A program made the translations under genes and the position numbers. A DNA stretch of 64,000 bases, from positions 8,556,001-8,620,000 of the forward strand of contig NZ_CP063808.1 in assembly GCF_018128905.1 (NCBI RefSeq), given 5' to 3'. This document shows, in pieces, positions 1 to 64,000 of this stretch; position 1 is the stretch's first letter, and each line of letters opens with the position of its first letter. This DNA is from Streptomyces sp. A2-16. GTDB taxonomy: Bacteria; Actinomycetota; Actinomycetes; Streptomycetales; Streptomycetaceae. The notes beneath the pieces are model-generated. The model searched no databases, was not told the DNA's origin, and saw only the letters and a list, made by a program, of their open reading frames with translations.

Positions 1-280
1 GGAGCCCCCGGCGTCCGTGCTCAAGGCGTCCGGCGGCTGGTACGAGTCGCTGAGCTGGGAGAACGTCGACAAGTACAAGGCCGACATCATCATGATGGAC
101 GACCGCACGGCGACGATCCAGCCGGCCGACATCACCGAGGCGACCTGGAAGAAGCTGCCCGCGGTGAAGGCGGGACAGGTCATCGCGCGTTCCCCCGAGC
201 CGATTCTGTCGTACGACAAGTGCGTGGCCATGGTGGAGAACCTGGCGAAGGCGATCGAGACCGCGAAGAAGGTCAGCTGA
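1..280 (+). CDS. desE: Siderophore-binding lipoprotein, C-terminal part (DesE-like, 5' end outside window)
   Basis: Only the last 92 or so codons are inside the window; the frame is open from base 2 and ends with TGA at 278-280. The piece is a typical C-terminal lobe of a periplasmic-binding-type iron-siderophore receptor, with an alternating helix/strand pattern and a final helix that ends in lysines. Its position 35 bp upstream of a siderophore-interacting reductase and then desABCD matches the known desE location, so it probably binds ferrioxamine at the outer face of the membrane. The N-terminal lobe, lipobox and promoter cannot be seen, so the name rests mainly on context. Confidence 0.75.
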   Translation, partial: EPPASVLKASGGWYESLSWENVDKYKADIIMMDDRTATIQPADITEATWKKLPAVKAGQVIARSPEPILSYDKCVAMVENLAKAIETAKKVS

Positions 281-315
281 CCCCCCTGCACCTTCCTGAA
301 CGTCAGGAGACTCGC

Positions 316-1149
316 ATGACTACGGCCGTGGCCGCCCCGTTCCGCTTCTTCTCCCTCCAGGTGGCACGGACGAGGCGGCTCGGCCCGTCTCTCGTCCGGG
401 TCAGCTTCACCGGGGAGGACCTCCAGCACTTCTTCTCCCACGGACACGACCAGTCGCTGTCCCTGTTCCTCCCCGCCGAGGGGCGGACCGAGCCGGGGGT
501 TCCCGTCGAGCTGGGGGACGGGTGGTGGCAGGCCTGGCGGGAGACACCGGAGGCGGAGCGGGCCGTGATGCGCTCGTACACCCTGCGAGGTCTCCGCCGC
601 GATCCCGACGAGATCGACATCGACTTCGTGCTGCACGAGCCCGCCGGGCCCGCCTCCCGGTGGGCCGCGCGGGCCTGCGCGGGCGACCGGGTCCAGTTGC
701 TGGGTCCCGCCGTCGCCGACAACCGGGCCATCCGGTTCCGGCCCCCCACGGACACCGACCTCGTGGTGCTCTGGGGGGACGAGACCGCCCTCCCCGCCGT
801 CTCCGCGATCCTCGAGGCCCTCCCCGCCGGACAGCGCGCCCGCGTGTGGCTGGAGGTGCACGACGCCGGGGACATCCAGGACCTGGCGACCGAGGCGGAC
901 GCCGAGATCACCTGGCTCGTCGCCGAGAAGGACGGTGCCGAGTGCTCCCCCATGGCGCTCGGCGCCCTCCGGGACACCCCGCTCCCGCCCGCCGAACGGC
1001 CGTACGTCTGGATCGCCGGCGAGTCCGGGTGCGTGAAGGAGCTGCGCCGGCACTTCGTGCGGGAGCGGGGGGTCGACCGGCGCCGGGTGACCTTCGTGGG
1101 GTACTGGCGGCAGGGGATGACCGAGGAGCAGTTGCGCGCGGCCGAGTGA
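316..1149 (+). CDS. Siderophore-interacting FAD/NAD(P)H reductase (SIP/ViuB family)
   Basis: This 277-residue flavoprotein of the ViuB/SIP family probably reduces ferric iron in imported ferrioxamine and so releases it in the cytoplasm. The FAD-binding signature RSYTLR is followed by a lipase-like acidic stretch (IDIDFVLHE) and the C-terminal NAD-domain pattern WIAGESG. The last residues include GYWRQG, usual for the family. The ATG at 316 was chosen over upstream starts because CAGGAGA sits just before it and the sequence only becomes family-like from there. It follows desE by 35 bp and is likely cotranscribed with it. Confidence 0.88.
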   Translation: MTTAVAAPFRFFSLQVARTRRLGPSLVRVSFTGEDLQHFFSHGHDQSLSLFLPAEGRTEPGVPVELGDGWWQAWRETPEAERAVMRSYTLRGLRRDPDEIDIDFVLHEPAGPASRWAARACAGDRVQLLGPAVADNRAIRFRPPTDTDLVVLWGDETALPAVSAILEALPAGQRARVWLEVHDAGDIQDLATEADAEITWLVAEKDGAECSPMALGALRDTPLPPAERPYVWIAGESGCVKELRRHFVRERGVDRRRVTFVGYWRQGMTEEQLRAAE

Positions 1150-1202
1150 CTCCCGCAGACGTGACTTCGGTCACGGGCAGGGCGGGTTTCCGCGCAACTT
1201 AA

Positions 1203-1221
1203 TTAGGTTAGGCTTACCTAA
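1203..1221. promoter_or_regulatory. Iron box (DmdR1/DtxR-type operator) upstream of desA
   Basis: The 19-bp element TTAGGTTAGGCTTACCTAA is an inverted repeat matching the iron boxes bound by DmdR/DtxR repressors in Streptomyces. It ends 66 bp before the desA start and probably covers the promoter, giving repression when iron is plentiful. Confidence 0.93.
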
Positions 1222-1287
1222 GTTGAAGCCGGGATCTCCCCGCTCCTGCCTTGTCCCGCACGGACTGTCCCCACCGGAGGGCCCCAC

Positions 1288-4541
<3,254 letters not shown>

Positions 4542-4545
<4 letters not shown>

Positions 4546-6314
4546 GCCTCGCCGACGCCGTGTCCCACCTCTCCCCCGAGCGCTGGGAGACGGCCAACCG
4601 CCATCTGGTCCGCAAGGGTCTCGCCGAGTTCGCGCACGAGCGGCTGATCGAACCCGAGGAGACGGACAAGGACCAGTACGTCGTCCGCAGCGACGACGGC
4701 AAGACCCGCTACGACTTCACCGCCGTACGCCGCTCCCTCGACCACTGGCAGGTCGACGCCGACTCCATCACCCGGCACCGCGACGGCACCGAACTCCCCC
4801 TCGCCGCGCTGGACTTCTTCATCGAGCTGAAGCAGACCCTGGGCCTGAGCGACGAGATCCTGCCGGTCTACCTGGAGGAGATCTCCTCCACCCTCTCGGG
4901 CACCTGCTACAAGCTCGCCAAGCCGCAGATCCCGGTCGCCGAACTCGCCAGGAGCTCCTTCCAGGACATCGAGACCGGCATGACCGAGGGCCACCCCTGC
5001 TTCGTCGCCAACAACGGCCGGCTCGGTTTCGGCATCCACGAGTACCTCTCGTACGCCCCCGAGGCCGCGAACCCGGTCCGCCTGGTCTGGCTCGCCGCGC
5101 ACCGCTCCCGCGCCGCGTTCACGGCCGGGGTCGGCATCGAGTACGAGTCCTTCGTACGGCAGGAGCTGGGCGAGGAGAACGTCGAGCGGTTCCACGGCGT
5201 CCTGCGCGCCAAGGGCCTCGACCCGGCCGACTACCTCCTCATCCCGGTCCACCCCTGGCAGTGGTGGAACAAGCTCGCCGTCACCTTCGCCGCCGAGGTC
5301 GCCCGCGAGCTGCTGGTCTGTCTGGGCGAGGGCGACGACGAGTACCTGGCCCAGCAGTCCATCCGGACCTTCTTCAACCGCTCGCACCCCGAGAAGCACT
5401 ACGTGAAGACGGCCCTGTCCGTCCTCAACATGGGCTTCATGCGCGGACTCTCGGCCGCGTACATGGAGGCGACCCCGGCCATCAACGACTGGCTCGCCGG
5501 ACTCATCGACGGCGACCCGGTGCTCAAGTCCACCGGTCTGTCGATCATCCGCGAGCGGGCCGCCGTGGGCTACCGGCACCTGGAGTACGAGCAGGCGACG
5601 GACCGCTACTCGCCGTACCGCAAGATGCTGGCCGCACTGTGGCGCGAGAGCCCGGTCCCCTCCCTCCAGGACGGTGAGTCGCTCGCGACGATGGCCTCGC
5701 TGGTCCATGTCGACCACGAGGGCCGCTCCTTCGCGGGCGCCCTCGTCGAGCGGTCGGGACTCACCTCGACGGACTGGCTGCGCCGCTATCTGCGCGCCTA
5801 CTACACCCCGCTCCTGCACAGCTTCTACGCCTACGACCTGGTGTTCATGCCGCACGGCGAGAACGTCGTCCTGGTGCTGAAGGACGGCGTGGTCGAGCGG
5901 GCGGTCTACAAGGACATCGCCGAGGAGATCGCCGTCATGGACCCGGAGGCGGTACTGCCGCCCACGGTCGAGCGGCTGCGCGTCGAGGTCCCCGACGACA
6001 AGAAGCTGCTGTCGATCTTCACGGACGTCTTCGACTGCTTCTTCCGCTTCCTCGCCGCGAACCTCGCCGCCGAGGGAATCCTGGAGGAGGAGGACTTCTG
6101 GCGCACGGTCGCCGAGGTCACCCGCGACTACCAGCAGTCGGTGCCCGAACTGGCCGACAAGTTCGCGCAGTACGACATGTTCGCGCCCGAATTCGCGCTC
6201 TCCTGCCTCAACCGCCTCCAGCTGCGCAACAACAGGCAGATGGTGGACCTGGCGGATCCGTCGGGCGCACTCCAGCTGGTCGGCACGCTGCGCAACCCCA
6301 TCGCGGGTCTGTAG
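4542..6314 (+). CDS. desD: NRPS-independent siderophore synthetase
   Basis: A 590-residue IucA/IucC-family synthetase. It activates the carboxyl of N-hydroxy-N-succinylcadaverine with ATP and oligomerises and cyclises the units to desferrioxamines. Visible family signatures are the ATP-site segment EGHPCFVANNGRLGF around residue 150, HPWQWWNKL around residue 240, and the KTALSVLNMGFMRG segment. The FhuF-like iron-transporter domain fills the C-terminal third. It is the last gene of desABCD, overlaps desC by 4 bp, and is followed by a strong terminator. Confidence 0.95.
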
Positions 6315-6330
6315 CACGGCCCGACCACCA

Positions 6331-6367
6331 GGCGGGGCCCGAAAGTACGGTCCTTTCGGGCCCCGCC
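6331..6367. terminator. Strong hairpin terminator after desD
   Basis: A perfect 15-bp stem (6331-6345 with 6353-6367, arm GGCGGGGCCCGAAAG) with a 7-nt loop starts 17 bp after the desD stop. There is no following T tract, as usual in Streptomyces. Confidence 0.9.
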
Positions 6368-6481
6368 CATTTCCGGCTCTTCTCGTGCCTCTTGAGCACA
6401 CGGCGTGCACAGCATCGTCATAGTGAGTGCCACTACGGTCCCCATCCTGCCGGGACCGCGCTCCTTGGGGGAGACGAGACG

Positions 6482-8083
6482 ATGATGTCCGAGCACACGC
6501 CACAGCGGGTCCTGCACGAGTCGGCGACCGCGATCCCCGCGGAGGACGTCGCGGCCGTCCACACCTACGCGGGCGCGTTCTGCGGCAGGCCGGCCGCGGC
6601 GGCGGACCTCGCGGCGGCGGTGCTGGACGGACAGCGGGAACCCGCCGCGCGCCACACCCTCCTGGCCGACGTACGGCGGACGGCCTTCGGGTGGCTGCGG
6701 GACGACCGCGCCGGACTCCTGCGCCCCGCCTTCCGGGAGTGGGCGCGGCAGGCGGGCGAGACCTTCGGCACGGCGGACACGCTGCGGCGGGTGGAGCACC
6801 ACGCGCTGCTGCTGCGGGCGTTCGCGGAGCTGGCCGACCAGTCGCGGGCCGCGCTGTGGCTGTGCCTCGCGGAAGGTGAACCGGACAGCGCCGCCCGGGT
6901 GCTGAACACCTCGCGGGACTTCGCCGCCTCGATGGCCGAGACGGCCCGCTCCCGGCTCGCGGACACCTTCCTGCGGCTGCGCACCGAGCACACGGCCGAC
7001 GCCCGCTGTGTGCACTACGGCGGCATGCTGGGCGCGATCGCCCGCGGTACCCATCGCGAGACCCCGGCCGATCTCGAACAGCACCTGGATGCATGCGAGT
7101 TCTGCACCCACGACATCGCGCTGCTGCGCACGCTCACGTCAGGGGGCACGCGGGAGTTACGGCCCCTGCTCGTCGACCAGCTCCTGGTGTGGGGCGGCCC
7201 TGCCTACCGTGCGGCGCGGCCCGGCCGGTCCGACGGGGCGGTTCCGGCGCCCTCGGAGAGAGCCGAGCGGGCCAAGCGGGGCTCGTGGGCCGCGGTGGCC
7301 TCGCGGGTCACGGCAGGACGCGGGACGGGGACGGCGACGGAGCCGCCGGCAGCCGCGGCCCCGTCAGCGGAACCGGCCGGCGCGCCCCGGACCTCCCTCG
7401 CGGCTCCCCCGCCCGGCACCGCGCCCACGCACACCGCCCCCGCCGTACCGGCGCCACGCCGTCCCGTGCTCGCTCTGGTCCTCGCCGTCCTGGTCACGGC
7501 CGTCGCCACCGCCGTGACGCTGAACCTGCTGTCCGACACCGGGACCGGAGCCGCCGTGGATTCCTACGGTCCGCCGCCCGCCGGTCCCCCGCGCTCCCCG
7601 GCCGCCTCGCCCTCGGCCTCCCCCCGGCAGGCGGGAACCGTGCTCGCGACCGTCGCCCTGAAGAGCGCGGCCGGGGCCGGGAGTTGTGTCGGTGCCGCCG
7701 CCGGTGGCTCCCCGGCGCCGGCCGCCTGCGACGCGGGCACGACTCAGCGGTGGCGGGTCGTCGACATCGGGAGCGGGGCCGTGGCCCTCCAGCACGTGGC
7801 GTCGACGTTCTGTCTGGACATCGCCGGCTACCGGGCCGTGGGCGACCCCATGCAGCTGCGGCCGTGCGCCTACGCGCAGGGAGACTCCGCCCCCTACCCG
7901 GAGGACCAGGCGTTCCTCCTGGAGACCCGGCAGGACAGGACCTTCGCACTGGTCTGCCAGGACAACCCCGCCATCGCCTTGGGAATCACCGGCGGCGAGC
8001 TGCGCATGCTGTCGGCCAAGGCGGCCGGGAGCGCGATCCGCTTCGTCCTGGACGACGCCCTGGCCGGGGCGCTGGCCAACTGA
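6482..8083 (+). CDS. Membrane protein with zinc-binding anti-sigma-like domain and ricin-like extracellular domain
   Basis: A 533-residue protein of three parts. The N-terminal cytoplasmic helical region contains H201-x3-C205-x2-C208, the pattern of zinc-binding anti-sigma (zf-HC2) domains. A Pro/Ala-rich stretch follows, then one membrane helix near residues 330-352. After an outside Ser/Pro linker comes a cysteine-containing C-terminal domain that resembles a ricin B-type lectin (WRVVDI, STFCLDIAGY, MQLRPC). The start at 6482 is preceded by GGGGGAGAC. No sigma-factor gene is adjacent, so any anti-sigma role is inference; carbohydrate binding outside the cell is the more visible property. 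It is alone in its transcription unit apart from the next gene, 23 bp downstream. Confidence 0.72.
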   Translation: MMSEHTPQRVLHESATAIPAEDVAAVHTYAGAFCGRPAAAADLAAAVLDGQREPAARHTLLADVRRTAFGWLRDDRAGLLRPAFREWARQAGETFGTADTLRRVEHHALLLRAFAELADQSRAALWLCLAEGEPDSAARVLNTSRDFAASMAETARSRLADTFLRLRTEHTADARCVHYGGMLGAIARGTHRETPADLEQHLDACEFCTHDIALLRTLTSGGTRELRPLLVDQLLVWGGPAYRAARPGRSDGAVPAPSERAERAKRGSWAAVASRVTAGRGTGTATEPPAAAAPSAEPAGAPRTSLAAPPPGTAPTHTAPAVPAPRRPVLALVLAVLVTAVATAVTLNLLSDTGTGAAVDSYGPPPAGPPRSPAASPSASPRQAGTVLATVALKSAAGAGSCVGAAAGGSPAPAACDAGTTQRWRVVDIGSGAVALQHVASTFCLDIAGYRAVGDPMQLRPCAYAQGDSAPYPEDQAFLLETRQDRTFALVCQDNPAIALGITGGELRMLSAKAAGSAIRFVLDDALAGALAN

Positions 8084-8106
8084 GCCCCGAATGCCAGAAT
8101 TTCCCC

Positions 8107-9000
8107 ATGGCGGAAATCCTCCAGAAGGACGGCACATGGGTCTTCGACGGCGACGCTCTGCGGCTGACCCCCGGAAGAGACAAGAACGTCGGACTGCTCC
8201 GCAAGACCCTGGGCGAACTCGTCGTACCGTTGGGCGCGTTGGCGGGCATCTCGTTTGAACAGGGCCGGAAGACGGGCCGGTTGAGGCTGCGGCTGCGCGA
8301 CGGCGCCGACCCGCTGCTGCACGCGACCGGCGGCCGGCTGACCGAGCCGCACGACCCCTACCAGCTGACCGTCGAGTCGGACCGCTACGGCGTCGCCGAG
8401 TACTTCGTGGACGAGGTGCGCAACGCGCTGCTTCTCGACCAGGTCCCGACCGCCCCCGTGGACGGGTATCTGCTCCCGGGCCCGGCCGTGCCTCTCGCGG
8501 TGTCCGCCGGGGACGGCACCGCCGGCTTCGACGGCGAGCACATCCGTCTGGAGTGGAACTGGAAGACGGAGGACGCCAAGGCCTCGGCAGGCCCCCGCAC
8601 CCTCGCCCTGACCGACGTCGTCGCCGTGGAGTGGCAGCCCGCGGCCGGCCTGGAGAACGGCCACCTGCGCTTCACCGTGCGGCACGCCCCGACCAAGGCC
8701 CCGCCGAAGTACGACCCCAACGCGGTGGAGCTGTGGGGCTTCAAGAAGGACCCGCTGATGGCGCTGGTCGCGGCGGCGGTCCAGGCCAGGCTTCCGCACC
8801 CGGCCCGGGCCGCCGCCGTCGACGTACCCGCGAAGAAGGAGCTGCGACCGGAAACGCCTTCTTCTCCGGTCGCCTCCGCCGAGGACGGCCACGACGCCCT
8901 CCTGCGCCGACTGCGCGAGCTCGGCGAGCTGCACCGCACGGGTGTCCTGACGGACGAGGAGTTCACGATGGCCAAGCAGGCGATCCTCAAGCGGATGTGA
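8107..9000 (+). CDS. DUF4429-type protein with C-terminal SHOCT motif
   Basis: A 297-residue cytoplasmic protein. Two similar beta-rich halves (about residues 5-110 and 125-225) each contain a FDG...L.P or FDGEHIRL.W pattern, which recalls the duplicated DUF4429 domain. The last 35 residues (LLRRLRELGELHRTGVLTDEEF and on to ILKRM) form a SHOCT short oligomerisation motif. It begins 23 bp after the preceding gene and is probably cotranscribed. The biochemical role of the family is not known. The gene faces the phosphatase gene with an 18-bp gap. Confidence 0.78.
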   Translation: MAEILQKDGTWVFDGDALRLTPGRDKNVGLLRKTLGELVVPLGALAGISFEQGRKTGRLRLRLRDGADPLLHATGGRLTEPHDPYQLTVESDRYGVAEYFVDEVRNALLLDQVPTAPVDGYLLPGPAVPLAVSAGDGTAGFDGEHIRLEWNWKTEDAKASAGPRTLALTDVVAVEWQPAAGLENGHLRFTVRHAPTKAPPKYDPNAVELWGFKKDPLMALVAAAVQARLPHPARAAAVDVPAKKELRPETPSSPVASAEDGHDALLRRLRELGELHRTGVLTDEEFTMAKQAILKRM

Positions 9001-9018
9001 CAGCCCCTGCCGAGGCGG

Positions 9019-10596
9019 CTACTTCGCCCTGCGCGCCACCGTGAAGTGGTCGATGCGGTCACCGGTCTCGGCGATGCCCGACACCTTCAGCCTGGCGTAG
9101 TGGCCCTTGGAGGCGGGTTCCACGTCCACGCGCAGGAAGGAGTAGTTGAGGTAGCGCACCCGGGACCAGGCGACGGTCTCGTTGACCTTGCCGTCCTTGG
9201 TGTTGATGAAGGAGGCCACGGACTCCTGCTCGTTGAGGTGCCCCTCGTAGGAGTCCGGCGCGGTGAACGCGTACAGGCTGCGGCCCGCGGCGCCCGCCGT
9301 GACGTAGACGACCCCCTCGGTCTCGGGGTACGCGGTCTCGCCGATCGGGAGCTTCTTGGCGACCTTGTCGCCCTTGATGACGTCGGTGCGCTCGTACTGG
9401 TGGTTGTGGCCGTTGATGACCAGGTCCACCGTGTACTTCTCGAACAGCGGCACCCACTCCTGGCGCACGCCCCCTTCCGAGGCGTGGGCGGTGGAGGTGC
9501 AGTAGGCGCAGTGGTGGAAGAACACGATGATGAAGTCGATGTCCTTCGCGGCCCGGTACTTCTTCAGCTGCCCCTCGAACCAATTCGTCTGGGTGCCGCC
9601 GGAGAGGCCGAGGTTGGCCGGGATCTCGAAGGAGACGTCGTTGGGGTCCAGCGAGATGATCGCCGTGTTGCCGTAGACGAAGGAGTAGACGCCCGGCAGG
9701 TGTGCCTTGTCCGGCCCGTTGTCGGGGAGCGTGAAGCGGGCCTCCTCGCCACCGTAGCCGTTGGGCGAGTACCAGGCCTCCATGTCATGGTTGCCGTAAC
9801 TCACCATCCACGGCACGGACTTGGCGACCGACTCGGTCTGGGCCAGGAACTGGTCCCACACCCGCGAGTCGAAGCCGGTGTCGGCCGACTTGCCCTGGCC
9901 CGTCGGGTCGGCGTAGGCGATGTCGCCGGCGTGCAGGTGAAAAGCCGGGTTCTGGCCGAGGAGCAGGCTGTCGTTGGCCAGGCCGTGGTAGCTGACGCCC
10001 TGGTCGCCGAAGGCCGTGAAGGTGAACGGCTTCTTGTGGGCGGGCGCGGTGGTGAAGGTGCCCAGGGTGCCGGTCAGGTGCGGTTCGGCGGGGTCGAAGC
10101 CCTGGTGGCCGACGCCGTAGTAGTAGGTCCGGCCCGGGCGCAGCCGGCTCAGCTTGGCGTGCACGTAGTACTGGGTGTGGTCGGCGCTCGCGCCGACACC
10201 GGCCGGGGTGTACAGGGTGCGCACCTCGGCCTCGATCTTGCGGGAGAGGTCCCAGGGGTGGGCGCCGATCCGGATGAACGGCTTCTTGACCGCGACCGGC
10301 ACCTGCCAGGAGACGGTCATCTCCGTGCGCGGGTCGTTGCCGTAGGCGAGGTGACGGCCGAAGGGGGCGACCAGGGCGCCGTCGACGGTCGTGGCGGAGG
10401 CGAAGGTCCGGGTGGGTGTGGCGGCCTGGGCGACGGCGCCCGGCACGAACGCGCCACCGGCGACGGCGCCCAGCGTGACGGCGCCGCCCCTGATCATCGT
10501 GCGCCGGGAGAATCTGGTGCGCAGGTACTCGTGCTGCTCGGCCATGCTCATGCGCTCGGCGAGCTGCTCGGGTACGCCCATGCGAGGAATGTCCAT
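9019..10596 (-). CDS. Secreted purple acid phosphatase/metallophosphoesterase with Tat signal
   Basis: A 525-residue exported enzyme. The Tat signal RRTMIRGG followed by a hydrophobic stretch starts near residue 31. A fibronectin-like N-terminal domain of purple acid phosphatases follows, then the dimetal catalytic core with its motifs in order: FGDQG, GDIAY, GNHDME, VFFHHC and NGHNHQYER. It probably hydrolyses phosphate monoesters outside the cell. The ATG at 10596 has no clear ribosome-binding site; an internal ATG (MSMAEQ, about 15 residues later) is an alternative. It is transcribed away from the next gene, with a perfect palindrome between them. Confidence 0.9.
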   Translation of the reverse strand: MDIPRMGVPEQLAERMSMAEQHEYLRTRFSRRTMIRGGAVTLGAVAGGAFVPGAVAQAATPTRTFASATTVDGALVAPFGRHLAYGNDPRTEMTVSWQVPVAVKKPFIRIGAHPWDLSRKIEAEVRTLYTPAGVGASADHTQYYVHAKLSRLRPGRTYYYGVGHQGFDPAEPHLTGTLGTFTTAPAHKKPFTFTAFGDQGVSYHGLANDSLLLGQNPAFHLHAGDIAYADPTGQGKSADTGFDSRVWDQFLAQTESVAKSVPWMVSYGNHDMEAWYSPNGYGGEEARFTLPDNGPDKAHLPGVYSFVYGNTAIISLDPNDVSFEIPANLGLSGGTQTNWFEGQLKKYRAAKDIDFIIVFFHHCAYCTSTAHASEGGVRQEWVPLFEKYTVDLVINGHNHQYERTDVIKGDKVAKKLPIGETAYPETEGVVYVTAGAAGRSLYAFTAPDSYEGHLNEQESVASFINTKDGKVNETVAWSRVRYLNYSFLRVDVEPASKGHYARLKVSGIAETGDRIDHFTVARRAK

Positions 10597-10685
10597 GGCG
10601 TCTGAAACTCGTCCCCATGGGCAACGAGGTGTGGGACGCAGAATGGACAGCTCGCGAACAGACGTTCATAAGAACATCAACAGTG

Positions 10686-10707
10686 TCCTGCCCGATATCG
10701 GGCAGGA
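10686..10707. promoter_or_regulatory. Perfect 22-bp palindrome in divergent intergenic region
   Basis: The half-site TCCTGCCCGAT is followed directly by its exact reverse complement. There is no loop, so it fits a dimeric repressor operator better than a hairpin. It lies 90 bp upstream of the phosphatase start and 39 bp upstream of the likely GTG start of the next gene. It does not resemble a PHO box. Confidence 0.6.
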
Positions 10708-10746
10708 TTCTTGCGAAACGGCTTCCGTTACCCCAGGATCTACCGG

Positions 10747-11004
10747 GTGCACGACGAACTTGTTGATCATCTGACGCGGTCCACGCCCCTGAGCCGGGGC
10801 GAGGCGCTGCGGGTGATCCAGGACGTGCTCGCCTACTTCGACGAGACGACCGTGGAGTTCGTCCGTCGCCGCCACCGCGAGCTCCAGGCCCAGGGCCTGG
10901 TGAACACGGAGATCTTCGGACGGATCGAGGCGGACCTGAAATATCGAGCGGTGGCGCCGCCGGAGCTGACGCTGAGGCAGCTGCGCCGCATGGTCTACGG
11001 CTAG
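10747..11004 (+). CDS. Small conserved-looking protein of unknown function upstream of glmS
   Basis: An 85-residue helical, charged protein with no recognised domain; no signal peptide or membrane segment is seen. The GTG at 10747 with AGGA about 8 bp upstream is preferred; a TTG at 10711 would add 12 residues but would place the start on the edge of the palindrome. The C-terminus (ELTLRQLRRMVYG) is basic. It ends 13 bp before glmS and is almost certainly cotranscribed with it. Codon usage is typical of real Streptomyces genes. Function cannot be assigned. Confidence 0.65.
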   Translation: MHDELVDHLTRSTPLSRGEALRVIQDVLAYFDETTVEFVRRRHRELQAQGLVNTEIFGRIEADLKYRAVAPPELTLRQLRRMVYG

Positions 11005-11017
11005 GGGACACATCTTT

Positions 11018-12835
11018 ATGTGCGGAATTGTCGGATACATCGGGAGGCGCGATGTCGCCCCGCTGCTCCTGGAGGGTCTGCAGCGCCTGGAGTACCGCGG
11101 CTACGACTCGGCCGGCATAGTCGTCACCTCGCCGAAGACGGCCGGCCTGAAGATGGTCAAGGCCAAGGGCCGCGTCCGTGACCTGGAGGCCAAGGTCCCG
11201 GCCCGCTTCAAGGGCACGACCGGCATCGCCCACACCCGCTGGGCCACCCACGGCGCCCCCTCCGACGTGAACGCCCACCCGCACATGGACGCCGAGGGCA
11301 AGGTCGCCGTCGTCCACAACGGCATCATCGACAACGCCTCCGACCTGCGCCGCAAGCTGGAGGCGGACGGTGTCGAGTTCCTGTCCGAGACCGACACCGA
11401 GGTCCTCGTCCACCTGATCGCGCGCTCCCAGGCGGAGAAGCTGGAGGACAAGGTCCGCGACACCCTGCGGGTGATCGAGGGCACCTACGGAATCGCCGTG
11501 ATGCACGCCGACTTCTCCGACCGCATCGTGGTGGCCCGCAACGGCTCCCCCGTCGTCCTCGGCATCGGCGAGAAGGAGATGTTCGTCGCCTCGGACATCG
11601 CCGCGCTGGTCGCCCACACGCGGCAGATAGTGACTCTCGACGACGGCGAGATGGCCACGCTGAAGGCCGACGACTTCCGCACCTACACGACGGAGGGCAC
11701 CCGCACGACGGCCGAGCCCACCACCGTCGAGTGGGAGGCCGCCTCCTACGACATGGGCGGCCACGACACCTACATGCACAAGGAGATCCACGAGCAGGCC
11801 GACGCCGTGGACCGCGTGCTGCGCGGCCGCATCGACGACCGCTTCTCCACCGTGCACCTCGGCGGCCTGAACCTGGACGCCCGCGAGGCCCGCCAGATCC
11901 GCCGCGTGAAGATCCTCGGCTGCGGCACCTCGTACCACGCGGGCATGATCGGCGCCCAGATGATCGAGGAGCTGGCCCGCATCCCCGCGGACGCCGAGCC
12001 GGCCTCGGAGTTCCGCTATCGCAACGCGGTCGTCGACCCCGAGACGCTGTACGTGGCGGTCTCCCAGTCGGGCGAGACCTACGACGTCCTGGCCGCCGTC
12101 CAGGAGCTGAAGCGCAAGGGCGCGCGGGTCTTCGGCGTCGTGAACGTGGTCGGCTCGGCGATCGCCCGCGAGGCGGACGCCGGCATCTATGTGCACGCGG
12201 GCCCGGAGGTCTGCGTGGTCTCCACGAAGTGCTTCACCAACACCACGGTGGCCTTCGCCCTGCTGGCCCTGCACCTCGGCCGGACCCGGGACCTGTCCGT
12301 CCGTGACGGCAAGCGGATCATCGAGGGGCTGCGCAGGCTCCCGGCGCAGATCACCGAGATCCTGGAGCAGGAGGAGGAGATCAAGAAGCTGGCCGAGCAG
12401 TTCGCCGAGGCCCGCTCGATGCTCTTCGTCGGCCGTGTCCGGGGCTACCCGGTGGCCCGCGAGGCCTCCCTGAAGCTCAAGGAGGTCTCCTACATCCACG
12501 CCGAGGCATACCCGGCATCCGAGCTCAAGCACGGCCCGCTGGCCCTCATCGAGCCCGCCCTTCCCACGGTGGCGATCGTCCCCGACGACGACCTGCTGGA
12601 GAAGAACCGCGCCGCGCTGGAGGAGATCAAGGCCCGCAGCGGCAGGATCCTGGCGGTCGCGCACCAGCACCAGGAGAAGGCCGACGAGACGATCGTGGTC
12701 CCGAAGAACGAGGACGAACTGGACCCCATCCTGATGGGCATCCCCCTCCAACTCCTGGCGTACCACACGGCGTTGGCCCTGGGCCGGGACATCGACAAGC
12801 CGCGGAACCTGGCGAAGTCGGTCACCGTCGAGTAG
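11018..12835 (+). CDS. glmS: Glutamine--fructose-6-phosphate aminotransferase (isomerizing)
   Basis: A 605-residue enzyme that makes glucosamine-6-phosphate for cell-wall and amino-sugar synthesis. The N-terminal glutaminase uses Cys2 (MCGIVGYIG), with HTRWATHG and HNGIIDN as the glutamine site. Two SIS sugar-isomerase domains follow: GCGTSYHAG, then SQSGETYD, and later GRVRGYPVAREASLKLKE. The C-terminus KSVTVE is the conserved tail that closes the ammonia channel. Full length. Streptomyces usually carries more than one glmS, and this may be a second copy. A hairpin follows. Confidence 0.96.
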   Translation: MCGIVGYIGRRDVAPLLLEGLQRLEYRGYDSAGIVVTSPKTAGLKMVKAKGRVRDLEAKVPARFKGTTGIAHTRWATHGAPSDVNAHPHMDAEGKVAVVHNGIIDNASDLRRKLEADGVEFLSETDTEVLVHLIARSQAEKLEDKVRDTLRVIEGTYGIAVMHADFSDRIVVARNGSPVVLGIGEKEMFVASDIAALVAHTRQIVTLDDGEMATLKADDFRTYTTEGTRTTAEPTTVEWEAASYDMGGHDTYMHKEIHEQADAVDRVLRGRIDDRFSTVHLGGLNLDAREARQIRRVKILGCGTSYHAGMIGAQMIEELARIPADAEPASEFRYRNAVVDPETLYVAVSQSGETYDVLAAVQELKRKGARVFGVVNVVGSAIAREADAGIYVHAGPEVCVVSTKCFTNTTVAFALLALHLGRTRDLSVRDGKRIIEGLRRLPAQITEILEQEEEIKKLAEQFAEARSMLFVGRVRGYPVAREASLKLKEVSYIHAEAYPASELKHGPLALIEPALPTVAIVPDDDLLEKNRAALEEIKARSGRILAVAHQHQEKADETIVVPKNEDELDPILMGIPLQLLAYHTALALGRDIDKPRNLAKSVTVE

Positions 12836-12851
12836 CGGATCCTCGCAGGAC

Positions 12852-12889
12852 GGACCCCCATGTGATGCCACCGCTCACAGGGGGTCCGC
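12852..12889. terminator. Hairpin terminator after glmS
   Basis: An inverted repeat CGGACCCCC-a-TGTGA / TCACAGGGGGTCCG (one bulged base, about 9-nt loop) starts 17 bp after the glmS stop. Confidence 0.85.
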
Positions 12890-13053
12890 TCGATGCGCCG
12901 GGGCCGCCCAATAGCCCGGCGCCGGCTGCCACTTGGCCGGTGACCGTCACGCCCCGGCAGGCAGCCGTCGGTGACCGGTATATGCCCTTCACAAGGGCAC
13001 GAACACCTCTACGCGCGGGTAGGTTCGCTCATTCCGCCTGCACGGAAGGGGAG

Positions 13054-13581
13054 TTACGGGATGACGATGACGGGCCGCTTCGCCCGCTTGGCGAGCCGCC
13101 CCGCGACGGAGCCGAAGATGCGCCCGACGATGCCGTGGGTGGAGCCGACGACGATCGCGTCCGCCTCGTACTCCCGCCCGACCTCCTCGAGCTCGTGGCA
13201 GATGTCCCCGCCGCGCTCGACGAGAATCCAGGGCACCTCGGCCAGGTAGTCCGCACAGGCGAGCTCGAGGCCGAGCACCTCGGTGCGATGGTCCGGCACG
13301 TCGACGAAGACCGGTGGCTCGCAGCCGGCCCACACGGTGGTGGGCAGCCGGTTGGCGACATGCACGATGATCAGGCCCGAGCCGGAGCGATGGGCCATGC
13401 CGATCGCGTAGGCGAGGGCGCGCTCGCTGGACGTGGAGCCGTCGAAGCCGACCACGACGCCGTGCTTGAAGGCGGGGTCGCAGGAGTGGCGTGGCTCTTC
13501 CGCCGCCAGGGGCTCGGCCGCCGTAGGGTCGGCGACGGGCCGCTTGCGGTCCGCTGGTTCGAAGAATTCGTGACCGGCCAT
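13054..13581 (-). CDS. Universal stress protein (UspA family)
   Basis: A 175-residue cytoplasmic protein with a single UspA domain after a roughly 35-residue charged N-terminal extension. The start of the fold is GVVVGFDGSTSSERAL, and the ATP-binding signature G-x2-G-x9-G-S is recognisable in the C-terminal GSTHGIVGRIFGSVAG stretch; the final strand is RPVIVIP. The start chosen is the ATG at 13581. UspA proteins act in starvation, redox or membrane stress; which one is not evident here. A CsoR-like copper operator candidate lies about 84 bp upstream. Confidence 0.9.
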   Translation of the reverse strand: MAGHEFFEPADRKRPVADPTAAEPLAAEEPRHSCDPAFKHGVVVGFDGSTSSERALAYAIGMAHRSGSGLIIVHVANRLPTTVWAGCEPPVFVDVPDHRTEVLGLELACADYLAEVPWILVERGGDICHELEEVGREYEADAIVVGSTHGIVGRIFGSVAGRLAKRAKRPVIVIP

Positions 13582-13664
13582 GGCTGTCTCGGCGTTGTGA
13601 TCCTTGTGTGGGAGGGACGACCGTGTGCGGCGGAGCTGTGTCCGGGAATCATCTTCCCAACCCC

Positions 13665-13680
13665 ATACCCCCAAGGGTAC
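13665..13680. promoter_or_regulatory. CsoR-like inverted repeat upstream of the universal stress gene
   Basis: ATACCCCCAAGGGTAC (read on the other strand, GTACCCTTGGGGGTAT) resembles the TACCC-n4-GGGTA inverted repeats bound by copper-sensing CsoR repressors. The rest of the 336-bp stretch 13582-13917 shows no gene or other clear element. Confidence 0.4.
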
Positions 13681-13917
13681 GGCGGCACGCCTCCTTAGCC
13701 CAGATCCCGACCACGGTGCGTGGGGGTTCCAGGGAGCATGCACGAGGGGGCGCCCGTAACGCAATGGTTGCTGCGCTGTACAGGCGGTTTGCACAGGATT
13801 CACGCGCCGCCCGCGCCCCGTTCCCACCGGACGGCCCCTCGACACAGTGACCGACGGGTCGAACACGCGTTGAACCCCGTGAGCCACGCCGCAGGGGGAC
13901 GCCACAGGGAGCACGCG

Positions 13918-14223
13918 ATGACCGGACACCGACCGCCCTCCGAGGACTCCACCACGGACGTGGTCCGCTGGGCCGCCTTCAGCTGCGTCCTCGTCCCCGT
14001 GGTCCTCCTCGGGTACGGCACCTCGCTGGCCGGCGCGACGGGCACCGCCCTCGGTCTGGCCGCCGTCACAGCCGTCTGCCGTATTCTCCTGCGCCAGTCG
14101 GAGCGCGGCGCGGCCCGCCTGCACGCCGAGGAGCGGGCGCCCCATCGTGGCCGTCGTCACAAGGGCGGTACCGGGGCCCATCGAGGCGGTCGTCACACTG
14201 GGGGAAATACACCGGTCGGCTGA
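13918..14223 (+). CDS. Small two-helix membrane protein upstream of adpA
   Basis: A 101-residue protein. Two closely spaced hydrophobic helices (about residues 17-38 and 41-59) are followed by a basic, Gly/His/Arg-rich cytoplasmic tail with an imperfect repeat (HRGRRHKGG, HRGGRHTGG). The ATG at 13918 is preceded by AGGGAG. The histidine/arginine tail could bind metal or nucleic acid, but that is speculation. It is expressed in the same direction as adpA but separated by almost 390 bp. No function is assigned. Confidence 0.7.
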   Translation: MTGHRPPSEDSTTDVVRWAAFSCVLVPVVLLGYGTSLAGATGTALGLAAVTAVCRILLRQSERGAARLHAEERAPHRGRRHKGGTGAHRGGRHTGGNTPVG

Positions 14224-14609
14224 CCGGTTTCCATGCACCGCGACGATTCTTTTCAGCCAACTTCCAGGTTGGGCGTGTCCCTTGCCCCGACCACCCCTCA
14301 ACCCCCGTTCCACCTGCACGGATAGGGTCTCCGGGGTCCTGTGCACCCTACGTGGATTAGCCACTGCCACAAGGCGCACTTCCCTGCACGGCCCACGAGT
14401 GCAACGCTTCGTGATCGAATGCTTTACGCCAAGTTGCCAAGTCGACAATGTGCCGGATGACGAACTGGTCACGCCGACACCACGGGACACAGTAGATTCG
14501 ATCTTGACGTCTTACGGCGGGGGACTCGTGCCGGACCGAGGGGAAACGTGCTGGAGCGACATGCCCGACAAGTTAGGGGCGCCGCGACCACCGAGGGGGG
14601 CTTAGCAGT
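14224..14609 (+). promoter_or_regulatory. Long non-coding region upstream of adpA
   Basis: These 386 bp contain no credible gene and precede a tightly controlled developmental regulator. A weak promoter-like pair is visible (TAGATT near 14493, TTGACG at 14503). Known adpA genes are autoregulated and bound by BldD and other regulators here, but no convincing AdpA site (TGGCSNGWWY) was found by eye. Confidence 0.45.
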
Positions 14610-15839
14610 ATGAGCCACGACTCCACTGCCGCGCCGGAAGCCGCGGCCCGGAAGCTCTCCGGGCGACGCCGCAAGGAGATCGTCGCGGTGCTGCTGTTCA
14701 GCGGCGGCCCCATTTTCGAGAGTTCCATACCTTTGTCGGTGTTCGGGATTGACCGCCAGGACGCCGGCGTGCCGCGCTACCGCCTATTGGTGTGCGGCGG
14801 CGAGGAAGGCCCACTGCGGACCACAGGGGGCCTGGAACTCACCGCACCGCATGGCCTGGAAGCGATCTCGCGCGCGGGCACGGTCGTCGTGCCGGCCTGG
14901 CGCTCGATCACTTCTCCGCCACCGGAGGAGGCGCTCGACGCACTGCGCCGAGCCCATGAAGAGGGTGCCCGCATCGTGGGCCTGTGCACCGGCGCCTTCG
15001 TGCTGGCCGCCGCGGGCCTGCTGGACGGCCGCCCCGCGACGACACACTGGATGTACGCACCGACACTGGCCAAGCGCTACCCGTCGGTGCACGTCGATCC
15101 ACGAGAACTCTTCGTGGACGACGGCGACGTACTGACCTCGGCCGGTACCGCGGCCGGAATCGACCTCTGTCTCCACATCGTGCGGACGGACCACGGCAAC
15201 GAGGCGGCCGGCGCGCTGGCCCGCCGACTCGTGGTCCCGCCGCGCCGCTCGGGCGGTCAGGAGCGCTACCTCGACAGGTCTTTACCAGAGGAGATCGGCG
15301 CCGACCCGCTCGCCGAGGTCGTCGCCTGGGCGCTGGAGCACCTCCACGAACAGTTCGACGTGGAGACGCTGGCGGCGCGGGCGTACATGAGCCGTCGTAC
15401 GTTCGACCGCCGGTTCCGCTCGCTGACGGGCTCGGCCCCGCTGCAGTGGCTGATCACCCAGCGGGTGCTGCAGGCGCAGCGGTTGCTCGAGACGTCGGAC
15501 TACTCGGTGGACGAGGTCGCGGGTCGCTGCGGCTTCCGCTCGCCGGTGGCGCTGCGCGGGCACTTCCGGCGGCAGCTGGGCTCGTCCCCGGCCGCCTACC
15601 GGGCCGCGTACCGCGCCCGCCGTCCGCAGGGCGACAAGCCGGTGGACAGCGACGGTCCGATGGGGGGCCCGGCAGGTCCGGCGCCCGGCGCGCCCGTGCC
15701 GCTGCACCCGGACAGCGGTCCGGTACCGCTCCAGACCCGTCGCACCCCGGCCCCCGTGGGCCCGTCCTCCGACAACGGCCGCGAGCTGTACGTCGGCGGC
15801 GGCCGGGCCAGCCTGCCGGGGCAGCGCAGCGGAGCATGA
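14610..15839 (+). CDS. adpA: AdpA, master regulator of morphological differentiation and secondary metabolism
   Basis: A 409-residue AraC/XylS-type regulator. Residues about 25-215 form a DJ-1/PfpI-like (class I glutaminase-like) dimerisation domain with the elbow GLCTGAFVL. Residues about 235-330 carry the two-helix-turn-helix AraC domain (AARAYMSRRTFDRRFRSLTG and VDEVAGRCGFRS). The tail is Pro/Gly-rich and disordered. Codon 225 at 15282-15284 is TTA, requiring the bldA tRNA, exactly the known translational checkpoint of adpA. GAGGGGGG lies before the ATG. The gene is followed by orn, as in other streptomycetes. Confidence 0.97.
   Translation: MSHDSTAAPEAAARKLSGRRRKEIVAVLLFSGGPIFESSIPLSVFGIDRQDAGVPRYRLLVCGGEEGPLRTTGGLELTAPHGLEAISRAGTVVVPAWRSITSPPPEEALDALRRAHEEGARIVGLCTGAFVLAAAGLLDGRPATTHWMYAPTLAKRYPSVHVDPRELFVDDGDVLTSAGTAAGIDLCLHIVRTDHGNEAAGALARRLVVPPRRSGGQERYLDRSLPEEIGADPLAEVVAWALEHLHEQFDVETLAARAYMSRRTFDRRFRSLTGSAPLQWLITQRVLQAQRLLETSDYSVDEVAGRCGFRSPVALRGHFRRQLGSSPAAYRAAYRARRPQGDKPVDSDGPMGGPAGPAPGAPVPLHPDSGPVPLQTRRTPAPVGPSSDNGRELYVGGGRASLPGQRSGA
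15282..15284 (+). other. TTA leucine codon in adpA (bldA-dependent)
   Basis: The in-frame TTA at codon 225 lies between the sensor-like and DNA-binding domains (context DRS-L-PEE). TTA is the rarest codon in Streptomyces, and its reading needs the bldA tRNA. Confidence 0.95.
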
Positions 15840-15846
15840 CGTCCTG

Positions 15847-15882
15847 ACGCCGGGCGCGGCCTGTGAAGGCCCCGCCCGGCGT
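15847..15882. terminator. Hairpin terminator after adpA
   Basis: A 10-bp outer stem (ACGCCGGGCG / CGCCCGGCGT), one mismatch, then a 4-bp inner stem GGCC/GGCC closing a 6-nt loop, 7 bp after the adpA stop. Confidence 0.82.
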
Positions 15883-15944
15883 TCCGGCCGCCCGGCACCG
15901 ACATGGGGCGCCACAAAGACGGACGTCAGCCGTAGGGTGTTCGC

Positions 15945-16547
15945 ATGAACGATCGCATGGTGTGGATCGACTGCGAGATGACCGGCCTCTCGCTGTCCGA
16001 CGACGCGCTCATCGAGGTTGCCGCCCTCGTCACCGACTCCGAGCTCAACGTGCTCGGCGACGGTGTGGACATCGTCATCCGCCCGCCGGACCAGGCGCTG
16101 GAGACGATGCCGGAGGTGGTGCGTCAGATGCACACCGCGTCCGGGCTGCTCGACGAGCTGTCCGGCGGCACGACCCTCGCCGACGCCGAGGAGCAGGTCC
16201 TCGCCTACGTCCGCGAGCACGTCAAGGAGCCCGGCAAGGCCCCGCTGTGCGGCAACTCCGTGGGCACCGACCGCGGTTTCCTGCTGCGGGACATGCCCAC
16301 CCTGGAGGACTACCTCCACTACCGGATCGTGGACGTCAGCTCCGTCAAGGAGCTCGCCCGGCGCTGGTACCCGCGGGCCTACTTCAACAGCCCGGACAAG
16401 AACGGCAACCACCGCGCCCTCGCCGACATCCGCGAGTCCATCGCGGAGCTGCGCTACTACCGCGAGGCGATCTTCGTCCCGCAGCCCGGGCCCGACTCCG
16501 AGACCGCGAAGACGATCGCCGCGAAGCACGTGCTGCCCGCGCGATAA
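15945..16547 (+). CDS. orn: Oligoribonuclease
   Basis: A 200-residue DEDDh 3'-5' exonuclease that degrades 2-5-nt RNAs and linear pGpG, the end product of c-di-GMP breakdown. The catalytic D9 and E11 are in [10 protein letters not shown]; the other acidic positions are in [11 protein letters not shown] and in the [12 protein letters not shown] segment with the DEDDh histidine. The C-terminus is a little longer than in E. coli Orn. It lies downstream of adpA across a hairpin, the arrangement known as adpA-ornA. A link to c-di-GMP is supported by cdgA elsewhere in this window. Confidence 0.96.
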
Positions 16548-16622
16548 AGCCGGGCGCGAGCACCCCTTCAGACCCTGTACACTTTTTCTCGGCCGGTCGG
16601 AGAAATCCGAACAGCCGAACAT

Positions 16623-16699
16623 GGTGGGTGTAGCTCAGTTGGTAGAGCACCTGGTTGTGGTCCAGGTGGCCGCGGGTTCAAGTCCCGTCACTCACCCCA
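16623..16699 (+). tRNA. tRNA-His (anticodon GTG)
   Basis: The cloverleaf is complete. The acceptor GTGGGTG pairs with CACTCAC with one G-U pair. The extra 5' G at position -1 faces C73, the identity element of tRNA-His. The anticodon stem is CCTGG/CCAGG with GTG at 16657-16659, the T loop is TTCAAGT, and CCA is encoded. A TACACT -10-like box lies at 16578. Confidence 0.97.
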
Positions 16700-16702
16700 T
16701 TC

Positions 16703-16744
16703 ACCTCAGCCGGTGACCTTGGAAACAAGGTCACCGGCTGAGGT
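16703..16744. terminator. Perfect bidirectional terminator between tRNA-His and LysR gene
   Basis: A perfect 19-bp stem (arm ACCTCAGCCGGTGACCTTG) with a GAAA loop. It lies 3 bp after the tRNA and 4 bp before the end of the convergent LysR gene, so it serves both. Confidence 0.95.
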
Positions 16745-16748
16745 CGTT

Positions 16749-17624
16749 TCAGGAGCCGGGCGCCTTGAGGACGGTGCGCGCGGCCTTGCGGAAGGCCGTG
16801 ACCAGCCGGCTCCGCTCCTCGGCGCGGGTCGCGAGGACCACATGGGCCGGCTCGACTCCGTGCAGCGGGACGGCGGTCACATCGGGGCGCAGCGCGCCGG
16901 CCCGGGGCAACGCCGTGATGGCCAGGGCCTGTCCGGAGGCGACGAGTTCGAACTTGTCCTCCAGGGCGTCGGCCAGAGGGCCGTCGGGCGCCGGGCGGCC
17001 GTCCGGGCGGGGGTCGATGCGCCAGTACGCGTTCCAGGCCGGGTCGGCGACCCGGACCAGCGGTTCGTCGGCGATGTCGTCGAGGGTGACGGACTCCTTG
17101 CCGGCGAGGCGGTGGCCGACCGGGAGCACCAGCACCCGGGGCTCCTCGTAGAGAACCGTCACCTGCGCCCCCTCGGTCGGGAAGGGCAGCCGGGTCACCA
17201 GGACGTCGACCTTGAGCTCGGACAGGGCCGTCGTCCGCTCGCTCCAGTCGACGTGCGCGGTCCTGACCTCGGCGTCCGGGTACCGCTCGCGCAGTGCGCG
17301 CACCGCCGGGGTGACGATGATCCCCGCCGTGTACCCGACGGTGATCCGGCTGGGCTCGGCGGCCGCCCGGGCGAGGCTCGCCGCCTGGGCCGCCGAACGC
17401 AGCAGTGCCTTCGCCCGGGGCAGGAAGACCTCCCCCGCCTCGGTCAGCCGGCTCCCCTGCGGGGTCCGCTCCAGCAGCCGCGCGCCCAACTGCTGCTCCA
17501 GCCGCCGGATCTGCCGGCTCAGCGACGGCTGGGTGATGTGCAGCGCCTCCGCGGCCCGCCCGAAGTGCCGGTGCTCGGCGACGGCCGTGAAGTACCGGAC
17601 CAGCCGGAGGTCGAGGTCGGTCAT
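16749..17624 (-). CDS. LysR-family transcriptional regulator
   Basis: A 291-residue regulator. The winged HTH is at residues about 1-60 (FGRAAEALHITQPSLSRQIRRLE), followed by the linker helix and a two-lobed effector domain from about residue 90. It is divergent from the dehydrogenase gene with a 161-bp gap, the classic layout in which a LysR protein controls its neighbour and itself. The effector is unknown. The start at 17624 gives the standard MTDLDLRLVRYF N-terminus. It ends against the terminator shared with tRNA-His. Confidence 0.92.
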   Translation of the reverse strand: MTDLDLRLVRYFTAVAEHRHFGRAAEALHITQPSLSRQIRRLEQQLGARLLERTPQGSRLTEAGEVFLPRAKALLRSAAQAASLARAAAEPSRITVGYTAGIIVTPAVRALRERYPDAEVRTAHVDWSERTTALSELKVDVLVTRLPFPTEGAQVTVLYEEPRVLVLPVGHRLAGKESVTLDDIADEPLVRVADPAWNAYWRIDPRPDGRPAPDGPLADALEDKFELVASGQALAITALPRAGALRPDVTAVPLHGVEPAHVVLATRAEERSRLVTAFRKAARTVLKAPGS

Positions 17625-17692
17625 GCCTGAAGCGTACGCCCGGGGTCACGACCGCTTCTCCGAGAAACAGGGCCTCACCTGCTGTCATGCCT

Positions 17693-17718
17693 GTTGCGTA
17701 TTGCGCTATGCGGAACAA
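17693..17718. promoter_or_regulatory. Candidate LysR operator/promoter region
   Basis: Between the divergent LysR and dehydrogenase genes an imperfect dyad starts with TTGCG and ends with CGGAACAA and contains T-N11-A spacings. It lies about 70 bp from either gene start. Assignment is by position and weak symmetry only. Confidence 0.3.
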
Positions 17719-17785
17719 GCCTTGGACCCGCGCGGCCGCTCCTTCGCACGCTGGAACTCCTCACTCACCACAACGAAGGATCACC

Positions 17786-18682
17786 ATGCGTGTGTTTGTC
17801 ACCGGTGCGACCGGCTTCGTCGGGTCCGCCGTCACCCGTGAGCTTCTCGACGCCGGGCACGAGGTCGTGGGCCTGGCCCGTTCTGACCGGTCCGCCGAGG
17901 CACTGAAGGCGGCGGGAGCGGAGGTGCACCGCGGGGACCTGACCGACCTCGACAGTCTGCGCCGGGGCGCCGAGGCGGCCGACGGGGTCGCCCACCTGGC
18001 GTTCATCCACGACTTCACCAACCTGACCGCCTCGGGGGAGGCCGACCTCGAGGCGGTACGGGCCATCGGGGAGGTGCTCGAAGGCAGCGGCAAGCCCTTC
18101 GTGGTCACCTCGGGGCTGCTGACCGCGCCCGGACGCCTCGGCACCGAGGAGGACCCGGCCGACCCGGACTCCCCCGCCAAGCACCGGCACGCCTCGGAGT
18201 CCGCGACGCTCGCGCTCGCCGAGCGCGGGGTGCGGTCGTCGGTGCTGAGGCTTCCCCCGAGCGTGCACGGCGAGGGCGACGCCGGCTTCGTGCCCATGTT
18301 CATCGACTTCGCGCGGGAGAAGGGCGTCTCCGGCATGGTCGGCGACGGCTCCAACCGGTGGGCGGCCGTCCACCGGCTCGACGCGGCCCGGCTGTTCCGG
18401 CTGGCGCTGGAGGCGGCACCGGCGGGCGTACGGCTGCACGCGATCGGCGACGAGGGGGTGCCGTTCCGCGAGATCGCCGAGACGATCGGGCGCGGGCTCG
18501 ATGTGCCGGTGGTGAACGTGGCCCCCGAGGAGGCGACGGACCACTTCGGCTGGCTGGGCCGCTTCGCCGCCATCGACATGCGGGCCTCGGGCGCCCGCAC
18601 GCAGAAGCTGCTCGGCTGGCGGCCGGAGCACTCCGCGCTGATCCCGGATCTGGAGGCGGGCCACTACTTCAAGACCGACTGA
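17786..18682 (+). CDS. NAD(P)-dependent epimerase/dehydratase-like oxidoreductase (extended SDR)
   Basis: A 298-residue Rossmann-fold protein. The N-terminal FVTGATGFVGSAV is the dinucleotide-binding motif of extended or atypical short-chain dehydrogenases. The usual YxxxK is not obvious; KHRHASE takes that place, so it may be an atypical NmrA-like or epimerase-like member. AAGGA lies just before the ATG at 17786. The likely target of the adjacent LysR regulator. Substrate not predictable. Confidence 0.82.
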   Translation: MRVFVTGATGFVGSAVTRELLDAGHEVVGLARSDRSAEALKAAGAEVHRGDLTDLDSLRRGAEAADGVAHLAFIHDFTNLTASGEADLEAVRAIGEVLEGSGKPFVVTSGLLTAPGRLGTEEDPADPDSPAKHRHASESATLALAERGVRSSVLRLPPSVHGEGDAGFVPMFIDFAREKGVSGMVGDGSNRWAAVHRLDAARLFRLALEAAPAGVRLHAIGDEGVPFREIAETIGRGLDVPVVNVAPEEATDHFGWLGRFAAIDMRASGARTQKLLGWRPEHSALIPDLEAGHYFKTD

Positions 18683-18734
18683 GCACTTCGCCGGGACCCC
18701 GTTCACGGAAGGAACGGAACGCACGCCGGGCACG

Positions 18735-18795
18735 GGCCCGTGGCCTCAGGACGACGTCCGCGGGACCTGGCCCGTGGCCTCAGGACGACGTCCGC
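18735..18795. repeat. 27-bp direct repeat duplicating the cebR 3' end
   Basis: Two perfect copies of a 27-bp unit (beginning GGCCCGTGGC, ending GACGTCCGC) lie at 18735-18761 and 18769-18795. The right copy holds the last codons and stop of cebR; the left one is outside the gene. Confidence 0.9.
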
Positions 18796-19835
18796 TCCAC
18801 CAGTTCCGTGGCCAGTACCACCTGGCGGCGTTCCAGGCCCCGGGAGACCGCGGGGCGGCGGTCGGCGATCTCCGAGAGGAGAAGGTCGATCATGTGGCGG
18901 CCCATCTCCTCGATGGGCTGGCGGACGCTGGTCAGGGGCGGGTCCATGTGCCGGGCTATGGCCGAGTCGTCGTAGCCGATCAGGGCCACGTCCGAGGGGA
19001 TGGCCCGGCCCTCCTCGCGCAGGACCTGGCGGGCGCCCGCCGCCATGACGTCCGAGCCGGCGAAGACCGCGTCCAGGTCGGGGCGGCGGGCCAGCAGCTT
19101 CGTCATCGCCCTGCGGCCGCCCTCCTCCGTGAAGTCACCGGCCTCGATCAGCCGCTCGTCCACCTCGTGCCCGGCGTCGAGCAGCGCGTCCCGGTAGCCG
19201 TCGACGCGTCGCTGGGCGCCGTACACGTCGAGGCGGCCCGTGATGTGCGCGATCGTGCGGCGGCCGCGGGCCAGCAGGTGCTCCACCGCCGAGCGGCCGC
19301 CGCCGTAGTTGTCGGAGTCCACCGACGGGAGCGTCTCCGCCGCCGAGCGCGGGCCGCTGATCACCGCCGGGATCTCCAGCTGGGACAGCAGGTCGGGCAG
19401 CGGGTCGTCGGCGTGGACCGACACCAGCAGCACCCCGTCGACCCGGTGCGCGGCCAGGTACTGGGCCAGCCTGCGGCGTTCGCGGTCGCTGCCCGCGAAG
19501 ATCAGCAGGAGCTGCATCTCGGTCTCCGAGATCTCCGCGCCGACGCCCTTGAGCATGTCCGAGAAGTACGGCTCCGCGAAGAACCGTGTCTCCGGCTCGG
19601 GCACGACCAGCGCGATCGCGTCCGTGCGGTTGGCCGCCAGGGCGCGCGCGGCCGTGTTCGGGACGTACCCGAGCTCCGCCACCGCCGCCTCGACCGCCGC
19701 ACGGGTGGCGTCGCTGACCCGGGGCGAGCCGTTGATCACCCGGGAAACGGTGCCCCGGCCGACGCCGGCGCGCGCGGCGACCTCCTCGAGGGTGGGCCGG
19801 CCACCGCTCCGGCTCCGCGCTCCGTGGCTTGCCAT
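18780..19835 (-). CDS. cebR: CebR, LacI-family repressor of cellobiose/cellotriose utilisation
   Basis: A 351-residue LacI/GalR repressor. The HTH and hinge are at residues 13-65 (TLEEVAARAGVGRGTVSRVING, then ELGYVPNTAARAL), followed by a periplasmic-binding-like sugar domain. It is divergent from cebEFG-bglC, which carry TGGGAGCGCTCCCA-type boxes, the known CebR operator. Cello-oligosaccharides release it. In pathogenic and saprophytic streptomycetes this regulator also links cellulose sensing to virulence or antibiotics. The start at 19835 follows family length. Confidence 0.95.
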   Translation of the reverse strand: MASHGARSRSGGRPTLEEVAARAGVGRGTVSRVINGSPRVSDATRAAVEAAVAELGYVPNTAARALAANRTDAIALVVPEPETRFFAEPYFSDMLKGVGAEISETEMQLLLIFAGSDRERRRLAQYLAAHRVDGVLLVSVHADDPLPDLLSQLEIPAVISGPRSAAETLPSVDSDNYGGGRSAVEHLLARGRRTIAHITGRLDVYGAQRRVDGYRDALLDAGHEVDERLIEAGDFTEEGGRRAMTKLLARRPDLDAVFAGSDVMAAGARQVLREEGRAIPSDVALIGYDDSAIARHMDPPLTSVRQPIEEMGRHMIDLLLSEIADRRPAVSRGLERRQVVLATELVERTSS

Positions 19836-20111
19836 GGGCTCCGCCTTCCCCGCCGTGTCTCTTAGCTGGCCTGGAATCTAACAGTCCTGCCTGCTGAGGT
19901 GGACGGCACCGGGGGCTGCCGCCTCCGGACCCCCGCCTCGGCCCCGAAAGGCCTCGTCCCCGGGCTCCCCGCTCTCGATCTCGCTCGCGCGGGGGGACCC
20001 CAGGACGGCCTGAACTGGGGCCAGTTAACAGGCTGATAACTGAACGCATATCTCCGCGTCGACTCCCTTGACACCCTCGCTCCAACCCGCGAACCTTCAA
20101 CACATCACGAG

Positions 20112-20125
20112 TGGGAGCGCTCCCA
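20112..20125. promoter_or_regulatory. CebR operator upstream of cebE
   Basis: A perfect palindrome TGGGAGCGCTCCCA (16 bp if the flanking G and C are counted), 116 bp before cebE. The rest of the 406-bp cebR-cebE gap shows no gene; a TTGACA is present at 20068. Confidence 0.95.
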
Positions 20126-20241
20126 CGGTACCTGACACATAAACATCCCGCACGTTCCCCGCCCGAGCCGCAGCAGAGAAAAAACGGGTCCAACAACGCC
20201 GTTGGCCGGGGGGTCGGCACGTCAGGCAACAGGAGGACGCA

Positions 20242-21567
20242 ATGCGCACGACTACCCGCCGGTCCCACCGGCTGTTGGCCCTGGCGGCCGTCGCCGCACT
20301 GACCACGGGAGTGCTGGCGGGCTGCGCCGGCGACTCCGACGACGGCGACTCGTCGGGCTCGGGCAACAACGCCGGAGGCGGCAAGACCACACTGACCATC
20401 GGCACCTTCGGGGTCTTCGGTTACAAGCAGGCCGGACTCTACGACGAGTACATGAAGTCGCACCCCGACATCACCATCAAGGAGAACGTCACCACCCGCA
20501 CCGACGTCTACTGGCCGAAGGTACTCACCCGGCTCCAGGCCGGCTCCGGCACCGACGACATCCAGGCCATCGAGGTCGGCAACATCACCGAGGCCGTGCA
20601 GACGCAGGGCTCCAAGTTCGTCGACCTCGGCAAGGACGTCGACAAGTCGCAGTGGCTGGACTGGAAGAACGCCCAGGCCACCACCGCGGACGGCAAGCTC
20701 ATCGGTCTCGGCACCGACATCGGCCCGATGGCGATCTGCTACCGCAAGGACCTGTTCCAGAAGGCCGGTCTGGAGACCGACCGCACCAAGCTCGCCGCGC
20801 AGTGGAAGGGCGACTGGAACAAGTACGTCGACCTCGGCAAGCAGTACATGAAGAAGGCGCCCAGCGGCACCAAGTTCGTGGACTCGGCCTCCTCGGTCTA
20901 CAACGCGGTCCTCAACGGTGAGAGCGAGCGCTACTACGACAAGAGCGGCAAGGTCGTCTGGGACGAGTCGACCGGCGTGAAGAACGCCTGGGACGTCGCG
21001 ATGTCCGTGGCCACCAGCAACATGTCGGCGAAGCTCAAGCAGTTCGACAAGCCGTGGGACCAGGGCTACGCGAACGCCTCCTTCGCCACCGTGGCCTGCC
21101 CCGCCTGGATGATCGGCTACATCCAGGAGAAGTCCGGTGACGCGGGCAAGGGCAAGTGGGACGTGGCGGCCGCGCCGACCGCGGGCAACTGGGGCGGCTC
21201 CTTCATCGGCGTGCCGACGGCGGGCAAGCACCAGAAGGAGGCCATCGAGCTCGCGAAGTGGCTGACCGCGCCCGAGCAGCAGGCGAAGGTCTTCGCCAAG
21301 CAGGCCAGCTTCCCGTCGACCCCGTCGGCGTACTCGACCCTGAAGCCGGCCGCCGCCACCACGGAGTTCTTCAGCAACGCGCCGATCACCCAGATCTTCT
21401 CGGACTCGGCGAAGACGATCCCGGCGCAGGTCTTCGGCGTCAAGGACCAGCCGATCAACACCGCGCTGACCGACATCGGCATCCTCCAGGTCGAGCAGAA
21501 GGGCAAGTCCCCCGAGCAGGGCTGGGACGCTGCCACGAACGAGATCAAGGACGTGCTCGGCCAGTGA
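20242..21567 (+). CDS. cebE: Cellobiose/cellotriose-binding lipoprotein
   Basis: A 441-residue extracellular solute-binding protein of the MalE-like family. The signal peptide ends in the lipobox VLAGC with the lipidated Cys at residue 28; a Gly/Ser/Asp-rich tether follows. The body has the typical ABC sugar-binding layout. By context it delivers cellobiose and cellotriose to CebFG. It is the first gene of the operon, overlapping cebF by 4 bp. An upstream CebR box implies induction by cello-oligosaccharides. Confidence 0.94.
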   Translation: MRTTTRRSHRLLALAAVAALTTGVLAGCAGDSDDGDSSGSGNNAGGGKTTLTIGTFGVFGYKQAGLYDEYMKSHPDITIKENVTTRTDVYWPKVLTRLQAGSGTDDIQAIEVGNITEAVQTQGSKFVDLGKDVDKSQWLDWKNAQATTADGKLIGLGTDIGPMAICYRKDLFQKAGLETDRTKLAAQWKGDWNKYVDLGKQYMKKAPSGTKFVDSASSVYNAVLNGESERYYDKSGKVVWDESTGVKNAWDVAMSVATSNMSAKLKQFDKPWDQGYANASFATVACPAWMIGYIQEKSGDAGKGKWDVAAAPTAGNWGGSFIGVPTAGKHQKEAIELAKWLTAPEQQAKVFAKQASFPSTPSAYSTLKPAAATTEFFSNAPITQIFSDSAKTIPAQVFGVKDQPINTALTDIGILQVEQKGKSPEQGWDAATNEIKDVLGQ

Positions 21568-22592
21568 CAAGCCCGAAGCAGGCACTCGCGCATCCCGCGT
21601 CGAGCGCCGAGGCCGCGCCCGGCTCCCAGCCGGGCGCGGCCCGGGGCGCTCACGGTGGCGGTACCCCGCCAAAGGGCCCGAGCCCCTGGCGGAGCAAGCT
21701 GTACCGCTGGGACATGAAGGCGTCCCCGTACGTGTTCATCGCCCCCTTCTTCGTCATCTTCGGGGCGTTCTCGCTGGTCCCACTGCTGTACACGGCCTGG
21801 TACTCGCTGCACGACGTACAGCTGTCCTCGCTGGACACCCAGACCTGGGCGGGCCTGGACAACTACCAGAACCTGCTGTCCTCGGACTTCTTCTGGAACG
21901 CCCTCAAGAACACCTTCACCATCGGTGTGATCTCGACCGTGCCGCAGCTGATGGCGGCGATCGGACTCGCGCATCTGCTCAACTACCGGCTGCGCGGCTC
22001 GACCATGTGGCGGGTCGTGATGCTGACCCCGTACGCCACCTCGGTGGCGGCGGCGACCCTCGTCTTCACGCTGCTGTACTCGTGGGACGGCGGCATGGTC
22101 AACTGGCTGCTCGACTTCGTCGGGATCGACCCGATCAACTGGCGTGAGTCCGACTGGGGTTCGCAGTTCGCGGTGTCGTCGATCGTGATCTGGCGGTGGA
22201 CCGGTTACAACGCACTGATCTACCTCGCGGCGATGCAGGCGATCCCGGCCGACCTGTACGAGTCGGCGGCGATCGACGGGGCCAACCGCTGGCAGCAGTT
22301 CATCCATGTGACGGTCCCGCAGCTTCGGCCGACCATCCTGTTCACCGTGGTGATCTCCACCATCGGCGCGACCCAGCTCTTCGGTGAGCCCCTGCTGTTC
22401 GGCGGGGTCAGCGGGTCCAAGGGCGGCTCCGAGCACCAGTACCAGACGCTCGGCCTGTACATGTACGACCAGGGCTGGATCATCGGCAACCTCGGCAAGG
22501 CGTCCGCGATCGCCTGGTCGATGTTCCTGATCCTGTTGATCATCGCCGCGATCAACCTGCTGGTCACTCGACGGCTGAGGAAGTCCCAATGA
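21564..22592 (+). CDS. cebF: Cello-oligosaccharide ABC permease, MalF type
   Basis: A 342-residue inner-membrane subunit with six predicted helices starting near residue 55, after a long Ala/Pro/Gly-rich cytoplasmic N-terminus. The coupling-helix EAA loop is ESAAIDGANRWQQFIHVTVPQL-like near residue 245. The GTG start overlaps the cebE stop as GTGA, and its own stop overlaps the cebG start as ATGA. It works with CebG. The ATPase is missing from the operon. Confidence 0.93.
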   Translation: MTSPKQALAHPASSAEAAPGSQPGAARGAHGGGTPPKGPSPWRSKLYRWDMKASPYVFIAPFFVIFGAFSLVPLLYTAWYSLHDVQLSSLDTQTWAGLDNYQNLLSSDFFWNALKNTFTIGVISTVPQLMAAIGLAHLLNYRLRGSTMWRVVMLTPYATSVAAATLVFTLLYSWDGGMVNWLLDFVGIDPINWRESDWGSQFAVSSIVIWRWTGYNALIYLAAMQAIPADLYESAAIDGANRWQQFIHVTVPQLRPTILFTVVISTIGATQLFGEPLLFGGVSGSKGGSEHQYQTLGLYMYDQGWIIGNLGKASAIAWSMFLILLIIAAINLLVTRRLRKSQ

Positions 22593-23473
22593 CCACCAGT
22601 GAACTGACTCTCCCTCAGACCCGTAAGCGGTCCCGCAGGGTGATGGGCGCGGGCAAGCAGCTGCACGCGGGCCCGGTGACCTATCTCGTCCTGGCGGTGT
22701 TCGCGCTGATCTCGCTGGCGCCCCTGGTGTGGACGGCCATCGCCGCCTCGCGCACCGACCGCAGGCTCGCCGAGACGCCGCCGCCGCTGTGGTTCGGTGG
22801 GAACCTGTTCAAGAACATGCAGACCGCGTGGGACGAGGCCGGTCTCGGCACCGCGATGCTGAACAGCGTGATCGTGGCGGGTGCCATCACGATCAGCACG
22901 GTGCTGTTCTCCACGCTCGCCGGATTCGCCTTCGCCAAGCTGCAGTTCAGGTTCTCGGGCTTTCTGCTGCTGCTGACGATCGGCACCATGATGATCCCGC
23001 CGCAGCTGGCGGTCGTACCGCTGTATCTGTGGATGGCGGACCTCGGCTGGTCCAACCAGCTCCAGACGGTCATCCTGCCCACCCTCGTGACGGCCTTCGG
23101 CACCTTCTTCATGCGGCAGTACCTGGTGCAGGCGCTGCCCAGCGAGCTGATCGAGGCGGCGCGGGTGGACGGCGCGAGCAGTCTGCGCGTCGTGTGGCAC
23201 GTGGTCTTCCCGGCCGCACGGCCCGCGATGGCCGTCCTGGGCCTGCTGACCTTCGTGTTCGCCTGGAACGACTTCCTGTGGCCGATCATCGCCCTGAACC
23301 AGCAGAACCCGACCGTGCAGGTCGCCCTCAACTCGCTCGGCACCGGTTATGTCCCCGACCAGGCCGTGATCATGGCGGGCGCGCTGCTCGGCACGCTGCC
23401 CCTGCTGATCGCCTTCATCCTGTTCGGCAAGCAGATCGTGGGCGGCATCATGCAGGGCGCGATCAAGGGCTGA
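22589..23473 (+). CDS. cebG: Cello-oligosaccharide ABC permease, MalG type
   Basis: A 294-residue permease with six helices. The EAA coupling loop ([21 protein letters not shown]) is near residue 190, and the usual MalG-type ending [10 protein letters not shown] is present. Translationally coupled to cebF. In Streptomyces the multiple-sugar ATPase MsiK, encoded elsewhere, energises this system; none is encoded here. Confidence 0.93.
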
Positions 23474-23567
23474 CAGCCCGTTCTACGACTCCTGGGGCCG
23501 GACCGCCGTCGCTCCGGCCCCTCCACTCCCCCTCCCCCTCTATCAGTCGGTCTTCCACGACCTTCGA

Positions 23568-23581
23568 TGGGAGCGCTTCCA
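23568..23581. promoter_or_regulatory. CebR operator overlapping the bglC start codon
   Basis: TGGGAGCGCTTCCA is a one-mismatch CebR box. Its last base is the A of the bglC ATG, and its GGGAG also serves as the ribosome-binding site. CebR binding here would block both transcription passing through and access to the start. Confidence 0.9.
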
Positions 23582-25020
23582 TGCCTGAACCCGAATCGCC
23601 GGCGACCCCGGTGACGTTTCCCCCCGCCTTCCTGTGGGGCGCCGCGACCTCCGCCTACCAGATCGAGGGGGCGGTGCGGGAGGACGGCCGTACGCCCTCC
23701 ATCTGGGACACCTTCAGCCATACGCCGGGCAAGACCGCCGGCGGCGAGCACGGTGACATCGCTGTCGACCACTACCACCGCTACCGCGACGACGTGGCGC
23801 TCATGGCCGACCTGGGCCTGACGGCGTACCGCTTCTCGATCTCCTGGTCCCGGGTGCAGCCGACCGGCCGGGGCCCCGCGGTCCAGCGGGGACTGGACTT
23901 CTACCGCCGGCTGGTGGACGAGCTCCTCGCGCACGGCATCAAGCCGGCCGTGACGCTCTACCACTGGGACCTGCCCCAGGAGCTGGAGGACGCGGGCGGC
24001 TGGCCGGAGCGCGACACCGCGTACCGATTCGCGGAGTACGCGCAGCTCGTCGGCGAGGCGCTCGGCGACCGGGTGGAGCAGTGGATCACCCTCAACGAGC
24101 CGTGGTGCGCCGCCTTCCTGGGCTACGCCTCCGGGGTGCACGCGCCGGGCCGTACGGACTTCGCGGCCTCGCTGAAGGCGGCGCACACCCTGAACCTGGC
24201 GCACGGGCTCGGCACTTCGGCCCTGCGCGCGGCGATGCCGGCCCGCAACTCGGTGGCGCTCAGCCTCAACTCCTCGGTGGTGCGGCCCTTCTCGCGGGAC
24301 GCGGCGGATCTGGCGGCGGCGCAGAAGATCGACGACCTGGCCAACGGGATCTTCCACGGGCCGATCCTGCACGGGGCGTATCCGCAGACGCTGTTCACGG
24401 CGACCGAGCTGATCACCGACTGGTCGTTCGTCGAGGACGGCGACCTCGCGCTGATCAACCAGCCGCTCGACGCGCTGGGCCTCAACTACTACACGCCCAC
24501 GCTGGTGTCGGCCGCCGACGCGGACACCGCCGGACCGCGCGCCGACGGTCACGGCAACAGCGCGCACTCCCCGTGGCCGGGCGCGGACGACGTCACGTTC
24601 CACCAGACGCCGGGCGAGCGCACGGAGATGGGCTGGACGATCGACCCGACCGGCCTGCACGACCTGATCATGCGCTACACGCGCGAGGCCCCGGGTCTGC
24701 CGCTGTACATCACGGAGAACGGCGCGGCCTACGACGACAAGCCCGACCCCGACGGCCGCGTCCACGACCCCGAGCGGATCTCCTACCTGCACGGCCACCT
24801 CGCCGCCGTCCGCCGCGCGATCGCCGACGGCGCGGACGTGCGCGGCTACTACCTGTGGTCCCTGCTGGACAACTTCGAGTGGGCGTACGGCTACGAGAAG
24901 CGGTTCGGCGCGGTCTACGTGGACTACACGACGCTGGAACGGACACCCAAGTCCAGTGCCCTCTGGTACGGCCGGGCGGCCCGCTCGGGCACGCTCCCGG
25001 AGGTCCACAGCATTCAGTGA
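23581..25020 (+). CDS. bglC: Beta-glucosidase, GH1, intracellular cellobiase
   Basis: A 479-residue glycoside hydrolase family 1 enzyme without signal peptide that splits imported cellobiose and cellotriose to glucose. The acid/base is E173 (TLNEPW) and the nucleophile is E379 (ITENG). The family N-terminal [15 protein letters not shown] is present. The ATG at 23581 overlaps a CebR box. It ends the ceb locus at a bidirectional terminator. Confidence 0.95.
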
Positions 25021-25046
25021 CCACTGCGGAGGCGGGGGACGGGGAA

Positions 25047-25079
25047 GGGGCGCGGCAGCCGAGGGGGGTGCCGCGCCCC
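25047..25079. terminator. Bidirectional hairpin between bglC and the cysteine-rich gene
   Basis: A perfect 11-bp stem (GGGGCGCGGCA / TGCCGCGCCCC) with an 11-nt loop, lying between two convergent genes. Confidence 0.85.
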
Positions 25080-25087
25080 GCCGGCTG

Positions 25088-26224
25088 TCACCGCAGCAAC
25101 GCCACCGCCAGCACCGCGGCCAGCGTCACCAGGACCACCGAGACCGTGGCGACGGCGGCGAAGTAGCGGACGCGTTCCGAGGTGGGCCGAGAGACGACCT
25201 CGATGCCGGTGCGGGAGGGGAAGGCGAAGTAGTCGCGGTGCGGGTCGGCGTGGACGCGCACCTGGGCCAGGGGGAGGCGGCGCAGGGTCGCGCGGCGGGC
25301 CACCTCGTTCTTGCGCGGGGTCAGATGGGGCGCGATCAGGGCTTCGTCCGACTCGTCCAGGTCGTCCGGGAGTTTGTCGGTGGTCCTGCGCAGGACGTTC
25401 TCGTGCCAGTCGCCGGTGTTGCCCGTCGCGCGTCTGAGGTCCGCCCGGCCGGGTCTGCGCTCCCTGGCCCGGTGCGGGGTGTGCCGGATCCAGCCCTCGG
25501 TCCACACGGTGAAGCGGCCGGTGCCCCGGCACTCCGGGTGCGTGACGCGCTTGGTGCCGGAGCACGCGGTGCACTCCACCTGGCCGCTCTTGCGGCAGTC
25601 GGGGCAGTCGAGTTGGCGTCGGCCACGGCACTTCGGGCAGGCCACGTCGTCGATACGGCAGCGCGCGCAGCGGACCCGGGCCGCCCGGTCGGCCGCGCTC
25701 GTCCCGGCCCGTGGACGAGCCCGGTCGGCCGCGTTCGTCCCGGCCCGTGGACGCGGGGGCTTCCGGGAGCGCGGGCGGCCGGTGCCCTCGCACTCCCAGC
25801 AGGCGTCCGGGCCGGCCTCGCAGACGGGGCAGTCGACGAAGCGGGGGCAGTCGAGGACGCCTCGTCCGCGGCAGGGCCCGCACTTGTTCGTGCCGCCGTC
25901 GCAGTCCGGGCAGCGCTCCTCGTCGAGCGACCCCTCGCGCACCAGCAGCATGCTGCGGGCCTGCTCGGGGTCGTCGGGCGGCGGAACCGGGTGCGAGTCG
26001 AGGACGGTGTAGGTCGGGCGGTTCGCGATGTCGTCCCGGCTGCCCGGTTCCCGCATCGGACGCTCGCCGCGTGTCTCGAGCGACCGGACGATGCGGAAGT
26101 CCAGCAGGATCGTCCAGGTCAGCGCGGCGGCGCCGGGATCGGTCAGACGGCCGGCGACTCCCCGTCGGCCGGCATGGGCCTCGACCGCCTCGAGTATCTC
26201 GGTGTCGGACGGTCTTCCGGCCAT
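25088..26224 (-). CDS. Cysteine-rich (DnaJ-like zinc ribbon) membrane-anchored protein, unknown function
   Basis: A 378-residue protein. Residues about 110-240 carry a long series of CxxC pairs (CPDCDGG, CGPCRGRG, CPVCEAG, CWECEGTG, CARC, CPKCRGR, CPDCRKSG, CTACSGT) like the CxxCxGxG zinc modules of DnaJ but without a J-domain. A basic region with a 12-residue tandem duplication splits the modules. One membrane helix is at the extreme C-terminus, so the zinc-rich part is cytoplasmic. It may act as a chaperone-like or protein-protein module; no pathway is visible. It stands alone between two sugar operons. Confidence 0.75.
   Translation of the reverse strand: MAGRPSDTEILEAVEAHAGRRGVAGRLTDPGAAALTWTILLDFRIVRSLETRGERPMREPGSRDDIANRPTYTVLDSHPVPPPDDPEQARSMLLVREGSLDEERCPDCDGGTNKCGPCRGRGVLDCPRFVDCPVCEAGPDACWECEGTGRPRSRKPPRPRAGTNAADRARPRAGTSAADRAARVRCARCRIDDVACPKCRGRRQLDCPDCRKSGQVECTACSGTKRVTHPECRGTGRFTVWTEGWIRHTPHRARERRPGRADLRRATGNTGDWHENVLRRTTDKLPDDLDESDEALIAPHLTPRKNEVARRATLRRLPLAQVRVHADPHRDYFAFPSRTGIEVVSRPTSERVRYFAAVATVSVVLVTLAAVLAVALLR
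25685..25754. repeat. Tandem in-frame 36-bp duplication in the cysteine-rich gene
   Basis: Two 34-bp copies at 25685-25718 and 25721-25754 differ at one base and are 36 bp apart. They encode a doubled Arg/Ala/Asp-rich 12-residue linker. Confidence 0.85.
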
Positions 26225-26299
26225 GGCCGCTCCCCCTGTCGACGACCGGACGGTCGGACGATCAGGGTAGGAGCGGCCCGCCCGGTCGGCAAGGTCGCC

Positions 26300-28291
26300 T
26301 CAGCGTGCTTCCCGTACGACCGCCACCTCGCCCGGCGCGACCGTCACCCGGCCGCCTTCGGCACTCCTGCCGCTGAGCAACTCGGTTGCCGATCCGGCGA
26401 CTTGGATCTCGGCGTGCCGCTCACCGTGGTTGATCAGGAACAGGTAGTCGGCGTCCTCGCCCCTGCGCAGCACGGCCTCGACACCGTCCGGTGTCTCCCG
26501 CACCGGCTCCACGCCCGCCTCCCGGCTGATGCGGTCCAGCAGGCCCGCGAGGGTCGCCGGGTCCGGGTGCGTGGCCAGGTACCAGGCCGTGCCCTCGCCG
26601 TGGGTGTGCCGGGTGACCGCCGGGACTCCGGCCAGGGGGCCCGAGGTGTACGACGTGACGGCCTCCGCGCCTTCCAGGTGCACCCGCTCCGACCACAGGG
26701 ACGCCGTGCCCCCGTCGCTCAGGCCGAGGGACTCGCCGGGCAGCAGCGGGAAGAGTTCGTCCGTGCGGACCCCGAGGGGCTCCCGGAACGCGCCGGGGTA
26801 ACCCCCCAGGCGGACATGGCAGTTGGCGTCGACGGCTCCGCTGTGGAAGCCGACGACCAGGGTGCCGCCGGCCGAGGCGAAGGTGGTGAGGTTCGCGGCG
26901 CCGGCGTCGTCGACCAGGTACAGCGCCGGGGCCAGCACCAGCCGATAGGACGACAGGTCCGCGTCGGGACGTACGAAGTCCACCGCCACCCCGGCCCGCC
27001 ACAACGGCTCGTACCAGGAGCGGACCACGTCCAGGTAGCGGACGTTCTCGCTCGGTTGGGAGGGCAGCTCAAGGGCCCAGCGGGCGTTCCAGTCCCAGGC
27101 GATGGCGACCTCGGCGGCGCTCCCGCTGCCCCGGACCTCCGCCAGCGACTTCAGGTCCGCGCCCAGCGCCACCACGTCACGCCAGATCCGGCTGTCCGTG
27201 CCCGCGTGCGGGAGCATCGCCGAGTGCCACTGCTCGGCGCCCGCCTTCGCGGCCCGCCACTGGAAGTAGGCGATGCCGTCGGCACCTCGGGCGACATGCC
27301 CGAGAGCGTTGCGGCGCAACTCACCTGGATTCTTCGCCCTGTTGACCGGCTGCCAGTTCACCGCGCCCGTGGAGTGCTCCATCAGCAGCCACGGGCCGCC
27401 CGCCAGGGAACGGACCAGGTCGCCGCTGAGCGCGATGTCGATCTGGGACTCGGGGTCGGTGGAGCGCAGGTAGTGGTCGTTGGAGACGACGTCCAGCTCG
27501 GGTGCCCAGCGCCAGTAGTCGAGCGCGTCGAAGTTGTACATCACCATGAAGTTGGTGGTGGCCGGCACGGAAGGGGCGGCCTCCCGCAGCACCTCGCGCT
27601 CCGCCTTGCACAGCGCCAGCAGCTCGTCGCTGCAGAAGCGCCGCCAGTCCAGCCGGTGGGTCGGGTTGGGCACGGCTCCGGTGGCGCGCGGCGGGATGAT
27701 CTCGTCCCAGTCGTAGTACCACTGGCTCCAGAAGGTGGTTCCCCAGGCGTGGTTGAGGGCGCCCAGGTCGTCGTCGTACTTCCGACGCAGCCAGCCCCGG
27801 AAGGCCTGGGCCGAGGTGTCGCAGTGGCACTCGGCGTTGTGGCAGCCGTACTCGTTGTGGATGTGCCACATCACCACGGCCGGGTGGTCGGCGTACCGCT
27901 CCCCGAGGACGCGGGCGATCCGCAGGGCCGCCTCCCGGTAGGCGGGGCTGGAGGGGCAGAACGTCTGGCGGCTGCCGTACGACAGTCTCCTGCCGTCCTT
28001 GTCGACGGGCAGCGCGTCCGGGTGCTTGCGGAAGAACCAGGCCGGTGGGGCCGCCGTGGGTGTCGCCAGGTCGGCGGCGATGCCGTGCTCGTGGAGCAGG
28101 GCGAGGATCTTGTCGAGGCGCGTGAAGTCGTACTCGCCCTCGCGCGGCTCCAGCAGCGCCCACGCGAAGATGTTGACGCTGACCATGGTCACGCCCGCCT
28201 CGCGCATGAGGCGTACGTCCTCGGCCCAGACCTCCTCGGGCCACTGCTCGGGGTTGTAGTCGCCGCCGTAGGCGATGCCCCCGGGGATCAT
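26300..28291 (-). CDS. Beta-galactosidase, GH42
   Basis: A 663-residue intracellular enzyme. The TIM-barrel domain starts YGGDYNPEQWP, with acid/base E147 (HIHNEYGC) and nucleophile E305 (LLMEHSTG). The beta-galactosidase trimerisation domain and a small C-terminal beta domain follow. A cluster of cysteines near residues 150-157 (CHNAECHC) matches the zinc site of some GH42 enzymes. It is the last gene of the galactoside operon; its ATG overlaps the previous stop by 4 bp. Confidence 0.93.
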   Translation of the reverse strand: MIPGGIAYGGDYNPEQWPEEVWAEDVRLMREAGVTMVSVNIFAWALLEPREGEYDFTRLDKILALLHEHGIAADLATPTAAPPAWFFRKHPDALPVDKDGRRLSYGSRQTFCPSSPAYREAALRIARVLGERYADHPAVVMWHIHNEYGCHNAECHCDTSAQAFRGWLRRKYDDDLGALNHAWGTTFWSQWYYDWDEIIPPRATGAVPNPTHRLDWRRFCSDELLALCKAEREVLREAAPSVPATTNFMVMYNFDALDYWRWAPELDVVSNDHYLRSTDPESQIDIALSGDLVRSLAGGPWLLMEHSTGAVNWQPVNRAKNPGELRRNALGHVARGADGIAYFQWRAAKAGAEQWHSAMLPHAGTDSRIWRDVVALGADLKSLAEVRGSGSAAEVAIAWDWNARWALELPSQPSENVRYLDVVRSWYEPLWRAGVAVDFVRPDADLSSYRLVLAPALYLVDDAGAANLTTFASAGGTLVVGFHSGAVDANCHVRLGGYPGAFREPLGVRTDELFPLLPGESLGLSDGGTASLWSERVHLEGAEAVTSYTSGPLAGVPAVTRHTHGEGTAWYLATHPDPATLAGLLDRISREAGVEPVRETPDGVEAVLRRGEDADYLFLINHGERHAEIQVAGSATELLSGRSAEGGRVTVAPGEVAVVREAR

Positions 28292-29601
28292 CGGGTGTCT
28301 CCGCCGAGCAGCCGGCGGGTCGTCTCCACGCCCCACTGGTCCAGGGACAGCAGGCGGTCGCTGGACGCCATGAGGCCGCCCGTCGCCTCCACGTGGGCCG
28401 CCCAGCGCTCGCGGGTCTCCACGGCCGGGCGGGCCATCAGGCAGTCGGGGTCGTTGACCCAGAGCCGGCCGTGCTGCCACTGGCGGCCGACGCCGGTGAA
28501 CTCGGCCGGGTCCTGGCCGGGCTGGCTGAAGTCGTCGGCCTCGGGGCGCCGGTGCGGGGCCGTGTCGGGACTGACCCGCATGGCGTCGAACAGGCCGATC
28601 GAGGGCAGCAGGGGCGCCCCGCAGCCGAGCAGGTAGGCGTCCTCGCCGATCGCCTCGCGGATCAGCTCGATCCCGGAGCGGTACGCGGTGAGCGCGTCCG
28701 CGGAGGAGTGCCGTACGCCTTCCAGCGCCCCCGCGTACAGGAAGTCGACCTTGAAGTAGTCGTAGCCCTCGGACACCAGTGTCCTGAAGACCGACGCCAG
28801 GTACTGCGCCGCGTCGGGGTGGGTGGTGTCCAGGACGCACAGGTCGTGGCCCCAGTTGCGGCCGGCGTGCAGGAAGCCTCCGTCGAGGTCCTCGACCAGC
28901 CAGTCGGGGTGCTCGGCGGCCAGGTCGCCGGCCGGGTCGACCAGGAAGGGGGCCGTCCAGATGCCGGCGCGACGGCCCCGCGCCCGGATGGCGTCGGCGA
29001 TGCCCGCGCGGGAGCGGAAGCGGCCGGAGAGGGTGAGCCAGTCGCCGAGGGCCTTCTGGTAGCCGTCGTCGATCTGGACGACGTCGACGGGCAGGTCGAG
29101 GGTGTCCATCGCACGGAGGTTCTCGTGGATGTCGTCCTCGGTGACGCCGGTGAAGTACTCGTACCAGGAGCACCAGACGGTGGGCGCCGGACGAGGGGCC
29201 GGGACCCCGAGTCCGGCGGCCCACTCGGCCAGCGTCGCCTGGATGTCCGTGCCGGTGAACTCCTTCACCGGGCCGTCGGCGCTGATCTCCGCGAGGTCGC
29301 CGTCGACGGTCAGCCGGATCGACGGGACCTCACGGGTCGGTTCCGCCGCCGCCCACAGCCGTACCGGCGAGCCGTCGCCCGGGTCCAGCGCCAGCAGGCC
29401 CTCGCCCTGGAAGGTGCCTTCGGGGACGGTGACGCCCGGCCGGTAGCAGACCGTCGCCCAGTTGTCGTTCGCCGGGCGGTACGGCCTGTCGCCGAGGGCG
29501 TAGGCGCCGCTGGGGCTCCAGGACTGCCAGCCCTCCTCGTGGACCCGGGCCCCGCGGGGATCCACGGGCACGGAGGCGAGCGGGGTGAAGGGGTGGGGCA
29601 C
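28288..29601 (-). CDS. Alpha-galactosidase-like glycoside hydrolase, GH36 type
   Basis: A 437-residue protein, shorter than classic GH36 enzymes of about 700 residues because the large N-terminal beta domain is reduced. The barrel carries TVWCSWYEYF, VQIDDGYQ, the nucleophile D286 (YFKVDFLYAG) and the acid/base D346 (RVSPDTA). No signal peptide. It lies between the permeases and the beta-galactosidase, so the operon can handle both alpha- and beta-linked galactosides. Exact specificity is not certain. Confidence 0.87.
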   Translation of the reverse strand: MPHPFTPLASVPVDPRGARVHEEGWQSWSPSGAYALGDRPYRPANDNWATVCYRPGVTVPEGTFQGEGLLALDPGDGSPVRLWAAAEPTREVPSIRLTVDGDLAEISADGPVKEFTGTDIQATLAEWAAGLGVPAPRPAPTVWCSWYEYFTGVTEDDIHENLRAMDTLDLPVDVVQIDDGYQKALGDWLTLSGRFRSRAGIADAIRARGRRAGIWTAPFLVDPAGDLAAEHPDWLVEDLDGGFLHAGRNWGHDLCVLDTTHPDAAQYLASVFRTLVSEGYDYFKVDFLYAGALEGVRHSSADALTAYRSGIELIREAIGEDAYLLGCGAPLLPSIGLFDAMRVSPDTAPHRRPEADDFSQPGQDPAEFTGVGRQWQHGRLWVNDPDCLMARPAVETRERWAAHVEATGGLMASSDRLLSLDQWGVETTRRLLGGDTR

Positions 29602-29627
29602 GGTGGTTCTCTCTCAGGTGCGGGCGG

Positions 29628-30509
29628 TCAGCCCTTGTTGGCGCCGAGGGTCAGTCCGCTGACGAACTGGCGCTGCAGCACGAAGTAGACGATCAGAGTG
29701 GGGATCGCGGTGAGCAGGGCGCCGGCGGCGACCAGGTTGGGGTCGGTGAAGTACTGGCCGGAGAGGTTGTTCAGGGCCGAGGTGATGGGCATGTTCTCGC
29801 CGGTCGAGATCAGCACGATGGCCCAGAAGAAGTCGTTGTAGATCCAGATGGACAGCAGGGTGCCCAGCGCGGCCATGGCCGGCTTGCACAGCGGGAGCAC
29901 GATCTGCCAGTACATCCGCCACACCGACGCCCCGTCGACGAGCGCGGCCTCGGTCAGCTCGTGGGGGAGCATCCGCATGTAGTTGCTGAGCACGAAGGCG
30001 CAGAACCCGGACTGGAAGGCCACGTGGATGAGGACCAGGCCGAGGGCGGAGTCGTAGAGCTTGCCGCTCATGGTGATGCCGGGCAGGTCGACAAGCAGGT
30101 ACAGCCGGTACAGCGGGGTGATGATGACCTGCTGCGGCAGCAGGTTGCCCGCGGTGAAGACCAGCAGCAGGAAGATGTTCAGGCGGAAGTCGAAGCGGGA
30201 GACGTAGAAGGCGACCATCGACGACAGCAGCAGCGTGACCAGGACCGCGGGCACGGCGATGATCAGCGTGTTGCCGAAGTAGTGCAGCATGTCGGACTGC
30301 TGGAAGGCGTTCTTGAAGTTGTCGAAGTTCAGCGTGTCCGGCCAGGACACGTAGCCCTTGGTGCTGGTCTCCGAGTAGGGGCGCAGGGCGGCGAAGACGG
30401 CCCACAGCAGGGGGGCGAGCCAGGCCAGTGCGGTGCCGGCGAGGAAGACGTGCAGCAGGACCCGGGCGGGGCGCACCGGCGTCCTGGTCTTGAGAGCGAG
30501 GGTGCTCAC
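29628..30509 (-). CDS. Sugar ABC permease, MalG type (galactoside operon)
   Basis: A 293-residue permease with six helices. The coupling EAA loop (LTEAALVDGASVWRMYWQIVLP) is near residue 195, and the C-terminal ending SGLTLGANKG is typical. The GTG start at 30509 overlaps the previous permease stop as GTGA. Works with the gene upstream and the lipoprotein of the same operon. Confidence 0.92.
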   Translation of the reverse strand: MSTLALKTRTPVRPARVLLHVFLAGTALAWLAPLLWAVFAALRPYSETSTKGYVSWPDTLNFDNFKNAFQQSDMLHYFGNTLIIAVPAVLVTLLLSSMVAFYVSRFDFRLNIFLLLVFTAGNLLPQQVIITPLYRLYLLVDLPGITMSGKLYDSALGLVLIHVAFQSGFCAFVLSNYMRMLPHELTEAALVDGASVWRMYWQIVLPLCKPAMAALGTLLSIWIYNDFFWAIVLISTGENMPITSALNNLSGQYFTDPNLVAAGALLTAIPTLIVYFVLQRQFVSGLTLGANKG

Positions 30510-31483
30510 GCTTGCCGCTCCTTCCGGAAGGTCGCGATCAGGTAGGGGATGATGACCGCCAGGGAGATGACCAGCAGGACCACGGCGATCGCGGAGCCGT
30601 AGCCGATCCGACTGGACTCGCCGATGATGTTGTTGGTGATCAGGATCGACAGCAGCTCGGTGCCCTGGGCGCCCTTGTTGAAGACGAACACCAGGTCGAA
30701 GGCGCGCAGGGCTTCGATGATCGTGACGACCAGGACGACGGTGTTGGTGGGGCGCAGGGTGGGGAAGATGACGTTCTTGAACGTCTGCCACTCGTTCGCG
30801 CCGTCCAGCGACGACGCTTCCCGCAGGGAGGGGTCCACGCCCTTGAGCCCGGCCAGGTAGAGGATCATCATGTAGCCGGTGTGCCGCCAGGACGCGGCGA
30901 TCAGCACGGCCCACAGGTTCAGGTCCGGGTCGCCGATCCAGTCGATGTAGTGGCCGGGCTTGTTGGCCCCGATGAGGCTGTTGATCAGGCCGGTGTCGGG
31001 GTTGTAGACCAGCTGCCACACGAACCCGGTCACCGCGAGGGAGACCACGACCGGCAGGAAGAACGCGGTCTGGTAGACGCGGGAGAAGCGGATCTGCTTG
31101 TCCAGCTGCACGGCCAGGAACAGGCCGAACGGCGTCGGGATCAGGATGAGCACGACGAACCAGATGATGTTGTGCTCGACCGCGGGCCAGAACTGCGGGT
31201 TGTCGGTGAACAGCTGACGGAAGTTGTCCAGCCCGACCCACTTGATGGAGCCGAAGCCGATGCCGTCCCAGCTGGTGAAGGCCAGCGCGATCGACGCCAG
31301 CGCGGTGACCCAGACCAGGGCCACGTGCAGGACCGTGGGCACGCCCGCCATGAAGGCGAGCGTGATGCGGTCACGGCGGGTCAGCAGGCGCTTGTGGCCC
31401 TGCGGGACCCGCTTGGCAGGGGCAGGGCCCGAAGGCGGCACGGCGGCCGCCTCCGGGCTCTTCGTGTTGATGTCGGTAGTCAT
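30506..31483 (-). CDS. Sugar ABC permease, MalF type (galactoside operon)
   Basis: A 325-residue permease with six helices after a 40-residue basic N-terminus. The EAA loop (LREASSLDGANEWQTFKNVIFP) is near residue 230. It starts 13 bp after the binding-protein gene and overlaps the next permease by 4 bp. No ATPase is encoded in this operon; MsiK is the probable partner. Confidence 0.92.
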   Translation of the reverse strand: MTTDINTKSPEAAAVPPSGPAPAKRVPQGHKRLLTRRDRITLAFMAGVPTVLHVALVWVTALASIALAFTSWDGIGFGSIKWVGLDNFRQLFTDNPQFWPAVEHNIIWFVVLILIPTPFGLFLAVQLDKQIRFSRVYQTAFFLPVVVSLAVTGFVWQLVYNPDTGLINSLIGANKPGHYIDWIGDPDLNLWAVLIAASWRHTGYMMILYLAGLKGVDPSLREASSLDGANEWQTFKNVIFPTLRPTNTVVLVVTIIEALRAFDLVFVFNKGAQGTELLSILITNNIIGESSRIGYGSAIAVVLLVISLAVIIPYLIATFRKERQA

Positions 31484-31496
31484 TCAGCCGCTCAGC

Positions 31497-32801
31497 TCAG
31501 GAGGACGCGAAGATCGTCTTCTTCTGGCGTTCGATCGAGGACAGCAGGCTGTCGACGCCCTTGGGGTTCTGGAGGAACTTCTGCAGCGAGGGCTGCATCA
31601 CCGTCGAGGTGAAGTCGGGGCGCGAGTCGCGGTCCATGAACTGCGTCAGGCTCTTGGCGCCCGAGATCATCTCGTATGCCTTCTTCTGCAGCGGCGTGTA
31701 GGAGGAGGTGTCGGCCTTGCTGGAGGCGGCCACCACGCTGGAGTCGGCCTTGAGGTAGATCTGCTCGGCCTCCGGGGTGCCCAGGTACTCGAGCAGCTTG
31801 GTGACACCGGCCTTGTTCTTCGGCGCCTTGGAGACCATGAAGCCGTCGGTGGGCGCCTCCACGGTGTCCTGGCCGTACGCGGGGTTGATCTCCGGGAAGG
31901 CGAAGAAGTCCAGGTCGTCCAGGTCCGCCTTGTTGCTGAACTGCTGCGCCACGAACGAGCCCAGCAGGTACATGCCGGCCTTCTTGGACACCAGGGTCTG
32001 CGCCGCGTCCTGCCAGGTGCGGCCCATGAAGCCGTCCTGGTGGTAGGGCAGCAGCTCGGCCCAGTGGTCGAAGACGGCCTTGACCTTGGCGTCGGTCCAC
32101 GCGGCCTTGCCCGCCATCAGCTCGACGTGGAAGTCGTAGCCGTTGAGGCGGAAGTTGATCTGGTCGAAGGTGCCCATCGCCGGCCAGGCGTCCTTGTCGC
32201 CGAACGCGATCGGGACCAGGCCGTCCTTCTTCATCTGCTTGGACAGGGCGACCAGTTGGTCCCACGTGGTCGGAACCTGGTAGCCGTGCTGCTGGAAGAC
32301 GCTCTTGCGGTAGAAGATCGCCCACGGGTACGTGTACAGCGGCACGAAGTAGTACTTGCCGTCGGCGCCCTTGGACAGCTTCTTCATCGCGTCCGGGAAG
32401 TTGTCGCCTATCTTCCCCCACACGTCGTCGATCGGGGAGGCGAGGTTCTTCGCGGCGAAGAACTGCATCCGGTACCCGGCGAACCAGTTGAACACGTCGT
32501 CCGGCGTGCCCTGCAGATACGAGTTGATCTGCTCCTGGAACGTGTTGTGGTCCTTGGTGTTCACGTCGACCGTGATCCCGGACTGCTTCTTGAAGGCCGC
32601 GTAGATCTCGGCGAACGCCTTCTTCGGCACCGCGTCCGACGCGTTCGACCCGAGGCTCACGGTCTTCGGGTCGCTGGAGCTGCCGCTGCTGCCACAGGCG
32701 GACAGCAACGGGATACCTGCTCCGAGGAGGGCGGCACCGCCCACCCCCTTGAGCAGACCACGACGGCTGGGCGAGGGAAGGGAAGACGAGAGGTCACGCA
32801 T
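31497..32801 (-). CDS. Sugar-binding lipoprotein with Tat-type signal (galactoside operon)
   Basis: A 434-residue solute-binding protein. The signal has twin arginines (SRRGLLKG) and a lipobox LLSAC with Cys36, indicating Tat export followed by lipidation. The body is a MalE-like sugar-binding fold. It is first in the operon and is preceded by AGGAG. The substrate is inferred from the downstream GH36 and GH42 genes: an alpha- or beta-galactoside. Confidence 0.92.
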   Translation of the reverse strand: MRDLSSSLPSPSRRGLLKGVGGAALLGAGIPLLSACGSSGSSSDPKTVSLGSNASDAVPKKAFAEIYAAFKKQSGITVDVNTKDHNTFQEQINSYLQGTPDDVFNWFAGYRMQFFAAKNLASPIDDVWGKIGDNFPDAMKKLSKGADGKYYFVPLYTYPWAIFYRKSVFQQHGYQVPTTWDQLVALSKQMKKDGLVPIAFGDKDAWPAMGTFDQINFRLNGYDFHVELMAGKAAWTDAKVKAVFDHWAELLPYHQDGFMGRTWQDAAQTLVSKKAGMYLLGSFVAQQFSNKADLDDLDFFAFPEINPAYGQDTVEAPTDGFMVSKAPKNKAGVTKLLEYLGTPEAEQIYLKADSSVVAASSKADTSSYTPLQKKAYEMISGAKSLTQFMDRDSRPDFTSTVMQPSLQKFLQNPKGVDSLLSSIERQKKTIFASS

Positions 32802-32856
32802 CGACGGCTCCTGAAGGGCAGGGGTTCAGTCACGGAGGGATTTGAAGACCGGTCGT

Positions 32857-32874
32857 AATCAACCAGAAATCAAC
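32857..32874. promoter_or_regulatory. Direct heptamer repeat in the galactoside operon promoter
   Basis: GTTGATT (minus-strand sense) occurs twice with an 11-bp period, one helical turn, 56 bp upstream of the binding-protein start. This spacing suits a regulator that binds direct repeats. Confidence 0.35.
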
Positions 32875-32920
32875 TTGACCGAACACGGTGGCGCAATGAC
32901 AGCGGTATGTCAGGTCATGC

Positions 32921-32936
32921 GTCAATAGCTATCGAC
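32921..32936. promoter_or_regulatory. Near-perfect 16-bp palindrome upstream of the galactoside operon
   Basis: GTCAATAGCTATCGAC is symmetrical except for one base pair. It lies 120 bp before the binding-protein start and 68 bp after the end of the chitinase gene. It is A/T-rich for this genome and could be a LacI-, ROK- or DeoR-type operator. Confidence 0.45.
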
Positions 32937-33003
32937 CCGATTTGTCGAAACGTGACCGACATCCCTGCCTGCCGGTGACACAGGAGCCTCACGGGGAGGG
33001 AGT

Positions 33004-34386
33004 TCAGTTGTAGGCGGCGAAGGCCCTCGAGAAGGCGAACGCTTCCTGGGCGATCGAGCTGCAGGTCGCGTCGGCGGAGGGCTTCGCACCGCCGGGGCAC
33101 TGCTTGTCCCGGGTGGCGGACCACATCGACAGACCGCCCAGTCCCTTCGCCTTGGCGAAGGTCACGAGCTGGGAGGCGTCGTCGACCGTGAAGATCTCCG
33201 AGGCCACGTCGTTGACCCCGATCATGGGCGTCACGGCGACCGCGCTCCAGGCCGCGCTGTCGGGCAGCCCCAGAACGCCCTTGACCTGAGCCTGGGTGGC
33301 GGTGGCGGCCTGCTCGGCGTAGGTCCCCATGTCTCCGCTGTACGACGGCCCGTAGTCCATGGCCATGATGTTGACGGTGTCGATGCCGACGCCGTTCGCC
33401 TTGGCGTTCGCGAGCAGGTCCACACCGTCCTGGGTGAGACCCTCGGGCATGACCGGGAGGGTGTAGGAGACGTCCAGTGCGGGGTGCGCCGCCTGGAGCT
33501 TCGCGATCGCCTGCGCCCGCCGGGTGTTCGCGGCCGTGTTCGGCAGCGCCCCGCCCTCCACGTCGAAGTCGACCTTGGTGAGGCCGTACGCGTCCACGAC
33601 CTTGCCGTACGCCGCCGCCAGCGCGTCCGCCGAGGAGCAGGTCGTGGCCAGCTCCGAGCCGGAGGCACCGCCGAAGGAGACCCGGACGTCACCGCCCTTC
33701 GCCCGCAGTGCGCCGATCTGCGCGGCCACGGCGTCGCTCGCCAGGTCGGTGACCCCGCCCCACTTGGGGGTGCAGCCGCCGCCGTCGGTGACGAAGGCGA
33801 GGTTGTAGTCCTTCACACCGGTGGCCGCCGCGCTTGAGAGGAGGTCGAAGGCGGGGTGGAGGGAGGTGTCGACGTACGGGGCGAAGCCGGCGCTCCCCGC
33901 GGGCGTGGAGGTCGGCGTGGGCGTGGGAGTGGGGGTGGACGTCGGCTCGGGTGTCTCGCCGGCGTCGGCGGAGCAGTGGGCGCCGTCGACGCGACAGCCG
34001 GTGGGATCGCCCGTGCCGTCGACCACGAAGCCGACGGTGACCGACTCGCCGGCGGCCAGCCCGTCCGTGTCCCACTTCGCGGAGGTCACGGTGACGTGCT
34101 GCCCGCTGACCGCCGACTCGGCGTTCCACAGGGAGCCGAGGCGGGTGCCCGACGGCAGGTCGAACTCCAGCTTCCAGTCCTTGTCCGCGCTGGTGTCATT
34201 GTTGGTCACGACGTACTGCGCGGTGTACCCCGTCGACCAGCCGCTCGTCCTCGTGTACGCGGCGCCGATCCCGGCCGCCTGGGCGGTGCCGCTCAACAGG
34301 ACCGCGCCGGTCCCCACCACGGCGGCGGCGACCACCCCGCCGATCACCTTGTTCCTGCCGTTCACTGTGCGCCGATGCATGCTCAT
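33004..34386 (-). CDS. Secreted chitinase-like protein: CBM2 plus GH18 domain
   Basis: A 460-residue exported protein. A Sec signal peptide ends at ...SGTAQA-AG. A cellulose/chitin-binding CBM2-type domain spans about residues 35-130, with an unusual extra Cys pair near its end. A Pro/Thr linker follows (TPTPTPTPTST), then a family 18 catalytic domain of about 290 residues with the DxDxE motif as DFDVEGG. The start is the ATG at 34386 (MSMHRR) or the one at 34380; neither has a strong ribosome-binding site. It lies directly downstream of a two-component system, 74 bp away. Confidence 0.88.
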   Translation of the reverse strand: MSMHRRTVNGRNKVIGGVVAAAVVGTGAVLLSGTAQAAGIGAAYTRTSGWSTGYTAQYVVTNNDTSADKDWKLEFDLPSGTRLGSLWNAESAVSGQHVTVTSAKWDTDGLAAGESVTVGFVVDGTGDPTGCRVDGAHCSADAGETPEPTSTPTPTPTPTSTPAGSAGFAPYVDTSLHPAFDLLSSAAATGVKDYNLAFVTDGGGCTPKWGGVTDLASDAVAAQIGALRAKGGDVRVSFGGASGSELATTCSSADALAAAYGKVVDAYGLTKVDFDVEGGALPNTAANTRRAQAIAKLQAAHPALDVSYTLPVMPEGLTQDGVDLLANAKANGVGIDTVNIMAMDYGPSYSGDMGTYAEQAATATQAQVKGVLGLPDSAAWSAVAVTPMIGVNDVASEIFTVDDASQLVTFAKAKGLGGLSMWSATRDKQCPGGAKPSADATCSSIAQEAFAFSRAFAAYN

Positions 34387-34460
34387 GACGCGGCACGCTA
34401 GCGATCCGGAATCGGGCAAATGACCTGATCAGGGCGGGCGTTGAGGATCTTAGGGCGCGC

Positions 34461-35870
34461 TTAAGGAAGGGATCGGGGCCGGTTAAAGGTCGAGACCAGT
34501 CTGCCCGTCCGGCGTCGGCGCACCCGGTGTCCACGGCGCACCGGTTCCCGTCCGTCCAGCTGGATCCAGATCCGCACCTCGGTGCCGCCCAGCACCGACG
34601 AGCCGATCCGTACGTCCCCGCCGGTCGCCTCGGCGAGCCGTCTCACGATGTCGAGCCCGAGCCCGGTCGACCCGGTGCTGCCGGACCCCCGCCCGCGCGC
34701 CATGGCGGCCTCGGGGTCGCGGATGCCGGGGCCCGCGTCGGAGACGAGCACGATCACGGCGTCCTCGCCGTTGTGCACGTCGACCGCGAAGGCGGTGCCC
34801 TCCGGGGTGTGCCGGAAGACGTTGCCGAGCAGGGCGTCGAGGGCGGCCGCGAGGTCCGCCCGGGCCACGGGTATGCGCACCGGCCGCTCGGTGCCGGCCA
34901 CCCGCCACTTGCGGCCCTCGTCCTCGGCGAGCGCCGACCAGAACCCCATCCGCTCCCGGACGACTTCGGCCGCGTCGCACCCGGCGCCGGGCCCGGCGGC
35001 CGCGGTCTGCGGCTTGGCCTCCCGGGCGGTACGGATGATGGTGTCGACCTCGCGCTCCAACTGCGCGACCGCGGCCCGGGTCTGCTCGGCGGCGGGACCG
35101 TCCCCGAGCGAGGCCGCGTTGAGCCGCAGCACGGTCAGCGGGGTGCGCAGCCGGTGGGACAGGTCGGCGGCCAGCTCCCGTTCGTTCGCGAGCAGTTGGA
35201 CGACCTGGTCGGCCATGGAGTTGAACGCGACGGCCGCCAGCCGCAGTTCGGTCGGCCCCTCCTCCGGCACCCTCGCGCCCAGCTTCCCCTCCCCCAGTTC
35301 ATGGGCGCCCTCGACGAGCTTCTGCGCGGGCTGCACCATCCGGACGCCGAGCCGGTCGGCGACCGCGACCGAGCCGACGACAAGCGCGATGCCGACGCCC
35401 GCGAGCACCGCCCAGGCCGTCGCGACGCCGTTGCTCACCTCGGACTCGGGGACGTACACCTCGACGACGGCTATCTCGCCGGAGCTGAGCGCGACCGGCT
35501 GGAGCAGGGTGGAGCCGCCGGGCACCTCGGTGGTGGAGGCCCGGCCCAGCCTGCGCACGGTGGCGATGTCGTCGGCGGCGGCCCGCCGCCGTCCGATGTC
35601 CACGGCCTTCTGCTCGCTCCCGCGGTCACCGGCGGCCGGTATGTGGACGGCCATCCCGGAGTCCGAGCCCGCGGAGGCGACGACCCGCTCCAGCTGGTCG
35701 CGGTCGGTGGTGATGGACAGGGCGGGGGCGACGGCGGCCGCCTCCCGCTCGGCGTTGGAGAACGCGCGGTCCCGGGCCATCTCCTTGATGACGAGGCCGA
35801 GCGGGATCGCGAAGGCGACCACGACCATGGTGGTGACCGCCAGGCAGACCTTGACCAGAGCCCATCTCAC
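34461..35870 (-). CDS. Sensor histidine kinase
   Basis: A 469-residue membrane kinase. Two helices (about residues 8-27 and 148-168) bracket a 120-residue extracellular sensor; a HAMP domain follows. The phospho-accepting His is in DLSHRLRTPL near residue 238. The ATPase N, G1 and G2 boxes are GNVFRHTPEG, DAGPGI and GSTGLGL. Its ATG overlaps the response-regulator stop by 4 bp. The C-terminal 25 residues are strongly basic, which is unusual. Confidence 0.93.
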   Translation of the reverse strand: MRWALVKVCLAVTTMVVVAFAIPLGLVIKEMARDRAFSNAEREAAAVAPALSITTDRDQLERVVASAGSDSGMAVHIPAAGDRGSEQKAVDIGRRRAAADDIATVRRLGRASTTEVPGGSTLLQPVALSSGEIAVVEVYVPESEVSNGVATAWAVLAGVGIALVVGSVAVADRLGVRMVQPAQKLVEGAHELGEGKLGARVPEEGPTELRLAAVAFNSMADQVVQLLANERELAADLSHRLRTPLTVLRLNAASLGDGPAAEQTRAAVAQLEREVDTIIRTAREAKPQTAAAGPGAGCDAAEVVRERMGFWSALAEDEGRKWRVAGTERPVRIPVARADLAAALDALLGNVFRHTPEGTAFAVDVHNGEDAVIVLVSDAGPGIRDPEAAMARGRGSGSTGSTGLGLDIVRRLAEATGGDVRIGSSVLGGTEVRIWIQLDGREPVRRGHRVRRRRTGRLVSTFNRPRSLP

Positions 35871-36571
35871 AGCGGCAGCCCCCCGCCCGGTGGTTCCAGC
35901 TTCACGCCGACGCCCCGCAGGGTGTGCAGATAGCGGGGCTGTGCGGCCGTCTCGCCCAACTTGCGCCGGAGCCAGGAGAGATGGACGTCGATGGTCTGGT
36001 CGTCGCCGTAGGACTGCTGCCAGACCTCCGCGAGGAGTTCCTTGCGGGGTACAACCACCCCGGGGCGGGCGGCCAGGAAGGCGAGCAGGTCGAACTCGCG
36101 CCGGGTGAGGTCGAGTCGGACGCCGTCCAGTTCTGCCTGGCGGCGCAGCGGGTCGACGCTCAGGCCGCCGACCCGCAGCACGGTCTCGGGCGGGGCGTCA
36201 CCGCCGGCGGCCCGGGACCGTCGTAGGACGGCGGCCATCCGGGCGGAGAGGTGTTCGACCGAGAAGGGCTTGGTGAGGTAGTCGTCCGCCCCGGCGTTCA
36301 GCAGGCGGACGATCTCCGTCTCGTCGTCCCGCGCGGTGGCGATGATGACCGGGACGTCGGTGATCCCGCGCAGCATCTTCAGGGCCTCGGAGCCGTCCAG
36401 GTCCGGCAGTCCGAGGTCCAGGATGACCACGTCGAAACGGAAATGGGCGACCTCGCGCAGCGCCTCCAGCGCCGTGCCGACGCTGCGCACGGTGTGTGCC
36501 GCGTCGGTCAGGTGCCGGATGAGCGCCGAGCGAACGAACTGGTCGTCCTCGACCACGAGCACACTTGCCAT
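35867..36571 (-). CDS. OmpR/PhoB-family response regulator
   Basis: A 234-residue regulator. The receiver domain has D9-D10 and the phospho-acceptor D52 (ILDLGLPDLDG), with the conserved lysine in DYLTKPF. The C-terminal winged-helix domain contains LTRREFDLLAFLAARPG and DVHLSWLRRKLGE. The ATG at 36571 is chosen; an upstream GTG would add three residues. Forms an operon with the kinase. The targets could include the chitinase gene immediately downstream, but no site was recognised. Confidence 0.93.
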   Translation of the reverse strand: MASVLVVEDDQFVRSALIRHLTDAAHTVRSVGTALEALREVAHFRFDVVILDLGLPDLDGSEALKMLRGITDVPVIIATARDDETEIVRLLNAGADDYLTKPFSVEHLSARMAAVLRRSRAAGGDAPPETVLRVGGLSVDPLRRQAELDGVRLDLTRREFDLLAFLAARPGVVVPRKELLAEVWQQSYGDDQTIDVHLSWLRRKLGETAAQPRYLHTLRGVGVKLEPPGGGLPL

Positions 36572-36669
36572 GCGCCGCACCGTACGCGATTCGGACGAGC
36601 GCGGTCGGGGCCTGTGGATAACTCAGTCCCCGTGCGGCCCGTGAGGCGCGTGGGGCAGTATGGCGGGCG

Positions 36670-37176
36670 ATGCGCAGAGGACTCGTACACGTACTGGCTT
36701 GGACGCTCGCCACGGGCGCGGCGGTCACGCTGTCGTGGTGGGGTGTGCACACGGTCATGGCGGGCACGGCCTACGATCCGCCCCGCGCCCTGCCCATCAC
36801 GGCGGGCCGGGCGACGACACAGGAGTCGAAACCGCTGGCCTCGCCCACGCCGACGCCCTCGAAGCGGGCGGCCCCGTCGCGGAGCCCCTCGCCCACGCCG
36901 AGTGCCTCGTCGGCGCGCCCCACCCCATCGAAGAGCCCTTCGCCGACCGCCTCGGGACAGGTCAGGAGCTACGACACGGACGGCGGCCGCGCGGTCTTCG
37001 ACCTCGGTGAGACGTCGGCGAGCCTGGTGTCCGCGACGCCGGGCACGGGGTGGTCGATGCAGGTGTGGAAGACGGAGTCGTGGATCCGGGTGGAGTTCAG
37101 CTCGGGCGCGGACCGGGTGTCGGTGTTCTGCACCTGGCACGACGGGCCGCCACGGGTGGAGATCGGCACCTACTGA
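36670..37176 (+). CDS. Small exported or membrane-anchored protein of unknown function
   Basis: A 168-residue protein. It has an N-terminal membrane helix or signal peptide (about residues 7-30), then a 55-residue Ser/Pro/Thr/Lys-rich linker (repeated SPTP and SKSPSP motifs). The C-terminal domain, about 70 residues, has beta-strand character, with conserved tryptophans and one Cys. It is divergent from the two-component pair with 98 bp between, so it could be a target of it. No family recognised. Confidence 0.7.
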   Translation: MRRGLVHVLAWTLATGAAVTLSWWGVHTVMAGTAYDPPRALPITAGRATTQESKPLASPTPTPSKRAAPSRSPSPTPSASSARPTPSKSPSPTASGQVRSYDTDGGRAVFDLGETSASLVSATPGTGWSMQVWKTESWIRVEFSSGADRVSVFCTWHDGPPRVEIGTY

Positions 37177-37177
37177 C

Positions 37178-38047
37178 CTAGCGGAAGACCGAGGGGGGCG
37201 GCGCCGGGGAGGCCACGGCATCGGCGTCCGTCACGGGTACGGCCCCGCCCGTGAAGTCGAGGAGCGCCCTGCCGTGTTCGAGGCGGCCGGGGTGCGGGTC
37301 GGAGGCGGCGCGGCGGGTCAGTTCCGCGATCGGCAGGGGGGTGTCGGAGGCGACCAGGACGGCGTTGCCGAAGCGTTTGCCGCGCAGGACCGTCGGGTCG
37401 GCGACGAGGGCGAGTTCGGGGAAGCGGGCGGCGGCGGTGGCGATCTGGCCGCGGAGATGGGCGAGCGGCGGTCCGTCGGCGAGGTTGGCGGCGTAGAGAC
37501 CGCCCGGCCCGAGGGTCCTTCGGACCTCGTCCAGGAATTCGGTGGAGGTCAGGTGCGCGGGGGTCCTGGCCCCGCTGAACACATCGGCGATCACGAGGTC
37601 CGCCCATCCGTCGGCGATCTTGGCGAGTCCCTCGCGGGCGTCGACGGACCGCACACGTATCCGGGCGGTCGGCTCCAACGGCAGTTTCTGCCGGACCAGT
37701 CGGACGAGGGCCGCGTCCCGCTCGATCACCTGCTGGGTGGAGCGGGGGCGGGTGGCGGCGAGGTACCGGGCGAGGGTGAGCGCGCCCCCGCCGAGGTGCA
37801 CGGCGTGCAGGGGTTTGTTGGGGGGTGCGGCGAGGTCGATGACGTGGCCGAGGCGGCGCTGGTACTCGAAGGAGAGGTGCCGCGGGTCGTCAAGGTCCAC
37901 GTGGGACTGGGGGGCACCGTCGATGAGCAGGGTCCAGGCGTGGGGGCGCTCGCGGTCGGGGATGAGCTCGGCGAGGCCGCCGTCGACCGCTTCCACGACG
38001 GGTTCGGCGGCGGTGCCGCCGCGCCGGGGACTTCTGGACTTGCCCAT
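37178..38047 (-). CDS. Spermidine synthase-like methyltransferase-fold protein
   Basis: A 289-residue protein with the Rossmann fold of spermidine synthases and SAM methyltransferases. Motif I is HAVHLGGGALTLARYL, the acidic motif is VIERDAALV, and DAREGL and DLVIADVFSG follow; the last of these replaces the polyamine-site pattern DxxDP-type residues. It is therefore probably not a true aminopropyltransferase. This type is common in actinobacteria and of unknown substrate. It ends head-on with the preceding small gene, with a 1-bp gap. Confidence 0.8.
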   Translation of the reverse strand: MGKSRSPRRGGTAAEPVVEAVDGGLAELIPDRERPHAWTLLIDGAPQSHVDLDDPRHLSFEYQRRLGHVIDLAAPPNKPLHAVHLGGGALTLARYLAATRPRSTQQVIERDAALVRLVRQKLPLEPTARIRVRSVDAREGLAKIADGWADLVIADVFSGARTPAHLTSTEFLDEVRRTLGPGGLYAANLADGPPLAHLRGQIATAAARFPELALVADPTVLRGKRFGNAVLVASDTPLPIAELTRRAASDPHPGRLEHGRALLDFTGGAVPVTDADAVASPAPPPSVFR

Positions 38048-38093
38048 GGGCCCATTATCGGGCGCCGTGACGGGGTCGGCCCGGCCAGTGCCG

Positions 38094-38474
38094 TCACCGG
38101 CAGTTGTCCGCGGCCTCGATCAGCCGTGCCGCCTCGTCCAGGGCCGCCCGCAGCACCGCCGGGTCCGTCGCGAGGTCCGCGTCGCCCGGGGGCAGCAGCC
38201 AGTCCGCCCCCTCCACCGGAGGTTCCGGAGCCAGCCGCACACCCCGTCCGTCCGTCTCCGTGCACGTGCTCCCCGGCACGTCCCAGCCCGCCGCCGTCCC
38301 CGGCGGCACCAGGAAGCCCAGCGTCTGGCCACCGTCGTCGTGCAGCACCGGGCCGACCCCCTCGCTCACCCCCCGCCGCAGGATGTCGACGGCCTCCAGG
38401 CCGTGTCGCGTCGGCACGGTGACCACGTCACACGACACCGGCGTACAAGGATCGACGCTCCGGCTGATCTCCAT
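38094..38474 (-). CDS. Small PrimPol-N-like protein paired with a divergent XRE regulator
   Basis: A 126-residue protein. The pattern GPVLHDDGGQTLGFLVPPGTA, followed by a mid-chain WLLPP, resembles the small Streptomyces proteins annotated as bifunctional primase/polymerase N-terminal domains, but no catalytic acidic triad is evident. The ATG at 38474 is preceded by GGTGGAGG. It is divergent from an HTH regulator with a 266-bp gap, a pairing typical of Streptomyces regulator/small-partner loci. Function unknown. Confidence 0.6.
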   Translation of the reverse strand: MEISRSVDPCTPVSCDVVTVPTRHGLEAVDILRRGVSEGVGPVLHDDGGQTLGFLVPPGTAAGWDVPGSTCTETDGRGVRLAPEPPVEGADWLLPPGDADLATDPAVLRAALDEAARLIEAADNCR

Positions 38475-38740
38475 CGCGGCCTCCACCCGAGGAACCCTCG
38501 TCCGACTCCATGGAGTTCAACGCGCGCCCGCGTCAACGGCTACGGCGGAAGACCGCCGCAAAGGATGGCAGTTCATGGCAGATCCCGTATGAGATATCCG
38601 GTTTGTAGCCAAACCCCGCATGGCGACCCGGACACAGCAGGTACGTTCTTGCCCGCCGGAAACAGGGCGTCACACTGACAAACCAGTCAACTCGCCCCGC
38701 CTCCGGCATGGTTCGACGGTTCGCACGAGAGGACCCGGCC

Positions 38741-40138
38741 ATGGCGTCGTCAATGGTGACCTCGTCCCAGTCCCCCACACCACCGCGGCCGAACCTCGCG
38801 TTCCGGCGCCTGCGCGGACAGCGCTCGCCGGCCGAGTTCGCCGCGGCGGTGCGACGGGCCGCGCGCGAGATCGGTGAGCGGGTCAGCTGCGACGCACGCT
38901 ATGTGGGCCGCGTCGAGGCGGGCGAGATCCGCTGCCCCAACTACGCGTACGAACGGGTGTTCCTGCACATGTTCCCCGGCCGCACGCTCACCGACCTGGG
39001 CTTCGCGCCCCGCTCCGCCGTACGCGGCCGCCGGGCGCGCGGCGCGGATGAGACGCCGGGGACGCACGAGCCGTATGACACGCAGGACACGGACGACACG
39101 TACGACAACTACGAGGAGAGCGACGTGCTGCGTCGCGCATTCATGACCGGCGGGGGCGCCACCGTGGCCGCCGCCTCACTGGGCCCCCTCGGGCTCGCCG
39201 CCGACGCCACGGCCGCCGGACGGCCGGTCCGCCGCGCCGGGACGGGCGAGGCGGGTGCCCTGGAAGAGGCCGTGCGCAGGATCCGGCTGCTGGACGACCG
39301 GCACGGCGCGGACGGCCTGTACCGGCGCGCGGCGGCTCCACTGCGCGCCGCCTACGCGCTCCTTGACGCGGGCGCGACCCGGCAGACGACCGCCGACCGG
39401 CTGCACTCGGGCGCGGGCGAACTCGCCATCTCGGTGGGCTGGCTCGCGCACGACTCCGGACGCTTCGACGACGCCCGCTCGCACTACGCGGAGGCGCTCG
39501 CGACGGCCCGGGTGACCGGCGACGACGCCCTGGAGGCGCACGCGTTCTGCAACACGGCCTTCCTCGCGCGCGATGCCGGACGGCCGCGCGAGGCGGTACG
39601 GGCCGCGCAGGCCGCGCAGCGGGTCGCCCGCCCCCTGGGCTCGCCCCGGCTGATGTCGCTGCTCGCGCTGCGCGAGGCGGGCGGCTGGGCGGGGCTCGCC
39701 GACCGCACGGGATGCGAGCAGGCTCTCGCCCGCGCCCAGGCCTTCTTCGAGCGAGGCCTCTCGGACGCCGACCCCGAGTGGATGAGCTTCTACGGCGAGG
39801 CAGAGCTGGAGGGGCTGGAGGCGCAGTGCTGGTCCACGCTGGGCGACTGGCGCCGGGCCGCCAGGCACGCGCGCCGGGCGGCGGATCTCCAGGACCCGCA
39901 CTTCACCCGCAACATCGCGCTCTACACCGCCGAACTGGCCGACGACCTCGCGCGCGGCGGCCGGCCCGACGAGGCGGCCGCGGCCGGGCTGCGGGTTCTG
40001 GAGCTGCTGGGCGAGGTCCAGTCCTCCCGCATCCAGACGATGCTGGCGGGCACGGCAAGAGTGCTGCTGCCGCACCGCAGGGCGTCGGGGGTGTCGGCGT
40101 TCCTGGAACGCCATGCGTCGACGCCGAGGACTGCGTGA
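38741..40138 (+). CDS. HTH/TPR-like regulator (NsdA-type) with an internal Tat-like hydrophobic segment
   Basis: A 465-residue protein. An N-terminal XRE-like HTH (about residues 15-80) is followed by an Asp/Tyr/Thr-rich acidic linker. Next comes a striking VLRRAFMTGGGATVAAASLGPLGLA segment near residue 135. TPR-like helical repeats fill the remainder (ARSHYAEALATARVTGD, then REAVRAAQAAQRVA). This layout matches the NsdA family of negative developmental regulators of Streptomyces. The ATG at 38741 is chosen because AGAGG lies 8 bp upstream; an ATG at 38708 would add 11 residues. Confidence 0.82.
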   Translation: MASSMVTSSQSPTPPRPNLAFRRLRGQRSPAEFAAAVRRAAREIGERVSCDARYVGRVEAGEIRCPNYAYERVFLHMFPGRTLTDLGFAPRSAVRGRRARGADETPGTHEPYDTQDTDDTYDNYEESDVLRRAFMTGGGATVAAASLGPLGLAADATAAGRPVRRAGTGEAGALEEAVRRIRLLDDRHGADGLYRRAAAPLRAAYALLDAGATRQTTADRLHSGAGELAISVGWLAHDSGRFDDARSHYAEALATARVTGDDALEAHAFCNTAFLARDAGRPREAVRAAQAAQRVARPLGSPRLMSLLALREAGGWAGLADRTGCEQALARAQAFFERGLSDADPEWMSFYGEAELEGLEAQCWSTLGDWRRAARHARRAADLQDPHFTRNIALYTAELADDLARGGRPDEAAAAGLRVLELLGEVQSSRIQTMLAGTARVLLPHRRASGVSAFLERHASTPRTA

Positions 40139-40185
40139 GGGAGTTCTGTTCGGCTGCCGGCCCCCACTCAGCCGCAGCGGAGCAC

Positions 40186-40779
40186 CTAGCCCAGATGGCC
40201 CAGGTCGTTCCAGCTCTCGATCGCCGGCTCGCCATAAGCCCAGCCCAGCACCGAAAGGGACGTCGGATTGAGCCGCACCCGCGCGGCGAAATCGATCGGC
40301 AGCCCCAGCCACCGCGCCCCGATGGACCGCAGGATGTGCCCGTGTGCGAACACCAGCACATCCCGGTCCGAGGAGCGCGCCCACGCGACGACCTCGTCCG
40401 CGCGAGAGGTGATCTCCCCCAGGGACTCCCCCTCGGGGACGCCGTCCCGCCAGATCAGCCAGCCCGGCCGCACCGCCTGGATCTCGTCCGGGGTCATGCC
40501 CTCGTACGCGCCGTAGTCCCACTCCATGAGCGTGTCCCAGGTGGCCGCCCGCTCTCCGAACCCGGCGAGTTCGCAGGTCTCACGCGCGCGTGCCAGGGGG
40601 CTGGTGCGTATCTCGACCCCGGCGAGCCCGTCGTACGGCGCCCGGTGCAGCCGCTCCCCGAGCAGCTTGGCACCCTGGCGACCCTCCTCCAGGAGCGGCA
40701 CGTCGGTCCTGCCGGTGTGCTTGCCGGACAGCGACCACTCCGTCTGTCCATGCCGGGCCAGCAGGATGCGCGGTGCCAT
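40186..40779 (-). CDS. Histidine phosphatase (phosphoglycerate mutase-like)
   Basis: A 197-residue enzyme of the histidine phosphatase superfamily. The phospho-histidine motif is ARHGQTEW near residue 9, the second arginine is in RARETCEL, the acidic catalytic residue is in the EWDYGAYEG motif, and the second histidine is in VFAHGHILR. It is full length. The family includes alpha-ribazole phosphatase, acid phosphatases and broad sugar phosphatases; substrate cannot be told. It converges on the NsdA-like gene. Confidence 0.92.
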
Positions 40780-40988
40780 GAAGAAACCTTTCCGGGGGAA
40801 AACGGAGGCGGAACCCCTCCATCATCGCGCACCCTGTGGGAGGGCAACCCGAGGGGCGATCTCTGCGTCTTCGAGGACCGGAGGCGCTGCGTGGGGGCAC
40901 TCCACAGGGGCCCGCACATACGCCGTAAAGTGGCACGACCGGACAACGACCGCCGGACGCCGCGCGAAACGAAGGGGGACAGGATCGG

Positions 40989-41942
40989 ATGCCGCAGACC
41001 GAGACACCAGGCACCGAGGCAGTCCCGGACAAACGGCTGCGCTGGTGGACCGAGCTGCCCCTGATCCTGCTGGTGTACGCCTGCTACAGCGCCGGACGGC
41101 TCCTGGCCAGGGGCGATGTCACGGGCGCCGTGGACCACGGCCTGACGATCCTGAAGATCGAGAAGGTCCTCCGCATCAACGCCGAGCACCCGCTGAACCG
41201 GCTGTTCACCAGCGAGACCTGGATCGGCGTGCCGGCGGACTTCTGGTACGCCTCGCTGCACTACCTGGTCACACCGGCCGTCCTCATCTGGCTCTTCCGC
41301 TCCCACGCCGTGCACTACCGCGCGGCCCGCACCTGGCTGATGACGTCCACGTTCATGGGCCTGATCGGCTTCACCCTGCTGCCCACCTGCCCGCCCCGCC
41401 TCCTCTCGGCGAGCCACGGCTTCGTCGACACGATGGCCCAGTACAGCTCGTACGGCTGGTGGGGCGGCGAGGCGAGCGCACCGCGGGGCATGGGCGGCAT
41501 GACCAACCAGTACGCGGCCATGCCGAGCCTGCACGTCGGCTGGGCGCTGTGGTGCGGTGTGATCCTGTGGCGCTACGGCAGGACGCGTACGACGAAGGCG
41601 GCGGCCGTCGCCTATCCGCTGATCACCACGATCGTGGTCATGGGCACCGCGAACCACTACTTCCTCGACGCGGTCGCGGGCGCGGCCGTGATGGGGCTCG
41701 GGTTCCTGCTCGCGCCGTACGTCAGCCGGGTCGCGGAGCGGGCCGCGGCGGGCATCCGCGCCCGGATAGCCCCCGTCTCGGTCGCCTCTCGGGACACAGA
41801 GCCCTCAATTGTCAGTGGCGGATGCCAGACTTCCGCGGGTGAGCACATTCCACGGCAGCGCGAGTCACGCTTCGGAAGCGGAGTCGAGCCCAGTGCCGCT
41901 CCCACGGACGCGGGGGACGGCGCTCCGGCAGCGGCTCGCTGA
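40989..41942 (+). CDS. PAP2-superfamily integral membrane phosphatase/transferase
   Basis: A 317-residue protein with about six membrane helices. The active-site motifs are PSLHVGWALW and ANHYFLDAVAG, those of PAP2 lipid phosphatases and inositol-phosphoceramide-synthase-like enzymes. The C-terminal 60 residues are hydrophilic and low-complexity, and their coding region overlaps the start of the next gene. AAGGGGGA precedes the ATG. Probably a lipid-phosphate phosphatase or phospholipid head-group transferase of the cell membrane. Confidence 0.87.
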   Translation: MPQTETPGTEAVPDKRLRWWTELPLILLVYACYSAGRLLARGDVTGAVDHGLTILKIEKVLRINAEHPLNRLFTSETWIGVPADFWYASLHYLVTPAVLIWLFRSHAVHYRAARTWLMTSTFMGLIGFTLLPTCPPRLLSASHGFVDTMAQYSSYGWWGGEASAPRGMGGMTNQYAAMPSLHVGWALWCGVILWRYGRTRTTKAAAVAYPLITTIVVMGTANHYFLDAVAGAAVMGLGFLLAPYVSRVAERAAAGIRARIAPVSVASRDTEPSIVSGGCQTSAGEHIPRQRESRFGSGVEPSAAPTDAGDGAPAAAR

Positions 41943-43017
41943 GCTGCGCGGGCCCGGGACAGCGGCCAAGGCACTGGACGCGCGCGCCCTCGCGGCCCTC
42001 GCCGCCAACCCCGGCTGCAAGCGGCGCGCGATCCTCGACGGCGCCGGGGTGAACAAGACGGCGCTGGCGAGCGCGCTGGGCGCGCCGTCCGCCTTCGGCC
42101 AGTCGCAGTTCGCCCTGACGCGGGGCAACGCCTTCGAGGCGAAGGTCAAGGCGGACGGCGGCGCGGAGCTGCTGCGGCTGGTGCACGAGCGGCTGGACCG
42201 CGGCGCCGAGCCCCCCGCCCGCGCGCAGGTCCCCGATCTCACCGCGATCGGCCCCGAGGGCCGTACCGCGCGTACGGCACTGGCCCTGCGCGAGGCCACC
42301 GAGGCCTCGGGCACCTGGACGCTGCTCGACCACCCCATGCTCGCTCTCGACGTCGCCGGCTCCCCCGCGTTCCTGGAGCCGGACGCGGTGGTCGTGCACC
42401 CCGACGGCAGCTGGACGGTCGTGGAGATCAAGTCCTTCCCGATGCTGGACGGTTCGGCGGACCCGTCGAAGGTCGGCGCCGCCGCCCGCCAGGCCGCGGT
42501 GTACGTCCTCGCCCTGGAGGAGGTCGCCGCCCGTCTGGACCCGGCCCCGAAGGTCCGCCACCGGGTCCTGCTGGTGTGCCCCAAGGACTTCTCCAACCTG
42601 CCCACCGCCTCGGCCGTCGACATCCGCAAGCAGCGCGCGGTCACCGCCCGCCAGCTGGTCCGCCTCACCCGCGTCCAGGACATCGCCGACACCCTCCCCG
42701 AGGGCACCTGCTTCGCCCCCGACCTGCCCGTCGCCGAACTGACCGCGGCGGTCGAGTCGGTCCCGGCGACCTACGCCCCCGAGTGCCTGTCCGCGTGCGA
42801 ACTGGCCTTCCACTGCCGGGACCGCTCCCGCGCGGACGGCGCGGTGACCTCCCTGGGCCGCTCGGTGCGCGCGGAGCTGGGCGGTCTGACGACGGTGGAA
42901 GACGTGCTGGCGGCGGCCCGCGGCGAGGCCTGCGATCCGGACGACCCGGCGGTGGCGGCGCTGCGCAGAGCGGCACAGCTGCGGGCGGAGGCCCTGGGGG
43001 TGACGGCATGTCGCTGA
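41839..43017 (+). CDS. RecB-type nuclease with Cas4/AddB-like four-cysteine Fe-S pattern
   Basis: A 392-residue protein (numbering from the GTG at 41839). The PD-(D/E)XK core is complete: GNAFE near residue 96, D182 in EPD, E197-x-K199 in VVEIKSF, and the QxxxY helix motif Q218-AAV-Y222. One Cys (C60, NPGCKRR) lies before the core and three after it (C316-x3-C320-x5-C326), the 1+3 arrangement that holds a 4Fe-4S cluster in Cas4, AddB and Dna2. The start is uncertain: GTG 41893 with GGAG upstream is an alternative. Either way it overlaps the PAP2 gene. First gene of a three-gene operon with the SF1 helicase. Confidence 0.82.
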   Translation: MSTFHGSASHASEAESSPVPLPRTRGTALRQRLAELRGPGTAAKALDARALAALAANPGCKRRAILDGAGVNKTALASALGAPSAFGQSQFALTRGNAFEAKVKADGGAELLRLVHERLDRGAEPPARAQVPDLTAIGPEGRTARTALALREATEASGTWTLLDHPMLALDVAGSPAFLEPDAVVVHPDGSWTVVEIKSFPMLDGSADPSKVGAAARQAAVYVLALEEVAARLDPAPKVRHRVLLVCPKDFSNLPTASAVDIRKQRAVTARQLVRLTRVQDIADTLPEGTCFAPDLPVAELTAAVESVPATYAPECLSACELAFHCRDRSRADGAVTSLGRSVRAELGGLTTVEDVLAAARGEACDPDDPAVAALRRAAQLRAEALGVTACR

Positions 43018-44633
43018 TCGCCACCCTGGCCCGGCTGGAAGCCGTGAGCACCGGCCGCGCCCAGCCCGCCGCGACCGTCCGGCACCGGCATCTCTCCGAC
43101 CACCCCCTCGTCCTGGTCCCGCTCACCACCGCGGGCGAGGCCGGTGCCCCACTGGGCGCGCTCGTCGGCACCGACCGGGACGCCCCGCACCTCCTGGTCG
43201 TACCGCAGCCGCGCGACCGCGACCTCAGGTTCGCGTTCCTGGCCGAGCTGGCGGACATCGTGCTGCCGTACCTCGACGCCTACGCCGAGTCGGTGGAGGC
43301 CGCCGAGCGCAACGAGACCGATCCGGAGACCGGCAAGCGGGTCAAGGTCGAGGTCGAACTGTGCGCGGACGCCCCGCAGCTGATCCTGCCGAGCCGCGCG
43401 GGCGTCGATTTCGTACGACTGCTCGGGCGCTCCATGCGTTTTCGGCGCACGGCGGAGCAGGACCCGGAGACCCCGTATCCGGCCCCGCCCCGGGTGCCGT
43501 TGCTGGGCCGGTGGCTGACCCACTTCGGGGAGCGGGCCAGGGTGCCGGGCTCCTCGCTGCTGCCGGCGATGACTGACCTGCTGGCCCGGCACTGGTGCAC
43601 CGGGCAGTCCACCCTGGAGGACCAGCACCTGGGCGCGCTGCTGGCGTGGATCGACCCGCCCGAGGGCCGTTCCGGCGCCGAGGCCGCGCTGGAGGCCGAG
43701 CTGGCCCGCGACGCACAGGGCCAGCTGCTGCACCCGCCGGCCGGCCCGGCCACCGACCCGGCGTTCGACAACAAGCTGCTCGCTCCCGCCTTCGAGCGCT
43801 ACAACCGCGCGCGGACCGCCCTGGCCGCCGCCGAGGACGGTCTGGAGGCCGACGACCGGCTGGGCGCGCTCACCGCCGCCGAGCAGGAGATCCGCGCCCT
43901 CGTCCTGAGCCGCACGCGCCCGACCTGGGACGCGGTGTGGCGGGGCCTGGACCTGCTGCGGGCGCTGCCCGAGGGGGCGCATGTCGAGGAGCGGTGGACG
44001 CGCGACCGCTGGTCGTTCACGAGCCACCGCGACCGGGTCGTGGCGGGCGAGCCCCCGCAGCCGCGTCGCGACGACGCGGTCACCGCCGCCAACAAACTCG
44101 CCTCGCGCGAGCGCGAACAAGCGCGCCTGGAGGCGCAGGAGGCGCTCGACGACCCGCTGGTGATGGCGGGGCGACGGCTGGCCGGGGAGGCGTTCGCCGG
44201 GGAGGTCACGGACGTCGTGATGACGTACAGCGAGGGCAAGCGGCCGAGCCCGCGCCCGCTGGTGACCGTGCGGACCGACGACCGGCCGCATCTGGGCGAG
44301 CGGGCCAAGGTGTACCGCTCGCTGGGCGGCAAGCCGCAGTCGGCGGAGTTCGTGGGGTACGAGGACTCCGCCGAGGACTTTCCCGACGGCTCCGCCGACG
44401 GCAGCGTGCTCGTCGTCCTCAAGATCCTCGACAAGATGGGCCGCGGCAAGGAGCCGGAGACCGGGTCCGTACCCGAGAAGGGCGACCGGGTGTGCTTCAC
44501 GCTGTTCGAGCACGAGCAGCGGGGCGGCGCGAAGCTGCCCGACCCGGAGGACACGCCGTGGACGCACGGCGGGCCGCCCGGTGAGGCCGTGCAGGAGACC
44601 GCCGACCCCGTGACGCCGGAGGACGTGCTGTGA
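43008..44633 (+). CDS. Unknown protein between nuclease and helicase; possible beta-barrel/stalk subunit
   Basis: A 541-residue cytoplasmic protein, acidic, with long Ala/Glu/Arg helices in the middle (about residues 210-400) that could form a coiled stalk. The C-terminal beta-rich region (about 400-510) contains GEVTDVVMTYS, VTVRTDD and SVLVVLKILDK. Its position, and the strand-rich region after helices, recall the stalk and 1B barrel inserted in Upf1/Dna2-type helicases, here possibly a separate subunit; this is inference. It overlaps the nuclease gene by 10 bp and the helicase gene by 4 bp. Confidence 0.75.
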   Translation: MSLIATLARLEAVSTGRAQPAATVRHRHLSDHPLVLVPLTTAGEAGAPLGALVGTDRDAPHLLVVPQPRDRDLRFAFLAELADIVLPYLDAYAESVEAAERNETDPETGKRVKVEVELCADAPQLILPSRAGVDFVRLLGRSMRFRRTAEQDPETPYPAPPRVPLLGRWLTHFGERARVPGSSLLPAMTDLLARHWCTGQSTLEDQHLGALLAWIDPPEGRSGAEAALEAELARDAQGQLLHPPAGPATDPAFDNKLLAPAFERYNRARTALAAAEDGLEADDRLGALTAAEQEIRALVLSRTRPTWDAVWRGLDLLRALPEGAHVEERWTRDRWSFTSHRDRVVAGEPPQPRRDDAVTAANKLASREREQARLEAQEALDDPLVMAGRRLAGEAFAGEVTDVVMTYSEGKRPSPRPLVTVRTDDRPHLGERAKVYRSLGGKPQSAEFVGYEDSAEDFPDGSADGSVLVVLKILDKMGRGKEPETGSVPEKGDRVCFTLFEHEQRGGAKLPDPEDTPWTHGGPPGEAVQETADPVTPEDVL

Positions 44634-45985
44634 CCACCCAGGCCCCCCGGGACCACCGGGCCTTCGACCCCGGTGCCGAGGCCGCGCGGGCCACCGACGC
44701 GATCCTGGACGACACGCTGCACGGCACCGCCCGCGGTGTCGTCGTCGACTCCCCGCCCGGTGCCGGCAAGTCCACCCTCGTGGTCCGCGCGGCGCTGGAA
44801 CTGGCCGACGCGGGGCGCCCGTTGATGGTGGTGGCGCAGACCAACGCCCAGGTCGACGACCTCGTGCTCAGGCTCGCCGAGAAGAACCCCGAGCTGCCGG
44901 TCGGGCGGCTGCACAGCAGTGACGCCGACCCGTACGACAAGGCGCTGGACGCGCTGGCGAACGTACGGAAGTCGGCGAAGGCGGGTGATCTGACCGGGTT
45001 GCCCGTCGTGATCTCCACGGCCGCCAAGTGGGGGCATGTGAAGACCGACGAGCCGTGGGCGCACGCGATCGTGGACGAGGCGTACCAGATGCGTTCGGAC
45101 TCGCTGCTGGCGGTGGCGGGGCTGTTCGAGCGGGCGCTGTTCGTGGGCGACCCGGGACAGCTGGACCCGTTCGCGATCGTGGGCAGCGAGCAGTGGGCGG
45201 GGCTGTCGTACGACCCGTCGGCCTCGGCCGTGACGACCCTGCTGGCGCACAACCCCGAGCTGCCGCAGCACCGCCTCCCGGTCTCCTGGCGGCTTCCGGC
45301 CTCGGCGGCGCCCCTGGTCTCGGACGCCTTCTATCCCTACACGCCCTTCCGCAGCGGCACCGGCCACGAGGACCGCCGGCTCGCCTTCGCGGTCCCCTCC
45401 GACGGCTCGGGCCCCGACCGGGTGATCGACGCGGCGGCGGAGTCGGGCTGGGGCCTGCTGGAGCTGCCCGCGCGGCACACCCCGCGCACGGACCCCGAGG
45501 CGGTGCGGGCGGTGGCGGCGGTCGTACGGCGGCTCCTGGACCGGGGCGGGGCGGCCACGTCGGAGCGGGCGCCGGACCCGACGCCTCTGACCGCCGAGCG
45601 CATCGCCGTCGGCACCGCGCACCGGGACCAGGCGGCGGCGGTCCGCGCGGCGCTGACCGACCTCGGCGTCATGGACGTCACCGTCGACACGGCGAACCGT
45701 CTCCAGGGCCGCGAGTACGACGTCACGGTCGTCCTCCACCCGCTCTCCGGCCGCCCCGACGCCACCGCCTTCCACCTCGAGACGGGCCGCCTGTGCGTCC
45801 TGGCCTCCCGCCACCGCCACGCGTGCATCGTGGTGTGCCGCGCGGGCGTGAGCGATCTGCTGGACGACTACCCGTCCACGGAACCGGTCCAGCTGGGAAC
45901 CCTGGTGAAGTTCCCGGACGGCTGGGAGGCGAACCATGCGGTACTGGCACGGCTGGCGGAGCACCGGGTGGGGTGGCGGCCCTGA
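44630..45985 (+). CDS. SF1 helicase, Upf1/Dna2-like (AAA domain)
   Basis: A 451-residue ATPase. In order: Walker A SPPGAGKST (residues 41-49), motif Ia VVAQTNAQVDDL, motif II VDEAYQM near 148, motif III GDPGQLDPF near 173, motif IV VSWRLP, motif V ANRLQGREYDVTVV and motif VI ASRHRHACIVV. All are in the Upf1/Dna2 style. It is compact because the accessory 1B/1C insertions are absent. The overlap with the previous gene implies coupled synthesis. The 3' end is duplicated just downstream. Confidence 0.86.
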   Translation: MTTQAPRDHRAFDPGAEAARATDAILDDTLHGTARGVVVDSPPGAGKSTLVVRAALELADAGRPLMVVAQTNAQVDDLVLRLAEKNPELPVGRLHSSDADPYDKALDALANVRKSAKAGDLTGLPVVISTAAKWGHVKTDEPWAHAIVDEAYQMRSDSLLAVAGLFERALFVGDPGQLDPFAIVGSEQWAGLSYDPSASAVTTLLAHNPELPQHRLPVSWRLPASAAPLVSDAFYPYTPFRSGTGHEDRRLAFAVPSDGSGPDRVIDAAAESGWGLLELPARHTPRTDPEAVRAVAAVVRRLLDRGGAATSERAPDPTPLTAERIAVGTAHRDQAAAVRAALTDLGVMDVTVDTANRLQGREYDVTVVLHPLSGRPDATAFHLETGRLCVLASRHRHACIVVCRAGVSDLLDDYPSTEPVQLGTLVKFPDGWEANHAVLARLAEHRVGWRP

Positions 45986-46173
45986 GCGGCGACTCCCACC
46001 CCACCCGCCCGACGGAGTCCGGCCCGCCGCCGGAGGCGGCCGATGGACACAGCCCGGACGGCTGGGAGGCGAACCATGCGGTACTGGCACGGCTGGCTGA
46101 GCACCGGGTGAGGTGGCGGCCCTGAGCGGCGATTGCCCGCGGCCGGCGGGGCACTGGGCGGTGTGGCGGCCCT
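45913..46173. repeat. Decaying duplications of the helicase 3' end
   Basis: An 80-bp segment (45913-45992), including the last 23 codons and stop of the helicase gene, recurs at 46053-46132 with two mismatches, 140 bp downstream and so in another frame. A third, degraded part is at about 46146-46173. The 339-bp stretch 45986-46324 has no other gene. Confidence 0.9.
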
Positions 46174-46324
46174 GAGTCGAGGCCGCTTGCGGGAACACCG
46201 CGTGGGTCGTGGGGCTTGGTGTCGCCGGAGGCGTCCGGCCCTCTTGCATGGGCGCGGGACAATGGACGGTGGCCCATGCATCTACGGGCCGTCGGTACGG
46301 ACGACGTACGAGGAGGATGAAGAC

Positions 46325-46693
46325 ATGGCGGAGCCCACGCCGCGTCGGAACGAACCGCGGCTACGCCCCGCGCCCCTGCTGTTCGAGCCCACCCAGGTGG
46401 CCGACGACCCGGAGCACTTCTTCGACCTGGAGTCGATCGACGACCCGCGTGCACTGCTGGCCCGTTCCACCGAGCTGGCGCACGCCTTCCGCGCGGCGGC
46501 GGACCGTGCCGTGGAGTTCCAGGCGATGGCGGCGGCCCAGTTGGCCGACCCCCGCCGCTTCGACCGGCTCACGACGGCGGACATCGCCGAGCGGGCCGAG
46601 TGGACCGAGGACTACGCGAAGAAGATGGTCGAGTTCGGCCGGGATCTGCTGCGCGGCGCGGAGGGCGGAGCGGGGCACGCCGACCCGGTGTGA
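46325..46693 (+). CDS. Small helical HTH-like protein of unknown function
   Basis: A 122-residue all-helical protein without membrane segments. The C-terminal third (LTTADIAERAEWTEDYAKKMVEFGRDLL) has the spacing of a helix-turn-helix or a dimerising helical pair. An AGGAGG consensus lies 8 bp before the ATG, so the start is firm. It is in the same direction as the helicase operon and may be a partner, but a 339-bp duplicated spacer separates them. No family name can be given. Confidence 0.68.
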   Translation: MAEPTPRRNEPRLRPAPLLFEPTQVADDPEHFFDLESIDDPRALLARSTELAHAFRAAADRAVEFQAMAAAQLADPRRFDRLTTADIAERAEWTEDYAKKMVEFGRDLLRGAEGGAGHADPV

Positions 46694-46730
46694 GCCGTCG
46701 GCACAGCCATGGCCGTAGCCGCCGTAACCG

Positions 46731-46786
46731 CCTGGCCGCCTGGCCGCCTGGCCGCCTGGCCGCCTGGCCGCCTGGCCGCCTGGCCG
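46731..46786. repeat. Seven perfect tandem copies of an 8-bp unit
   Basis: CCTGGCCG is repeated seven times without variation, between GCCGTAACCG and a partial CCGTAAACC. It is in the intergenic gap just before a 16-bp palindrome. Confidence 0.95.
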
Positions 46787-46798
46787 CCGTAAACCATC

Positions 46799-46814
46799 CC
46801 TGGCATATGCCAGG
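46799..46814. promoter_or_regulatory. 16-bp palindrome CCTGGCATATGCCAGG
   Basis: A perfect palindrome 90 bp upstream of the PrimPol-like gene. Its 14-bp core CTGGCATATGCCAG recurs at 61432-61445, upstream of the IclR gene. Confidence 0.6.
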
Positions 46815-46903
46815 TGGGCAAGATACCCCTCTCCCCTCTCTCCTGTCCCGTTTTCCCGCAACTCTGCGGAGCCGCACACTCACACCCGGTAGATGTAAGT
46901 GAC

Positions 46904-47491
46904 ATGAGCACTCGCGACGAACCGTTCTCCGACCGTTTCGACGTCTCCGGTGTCACCGCCGACGGAGCCGCCTGGCTCGCCTCGGCGGGAACGTATCCGC
47001 GCAGCACCCTCTCGCTCTGGGAGGAGCACCCCGCCGCCCCGGTCGTGCTGCCCTGCGGCACCGCGTTCGACGTGGTCAGCGTGCCCGCGATCTTCGGGCG
47101 CCGGATGCTCGACCGGCTGTGGGACGAGGGGCCGGGTTCGGGCCCGGTGGCGACGCTGCGGGGCCGGATGCTGCTGTTCGCGGCGCCGGGCACGGCACAG
47201 CGGCTGCCGTTCCTGCTGCGCTGGGAGGAGTTCGGACGCACGGCCGAGATCCCTCCGCTGCTGTGCCACGGCACCGGCGACGCGGTGACCGTCCCGGCCC
47301 CGCTGAGCGCCGCGAAGTCCGGACTGACCTCGCGCTGGCTGGTCGCCCCTGACACCCGCCACCCCTGGCTGCCGGGCCCGGAGATCCTGGTCTGGGCGGC
47401 CGTCCGGGCGGCCCGCGCGGCGGTGCGGATTTCGATTTTTCCCCCGGCCGATCAGGATGCTAAGGTCTACGACGTCAGCAGGCGCCGCTAG
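46904..47491 (+). CDS. PrimPol-N-like protein of unknown function
   Basis: A 195-residue protein resembling small actinobacterial proteins annotated as bifunctional DNA primase/polymerase N-terminal domains. Recognisable are WLASAGTYPRSTLSLWEEHP, then GPVATLRGRMLLFAAPGTAQ and LLRWEEFG. No catalytic DxD is obvious, so enzymatic activity is doubtful. The last 10 bp, including the TAG stop, are also the 5' end of tRNA-Lys. The smaller protein at 38094-38474 seems distantly related. Confidence 0.68.
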   Translation: MSTRDEPFSDRFDVSGVTADGAAWLASAGTYPRSTLSLWEEHPAAPVVLPCGTAFDVVSVPAIFGRRMLDRLWDEGPGSGPVATLRGRMLLFAAPGTAQRLPFLLRWEEFGRTAEIPPLLCHGTGDAVTVPAPLSAAKSGLTSRWLVAPDTRHPWLPGPEILVWAAVRAARAAVRISIFPPADQDAKVYDVSRRR

Positions 47492-47555
47492 CTCAGTTGG
47501 TTAGAGCAGCTGACTCTTAATCAGCGGGTCCGGGGTTCGAGTCCCTGGCGGCGCA
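47482..47555 (+). tRNA. tRNA-Lys (anticodon CTT), copy 1
   Basis: 74 nt without encoded CCA. The acceptor GCGCCGC pairs with GCGGCGC, the anticodon stem is GCTGA/TCAGC with CTT at 47516-47518, and the T loop is TTCGAGT. Identical to the copy at 62476. A TAAGGT -10-like element lies at 47461, inside the preceding CDS. Confidence 0.97.
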
Positions 47556-47563
47556 CAGACAGT

Positions 47564-47593
47564 GAAGGCCCCTCGCAAGCGCGAGGGGCCTTC
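47564..47593. terminator. Terminator after tRNA-Lys copy 1
   Basis: A perfect 13-bp stem (GAAGGCCCCTCGC / GCGAGGGGCCTTC) with the tetraloop AAGC, 9 bp after the tRNA. Confidence 0.93.
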
Positions 47594-47625
47594 GCCTTTG
47601 GCGGCACTGCGGGGCGGCCGGGAGG

Positions 47626-48909
47626 TCACCCGACGCCGATCTCCACGTCCCACGCCCCCGCCGTCGTGCGTCCCGTCACCTTCACCCGTACCTTCTCCCC
47701 CGGCACCGTGAAGCTCTCGCCGGCCTGGACGGGGGCGTCCGCGAGGGGTGGGTAGACGGAGTTCTCCCAGCAGGCCTCGGTGCGGGGGTGGGCGTCGATG
47801 ACCTGGATCGGGCCGCCGCCGGACGCCGCGCCGCCGTGGACGCGGTAGACCAGCACGCCCTGCCGGCAGACCGCCTGGTCGTTGCCCACCGCCCCGCGCG
47901 CCTCGAAGGCGAGCACGCTGTCGGTGCCGGTGCGGACGACCGCGAGCCTGGTGCCGCGTCCGAGCCCGAAGATCCCGGCACTGCCGGGACCGGCCGCCAC
48001 CGGCTCCAGCGTCAGCCGCGTCGGCCGCGGCCCCCGTACGCACACCACCTGCCGCCGCTCCAGCCAGCCCAGCTTCCACTTGTGCCAGGCGAACAGATCG
48101 GGGGCCAGTCCGAACTGGCTGCCCATCAAATCCCAGTCGCCCACATAGGTGTCCCAGTCCCCCTTGCCGTCCATCGGCCGGTGGTACAGGTCCGGCAGGT
48201 CGAAGACGTGCCCGGTCTCGTGAGCCAGCACCAGCCGGTCCGGCGGGTGCTTCTCGAAGACGGTGACGACCCGGCGGATGTCCGTGCCGTCGGCCCGCAG
48301 CGGCACGTCCAGGTTGACGACCTTCGTGGCGTCCGAGTCGACGCCGGGCGCGTCCGGGTCGGCGACGAAGTAGACGACGTCGTAGCGCGAGAAGTCCACC
48401 TGACCGTCGGCCGCGGCGAGCGCGTCGTGCAGATAGGCGCCCCGGTCCGCGGCACTCCAGTCGCGCTGTATGGCGTACGCGGTCGACGGGCGCGGCATCC
48501 GGATCCAGTGCCGCAGCGGGTGCGGGCGCAGGGTGAAGCGGCCGTAGGAGGCGCGCTCGAAGAAGCGGGTGGTGGCCGGGAAGTGATCGGCGGTCAGCTG
48601 GGCCGGGGTGGTCATCGGCGGGGCGTCCGGGAAGGACAGGAACACCATCACCGCGTCGAGGGCGCGGGCCGGGCGCGGATAGGCGGTGTTCCAGGTGTCC
48701 AGGCCCTCCGAGTGGTGGGCCGCGGTGCGTTCCAGCGTGCAGGGGGCCGAGGAGAACGGTTCGGCGACCGAGGGGCCGGTGACGAGGGAGGTGGCGGCGA
48801 GGGCCGCCATGGTGGTGAACACGGCGGCGGTGCTGCGCAGTCGGGGGCGCGGAAAACTGCGCGGAAACGGGCGCGGCAACGGGACCTCCGGGAGCGGTTC
48901 ACGGGACAC
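47626..48909 (-). CDS. Secreted M6-type metalloprotease
   Basis: A 427-residue exported protein. After a basic, Pro/Arg-rich N-terminus there is a signal helix (about residues 27-48). The zinc site is HETGHVFDLPDLY near residue 230, the HExxH-x5-PD-type pattern of the M6 family. A conserved GDWDLMG follows about 20 residues later. A C-terminal beta domain has a pair of cysteines. The GTG at 48909 has only a weak ribosome-binding site; the true start may be further in, such as the internal ATG before ALAATSLV. Targets unknown. Confidence 0.87.
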   Translation of the reverse strand: MSREPLPEVPLPRPFPRSFPRPRLRSTAAVFTTMAALAATSLVTGPSVAEPFSSAPCTLERTAAHHSEGLDTWNTAYPRPARALDAVMVFLSFPDAPPMTTPAQLTADHFPATTRFFERASYGRFTLRPHPLRHWIRMPRPSTAYAIQRDWSAADRGAYLHDALAAADGQVDFSRYDVVYFVADPDAPGVDSDATKVVNLDVPLRADGTDIRRVVTVFEKHPPDRLVLAHETGHVFDLPDLYHRPMDGKGDWDTYVGDWDLMGSQFGLAPDLFAWHKWKLGWLERRQVVCVRGPRPTRLTLEPVAAGPGSAGIFGLGRGTRLAVVRTGTDSVLAFEARGAVGNDQAVCRQGVLVYRVHGGAASGGGPIQVIDAHPRTEACWENSVYPPLADAPVQAGESFTVPGEKVRVKVTGRTTAGAWDVEIGVG

Positions 48910-49193
48910 CGCACCCAGCCTGTGTGAGTTTGCGGTAATACGCCCTGTTTATCTGCACCGGACGAGTGACTTGGCGTGACCTGGCAAACCGGCCGACACC
49001 CCCGAATCGCTCACGGAACGTCACAAGCGGTCCTGGGCCCGAAGAACCCGTCCAGGTGCGGGCAGAAACGATCTGCCAGAAGGGGTTGCCGGTCCGCGAG
49101 ACTGGGCAATGGCTGGAAGGGCCTCAGGGCAGCCTCTATGATCGGCACACTTTCCTGCGCGGACAGCGATCGAGTGCACTGCGGGAGCTAGCG

Positions 49194-50999
49194 GTGAACG
49201 GAACGTCCGAAGGGCCGGCGCCCGCGGCAGACCTCGACGGGTCAGCCGTAACAGAGAGTGACATTGCGACAGCTGCTCGTACCGAGCCCCCGTCGCATCG
49301 CGCGGCCTTCGCGGCGGCGCCGCTGGCCATGGCCGTGGTGGACCGCGAGGGCATCGTCGTCGATGCCAACCCCGCCTTCGGCGAACTGCTCGGCGCCGCA
49401 CCCCGGGAGTTGACCGGGGCCCTGGCCGCCGATCTGGTGGACCTGGGCTCGGACACGCGCACCTGGCACAGTTACCGCGAGGTGCTGCGCGGCCGGCAGG
49501 CGAAGCTGCGCTGCAAGCGGCGGCTCAAACACCCCGACGGGCACTCCATGTGGGCGCAGATCACGGTCACCCCACTGGCCGACGGGACGCCCGGAGTGCT
49601 GCTGTCCGTCGCCGACATCACCGCCCGGCGCGAACTCCAGGCGCGGCTGCGGCACTTGCAGATGCACGACCCGGTGACCCGGCTGCCCAACCGCACGCTG
49701 TTCTTCGAGCGGCTGACGGCCGCGCTGGAGCCGGAGTCGTACGAGCAGGGCGGCACGGGCCGGATCGGGCTGTGCTATCTGGACCTCGACGGCTTCCAGG
49801 CCGTCAACGACACGCTCGGCCACCGGGTCGGCGACCGGCTGCTGGCCGCCGTCGCCGAGCGCCTCACGCGCTGCGCGGACGAGGCGGGCCACGGCCGGGC
49901 GACCACTCCCCTGGTGGCGAGACTGGGCGGCGACGAGTTCGCACTGCTCGTCGAGGACTCCACCGGTACGGAACAGCTCGCCGACCTCGCGGAGTCCCTG
50001 CTGAAGGCGATCCAGGCGCCCTTCGACGTCTCCGGTCACCGCATGTCGGTGTCCGCGTCGATCGGGGTCGTGGAACGGCAGGCGGAGGGCACCTCGGCGA
50101 CGGGTCTGATGCAGGCCGCCGACACCACGCTCTACTGGGCCAAGGCCGACGGCCGGGACCGCTGGACGCTGTTCGACCCCGAGCGCAACGCCCACCGCAT
50201 GACCCGCCAGGCCCTCGCCTCCACCCTGCGTCCGGCCATCGAACGCGGCGAGTTCCAGCTGGAGTACCAGCCGCTCGTCGGCATGGAGGACGGCCGGCTG
50301 CGCGGGGTCGAGGCGCTGGTGCGCTGGAACCACCCGCAGTTCGGGATGCTGACGCCGAATCGGTTCATCGCACTGGCCGAGGAGGACGGCTCGATCGTCC
50401 CGCTCGGCCGCTGGATCCTCGCCACCGCCTGCCGCCAGGCCCGGCAGTGGCAGCTGGACCACCCGGGCGAGCCGCCGATCTTCGTCAGCGTCAATGTGGC
50501 GGTCCGCCAGGTCTGGGACTCAGACCTGGTCGCGGACGTGGCCAAGACCCTCGCCGAGACGGGCCTCGCCCCCCACCTCCTCCAGCTCGAACTCACCGAG
50601 TCGGCCGTGATGGGCTCGGCGGGCCGGCCGCTCCAGGCCCTCCAGGCGCTGAGCGACATGGGCGTCGGCATCGCGATCGACGACTTCGGCACGGGCTACT
50701 CGAACCTCGCCTACCTCAGCCGCCTGCCGGTGTCGGTGCTGAAGCTGGACGGCTCCTTCGTACGGGGCTTCCAGTACGAGGGCGAGGGCGTCCCGCCGAA
50801 CCCGGCCGACGAGGTCGTCGTGGAGGCGATGATCCAGCTGGCCCACCGCCTCGGCCTCACCGTCACCGCGGAGTGCGTCGAGACCTCGGCCCAGGCCAGC
50901 CGGCTGCGCCGCATCGGCTGCGACACCGGCCAGGGCTGGCTGTACTCGCGGCCGGTGTCGCCGGATCGTATCTCCGGGCTGATGGGCGTGAAGACCTAG
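49194..50999 (+). CDS. cdgA: PAS-GGDEF-EAL c-di-GMP turnover protein (CdgA-like)
   Basis: A 601-residue cytoplasmic protein. A PAS domain spans residues about 35-150 (AAPLAMAVVDREGIVVDANPAFGELLG). The diguanylate cyclase domain has the intact signature GGDEF at 245-249. The phosphodiesterase domain has EALVRW near 373, with ELTESAVM, DDFGTGYSNL and KLDGSFV. Architecture and gene neighbourhood match S. coelicolor CdgA, a BldD target that affects development. The GTG at 49194 is preceded by GGGAG; longer in-frame starts exist (to 48966). Its stop overlaps that of the convergent monooxygenase gene by 4 bp (CTAG). Confidence 0.88.
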   Translation: MNGTSEGPAPAADLDGSAVTESDIATAARTEPPSHRAAFAAAPLAMAVVDREGIVVDANPAFGELLGAAPRELTGALAADLVDLGSDTRTWHSYREVLRGRQAKLRCKRRLKHPDGHSMWAQITVTPLADGTPGVLLSVADITARRELQARLRHLQMHDPVTRLPNRTLFFERLTAALEPESYEQGGTGRIGLCYLDLDGFQAVNDTLGHRVGDRLLAAVAERLTRCADEAGHGRATTPLVARLGGDEFALLVEDSTGTEQLADLAESLLKAIQAPFDVSGHRMSVSASIGVVERQAEGTSATGLMQAADTTLYWAKADGRDRWTLFDPERNAHRMTRQALASTLRPAIERGEFQLEYQPLVGMEDGRLRGVEALVRWNHPQFGMLTPNRFIALAEEDGSIVPLGRWILATACRQARQWQLDHPGEPPIFVSVNVAVRQVWDSDLVADVAKTLAETGLAPHLLQLELTESAVMGSAGRPLQALQALSDMGVGIAIDDFGTGYSNLAYLSRLPVSVLKLDGSFVRGFQYEGEGVPPNPADEVVVEAMIQLAHRLGLTVTAECVETSAQASRLRRIGCDTGQGWLYSRPVSPDRISGLMGVKT

Positions 51000-52126
51000 G
51001 AGGCCGTGGGGGCGGCGGGCGCCGTGGGCAGTCCGTAGGTGTCCGCGACCAGTTCGTACGAGCGCAGGCGTACGTCACCGCTGTGCGCGTTGCCCGTGAG
51101 CATCAGCTCGTCGGTGCCGGTGCGCTTGTGGAGGTCGTCCAGGCCGGAGCGGACCTCGTCGGCGGTGCCGTGGATGACGTTGGCGTTCCAGGAGTTCGCG
51201 AACTCCTCCTCCATGGGGCTGAACTCGTGGGCCTCCGCCTCCTCGGGCGTGGGAACCAGGCCGGGGCGCCCTGTGCGCAGCCGGATCATGCTGAGCGCGG
51301 CGGCGCGGACCTGGCGGCGGGCCTCCTTCTCCTCGTCGGTGGCGAGGACGGAGACGCCGATGAGGGCGTACGGCTCGTCGAGGACGGCGGAGGGTCGGAA
51401 GGACTCGCGGTACAGGTCCAGGGCCGGGATGGTGTTCTGCGCCGAGAAGTGGTGCGCGAAGGCGAAGGGCAGCCCGAGCGAACCGGCCAGTCGGGCGCTG
51501 AAGCCCGAGGAGCCGAGCAGCCAGATCGGCGGGCGGTGCGGGGACTGGACGCCGCCGGGAGAGGTCGACTGGATCGGGCCGGGCACCGCGTGGATACGGC
51601 GGTAGGGGTGGCCGTCGGGGAAGTCGTCGTCCAGGAAGCGGGTGAGCTCCATGAGCTGCTCGGGGAAGTCGTCGGCGCCCTCGCGCAGGTGGTCGCTGCG
51701 GCGCAGGGCGGCGGCGGTGGCGCCGTCGGTGCCCGGGGCCCGGCCGAGGCCCAGGTCGATGCGTCCGGGGGCCATCGCCTCCAGGGTGCCGAACTGCTCC
51801 GCGATCACCAGCGGGGCGTGGTTCGGGAGCATGACACCGCCCGAGCCGAGCCGGATGCGGGTGGTGCGGGCGGCGAGGTGGGCGAGGATCACCGCCGGCG
51901 AGGAGGAGGCCACGCCCGGCATGGAGTGGTGCTCGGCGACCCAGTAGCGGTGGAAGCCGCGCGCCTCCGCGAGTCCCGCGATGGCGACACTGGTGCGCAG
52001 GGCGTCGGTGGCCGTGCGTCCGGCGCCGACGGTGACCAGGTCCAGTACCGAGAGAGGTACGGGGGCGGTGCCCTGTGCGGTACCTCGGATCTCGTCTTCC
52101 GCCACGGTGGGGTGCCTCCTGCTCAT
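50996..52126 (-). CDS. LLM-class flavin-dependent monooxygenase (luciferase-like)
   Basis: A 376-residue enzyme of the luciferase-like superfamily using FMNH2 or F420. The N-terminal part has LSVLDLVTVGAG and RYWVAEHHSMPGVASSSP, typical of the family, and the central GSGGVMLPNHAPLVIAEQFG and LGLGRAPGTD are the characteristic second block. Substrate unknown. It is convergent with cdgA; both stop codons are TAG and share the palindrome CTAG at 50996-50999. Expressed alone. Confidence 0.9.
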   Translation of the reverse strand: MSRRHPTVAEDEIRGTAQGTAPVPLSVLDLVTVGAGRTATDALRTSVAIAGLAEARGFHRYWVAEHHSMPGVASSSPAVILAHLAARTTRIRLGSGGVMLPNHAPLVIAEQFGTLEAMAPGRIDLGLGRAPGTDGATAAALRRSDHLREGADDFPEQLMELTRFLDDDFPDGHPYRRIHAVPGPIQSTSPGGVQSPHRPPIWLLGSSGFSARLAGSLGLPFAFAHHFSAQNTIPALDLYRESFRPSAVLDEPYALIGVSVLATDEEKEARRQVRAAALSMIRLRTGRPGLVPTPEEAEAHEFSPMEEEFANSWNANVIHGTADEVRSGLDDLHKRTGTDELMLTGNAHSGDVRLRSYELVADTYGLPTAPAAPTAS

Positions 52127-52302
52127 GAGCCGTGCGCTGTCTTCCGGGCAACAACAGGAGAGTGTCCCCGGTTATTCCCGGGTGCCGCCGCGGCCCGGCT
52201 CTGGAACGCCGACTTCCGTATCCCGTACGGCACTTGACCGCTTGCCGCACGATCCCGCGGGTACCCAGGGCGCCACAACCTCACAGACCGGAGGGATCGC
52301 CC

Positions 52303-52559
52303 ATGACACGGGAGAACACTTCGCGGCCGTCGGACCTCGGACCGCTCGAGCCCGGCACCAGACAGCGCGCCCAGTTGTCCATCCGCATCGCCGACATCGC
52401 GTGGACCGCGCTGAGTGTCGTCGCCGCCCTGTGGGCGGTCCTGGCCGTCGTGGACGCCGTGCGCGGCACCGGCTCGTGGGCCTACTGCGCGGTGTCCCTG
52501 GTGCTGCTGGCCGTCGGCCTGACGATGCGGTTGCGCGCCGTCCGCCGCCGCGACCGGAT

Positions 52560-52563
<4 letters not shown>
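52303..52563 (+). CDS. Small two-helix membrane protein
   Basis: An 86-residue protein with two membrane helices (about residues 30-51 and 57-74) and basic ends. GGAGGGA before the ATG gives a firm start. It is coupled to the next membrane protein by a GTGA overlap, so the two are likely a functional pair. No family recognised. The 176 bp upstream contain no clear element. Confidence 0.72.
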
Positions 52564-53388
<825 letters not shown>

Positions 53389-53402
<14 letters not shown>

Positions 53403-53469
53403 GTACCCGCCCGAGGCCCTCGGCGGTGAGTACCCGACCGAGGCCCTCGGCGGTGAGTACCTGACCGAG
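53389..53469. repeat. Three tandem 27-bp repeats at the end of the membrane-protein gene
   Basis: Units begin GCCCTCGGCGGTGAGTAC at 53389, 53416 and 53443 and differ at one or two bases. The first contains the stop of the upstream CDS. They end 11 bp before the next gene's stop codon. Confidence 0.93.
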
Positions 53470-53479
53470 CAGGCGCGCC

Positions 53480-54211
53480 TCACACCTGGACGAGGGGCTC
53501 CCTCGTGAACAGTGCCCCCATGGCCGGCGCGTTCACCCGGCGGTCCGTCAGCCTGAGGGCCTCCCAGACGGTGACCTGGTTCGCGGTGAGGACCGGCTTG
53601 CCGAGCTCCTTCTCCAGGGCCGGGATGTGCCCGGCCGTGTGCAGCGCAGTGTCCGGGAGGAGCACCGCCTCGGCGTCCGGCGAGTCGGCCTCCCGGGCCA
53701 GCGCGAAGACCTCCTCCTCGCCCCAGGTGCCGACCTCGGCCGCGGTGATGATCCCGGCGCCGCGGACCTGGAGGACCTCGACCCCGCCCGCCCGCAGGAA
53801 CTGGGCGAACAGGTCCGCCACGTCGTCCGGGTAGGTCGCCGCGACCGCCACCCGCCCGGCCCTGATCTCCTTGGCCGCGTGCACGAAGGCGAAGGACGTG
53901 GAGGAGGCGGGCATGCCGGCCGTGCGGGCCAGGGCGCGCACCTGCTCGTGGGCGCCCTCCCAGCCGAGGACGAAACTGCCGCTGGTGCAGGCCCAGACGA
54001 CGGACTCGGCGCCCGACATGCGCAGTTCCTCGACGCCCGCGGCGAGCCGTTCGGCGGAGCCCATCTCCAGGAGCGCGTCCACCCGGTGGGCGTCCGTGCC
54101 GATGTCGGTGTGGACGACGTCCAGGCGGATGTCGCTGCCCAGGAGCTGTTCGATGCGTGGGTACTCGTCCTCGGCGGAGTGGCCCGGGTAGAGGAATCCG
54201 AGTGCGGTCAT
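53480..54211 (-). CDS. Asp/Glu racemase/maleate isomerase-superfamily protein, one-cysteine type
   Basis: A 243-residue protein of the superfamily of Asp/Glu racemases, maleate cis-trans isomerase and arylmalonate decarboxylase. The first active-site loop has the cysteine (VVWACTSGSF, near residue 75). The second loop, where racemases and maleate isomerase have another Cys, reads LLPDTALHT, so it lacks it. It may thus be a decarboxylase-like or altered enzyme. Its ATG overlaps the stop of the paralogue upstream (ATGA). Confidence 0.8.
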   Translation of the reverse strand: MTALGFLYPGHSAEDEYPRIEQLLGSDIRLDVVHTDIGTDAHRVDALLEMGSAERLAAGVEELRMSGAESVVWACTSGSFVLGWEGAHEQVRALARTAGMPASSTSFAFVHAAKEIRAGRVAVAATYPDDVADLFAQFLRAGGVEVLQVRGAGIITAAEVGTWGEEEVFALAREADSPDAEAVLLPDTALHTAGHIPALEKELGKPVLTANQVTVWEALRLTDRRVNAPAMGALFTREPLVQV

Positions 54212-55074
54212 GTCCAGCCTTCCTGCTGCTGTTCTTCGTCCGGCAGGCCCCGGACTTCCGGCAGACCCGGTATCTCCGGGCTCAGGCCCGGAATCCCCGG
54301 GCTCAGGCCCGGTAGCTCCGGGCGCACGGGACCGGTCCTCGCCGCCGGATCGATCAGCGCCTGGTACGGTCCCACGGCTCGGGTACCCAGTCGGCGCAGC
54401 GCCGCCCACATGGTCACCTGGTTGGCCGAGATCACCGGTATGCGCAGTTCCGCCTCCAGTTGCGGGATGACGTCGTAGGTCGGCAGGTTGGTGCAGCTGA
54501 TGAACAGCGCCTCGGCGTCGGCCCGTACGGCCTTGTGGGCCATCTCGGAGACCTGCCGGTAGGGCACTTTCCAGATGTGCCGCGTCAGGCCCATGTAGGC
54601 GCACCCGGTGACGGTGACGCCCGCCTCGGCGACGTACTCCTCAAGCGACCTGGTCACCGACACCGTGTACGGCGTCACCAGCGCCACCCGGCGGACGCCG
54701 AGCTCGGCGAGGGCGTCCAGGAGGGCGCCGGACGTGGTCAGGGAGGGCACCGCGCCCGCGGTGGTCATGGCCGCGCACATGGCGCGTTCCCCGGCGACCC
54801 CGCCGACGAAGCTGCCGGAGGTGCAGGCGTAGGCGACGACCTCGGGGGCGATGGCGTTGAGCGTGCGCACGGCATCGTGCAGGGTCTCGTGCTCGCTGAC
54901 CAGCCGTGCCAGGTCGAGGCTGACCTCGACGGGGACGTACGGGGTGCGGGTCAGATGGAGCGAGATCTCGTCGGGGACCCAGCGCCACAGCTCGCGATCC
55001 AGCGCGAAGTCGAAGGGGGCGACGACACCGACACCGCGCTGCGGGCGCGGACCACCCAGAAAGGAAACGTCCAT
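54208..55074 (-). CDS. Asp/Glu racemase/maleate isomerase-superfamily protein, two-cysteine type
   Basis: A 288-residue paralogue of the next gene in the operon. Both loops have Cys: YACTSGSFVGG near residue 84 and FISCTNLPTYD near 193, the pair that acts in racemases and maleate isomerase. The C-terminal 45 residues are a Pro/Gly/Leu/Glu extension made by 21-bp repeats, not expected in the family. The ATG at 55074 is preferred to a GTG at 55092. It starts a two-gene operon divergent from the dehydrogenase gene (275-bp gap). Confidence 0.82.
   Translation of the reverse strand: MDVSFLGGPRPQRGVGVVAPFDFALDRELWRWVPDEISLHLTRTPYVPVEVSLDLARLVSEHETLHDAVRTLNAIAPEVVAYACTSGSFVGGVAGERAMCAAMTTAGAVPSLTTSGALLDALAELGVRRVALVTPYTVSVTRSLEEYVAEAGVTVTGCAYMGLTRHIWKVPYRQVSEMAHKAVRADAEALFISCTNLPTYDVIPQLEAELRIPVISANQVTMWAALRRLGTRAVGPYQALIDPAARTGPVRPELPGLSPGIPGLSPEIPGLPEVRGLPDEEQQQEGWT
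54266..54328. repeat. Three 21-bp repeats in the racemase C-terminal extension
   Basis: Units beginning CCCGG and containing CCGGG at 54266, 54287 and 54308 encode a repeated PGLSPGI/PGLSPEI-like heptad. Confidence 0.8.
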
Positions 55075-55349
55075 GGCAGGGACCGGCCTCACGCTGAGAG
55101 ACGGGGGGACAGCGGAACGTGCGCAACGCCCGTGTTGACGAAGGTAGGTTCGGGTGCGAGCGTGGTCAATCCGCCCCTGTCACGCTCACGTCACGCCGGA
55201 GTTGCAGCCGGTGTCCCCGCCCACGTCAGACGCTCGGCCGCGCCGCGGAAACCGGCCGAAAAAGGTCGCCCGCCCTCGCAGGAATACGCTGAAGACGCCC
55301 GCGCAGGTCTCCGTGGAACCGCGCAGATCTCCGTAGAAACGGTGCCCCG

Positions 55350-56309
55350 ATGTCCGCCCCCGCGCCTGTCCCCACCCTCCTCGTCCTCGACGCCGACCCC
55401 TTGCCCCGCCTCGGCCGGCTGACCGGCCGGGCCCGGATCGTGCACGCGGACGCGCACACGCTCGCCGAGCGGCTGCCGTCCGCCGACGTGCTGCTGGTCT
55501 GGGACTTCACCTCGACCGCGGTGCGCGACGCCTGGCCGGGCGAGGGCCCGCGGCCGCGCTGGGTGCACACGGCGAGCGCGGGCGTGGACCATCTGATGTG
55601 CCCCGAACTCGCGGCCTCGGACACCAGGGTGACCAACGCGCGCGGTGTCTTCGACCAGCCGATCGCCGAGTACGTCGCCGCACTGGTCCTGACGATGGCC
55701 AAGGACCTGCCCCGGACCCTGGAGCTGCAGCGCGAGGGCGTGTGGCGGCACCGGGAGTCCCAGCGGGTCGCGGGCACGCGCGCGTGCGTGGTCGGTTCCG
55801 GGCCCATCGGCCGGGCGATCGTCGCCACCCTCAAGGCGCTCGGCATCACCACCGCCCTGGTCGGCCGCCGCTCCCGCACCGGGATCCACGGCCCCGACGA
55901 CCTCGACCGGCTGATGGCCCGAGCGGACTGGGTGATCGCGGCCGCCCCGCTCACCCCGGAGACCCAGGGCATGTTCGACGCCCGCCGGTTCGGGATGATG
56001 CAGCCCTCCGCGCGGTTCATCAACATCGGCCGGGGCCAACTGGTCGTCGAGGAAGCCCTGGTGGAGGCGCTCACCAAGCGGTGGATCGCCGGAGCCGCCC
56101 TCGACGTCTTCGACACCGAACCCCTGCCCTCCGAGAGCCCGTTGTGGCACGTCCCGGGACTGATCGTGTCCCCGCACATGAGCGGCGACACGATCGGCTG
56201 GCGCGACGAACTCGCAGCGCAGTTCGTGGAGATGTACGACCGCTGGGAGGCGGGCAGATCACTCACGAACGTGGTCGACAAGAAGCGCGGGTACGTACCA
56301 GGGCACTGA
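55350..56309 (+). CDS. D-2-hydroxyacid dehydrogenase
   Basis: A 319-residue NAD-dependent enzyme of the D-isomer 2-hydroxyacid dehydrogenase family. The nucleotide site is VVGSGPIGRAIVATL near residue 150. The catalytic residues are in NIGRGQLV (Arg region), DVFDTEPLP (Glu) and SPHMSG (His). It lies 20 bp upstream of the amidase gene in an operon. Natural substrate not known; the module context suggests reduction or oxidation of a 2-oxo/2-hydroxy dicarboxylate or amino-acid derivative. Confidence 0.9.
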   Translation: MSAPAPVPTLLVLDADPLPRLGRLTGRARIVHADAHTLAERLPSADVLLVWDFTSTAVRDAWPGEGPRPRWVHTASAGVDHLMCPELAASDTRVTNARGVFDQPIAEYVAALVLTMAKDLPRTLELQREGVWRHRESQRVAGTRACVVGSGPIGRAIVATLKALGITTALVGRRSRTGIHGPDDLDRLMARADWVIAAAPLTPETQGMFDARRFGMMQPSARFINIGRGQLVVEEALVEALTKRWIAGAALDVFDTEPLPSESPLWHVPGLIVSPHMSGDTIGWRDELAAQFVEMYDRWEAGRSLTNVVDKKRGYVPGH

Positions 56310-56329
56310 ACGTCGAAGCGGAGGGGCAC

Positions 56330-57754
56330 ATGCGGGACCTCAACCTCACCGAACTGACCGCCGTACAACTCGTCGAGGGCTACCGCAAGGGCGAGTTCAG
56401 CCCCGTGGACGCGACCCGGGCGGCCCTGGAACGGGCCGAGCGGATCCAGCCGGAGGTGAACGCGTTCGTACGGCTGACCGGCGACAAAGCCCTCGCGCAG
56501 GCCCGCGCCTCGGCCGACCGCTGGCGGCGCGGGGAGCCGTCCGGCGCGGTGGACGGCGTCCCCGTCACAGTGAAGGACATCCTGCTGACGCGCGGCGAGC
56601 CGACACTGAAGGGCTCCAGGACGATCGCGGAGAACGGGAGTTGGGACGAGGACGCCCCCTCGGTGGCCCGGCTGCGGGAGAGCGGCGCGGTGTTCCTCGG
56701 CAAGACGACGACCCCCGAGTTCGGCTGGAAGGGCGTCACGGACTCACCGCTGTCGGGCGTGACCCGCAATCCGTACGACCCGACGCGCACCGCGGGCGGC
56801 TCCAGCGGGGGTGCCGCGGCGGCCGTGGCGCTCGGTGCGGGCCCGCTCGCGCTCGGCACGGACGGCGGCGGCAGTGTCCGCATCCCGGCCGCGTTCTGCG
56901 GGATCTTCGCCCTGAAGCCGACGTACGGCCGGGTGCCGCTCTACCCCGCAAGCGCCTTCGGCACCCTCGCCCACGTGGGCCCGATGACCCGCGACGCGGC
57001 CGACGCGGCGCTGCTGCTCGACGTGATCGGGGTGCCGGACTCCCGTGACTGGTCGGCGCTGGGCCCGGCGTCCGGCCCGTACACGGCGGCCCTGGCGGGC
57101 GGGGTCCGCGGGCTGCGGGTCGCGTACTCGCCGTCCCTCGGCGGCCAGGTGGCCGTGCAGCCGGCGGTGGCCGCGGCGGTACGGCGAGCCGTGCAGCGCC
57201 TGGCCGAACTCGGCGCGTACGTCACCGAGACCGACCCCGACTTCGCCGACCCGGTGGACGCCTTCCACACCCTGTGGTTCAGCGGGGCGGCCCGGGTGAC
57301 CCAGCATCTCGGGCCGCACCAGAGGGAGCTGCTGGACCCGGGGCTCCGGGAGATCTGCGCCCTGGGCGCGCGGAGGAGCGCGCTCGACTACCTCGCCGCG
57401 GTGGACGTACGGATGGAACTCGGCCGCCGGATGGGCCGGTTCCACGACTCCTACGACCTCCTCGTCACCCCGACCCTGCCGATCACCGCGTTCGAGGCGG
57501 GCATCGAGGTCCCGAAGGGGTCGGGGCACCGCCGCTGGACGGGCTGGACCCCGTTCACGTACCCCTTCAACATGACCCAGCAGCCCGCCGCGTCCGTCCC
57601 GGTGGGGACCGACGGCGACGGGCTGCCGGTGGGACTGCAGATCGTGGCGGCCCGGCACCGGGACGACCTGGTGCTGCGGGCGTCCCACGCCCTGTACGAG
57701 GCGGGCGCGGCGGGCATCCGTCCGCCCGCCCCGGCGCCCGCGAGTGAGCGCTAG
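56330..57754 (+). CDS. Amidase, amidase-signature family
   Basis: A 474-residue hydrolase with the complete Ser-cisSer-Lys triad: K82 (VTVKDILL), S158 (GGSSGG) and S182 (TDGGGSVRIP). It hydrolyses an amide, or possibly opens a cyclic imide or lactam after partial ring hydrolysis. GGAGGGG before the ATG fixes the start. It follows the dehydrogenase and ends in the palindrome CTAG shared with the stop of the convergent DUF3830-like gene. Confidence 0.93.
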   Translation: MRDLNLTELTAVQLVEGYRKGEFSPVDATRAALERAERIQPEVNAFVRLTGDKALAQARASADRWRRGEPSGAVDGVPVTVKDILLTRGEPTLKGSRTIAENGSWDEDAPSVARLRESGAVFLGKTTTPEFGWKGVTDSPLSGVTRNPYDPTRTAGGSSGGAAAAVALGAGPLALGTDGGGSVRIPAAFCGIFALKPTYGRVPLYPASAFGTLAHVGPMTRDAADAALLLDVIGVPDSRDWSALGPASGPYTAALAGGVRGLRVAYSPSLGGQVAVQPAVAAAVRRAVQRLAELGAYVTETDPDFADPVDAFHTLWFSGAARVTQHLGPHQRELLDPGLREICALGARRSALDYLAAVDVRMELGRRMGRFHDSYDLLVTPTLPITAFEAGIEVPKGSGHRRWTGWTPFTYPFNMTQQPAASVPVGTDGDGLPVGLQIVAARHRDDLVLRASHALYEAGAAGIRPPAPAPASER

Positions 57755-58245
57755 GCCCGGCTGAAACGCAGGCTCTCGCCGAGGGCGCCGGCGCGCCACA
57801 GGTCGTTGCAGCCCTCGGCCAGGGCGTCCAGGCCCTCGACCACCTGACCCCACACGATGCCCGGCACCCAGCCGACGTCGCCGTTCAGGAGCAGGTTGTT
57901 GCGTTCGTAGAACAGGGCCAGGTCGACGACGGTCGTGCCGGCGCGGACCTCGCGGTCGTAGCCGTAGGACTTGGTGCCGAGTTCGGCGCCCGCGAAGGAG
58001 AAATAACAGAGATCTCCGGGAATCGGGGTAACTGTCGGATTTTCCAGAGGTGGTTCCGATTCTGCGAAAGGTGGGAAAAGTGCGTAGATCTCGTTGCGTG
58101 CGTACTTCGCGTGGTAGACGTCACCGGCGAGCGGGAGGGCATCCCATACGGCCGCACAGGTGATCGGCGCCCGATCGTCCAGGAGCTTTGCCGTGGCGGT
58201 GATTCCCCGCTTGACCAGCGAGACTTCGATGTAGCGGTCAGCCAT
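57751..58245 (-). CDS. DUF3830-like small protein associated with solute importer
   Basis: A 164-residue protein with beta-rich, cyclophilin-like character (YHAKYARNEIYALFPPF, then GDLCYFSFAG). It resembles DUF3830 proteins, known mostly from neighbourhoods of amidases and amino-acid-type transporters. It is divergent from ehuB with a 97-bp gap and convergent with the amidase, so it sits at the centre of the presumed catabolic module. Whether it is an enzyme or a binding protein is unknown. Confidence 0.72.
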   Translation of the reverse strand: MADRYIEVSLVKRGITATAKLLDDRAPITCAAVWDALPLAGDVYHAKYARNEIYALFPPFAESEPPLENPTVTPIPGDLCYFSFAGAELGTKSYGYDREVRAGTTVVDLALFYERNNLLLNGDVGWVPGIVWGQVVEGLDALAEGCNDLWRAGALGESLRFSRA

Positions 58246-58342
58246 GCACTCCATGGTCCCCCGCCGGTCAAGAGGGCCTCGGTGGAAAACGGGGCTCAAA
58301 TCGATCTGCATAAGTCGCATCCGGTCGGGTAGCCGCGCCGCC

Positions 58343-59248
58343 ATGGCTCCACCACTGGAACATGGCGAACACATATCCGGGACCACCCGCCGGTCGCTGC
58401 TCGCGGGGGTCGCGGCGCTCGGCGCGCTGGGCGCCGCGGGCTGCTCACGCGTGGCCACCGCCTCGACCTCGGGCGGCGGTGAACTGCTCGACCGGCTCAG
58501 GGCGGCAGGTGTCGTACGGCTGGGAATCGCGGGCGAGATCCCCTTCGGATACATCGACAAGAACGGCGACCTGACCGGTGAGGCGCCGGAACTAGCGAGG
58601 GTCATATTCAAGCGGCTCGGGGTGGACAAGGTGCAGCCCGTGCCGACCGAGTTCGGCTCGCTCATTCCCGGGCTGAATTCGCAGCAGTTCGATGTCGTGG
58701 CGGCCGGGATGTATGTCACGCCGGAACGCTGCGAACAGGTGATCTTCGCCGATCCCGACTATCAGATGCTCGATTCCTTCATCGTGCGCAAAGGAAATCC
58801 AAAAGGTCTTCACAACTACAAGGACGTCGTCGAGAAGAAGGCGAGGTTCGCCACCGGTACCGGCTATGCGGAGATCGGGTACGCCGTCGAGGCGGGGTAC
58901 AAGGAGAGCGACATCCTGATCGTTCCGGATCAGGTCGCCGGGCTGAACGCCGTGGAGGCGGGCCGCGTCGACGTGTTCGCCGGGACCGCGCTCACCACCC
59001 GTGAGGTGGTGAAGAAGTCGGCCAAGGCGGAGGCGACGAAGGCCTTCACCCCGACCGTGGGCGGCAAGCCGCACGTCGACGGGGGCGCCTTCGCGTTCCG
59101 CCGGACCGAGACGAACCTGCGGGACGCCTTCAATGCCGAGCTGCGGAAGCTGAAGAAGAGCGGGGAGCTGTTCCGGGTCCTCAAGCCCTTCGGGTTCACG
59201 CAGGCCGAGATGACGGACCTGACCGCGAAGGAGCTCTGCGGCGGATGA
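58343..59248 (+). CDS. ehuB: Ectoine-type ABC transporter substrate-binding lipoprotein
   Basis: A 301-residue amino-acid-type solute-binding protein. Twin arginines (TRRSLLAG) and a lipobox LGAAGC with Cys34 show a Tat lipoprotein. The body has the family 3 binding fold (RLGIAGEIPFGYIDKNGDLTGEAPELAR, QFDVVAAGMYVTPERC, GTGYAEIGYAVEAGYKE). The order binding protein, two permeases, ATPase resembles ehuBCDA for ectoine and hydroxyectoine, but the ligand here could be another small amino-acid derivative. It overlaps ehuC as ATGA. The start at 58343 gives a standard signal. Confidence 0.83.
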   Translation: MAPPLEHGEHISGTTRRSLLAGVAALGALGAAGCSRVATASTSGGGELLDRLRAAGVVRLGIAGEIPFGYIDKNGDLTGEAPELARVIFKRLGVDKVQPVPTEFGSLIPGLNSQQFDVVAAGMYVTPERCEQVIFADPDYQMLDSFIVRKGNPKGLHNYKDVVEKKARFATGTGYAEIGYAVEAGYKESDILIVPDQVAGLNAVEAGRVDVFAGTALTTREVVKKSAKAEATKAFTPTVGGKPHVDGGAFAFRRTETNLRDAFNAELRKLKKSGELFRVLKPFGFTQAEMTDLTAKELCGG

Positions 59249-59940
59249 CCTCCGGACTCTGGGAACTGGTGTTCAAGGGCATCTGGACGACCGTCCAGCT
59301 GCTGTTCTTCAGCGCGATCCTCGCCGCCGCCGTGTCCTTCGTGGTCGGCGTCCTGCGCACCCACCGGATGTGGATCGTCCGCTTCCTCGCGGGCTTCTAC
59401 ACCGAGGTGTTCCGTGGGACCTCGGCGCTGGTGATGATCTTCTGGGTGTTCTTCGTGCTGCCCCCGGCCTTCGGCTGGCAGCTGGTGCCGATGTGGGCGG
59501 GCACGCTCGCGCTCGGGCTGACCTACGGGGCGTACGGCTCCGAGATCGTGCGCGGGGCGCTGGGGGCCGTCGACCCGGCGCAGCAGGAGGGCGGGATCGC
59601 GCTGAGCTTCACGCCCTGGCAGCGGCTGCGGCTGATCCTGCTGCCGCAGGCGGTGCCGGAGATGATCCCGCCGTTCTCCAACCTGCTGATCGAGCTGCTC
59701 AAGGGCACCGCGCTGGTGTCCGTGATGGGCATGGGCGACCTGGCCTTCAGCGGCAACCTGGTGCGGCTCGCGCTCCAGGAGAGCGCCGGGATCTACACGT
59801 ATCTGCTGCTCATCTACTTCGTGATCGCCTTCCTGCTGACCCGGCTGATGCGGGGTCTGGAGAAGAAGCTCAAGGCGGGGGTCGGCAAGGCGCCCACCCG
59901 TGAGGTGAAGGTGCCCGAGCCGGTCGGAGGTGGTGTCTGA
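59245..59940 (+). CDS. ehuC: Amino-acid-type ABC permease (EhuC-like)
   Basis: A 231-residue permease of the HisMQ type with about five helices and the coupling motif GALGAVDPAQQEGGIALSFTPWQ near residue 105. It overlaps the binding-protein gene by 4 bp and the next permease by 1 bp (TGATG). Confidence 0.87.
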   Translation: MTSGLWELVFKGIWTTVQLLFFSAILAAAVSFVVGVLRTHRMWIVRFLAGFYTEVFRGTSALVMIFWVFFVLPPAFGWQLVPMWAGTLALGLTYGAYGSEIVRGALGAVDPAQQEGGIALSFTPWQRLRLILLPQAVPEMIPPFSNLLIELLKGTALVSVMGMGDLAFSGNLVRLALQESAGIYTYLLLIYFVIAFLLTRLMRGLEKKLKAGVGKAPTREVKVPEPVGGGV

Positions 59941-60590
59941 TGGAGTGGGACTGGAGCGCCGTGAGCGACTTCATGCCGCAGTTCTGGGACGGTCTGCTGG
60001 TCACCCTCCAGGCCCTCGCGCTCGGCTCGCTGATCTCCTTCGCGCTCGGACTGGTGTGGGCGCTGCTGATGCGCGCCCCCTCACGCTTCGTGCGCTGGCC
60101 GGTCGGGGTGGTCACCGAGTTCGTGCGCAACACCCCGCTGCTGGTCCAGCTGTTCTTCCTCTTCTACGTGCTGCCCGAGTGGGGCGTGACCCTCTCGGCG
60201 CTGGCCACCGGTGTCATCGGGATCGGGCTGCACTACTCGACGTACACCATGCAGGTCTACCGGGCCGGTATCGAGGCGGTGCCGGCCGGCCAGTGGGAGG
60301 CGGCGACGGCGCTGAACCTGCCGCGGGTGCGCACCTGGCAGGTGGTGATCCTGCCGCAGGCGATCCGCCGGGTCGTGCCGGCCCTCGGCAACTACGTGAT
60401 CTCGATGCTCAAGGACACGCCGATGCTGATGGTCATCACGGTCCTGGAGATGCTCGGTGAGGCGCGGCTGTTCGCCCAGGAGCACTTCCAGTTCACCGAG
60501 CCCCTGACCGTCATCGGGGTGGCCTTCATCGTCATCTCCTATCTGGCCTCCCTTCTTCTGCGATCCCTGGAGCGACGTCTTGTCCGCTGA
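59940..60590 (+). CDS. ehuD: Amino-acid-type ABC permease (EhuD-like)
   Basis: A 216-residue permease with five helices, the family signature VRNTPLLVQLFFLFYVLPE and the coupling loop YRAGIEAVPAGQWEAATALNLP. Forms a heterodimer with the upstream permease. The following ATPase gene starts inside its last codons. Confidence 0.87.
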   Translation: MEWDWSAVSDFMPQFWDGLLVTLQALALGSLISFALGLVWALLMRAPSRFVRWPVGVVTEFVRNTPLLVQLFFLFYVLPEWGVTLSALATGVIGIGLHYSTYTMQVYRAGIEAVPAGQWEAATALNLPRVRTWQVVILPQAIRRVVPALGNYVISMLKDTPMLMVITVLEMLGEARLFAQEHFQFTEPLTVIGVAFIVISYLASLLLRSLERRLVR

Positions 60591-61377
60591 CACTCCCCTC
60601 ATGAAGGAACCCGACGCGAACACCAACCCGCCGGTGGACGGCAGCGAGCTGATCCGCTTCGAGGACGTGACCAAGCGCTTCGGGTCGAACACGGTCCTGG
60701 ACCGGCTGAACTTCTCGGTCGACTCCGGCAAGCACGTGACGCTGATCGGCCCCTCCGGGTCCGGCAAGACCACGATCCTGCGGATGCTGATGACCCTGAC
60801 CAAGCCCGACGAGGGCACGGTCACCGTGGGCGGGGAGAAGCTGTTCCCGGCGCCGGAGAAGCAGCTGCGCGAGGTCCGCAAGAAGATCGGGATGGTCTTC
60901 CAGCAGTTCAACCTGTTCCCGAACATGTCGGTCCTTCGGAACATCACCGAGGCCCCCGTCACCGTCCTCGGAATGTCCAAGGACGAGGCGGAGGCACGCG
61001 CGCGTGAGCTGCTCGACCTGGTGGGGCTCGCCGACAAGGCCGACGCCCGGCCGACCCAGCTGTCCGGCGGGCAGCAGCAGCGGGTGGCGATCGCGCGGGC
61101 GCTGGCCATGCGGCCGCGGGTGCTGCTGCTCGACGAGGTGACCTCGGCGCTCGACCCCGAGCTGGTCGCCGGCGTCCTGGACGTGCTGCGGGACATCGCC
61201 CGCACCACCGACATCACGATGCTCTGCGTGACCCACGAGATGAACTTCGCGCGGGACATCTCCGACCAGGTCCTGATGTTCGACTCGGGCCGCATCATCG
61301 AGTCGGGCCCACCGGAGCGGATCTTCAGCGAGCCCGAGCAGGACCGCACCCGGGAATTTCTCAGCGCGGTTCTCTGA
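60580..61377 (+). CDS. ehuA: ABC transporter ATPase (EhuA-like)
   Basis: A 265-residue ATPase. Walker A is GPSGSGKTT near residue 60, the Q-loop is in GMVFQQFNLFPN, the signature is LSGGQQQR, Walker B is VLLLDEVTSALD and the switch His is in VTHEMNFA. The TTG at 60580 has GGAG upstream and overlaps ehuD by 11 bp; an ATG at 60601 would remove 7 residues. Unlike the two sugar systems in this window, this importer has its own ATPase. Confidence 0.93.
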   Translation: MSADTPLMKEPDANTNPPVDGSELIRFEDVTKRFGSNTVLDRLNFSVDSGKHVTLIGPSGSGKTTILRMLMTLTKPDEGTVTVGGEKLFPAPEKQLREVRKKIGMVFQQFNLFPNMSVLRNITEAPVTVLGMSKDEAEARARELLDLVGLADKADARPTQLSGGQQQRVAIARALAMRPRVLLLDEVTSALDPELVAGVLDVLRDIARTTDITMLCVTHEMNFARDISDQVLMFDSGRIIESGPPERIFSEPEQDRTREFLSAVL

Positions 61378-61429
61378 CGACAAGAAGTGAACGGTGTTCA
61401 ACCTTCGAGGTCCCGGACCCGGGTCATGT

Positions 61430-61447
61430 CGCTGGCATATGCCAGCG
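61430..61447. promoter_or_regulatory. 18-bp palindrome CGCTGGCATATGCCAGCG upstream of the IclR gene
   Basis: A perfect palindrome between ehuA and the IclR-family gene, 151 bp before the latter's start. Its core is shared with the palindrome at 46799. Probable operator of the IclR protein or another dimeric regulator. Confidence 0.6.
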
Positions 61448-61597
61448 TGTCAGCGCCCCTGCTGAGAGGCCCGGGCCGGGGACGGAATCTCGCCAACAGC
61501 CGCTCACTGCAACCCTTTTGCCGGTTATCGTGGAGGGGATCGCTGTCTGGATTACGGCCCAGTAGTAGTGCGTCCGAGCGAGCGCAGGGGGAACACC

Positions 61598-62356
61598 GTG
61601 GCGCTGAAGCACGAACCGACCGCGCCGTACCACTCGGCCCAGGACGCGCTCCGCGTCCTGGAGACCGTGGCGCGGCACACCGCCGGAGTCACCGACACCG
61701 AACTGGCCCGTACCACCGGCCTCGACCCGGAGCGACTGACCGCGCTCCTGAGGATGCTGCGCCGCGAGGGGTACGTCGAGCAGGTCGCCGACGGCGCGTA
61801 TGTGACGGGGGACGCCCTGACCAGGCTGACCTCCGTCCAGGACCGTGACGAGGCGCTGCGCGACCAGCTCCAGCGCACCCTCGACGAACTGCGCGACTCG
61901 ATCGGCGCGGCCGTATACATCAGCCGGTACGTCGACGGCGAGGTCACCATCGCCCAGTACGCCGACGGTCCCGCGACCCCGGCGGTCAACGAGTGGGTGG
62001 ACTTCCGCTCCTCCGCGCACGCCACCGCGCTCGGCAAGAGCCTGCTCAGCCAGCTCGACCACAACGGCCGCCGCGACCATCTCTCCCGGCACCGCATGAC
62101 CCGCCTCACCTCGCGGACCATCACCAACGACAAGCTGCTGCTCTCCCGCCTGGAGACCCAGCCGCCGACGGTCCCCCACCTCGACCTCCAGGAGTACGCG
62201 GTGGGCACGGTGTGCGCGGCGGTGCCGATCACCGCGGGGTCGTCGGTGGGATGCCTCGCGCTGTCGCTCCCGGTCGAGCAGGCGCACCGCCTGCGGCAGG
62301 CGACGGACCGGTTGAACCGGGGGGCGGCGCCGGTTCTCCTGTCCCTCGCGATCTGA
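61598..62356 (+). CDS. IclR-family transcriptional regulator
   Basis: A 252-residue regulator. An N-terminal winged HTH (SAQDALRVLETVARHTAGVTDTELARTTGL and on) is followed by the IclR effector domain (HATALGKSLLSQL, then YAVGTVCAAVPI). The GTG at 61598 with AGGGGGA upstream is chosen; a GTG at 61568 would add 10 residues without a ribosome-binding site. It lies downstream of ehuBCDA in the same direction and probably controls the catabolic module. Confidence 0.9.
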   Translation: MALKHEPTAPYHSAQDALRVLETVARHTAGVTDTELARTTGLDPERLTALLRMLRREGYVEQVADGAYVTGDALTRLTSVQDRDEALRDQLQRTLDELRDSIGAAVYISRYVDGEVTIAQYADGPATPAVNEWVDFRSSAHATALGKSLLSQLDHNGRRDHLSRHRMTRLTSRTITNDKLLLSRLETQPPTVPHLDLQEYAVGTVCAAVPITAGSSVGCLALSLPVEQAHRLRQATDRLNRGAAPVLLSLAI

Positions 62357-62427
62357 AGCACACCGCGCCGCCCGCGAGCCCCTCCGTGGGCCCCTTGGCG
62401 TGGTCAGAAGCACCCCTCAGGACCGGG

Positions 62428-62433
62428 TAGTAT
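62428..62433 (+). promoter_or_regulatory. Promoter -10-like element of tRNA-Lys copy 2
   Basis: TAGTAT, 42 bp upstream of the tRNA. No clear -35 hexamer at the optimal distance. Confidence 0.4.
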
Positions 62434-62475
62434 TTTCTCGTCGCCAGCCGCCGAGAGGCGGACGGCGAGAGTCAT

Positions 62476-62549
62476 GCGCCGCTAGCTCAGTTGGTTAGAG
62501 CAGCTGACTCTTAATCAGCGGGTCCGGGGTTCGAGTCCCTGGCGGCGCA
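62476..62549 (+). tRNA. tRNA-Lys (anticodon CTT), copy 2
   Basis: 74 nt, base-for-base identical to the copy at 47482-47555, with anticodon CTT at 62510-62512 and no encoded CCA. The upstream regions of the two copies differ, so they are independent genes. Confidence 0.97.
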
Positions 62550-62554
62550 CTTCG

Positions 62555-62586
62555 GAAGGGCCTCTCGTGGGAGCGAGAGGCCCTTC
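62555..62586. terminator. Terminator after tRNA-Lys copy 2
   Basis: A perfect 13-bp stem (GAAGGGCCTCTCG / CGAGAGGCCCTTC) with a 6-nt loop, 5 bp after the tRNA. Confidence 0.92.
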
Positions 62587-62654
62587 GATGTTTACCCGCG
62601 CACCGACGAGAACGACGGCCGGGGGTCTGGGGGTCGCCCCCCAGAAGACACAGC

Positions 62655-62688
62655 ATCAGCGGGTCCGGGGTTCGAGTCCCTGGCGGCG
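62655..62688 (+). repeat. 34-bp copy of the tRNA-Lys 3' end: attachment-site-like remnant
   Basis: These 34 bp are identical to positions from the anticodon stem through the acceptor of tRNA-Lys (copy 2), but no 5' half is present. A degraded copy of the tRNA terminator follows (about 62697-62728). It is either the far att site left by an excised integrative element or a local tandem duplication. Confidence 0.88.
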
Positions 62689-64000
62689 GACCGGTGCGGG
62701 GCCATTCGTGCGAGCGAGACGCCCTTCGGTGTTGTGGGGTTCGTATGCCGTGCTGCCCGGTGGGCGCCACCACACCGGGTCGGTGCATTCGGTGCCCTCC
62801 TTCCGCAGCAGTGCTCGGTGGATCTTGTTCGTGGCCGTGACCGGTATCCGGTCCACCACCCGCACGTACCGGGGCGCCATCTTCGTCCCGAGATCGGGCT
62901 GGGCGGTCAGGAAGTCCGCGAAGGCCACCGGATCGAAGGTCCCCGCGATCGTGGCCATCACCTGGTCCCCGGTCACCGGGTCGGGCACCGCGTACACGGC
63001 GACGGCCACCGCCCCCTCGTAGCGCGCGAGGATGTTCTCGATCATCGCCGCGGCCAGGTTCTCGCTGTCGACGCGGATCCTGTCGTCGGTGCGTCCGGCG
63101 AAGTAGAGGTAGCCGTCGGAGTCCCGGCAGAACAGGTCACCGGTCCAGTACCACCCCTCCCGGCGCCGCTCCGCATCCGCCTCCGCGTTGCGCCAGTACC
63201 CCTCGAAGGGGTTCGGGCCCCTGTTCACCAGCTCACCTATCGCCTCGTCCCCGTTCAGCAGCCGCCCGGCCGGATCGAACACCGCCGGCGGACACTCCGC
63301 ACACGTCTCCTGATCCAGTACGACGAGCCCCGGCCCCGCCCGACCGACCGCGCCCCGCGGAGTCCCCGGCGTCCACTGGATCGCCGCGCCACCCTCGGAG
63401 GACCCGTACCCCTCCACAAGGCGCACCCCGAACCGCCGCTCGAAGGCCGCCGCGTCCACGGCCCCCGCCTCGGTGCCGAAACCGAGCCGCAGCGGGTTGT
63501 CCCGGTCGTCCTCGCGCTCCCTCGTGGCCAGGACGTACTGGATCGCCCGGCCGACATAGGTGAAGTACGTCGCCCCGTACGCGCGCACGTCTGCCAGGAA
63601 CCCCGAGGCCGAGAACCGCCGCCTGAGCGCGACGCCCGCCCCCGTCGCCAGCGCGGGCGCCCAGTCGGCGATCACCGCGTTGCCGTGGAACATCGGCATG
63701 CAGATGTAGTGCACCCCGTCCGGGCCGAGCCGGAACTGCTCGGCCAGCGAGCGCCCGGCGGCGGCCAGCCGGCCCTGGGAGCAGAGCGCGGCCTTGGGGG
63801 CGCCGGTGGATCCGGAGGTGAAGTAGAGGAGAAGACGGTCGTCCGGGGTGGCGCGGAAGGCGTCCGGTTCGGCACCGGCGTAGGGCGCGAGCAGGGTGTC
63901 GTACTCCTCGGTCCCGGCCACCAGGAGGCGGACGCCGGGCAGGTCGAGACCCCGCAGCAAGGGGAGCCGGGCCGGTTCCGTGATCAGCAGGCGGCACTCG
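62656..64000 (-). CDS. AMP-dependent acyl-CoA synthetase/ligase (5' end outside window)
   Basis: At least 447 residues of an ANL-superfamily adenylating enzyme; the frame is open to the end of the window. The AMP site is YFTSGSTGAPKAAL, then GYGSSEGG, the hinge region DLFCRDSDGYLYFAGRTDDRIR and the catalytic lysine region TATNKIHRALL. These fit a fatty-acyl- or carboxylic-acid-CoA ligase. The last ten residues and stop are the complement of the tRNA-Lys remnant, so the C-terminus was probably altered by the rearrangement there. Confidence 0.85.
   Translation of the reverse strand, partial: ECRLLITEPARLPLLRGLDLPGVRLLVAGTEEYDTLLAPYAGAEPDAFRATPDDRLLLYFTSGSTGAPKAALCSQGRLAAAGRSLAEQFRLGPDGVHYICMPMFHGNAVIADWAPALATGAGVALRRRFSASGFLADVRAYGATYFTYVGRAIQYVLATREREDDRDNPLRLGFGTEAGAVDAAAFERRFGVRLVEGYGSSEGGAAIQWTPGTPRGAVGRAGPGLVVLDQETCAECPPAVFDPAGRLLNGDEAIGELVNRGPNPFEGYWRNAEADAERRREGWYWTGDLFCRDSDGYLYFAGRTDDRIRVDSENLAAAMIENILARYEGAVAVAVYAVPDPVTGDQVMATIAGTFDPVAFADFLTAQPDLGTKMAPRYVRVVDRIPVTATNKIHRALLRKEGTECTDPVWWRPPGSTAYEPHNTEGRLARTNGPAPVRRQGLEPRTR

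Follow-up and report, generated by a model that had tools for sequence, protein, structure and literature searches.

Dna2 couples an Fe–S-type PD-(D/E)XK nuclease to an SF1B helicase within one chain. The TM0106-type fusions (TIGR03491) join a nuclease, an RNase-H fold, a stalk with a 1B domain and a RecA helicase, in that order, in a single chain of ~1130–1300 aa. In Cas4/AddB/Dna2-type Fe–S nucleases the usual spacing of the downstream cysteines is C-x2-C-x5-C. Bacteria also possess multi-chain helicase–nucleases (AdnAB, AddAB and RecBCD), which use UvrD-type motors. Here we compare with these systems an operon of Streptomyces sp. A2-16 for which no description was found in the open-access literature searched (subscription papers and preprints were outside the scope of the search), and for which searches of the same literature for TM0106, or for Wadjet with SbcCD or helicases, also gave no account.

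Gene organisation and distribution

The window, meaning the whole stretch of 64,000 nucleotides that was analysed, contains three overlapping genes, nuc, mid and hel (Table 1), confirming the operon proposed in a sequence-only reading of this DNA. Because gene order and overlaps are conserved across 86 loci, the arrangement cannot be put down to chance. Co-occurrence of the three genes, which that reading had left to be surveyed, was near absolute: among 297 genomes of the class, all three families were present in the same 48 and none in the other 249, with no partial case. Genomes without mid were also missing hel (8/8), and where hel was displaced by ~40–50 kb, as in some genomes, it was nevertheless still present. 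Trees of nuc, mid and hel recovered the same four groups (patristic r 0.84–0.92).

Table 1 Features of the nuc–mid–hel operon (positions are those of the window).
Feature	Position	Strand	Description
Operon	41839–45985	+	Three overlapping genes, nuc–mid–hel
nuc	41839–43017	+	392 aa, GTG start; predicted PD-(D/E)XK nuclease
nuc C60 codon (upstream cysteine)	42016–42018	+	Invariant, 88/88 aligned homologues
nuc D182 ... E196-x-K198 ... Q218-x3-Y222	42382–42504	+	Predicted catalytic core; conservation over 88 homologues in text
nuc C316-x3-C320-x5-C326	42784–42816	+	Proposed Fe–S ligands with C60; invariant
nuc/mid overlap	43008–43017	+	10 nt; −10 in 49/86 loci, −4 in 28/86
mid	43008–44633	+	541 aa, ATG start; predicted RNase-H-like domain (N-terminal), helical stalk and 1B-like barrel (C-terminal)
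mid residues 31–250	43098–43757	+	Resembles exonuclease (RNase-H-like) domain of family-B DNA polymerases (VIA)
mid residues 388–501	44169–44510	+	Beta barrel matching Sen1/SETX 1B domain (VIA)
mid/hel overlap	44630–44633	+	4 nt (GTGA); −4 in 56/86 loci
hel	44630–45985	+	451 aa, GTG start; SF1 Upf1/Dna2-type helicase RecA core

The window copy belongs to the core set of Streptomyces, its type being syntenic and present in ~95% of the genus. Genes for a PAP2 protein, a histidine phosphatase and a GGDEF-EAL protein are conserved beside it; they were rejected as members of the unit and assigned to general synteny, because PAP2 is missing at three loci (L093–L095) where the operon persists. No relatives were found in the viral contigs or phage records searched, and for nuc and mid, two of the three genes, comparison with Pfam, NCBIfam, PADLOC and PHROG gave no meaningful family.

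A predicted nuclease with four invariant cysteines

The nuc product is predicted with high confidence to be a PD-(D/E)XK nuclease, of the same type as Cas4, EXO5, AddAB and Dna2. Pfam Cas4 and PDDEXK_1 gave no score for it, and PDB sequence searches with nuc and mid returned just repeat or chance matches. Any other predicted fold would have refuted the sequence-only reading, and the AF2 model (pLDDT 87) does adopt the PD-(D/E)XK fold, matching MGME1 (4e-4) and ACE1 (5e-4) in Foldseek and a Cas4 fusion (Z 10.7), lambda exonuclease (9.3), EXO5 (9.1) and AddAB (8.9) in VIA, with further structural matches (Foldseek/VIA) to RecE, AdnA and Dna2.

The RecB-type motifs listed earlier were found as described for GNAFE, D182 and Q218-xxx-Y222, while the E-x-K element required renumbering, from 197/199 to 196/198. 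Over 88 aligned homologues the predicted catalytic residues are largely kept (D 86/88, E 82/88, K 81/88, Q 87/88 and Y 86/88). They are intact in the window type, and most losses fall in a single paralogous clade, type A, in which the nuclease residues are lost in part, the cysteines are intact and the three-gene set is retained.

The cysteines never vary, and no homologue without them was found. Their one-plus-three order is as first claimed; the downstream spacing is not that of Cas4/AddB/Dna2 but one residue longer, C-x3-C-x5-C occurring in 173/173 and C-x2-C-x5-C in 0/173. An Fe–S cluster held by these four residues is likely, although this is inferred without spectroscopy. Because type A combines a damaged site with intact cysteines, it allows a structural role of the presumed cluster to be told apart from a catalytic one.

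A helicase apparently divided between two genes

Judged by its profile matches, hel is an SF1 motor of the Upf1/Dna2 type. It scored in Pfam with AAA_11 (2e-11) and AAA_12 (6e-8), and its profile matched Dna2 (2e-11), Smubp-2 (2.6e-11) and Upf1 (9e-8) in the PDB; matches to PHROG 25411 and PLuB_AAA were restricted to the helicase core. Motifs I–VI of this group, as previously noted, are present (at residues 44, 69, 149, 173, 219, 358 and 393), each conserved in 87–88 of 88 homologues. Only ~43 residues precede motif I, and the chain itself has no stalk or 1B barrel.

These parts appear instead to be carried by mid, which is indeed a separate middle gene but encodes, on its predicted structure, no unrelated unknown protein. 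Foldseek searches with the AF2 model of mid (pLDDT 90, pTM 0.87) against the PDB and BFVD returned nothing below 1e-3, and the useful signal came from VIA. The C-terminal barrel matched 8ftm_B (Z 8.0) and 8rao_O (Z 7.6, rmsd 2.7 over 87 residues), and the helicase itself therefore appears to be divided between mid and hel, an arrangement that would be unusual if true and is directly testable. The N-terminal match reached Z 9.2 (rmsd mostly 3.4–3.9 over ~180 residues, 7–9% identity), with no match by sequence comparison; acidic motif I is apparently lost, and this RNase-H-fold half is probably inactive. Both are fold comparisons at Z 7–9, a range in which chance arrangements also occur.

Since the mid barrel is closest to that of Sen1/SETX and the motor is of Upf1 type, the operon could conceivably serve RNA or R-loop surveillance, with a Upf1/Sen1-like motor, an RNase-H-like platform and a nuclease cutting RNA or hybrids. 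We regard this as highly unlikely, as the nearest folds to nuc are DNA exonucleases, hel is by sequence as near to Dna2 as to Smubp-2 and nearer to either than to Upf1, the RNase H catalytic acids seem, by inference, to be absent from mid, and the SbcCD and Wadjet partners described below act on DNA.

Relationship to TM0106-type fusions

On the predicted folds, nuc–mid–hel has the domain order of TM0106 fusions, and their helicases are clearly homologous to hel (hhalign E 7.5e-23). Weaker alignments, each a single comparison, link nuc to the TM0106 nuclease (E 0.0028) and the mid C-terminus to the stalk/1B slot (E 0.011), and all three segments align better to the matching TM0106 domain than to wrong domains. 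In addition, TIGR03491 scored in just 2/48 operon genomes versus 97/249 others, as might be expected if the operon were a divergent true TM0106 member split into genes. That interpretation nevertheless seems somewhat unlikely: counted by genus, the complementarity does not reach significance (p 0.21), one genome outside the class has the operon and a TM0106 fusion side by side, and the mid N-terminus did not align to the fusions. TM0106 sequences show C-x2-C where nuc has C-x3-C, and they carry RNase_H_2 after the nuclease; in the operon proteins RNase_H_2 gave no match by sequence, while an RNase-H-like fold (Z ~9) is discernible in mid. Membership is not claimed here because nuc does not reach the TIGR03491 curated cut-off, and a scan of five operon genomes (G000, G001, G005, G200 and G237) gave no hit above it.

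SbcCD and Wadjet neighbourhood of paralogous copies

Wadjet is a bacterial anti-plasmid system. Rare extra copies of the operon (types B and C), located on plasmids and near replicon ends, adjoin SbcCD genes in all 17 loci, and in nine of these a Wadjet operon of one of two types (I or II) lies downstream. No match to the Jet genes (JetABCD) was found in the window. Several points count against the model favoured below: the fold matches of mid lie at Z values where chance arrangements occur, the TM0106 alignments of nuc and mid are weak, the cysteine spacing is one residue longer than usual, type A retains the complex despite its damaged nuclease site, the window copy has no Wadjet nearby, and neither do 8/17 type B/C loci.

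It is possible, if doubtful, that this neighbourhood merely reflects a shared landing site, a terminal defence island without functional coupling. The ends of Streptomyces chromosomes are enriched for Wadjet (PMC10482375), the slot is taken by two different Wadjet types, and 8/17 type B/C loci lack Wadjet, some of them on short contigs. Pointing the other way, SbcD is adjacent in 17/17 loci spanning two clades and several genera, the hel-to-JetA gap is just ~120–270 nt on the same strand in 8/9 Wadjet-linked loci, and Wadjet adjoins 0/109 other operon loci (Fisher p 1.5e-9, uncorrected for phylogeny).

The same linkage and location, together with the all-or-none gene set, would also suit a dedicated anti-phage or anti-plasmid system that degrades incoming DNA in all lineages and to which the core Streptomyces copy would belong as well. 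This is unlikely: the window type is syntenic and nearly universal in its genus, unlike typically patchy defence systems, it has no Jet genes alongside, and neither nuc nor mid has a PADLOC family.

Proposed function

The model that we favour has its observed basis in the structure of the genes, their all-or-none co-occurrence, the conserved motifs, the folds predicted for their products and the SbcCD/Wadjet linkage. The operon probably, though by no means certainly, encodes a three-chain machine for DNA-end resection or degradation, with a split helicase and a link to SbcCD in types B and C; complex formation, Fe–S binding, DNA substrate, polarity and biological role are inferred, and there are no biochemical data. 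In this machine nuc would be the exonuclease, mid the platform and hel the ATPase motor. By supplying an apparently inactive RNase-H-fold domain, the stalk and the DNA-binding 1B barrel that hel lacks, mid would complete an SF1B helicase, which may pass single-stranded DNA on to nuc, much as in Dna2 or in the single-chain TM0106-type fusions. In its core form in Streptomyces, the machine would most likely trim or resect DNA ends in repair, while the mobile type B/C copies with SbcCD (Mre11–Rad50) may destroy linear DNA, including the leftovers of Wadjet circle cutting.

A broader and much more tentative proposal is that SbcCD and this Dna2-like machine with its two-gene helicase constitute a bacterial Mre11–Rad50 and Dna2 resection pair, coupled in mobile islands to interchangeable type I or II Wadjet, so that within one island Wadjet would destroy circular DNA, and SbcCD with the machine linear DNA. 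In support of the favoured model, linear DNA evades Wadjet (PMC10586767) and hairpin-ended linear plasmids are restricted by SbcCD (PMC12624138). The SbcCD/Wadjet linkage is a possible answer to how Wadjet cells handle linear invaders and the linear Wadjet product. If the favoured model holds, the operon would represent a near-core, unnamed and unstudied DNA machine of Streptomyces, a major antibiotic-producing genus.

Comparison with known systems

Type B/C copies have Wadjet (type I or II) and SbcCD as genetic neighbours, the proteins of which are themselves different from those of the operon. AdnAB, AddAB and RecBCD resemble it as multi-chain helicase–nucleases, but membership was rejected because the motor differs, the operon having one Upf1-type motor. 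With the nuclease domains of Cas4, EXO5 and AddB, nuc has the predicted fold and the one-plus-three cysteine order in common. Sen1, SETX and Upf1 share the 1B barrel and motor motifs, which the operon appears to place in two proteins. Dna2, a top PDB profile match of hel, combines the same two proposed activities; the operon distributes them over three separate chains and adds, in mid, a predicted RNase-H-like domain.

Organisation and conservation of the operon

The nuclease (nuc), middle protein (mid) and helicase (hel) genes, located in a 9.8-Mb genome, are interpreted here as a three-chain machine resembling Dna2 and the TM0106-type fusions (RecB-like nuclease/RNase_H_2/helicase proteins; TIGR03491), in which the helicase is itself divided. 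The proposal of a divided nuclease/helicase machine, made from sequence alone, holds, although there are no experimental data on function, Fe-S cluster or complex formation. That the operon exists is established by gene calls, conserved gene order, overlaps and co-occurrence. For example, nuc and mid overlap by 10 nt in the window and in 49/86 loci (4 nt in 28/86), while mid and hel overlap by 4 nt in the window and in 56/86 loci. Mid was present in 137/148 genomes of the order and 263/277 genomes of the genus, and among 297 genomes sampled from the class all three genes had exactly the same 48 carriers. Eight genomes without mid were also missing hel, and in two genomes hel lay ~40–50 kb from nuc-mid, yet was still there. 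The trees of the three proteins contain the same four groups (support near 1), with pairwise distances correlated at 0.84–0.92, and a distant version of the operon in another class of the phylum retains both the gene order and the C-x3-C-x5-C motif of nuc.

Hel stands apart from nuc-mid in several Micromonosporaceae, and one contig of Micromonospora musae (loci L141 and L161) carries two hel genes ~37 kb apart. The PAP2 arrangement ahead of nuc in the window is similar at locus L092 and missing at L093–L095.

Coordinates of the operon and of associated features (window positions unless preceded by an L-number, which denotes an operon locus in another genome)
Feature	Position	Strand	Length	Remarks
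nuc	41839-43017	+	392 aa	
mid	43008-44633	+	541 aa	
hel	44630-45985	+	451 aa	
PAP2 phosphatase ORF	40989-41942			overlaps nuc start by ~100 nt
Repeat, first copy	45913-45997		85 nt	hel 3' end and stop
Repeat, second copy	46053-46137			140 nt downstream, 95% identical
Repeat, partial third copy	46140-46176			
Tandem repeat	46720-46796			~8 copies of the 8-nt unit CCGCCTGG, 5' of next gene
Prim-Pol N-terminal domain ORF	46814-47491			3' of operon; E 8e-8
~280-aa protein gene before nuc	L206:10721-11566; L122:6398-7333			alignment A6; very weak UVR-motif match
RadD/type-I-restriction-like helicase gene	L069:9910-12147			22 nt 3' of hel, where other loci have Wadjet
TM0106-like nuclease/RNase_H_2 gene without helicase	L203:3059-4753			other class; directly 3' of distant operon version

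Nuclease

Searches of Pfam, PADLOC and PHROGs assigned neither nuc nor mid to a family at E ≤ 1, and NCBIfam gave nothing meaningful for either; hel matched AAA_11/AAA_12. The solved structures closest to the AlphaFold2 model of nuc (58 sequences, pLDDT 87) were MGME1, ACE1 (an Argonaute-associated Cas4 protein), RecE, Cas4, EXO5, lambda exonuclease, AddAB, AdnA and Dna2, and a Cas4-Cas1 fusion aligned with Z 10.7 over 204 residues. The nuclease motif residues named in the sequence-only reading were all correct, except that the E-x-K pair is E196-x-K198 rather than 197/199. All four cysteines were invariant in 88/88 aligned sequences, but the tail spacing was C-x3-C-x5-C in 173/173 nuc sequences, whereas C-x2-C-x5-C is usual in Cas4, AddB and Dna2 and is visible in TM0106 sequences. 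Fe-S binding by nuc is therefore likely, but unproven.

A proposed division of the helicase

In Upf1-like helicases a 1B barrel precedes motif I. As hel has only ~43 residues ahead of this motif, the assignment of the mid C-terminus as 1B is strengthened. Within the predicted mid structure (AlphaFold2, pLDDT 90), residues 388–501 aligned with the SETX/Sen1 1B barrel (VIA-align; 8ftm_B, Z 8.0; 8rao_O, Z 7.6, rmsd 2.7, 87 residues), while the region from residue 31 onwards aligned with the family-B DNA polymerase exonuclease domain (VIA-align Z up to 9.2; ~180 residues, 7–9% identity). These Z values are only moderately higher than unrelated models give. The acidic DxE of motif I in this RNase-H-like domain appears to be replaced by P38-L39-T40, from which it is inferred, without a residue-level structural alignment, that the domain probably serves as a platform rather than an enzyme.

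Paralogous copies and their neighbourhood

The operon is core in Streptomyces and is read as mobilised, in rarer copies, together with SbcCD and Wadjet. Extra copies form three clades. Type A (L058–L064), found in genomes that also have the core copy (the window-type operon), carries a damaged nuclease site (E196L with K198R in 5/7; D182Q with K198R in L059; D182E with K198R in L064). This type retains the four cysteines and the helicase motifs, and a conserved 280-aa gene lies 5' of its operon. A conserved ~280-aa gene also precedes nuc in types B and C and in many Streptosporangiales and relatives, and was absent from the tested Streptomyces genomes having only the core copy.

SbcD adjoins type B/C copies divergently in 17/17 loci, and sbcC lies beyond it everywhere except on one short contig. 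In 9/17 of these loci hel is followed on its own strand by a Wadjet operon, at a distance of ~120–270 nt in eight cases and of 2.4 kb at L067. This operon is of type I in L206 (PADLOC: JetA1 8.6e-167, JetD1 5e-134), L207, L276 and L067/L299, and of type II in L273, L275, L277, L070 and L090 (JetA2, JetB2, JetC2; TIGR02677/02678/02680). Jet genes were found in the flanks of 0/109 other operon loci (Fisher p 1.5e-9, without correction for relatedness). Since L206 and L207 carry type I and L273 type II within one clade of >90% identical mid proteins, the Wadjet cassette has been exchanged. Four type B/C copies (L274, L299, L206, L207) lie ~4–16 kb from a chromosome or plasmid end in finished records, that of L207 being annotated as circular. 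According to published work, Streptomyces chromosome ends are enriched in Wadjet (PMC10482375), linear plasmids escape Wadjet (PMC10586767), and SbcCD restricts hairpin-ended linear plasmids (PMC12624138). From these published specificities it can be inferred that an island of Wadjet, SbcCD and helicase-nuclease would cover both circles and linear DNA.

Relation to TM0106-type fusions

TIGR03491 was above cut-off in 99/297 genomes but in only 2/48 operon carriers, which hints at, but does not prove, functional replacement between the two systems (complementarity p 2.4e-7 when counted by genome but 0.21 when counted by genus). In each profile comparison the matching TM0106 domain was the best: the nuclease part for nuc (E 0.0028), the stalk/1B part for the mid C-terminus (E 0.011) and the helicase for hel (E 7.5e-23). 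Comparison of the mid N-terminus with the RNase_H_2 part gave no match (E 0.71). The order nuclease, RNase-H-like domain, stalk/1B and motor is accordingly common to both, with only the predicted fold behind the RNase-H-like domain, and is carried on a single chain in the TM0106 fusions and on three chains in the operon.
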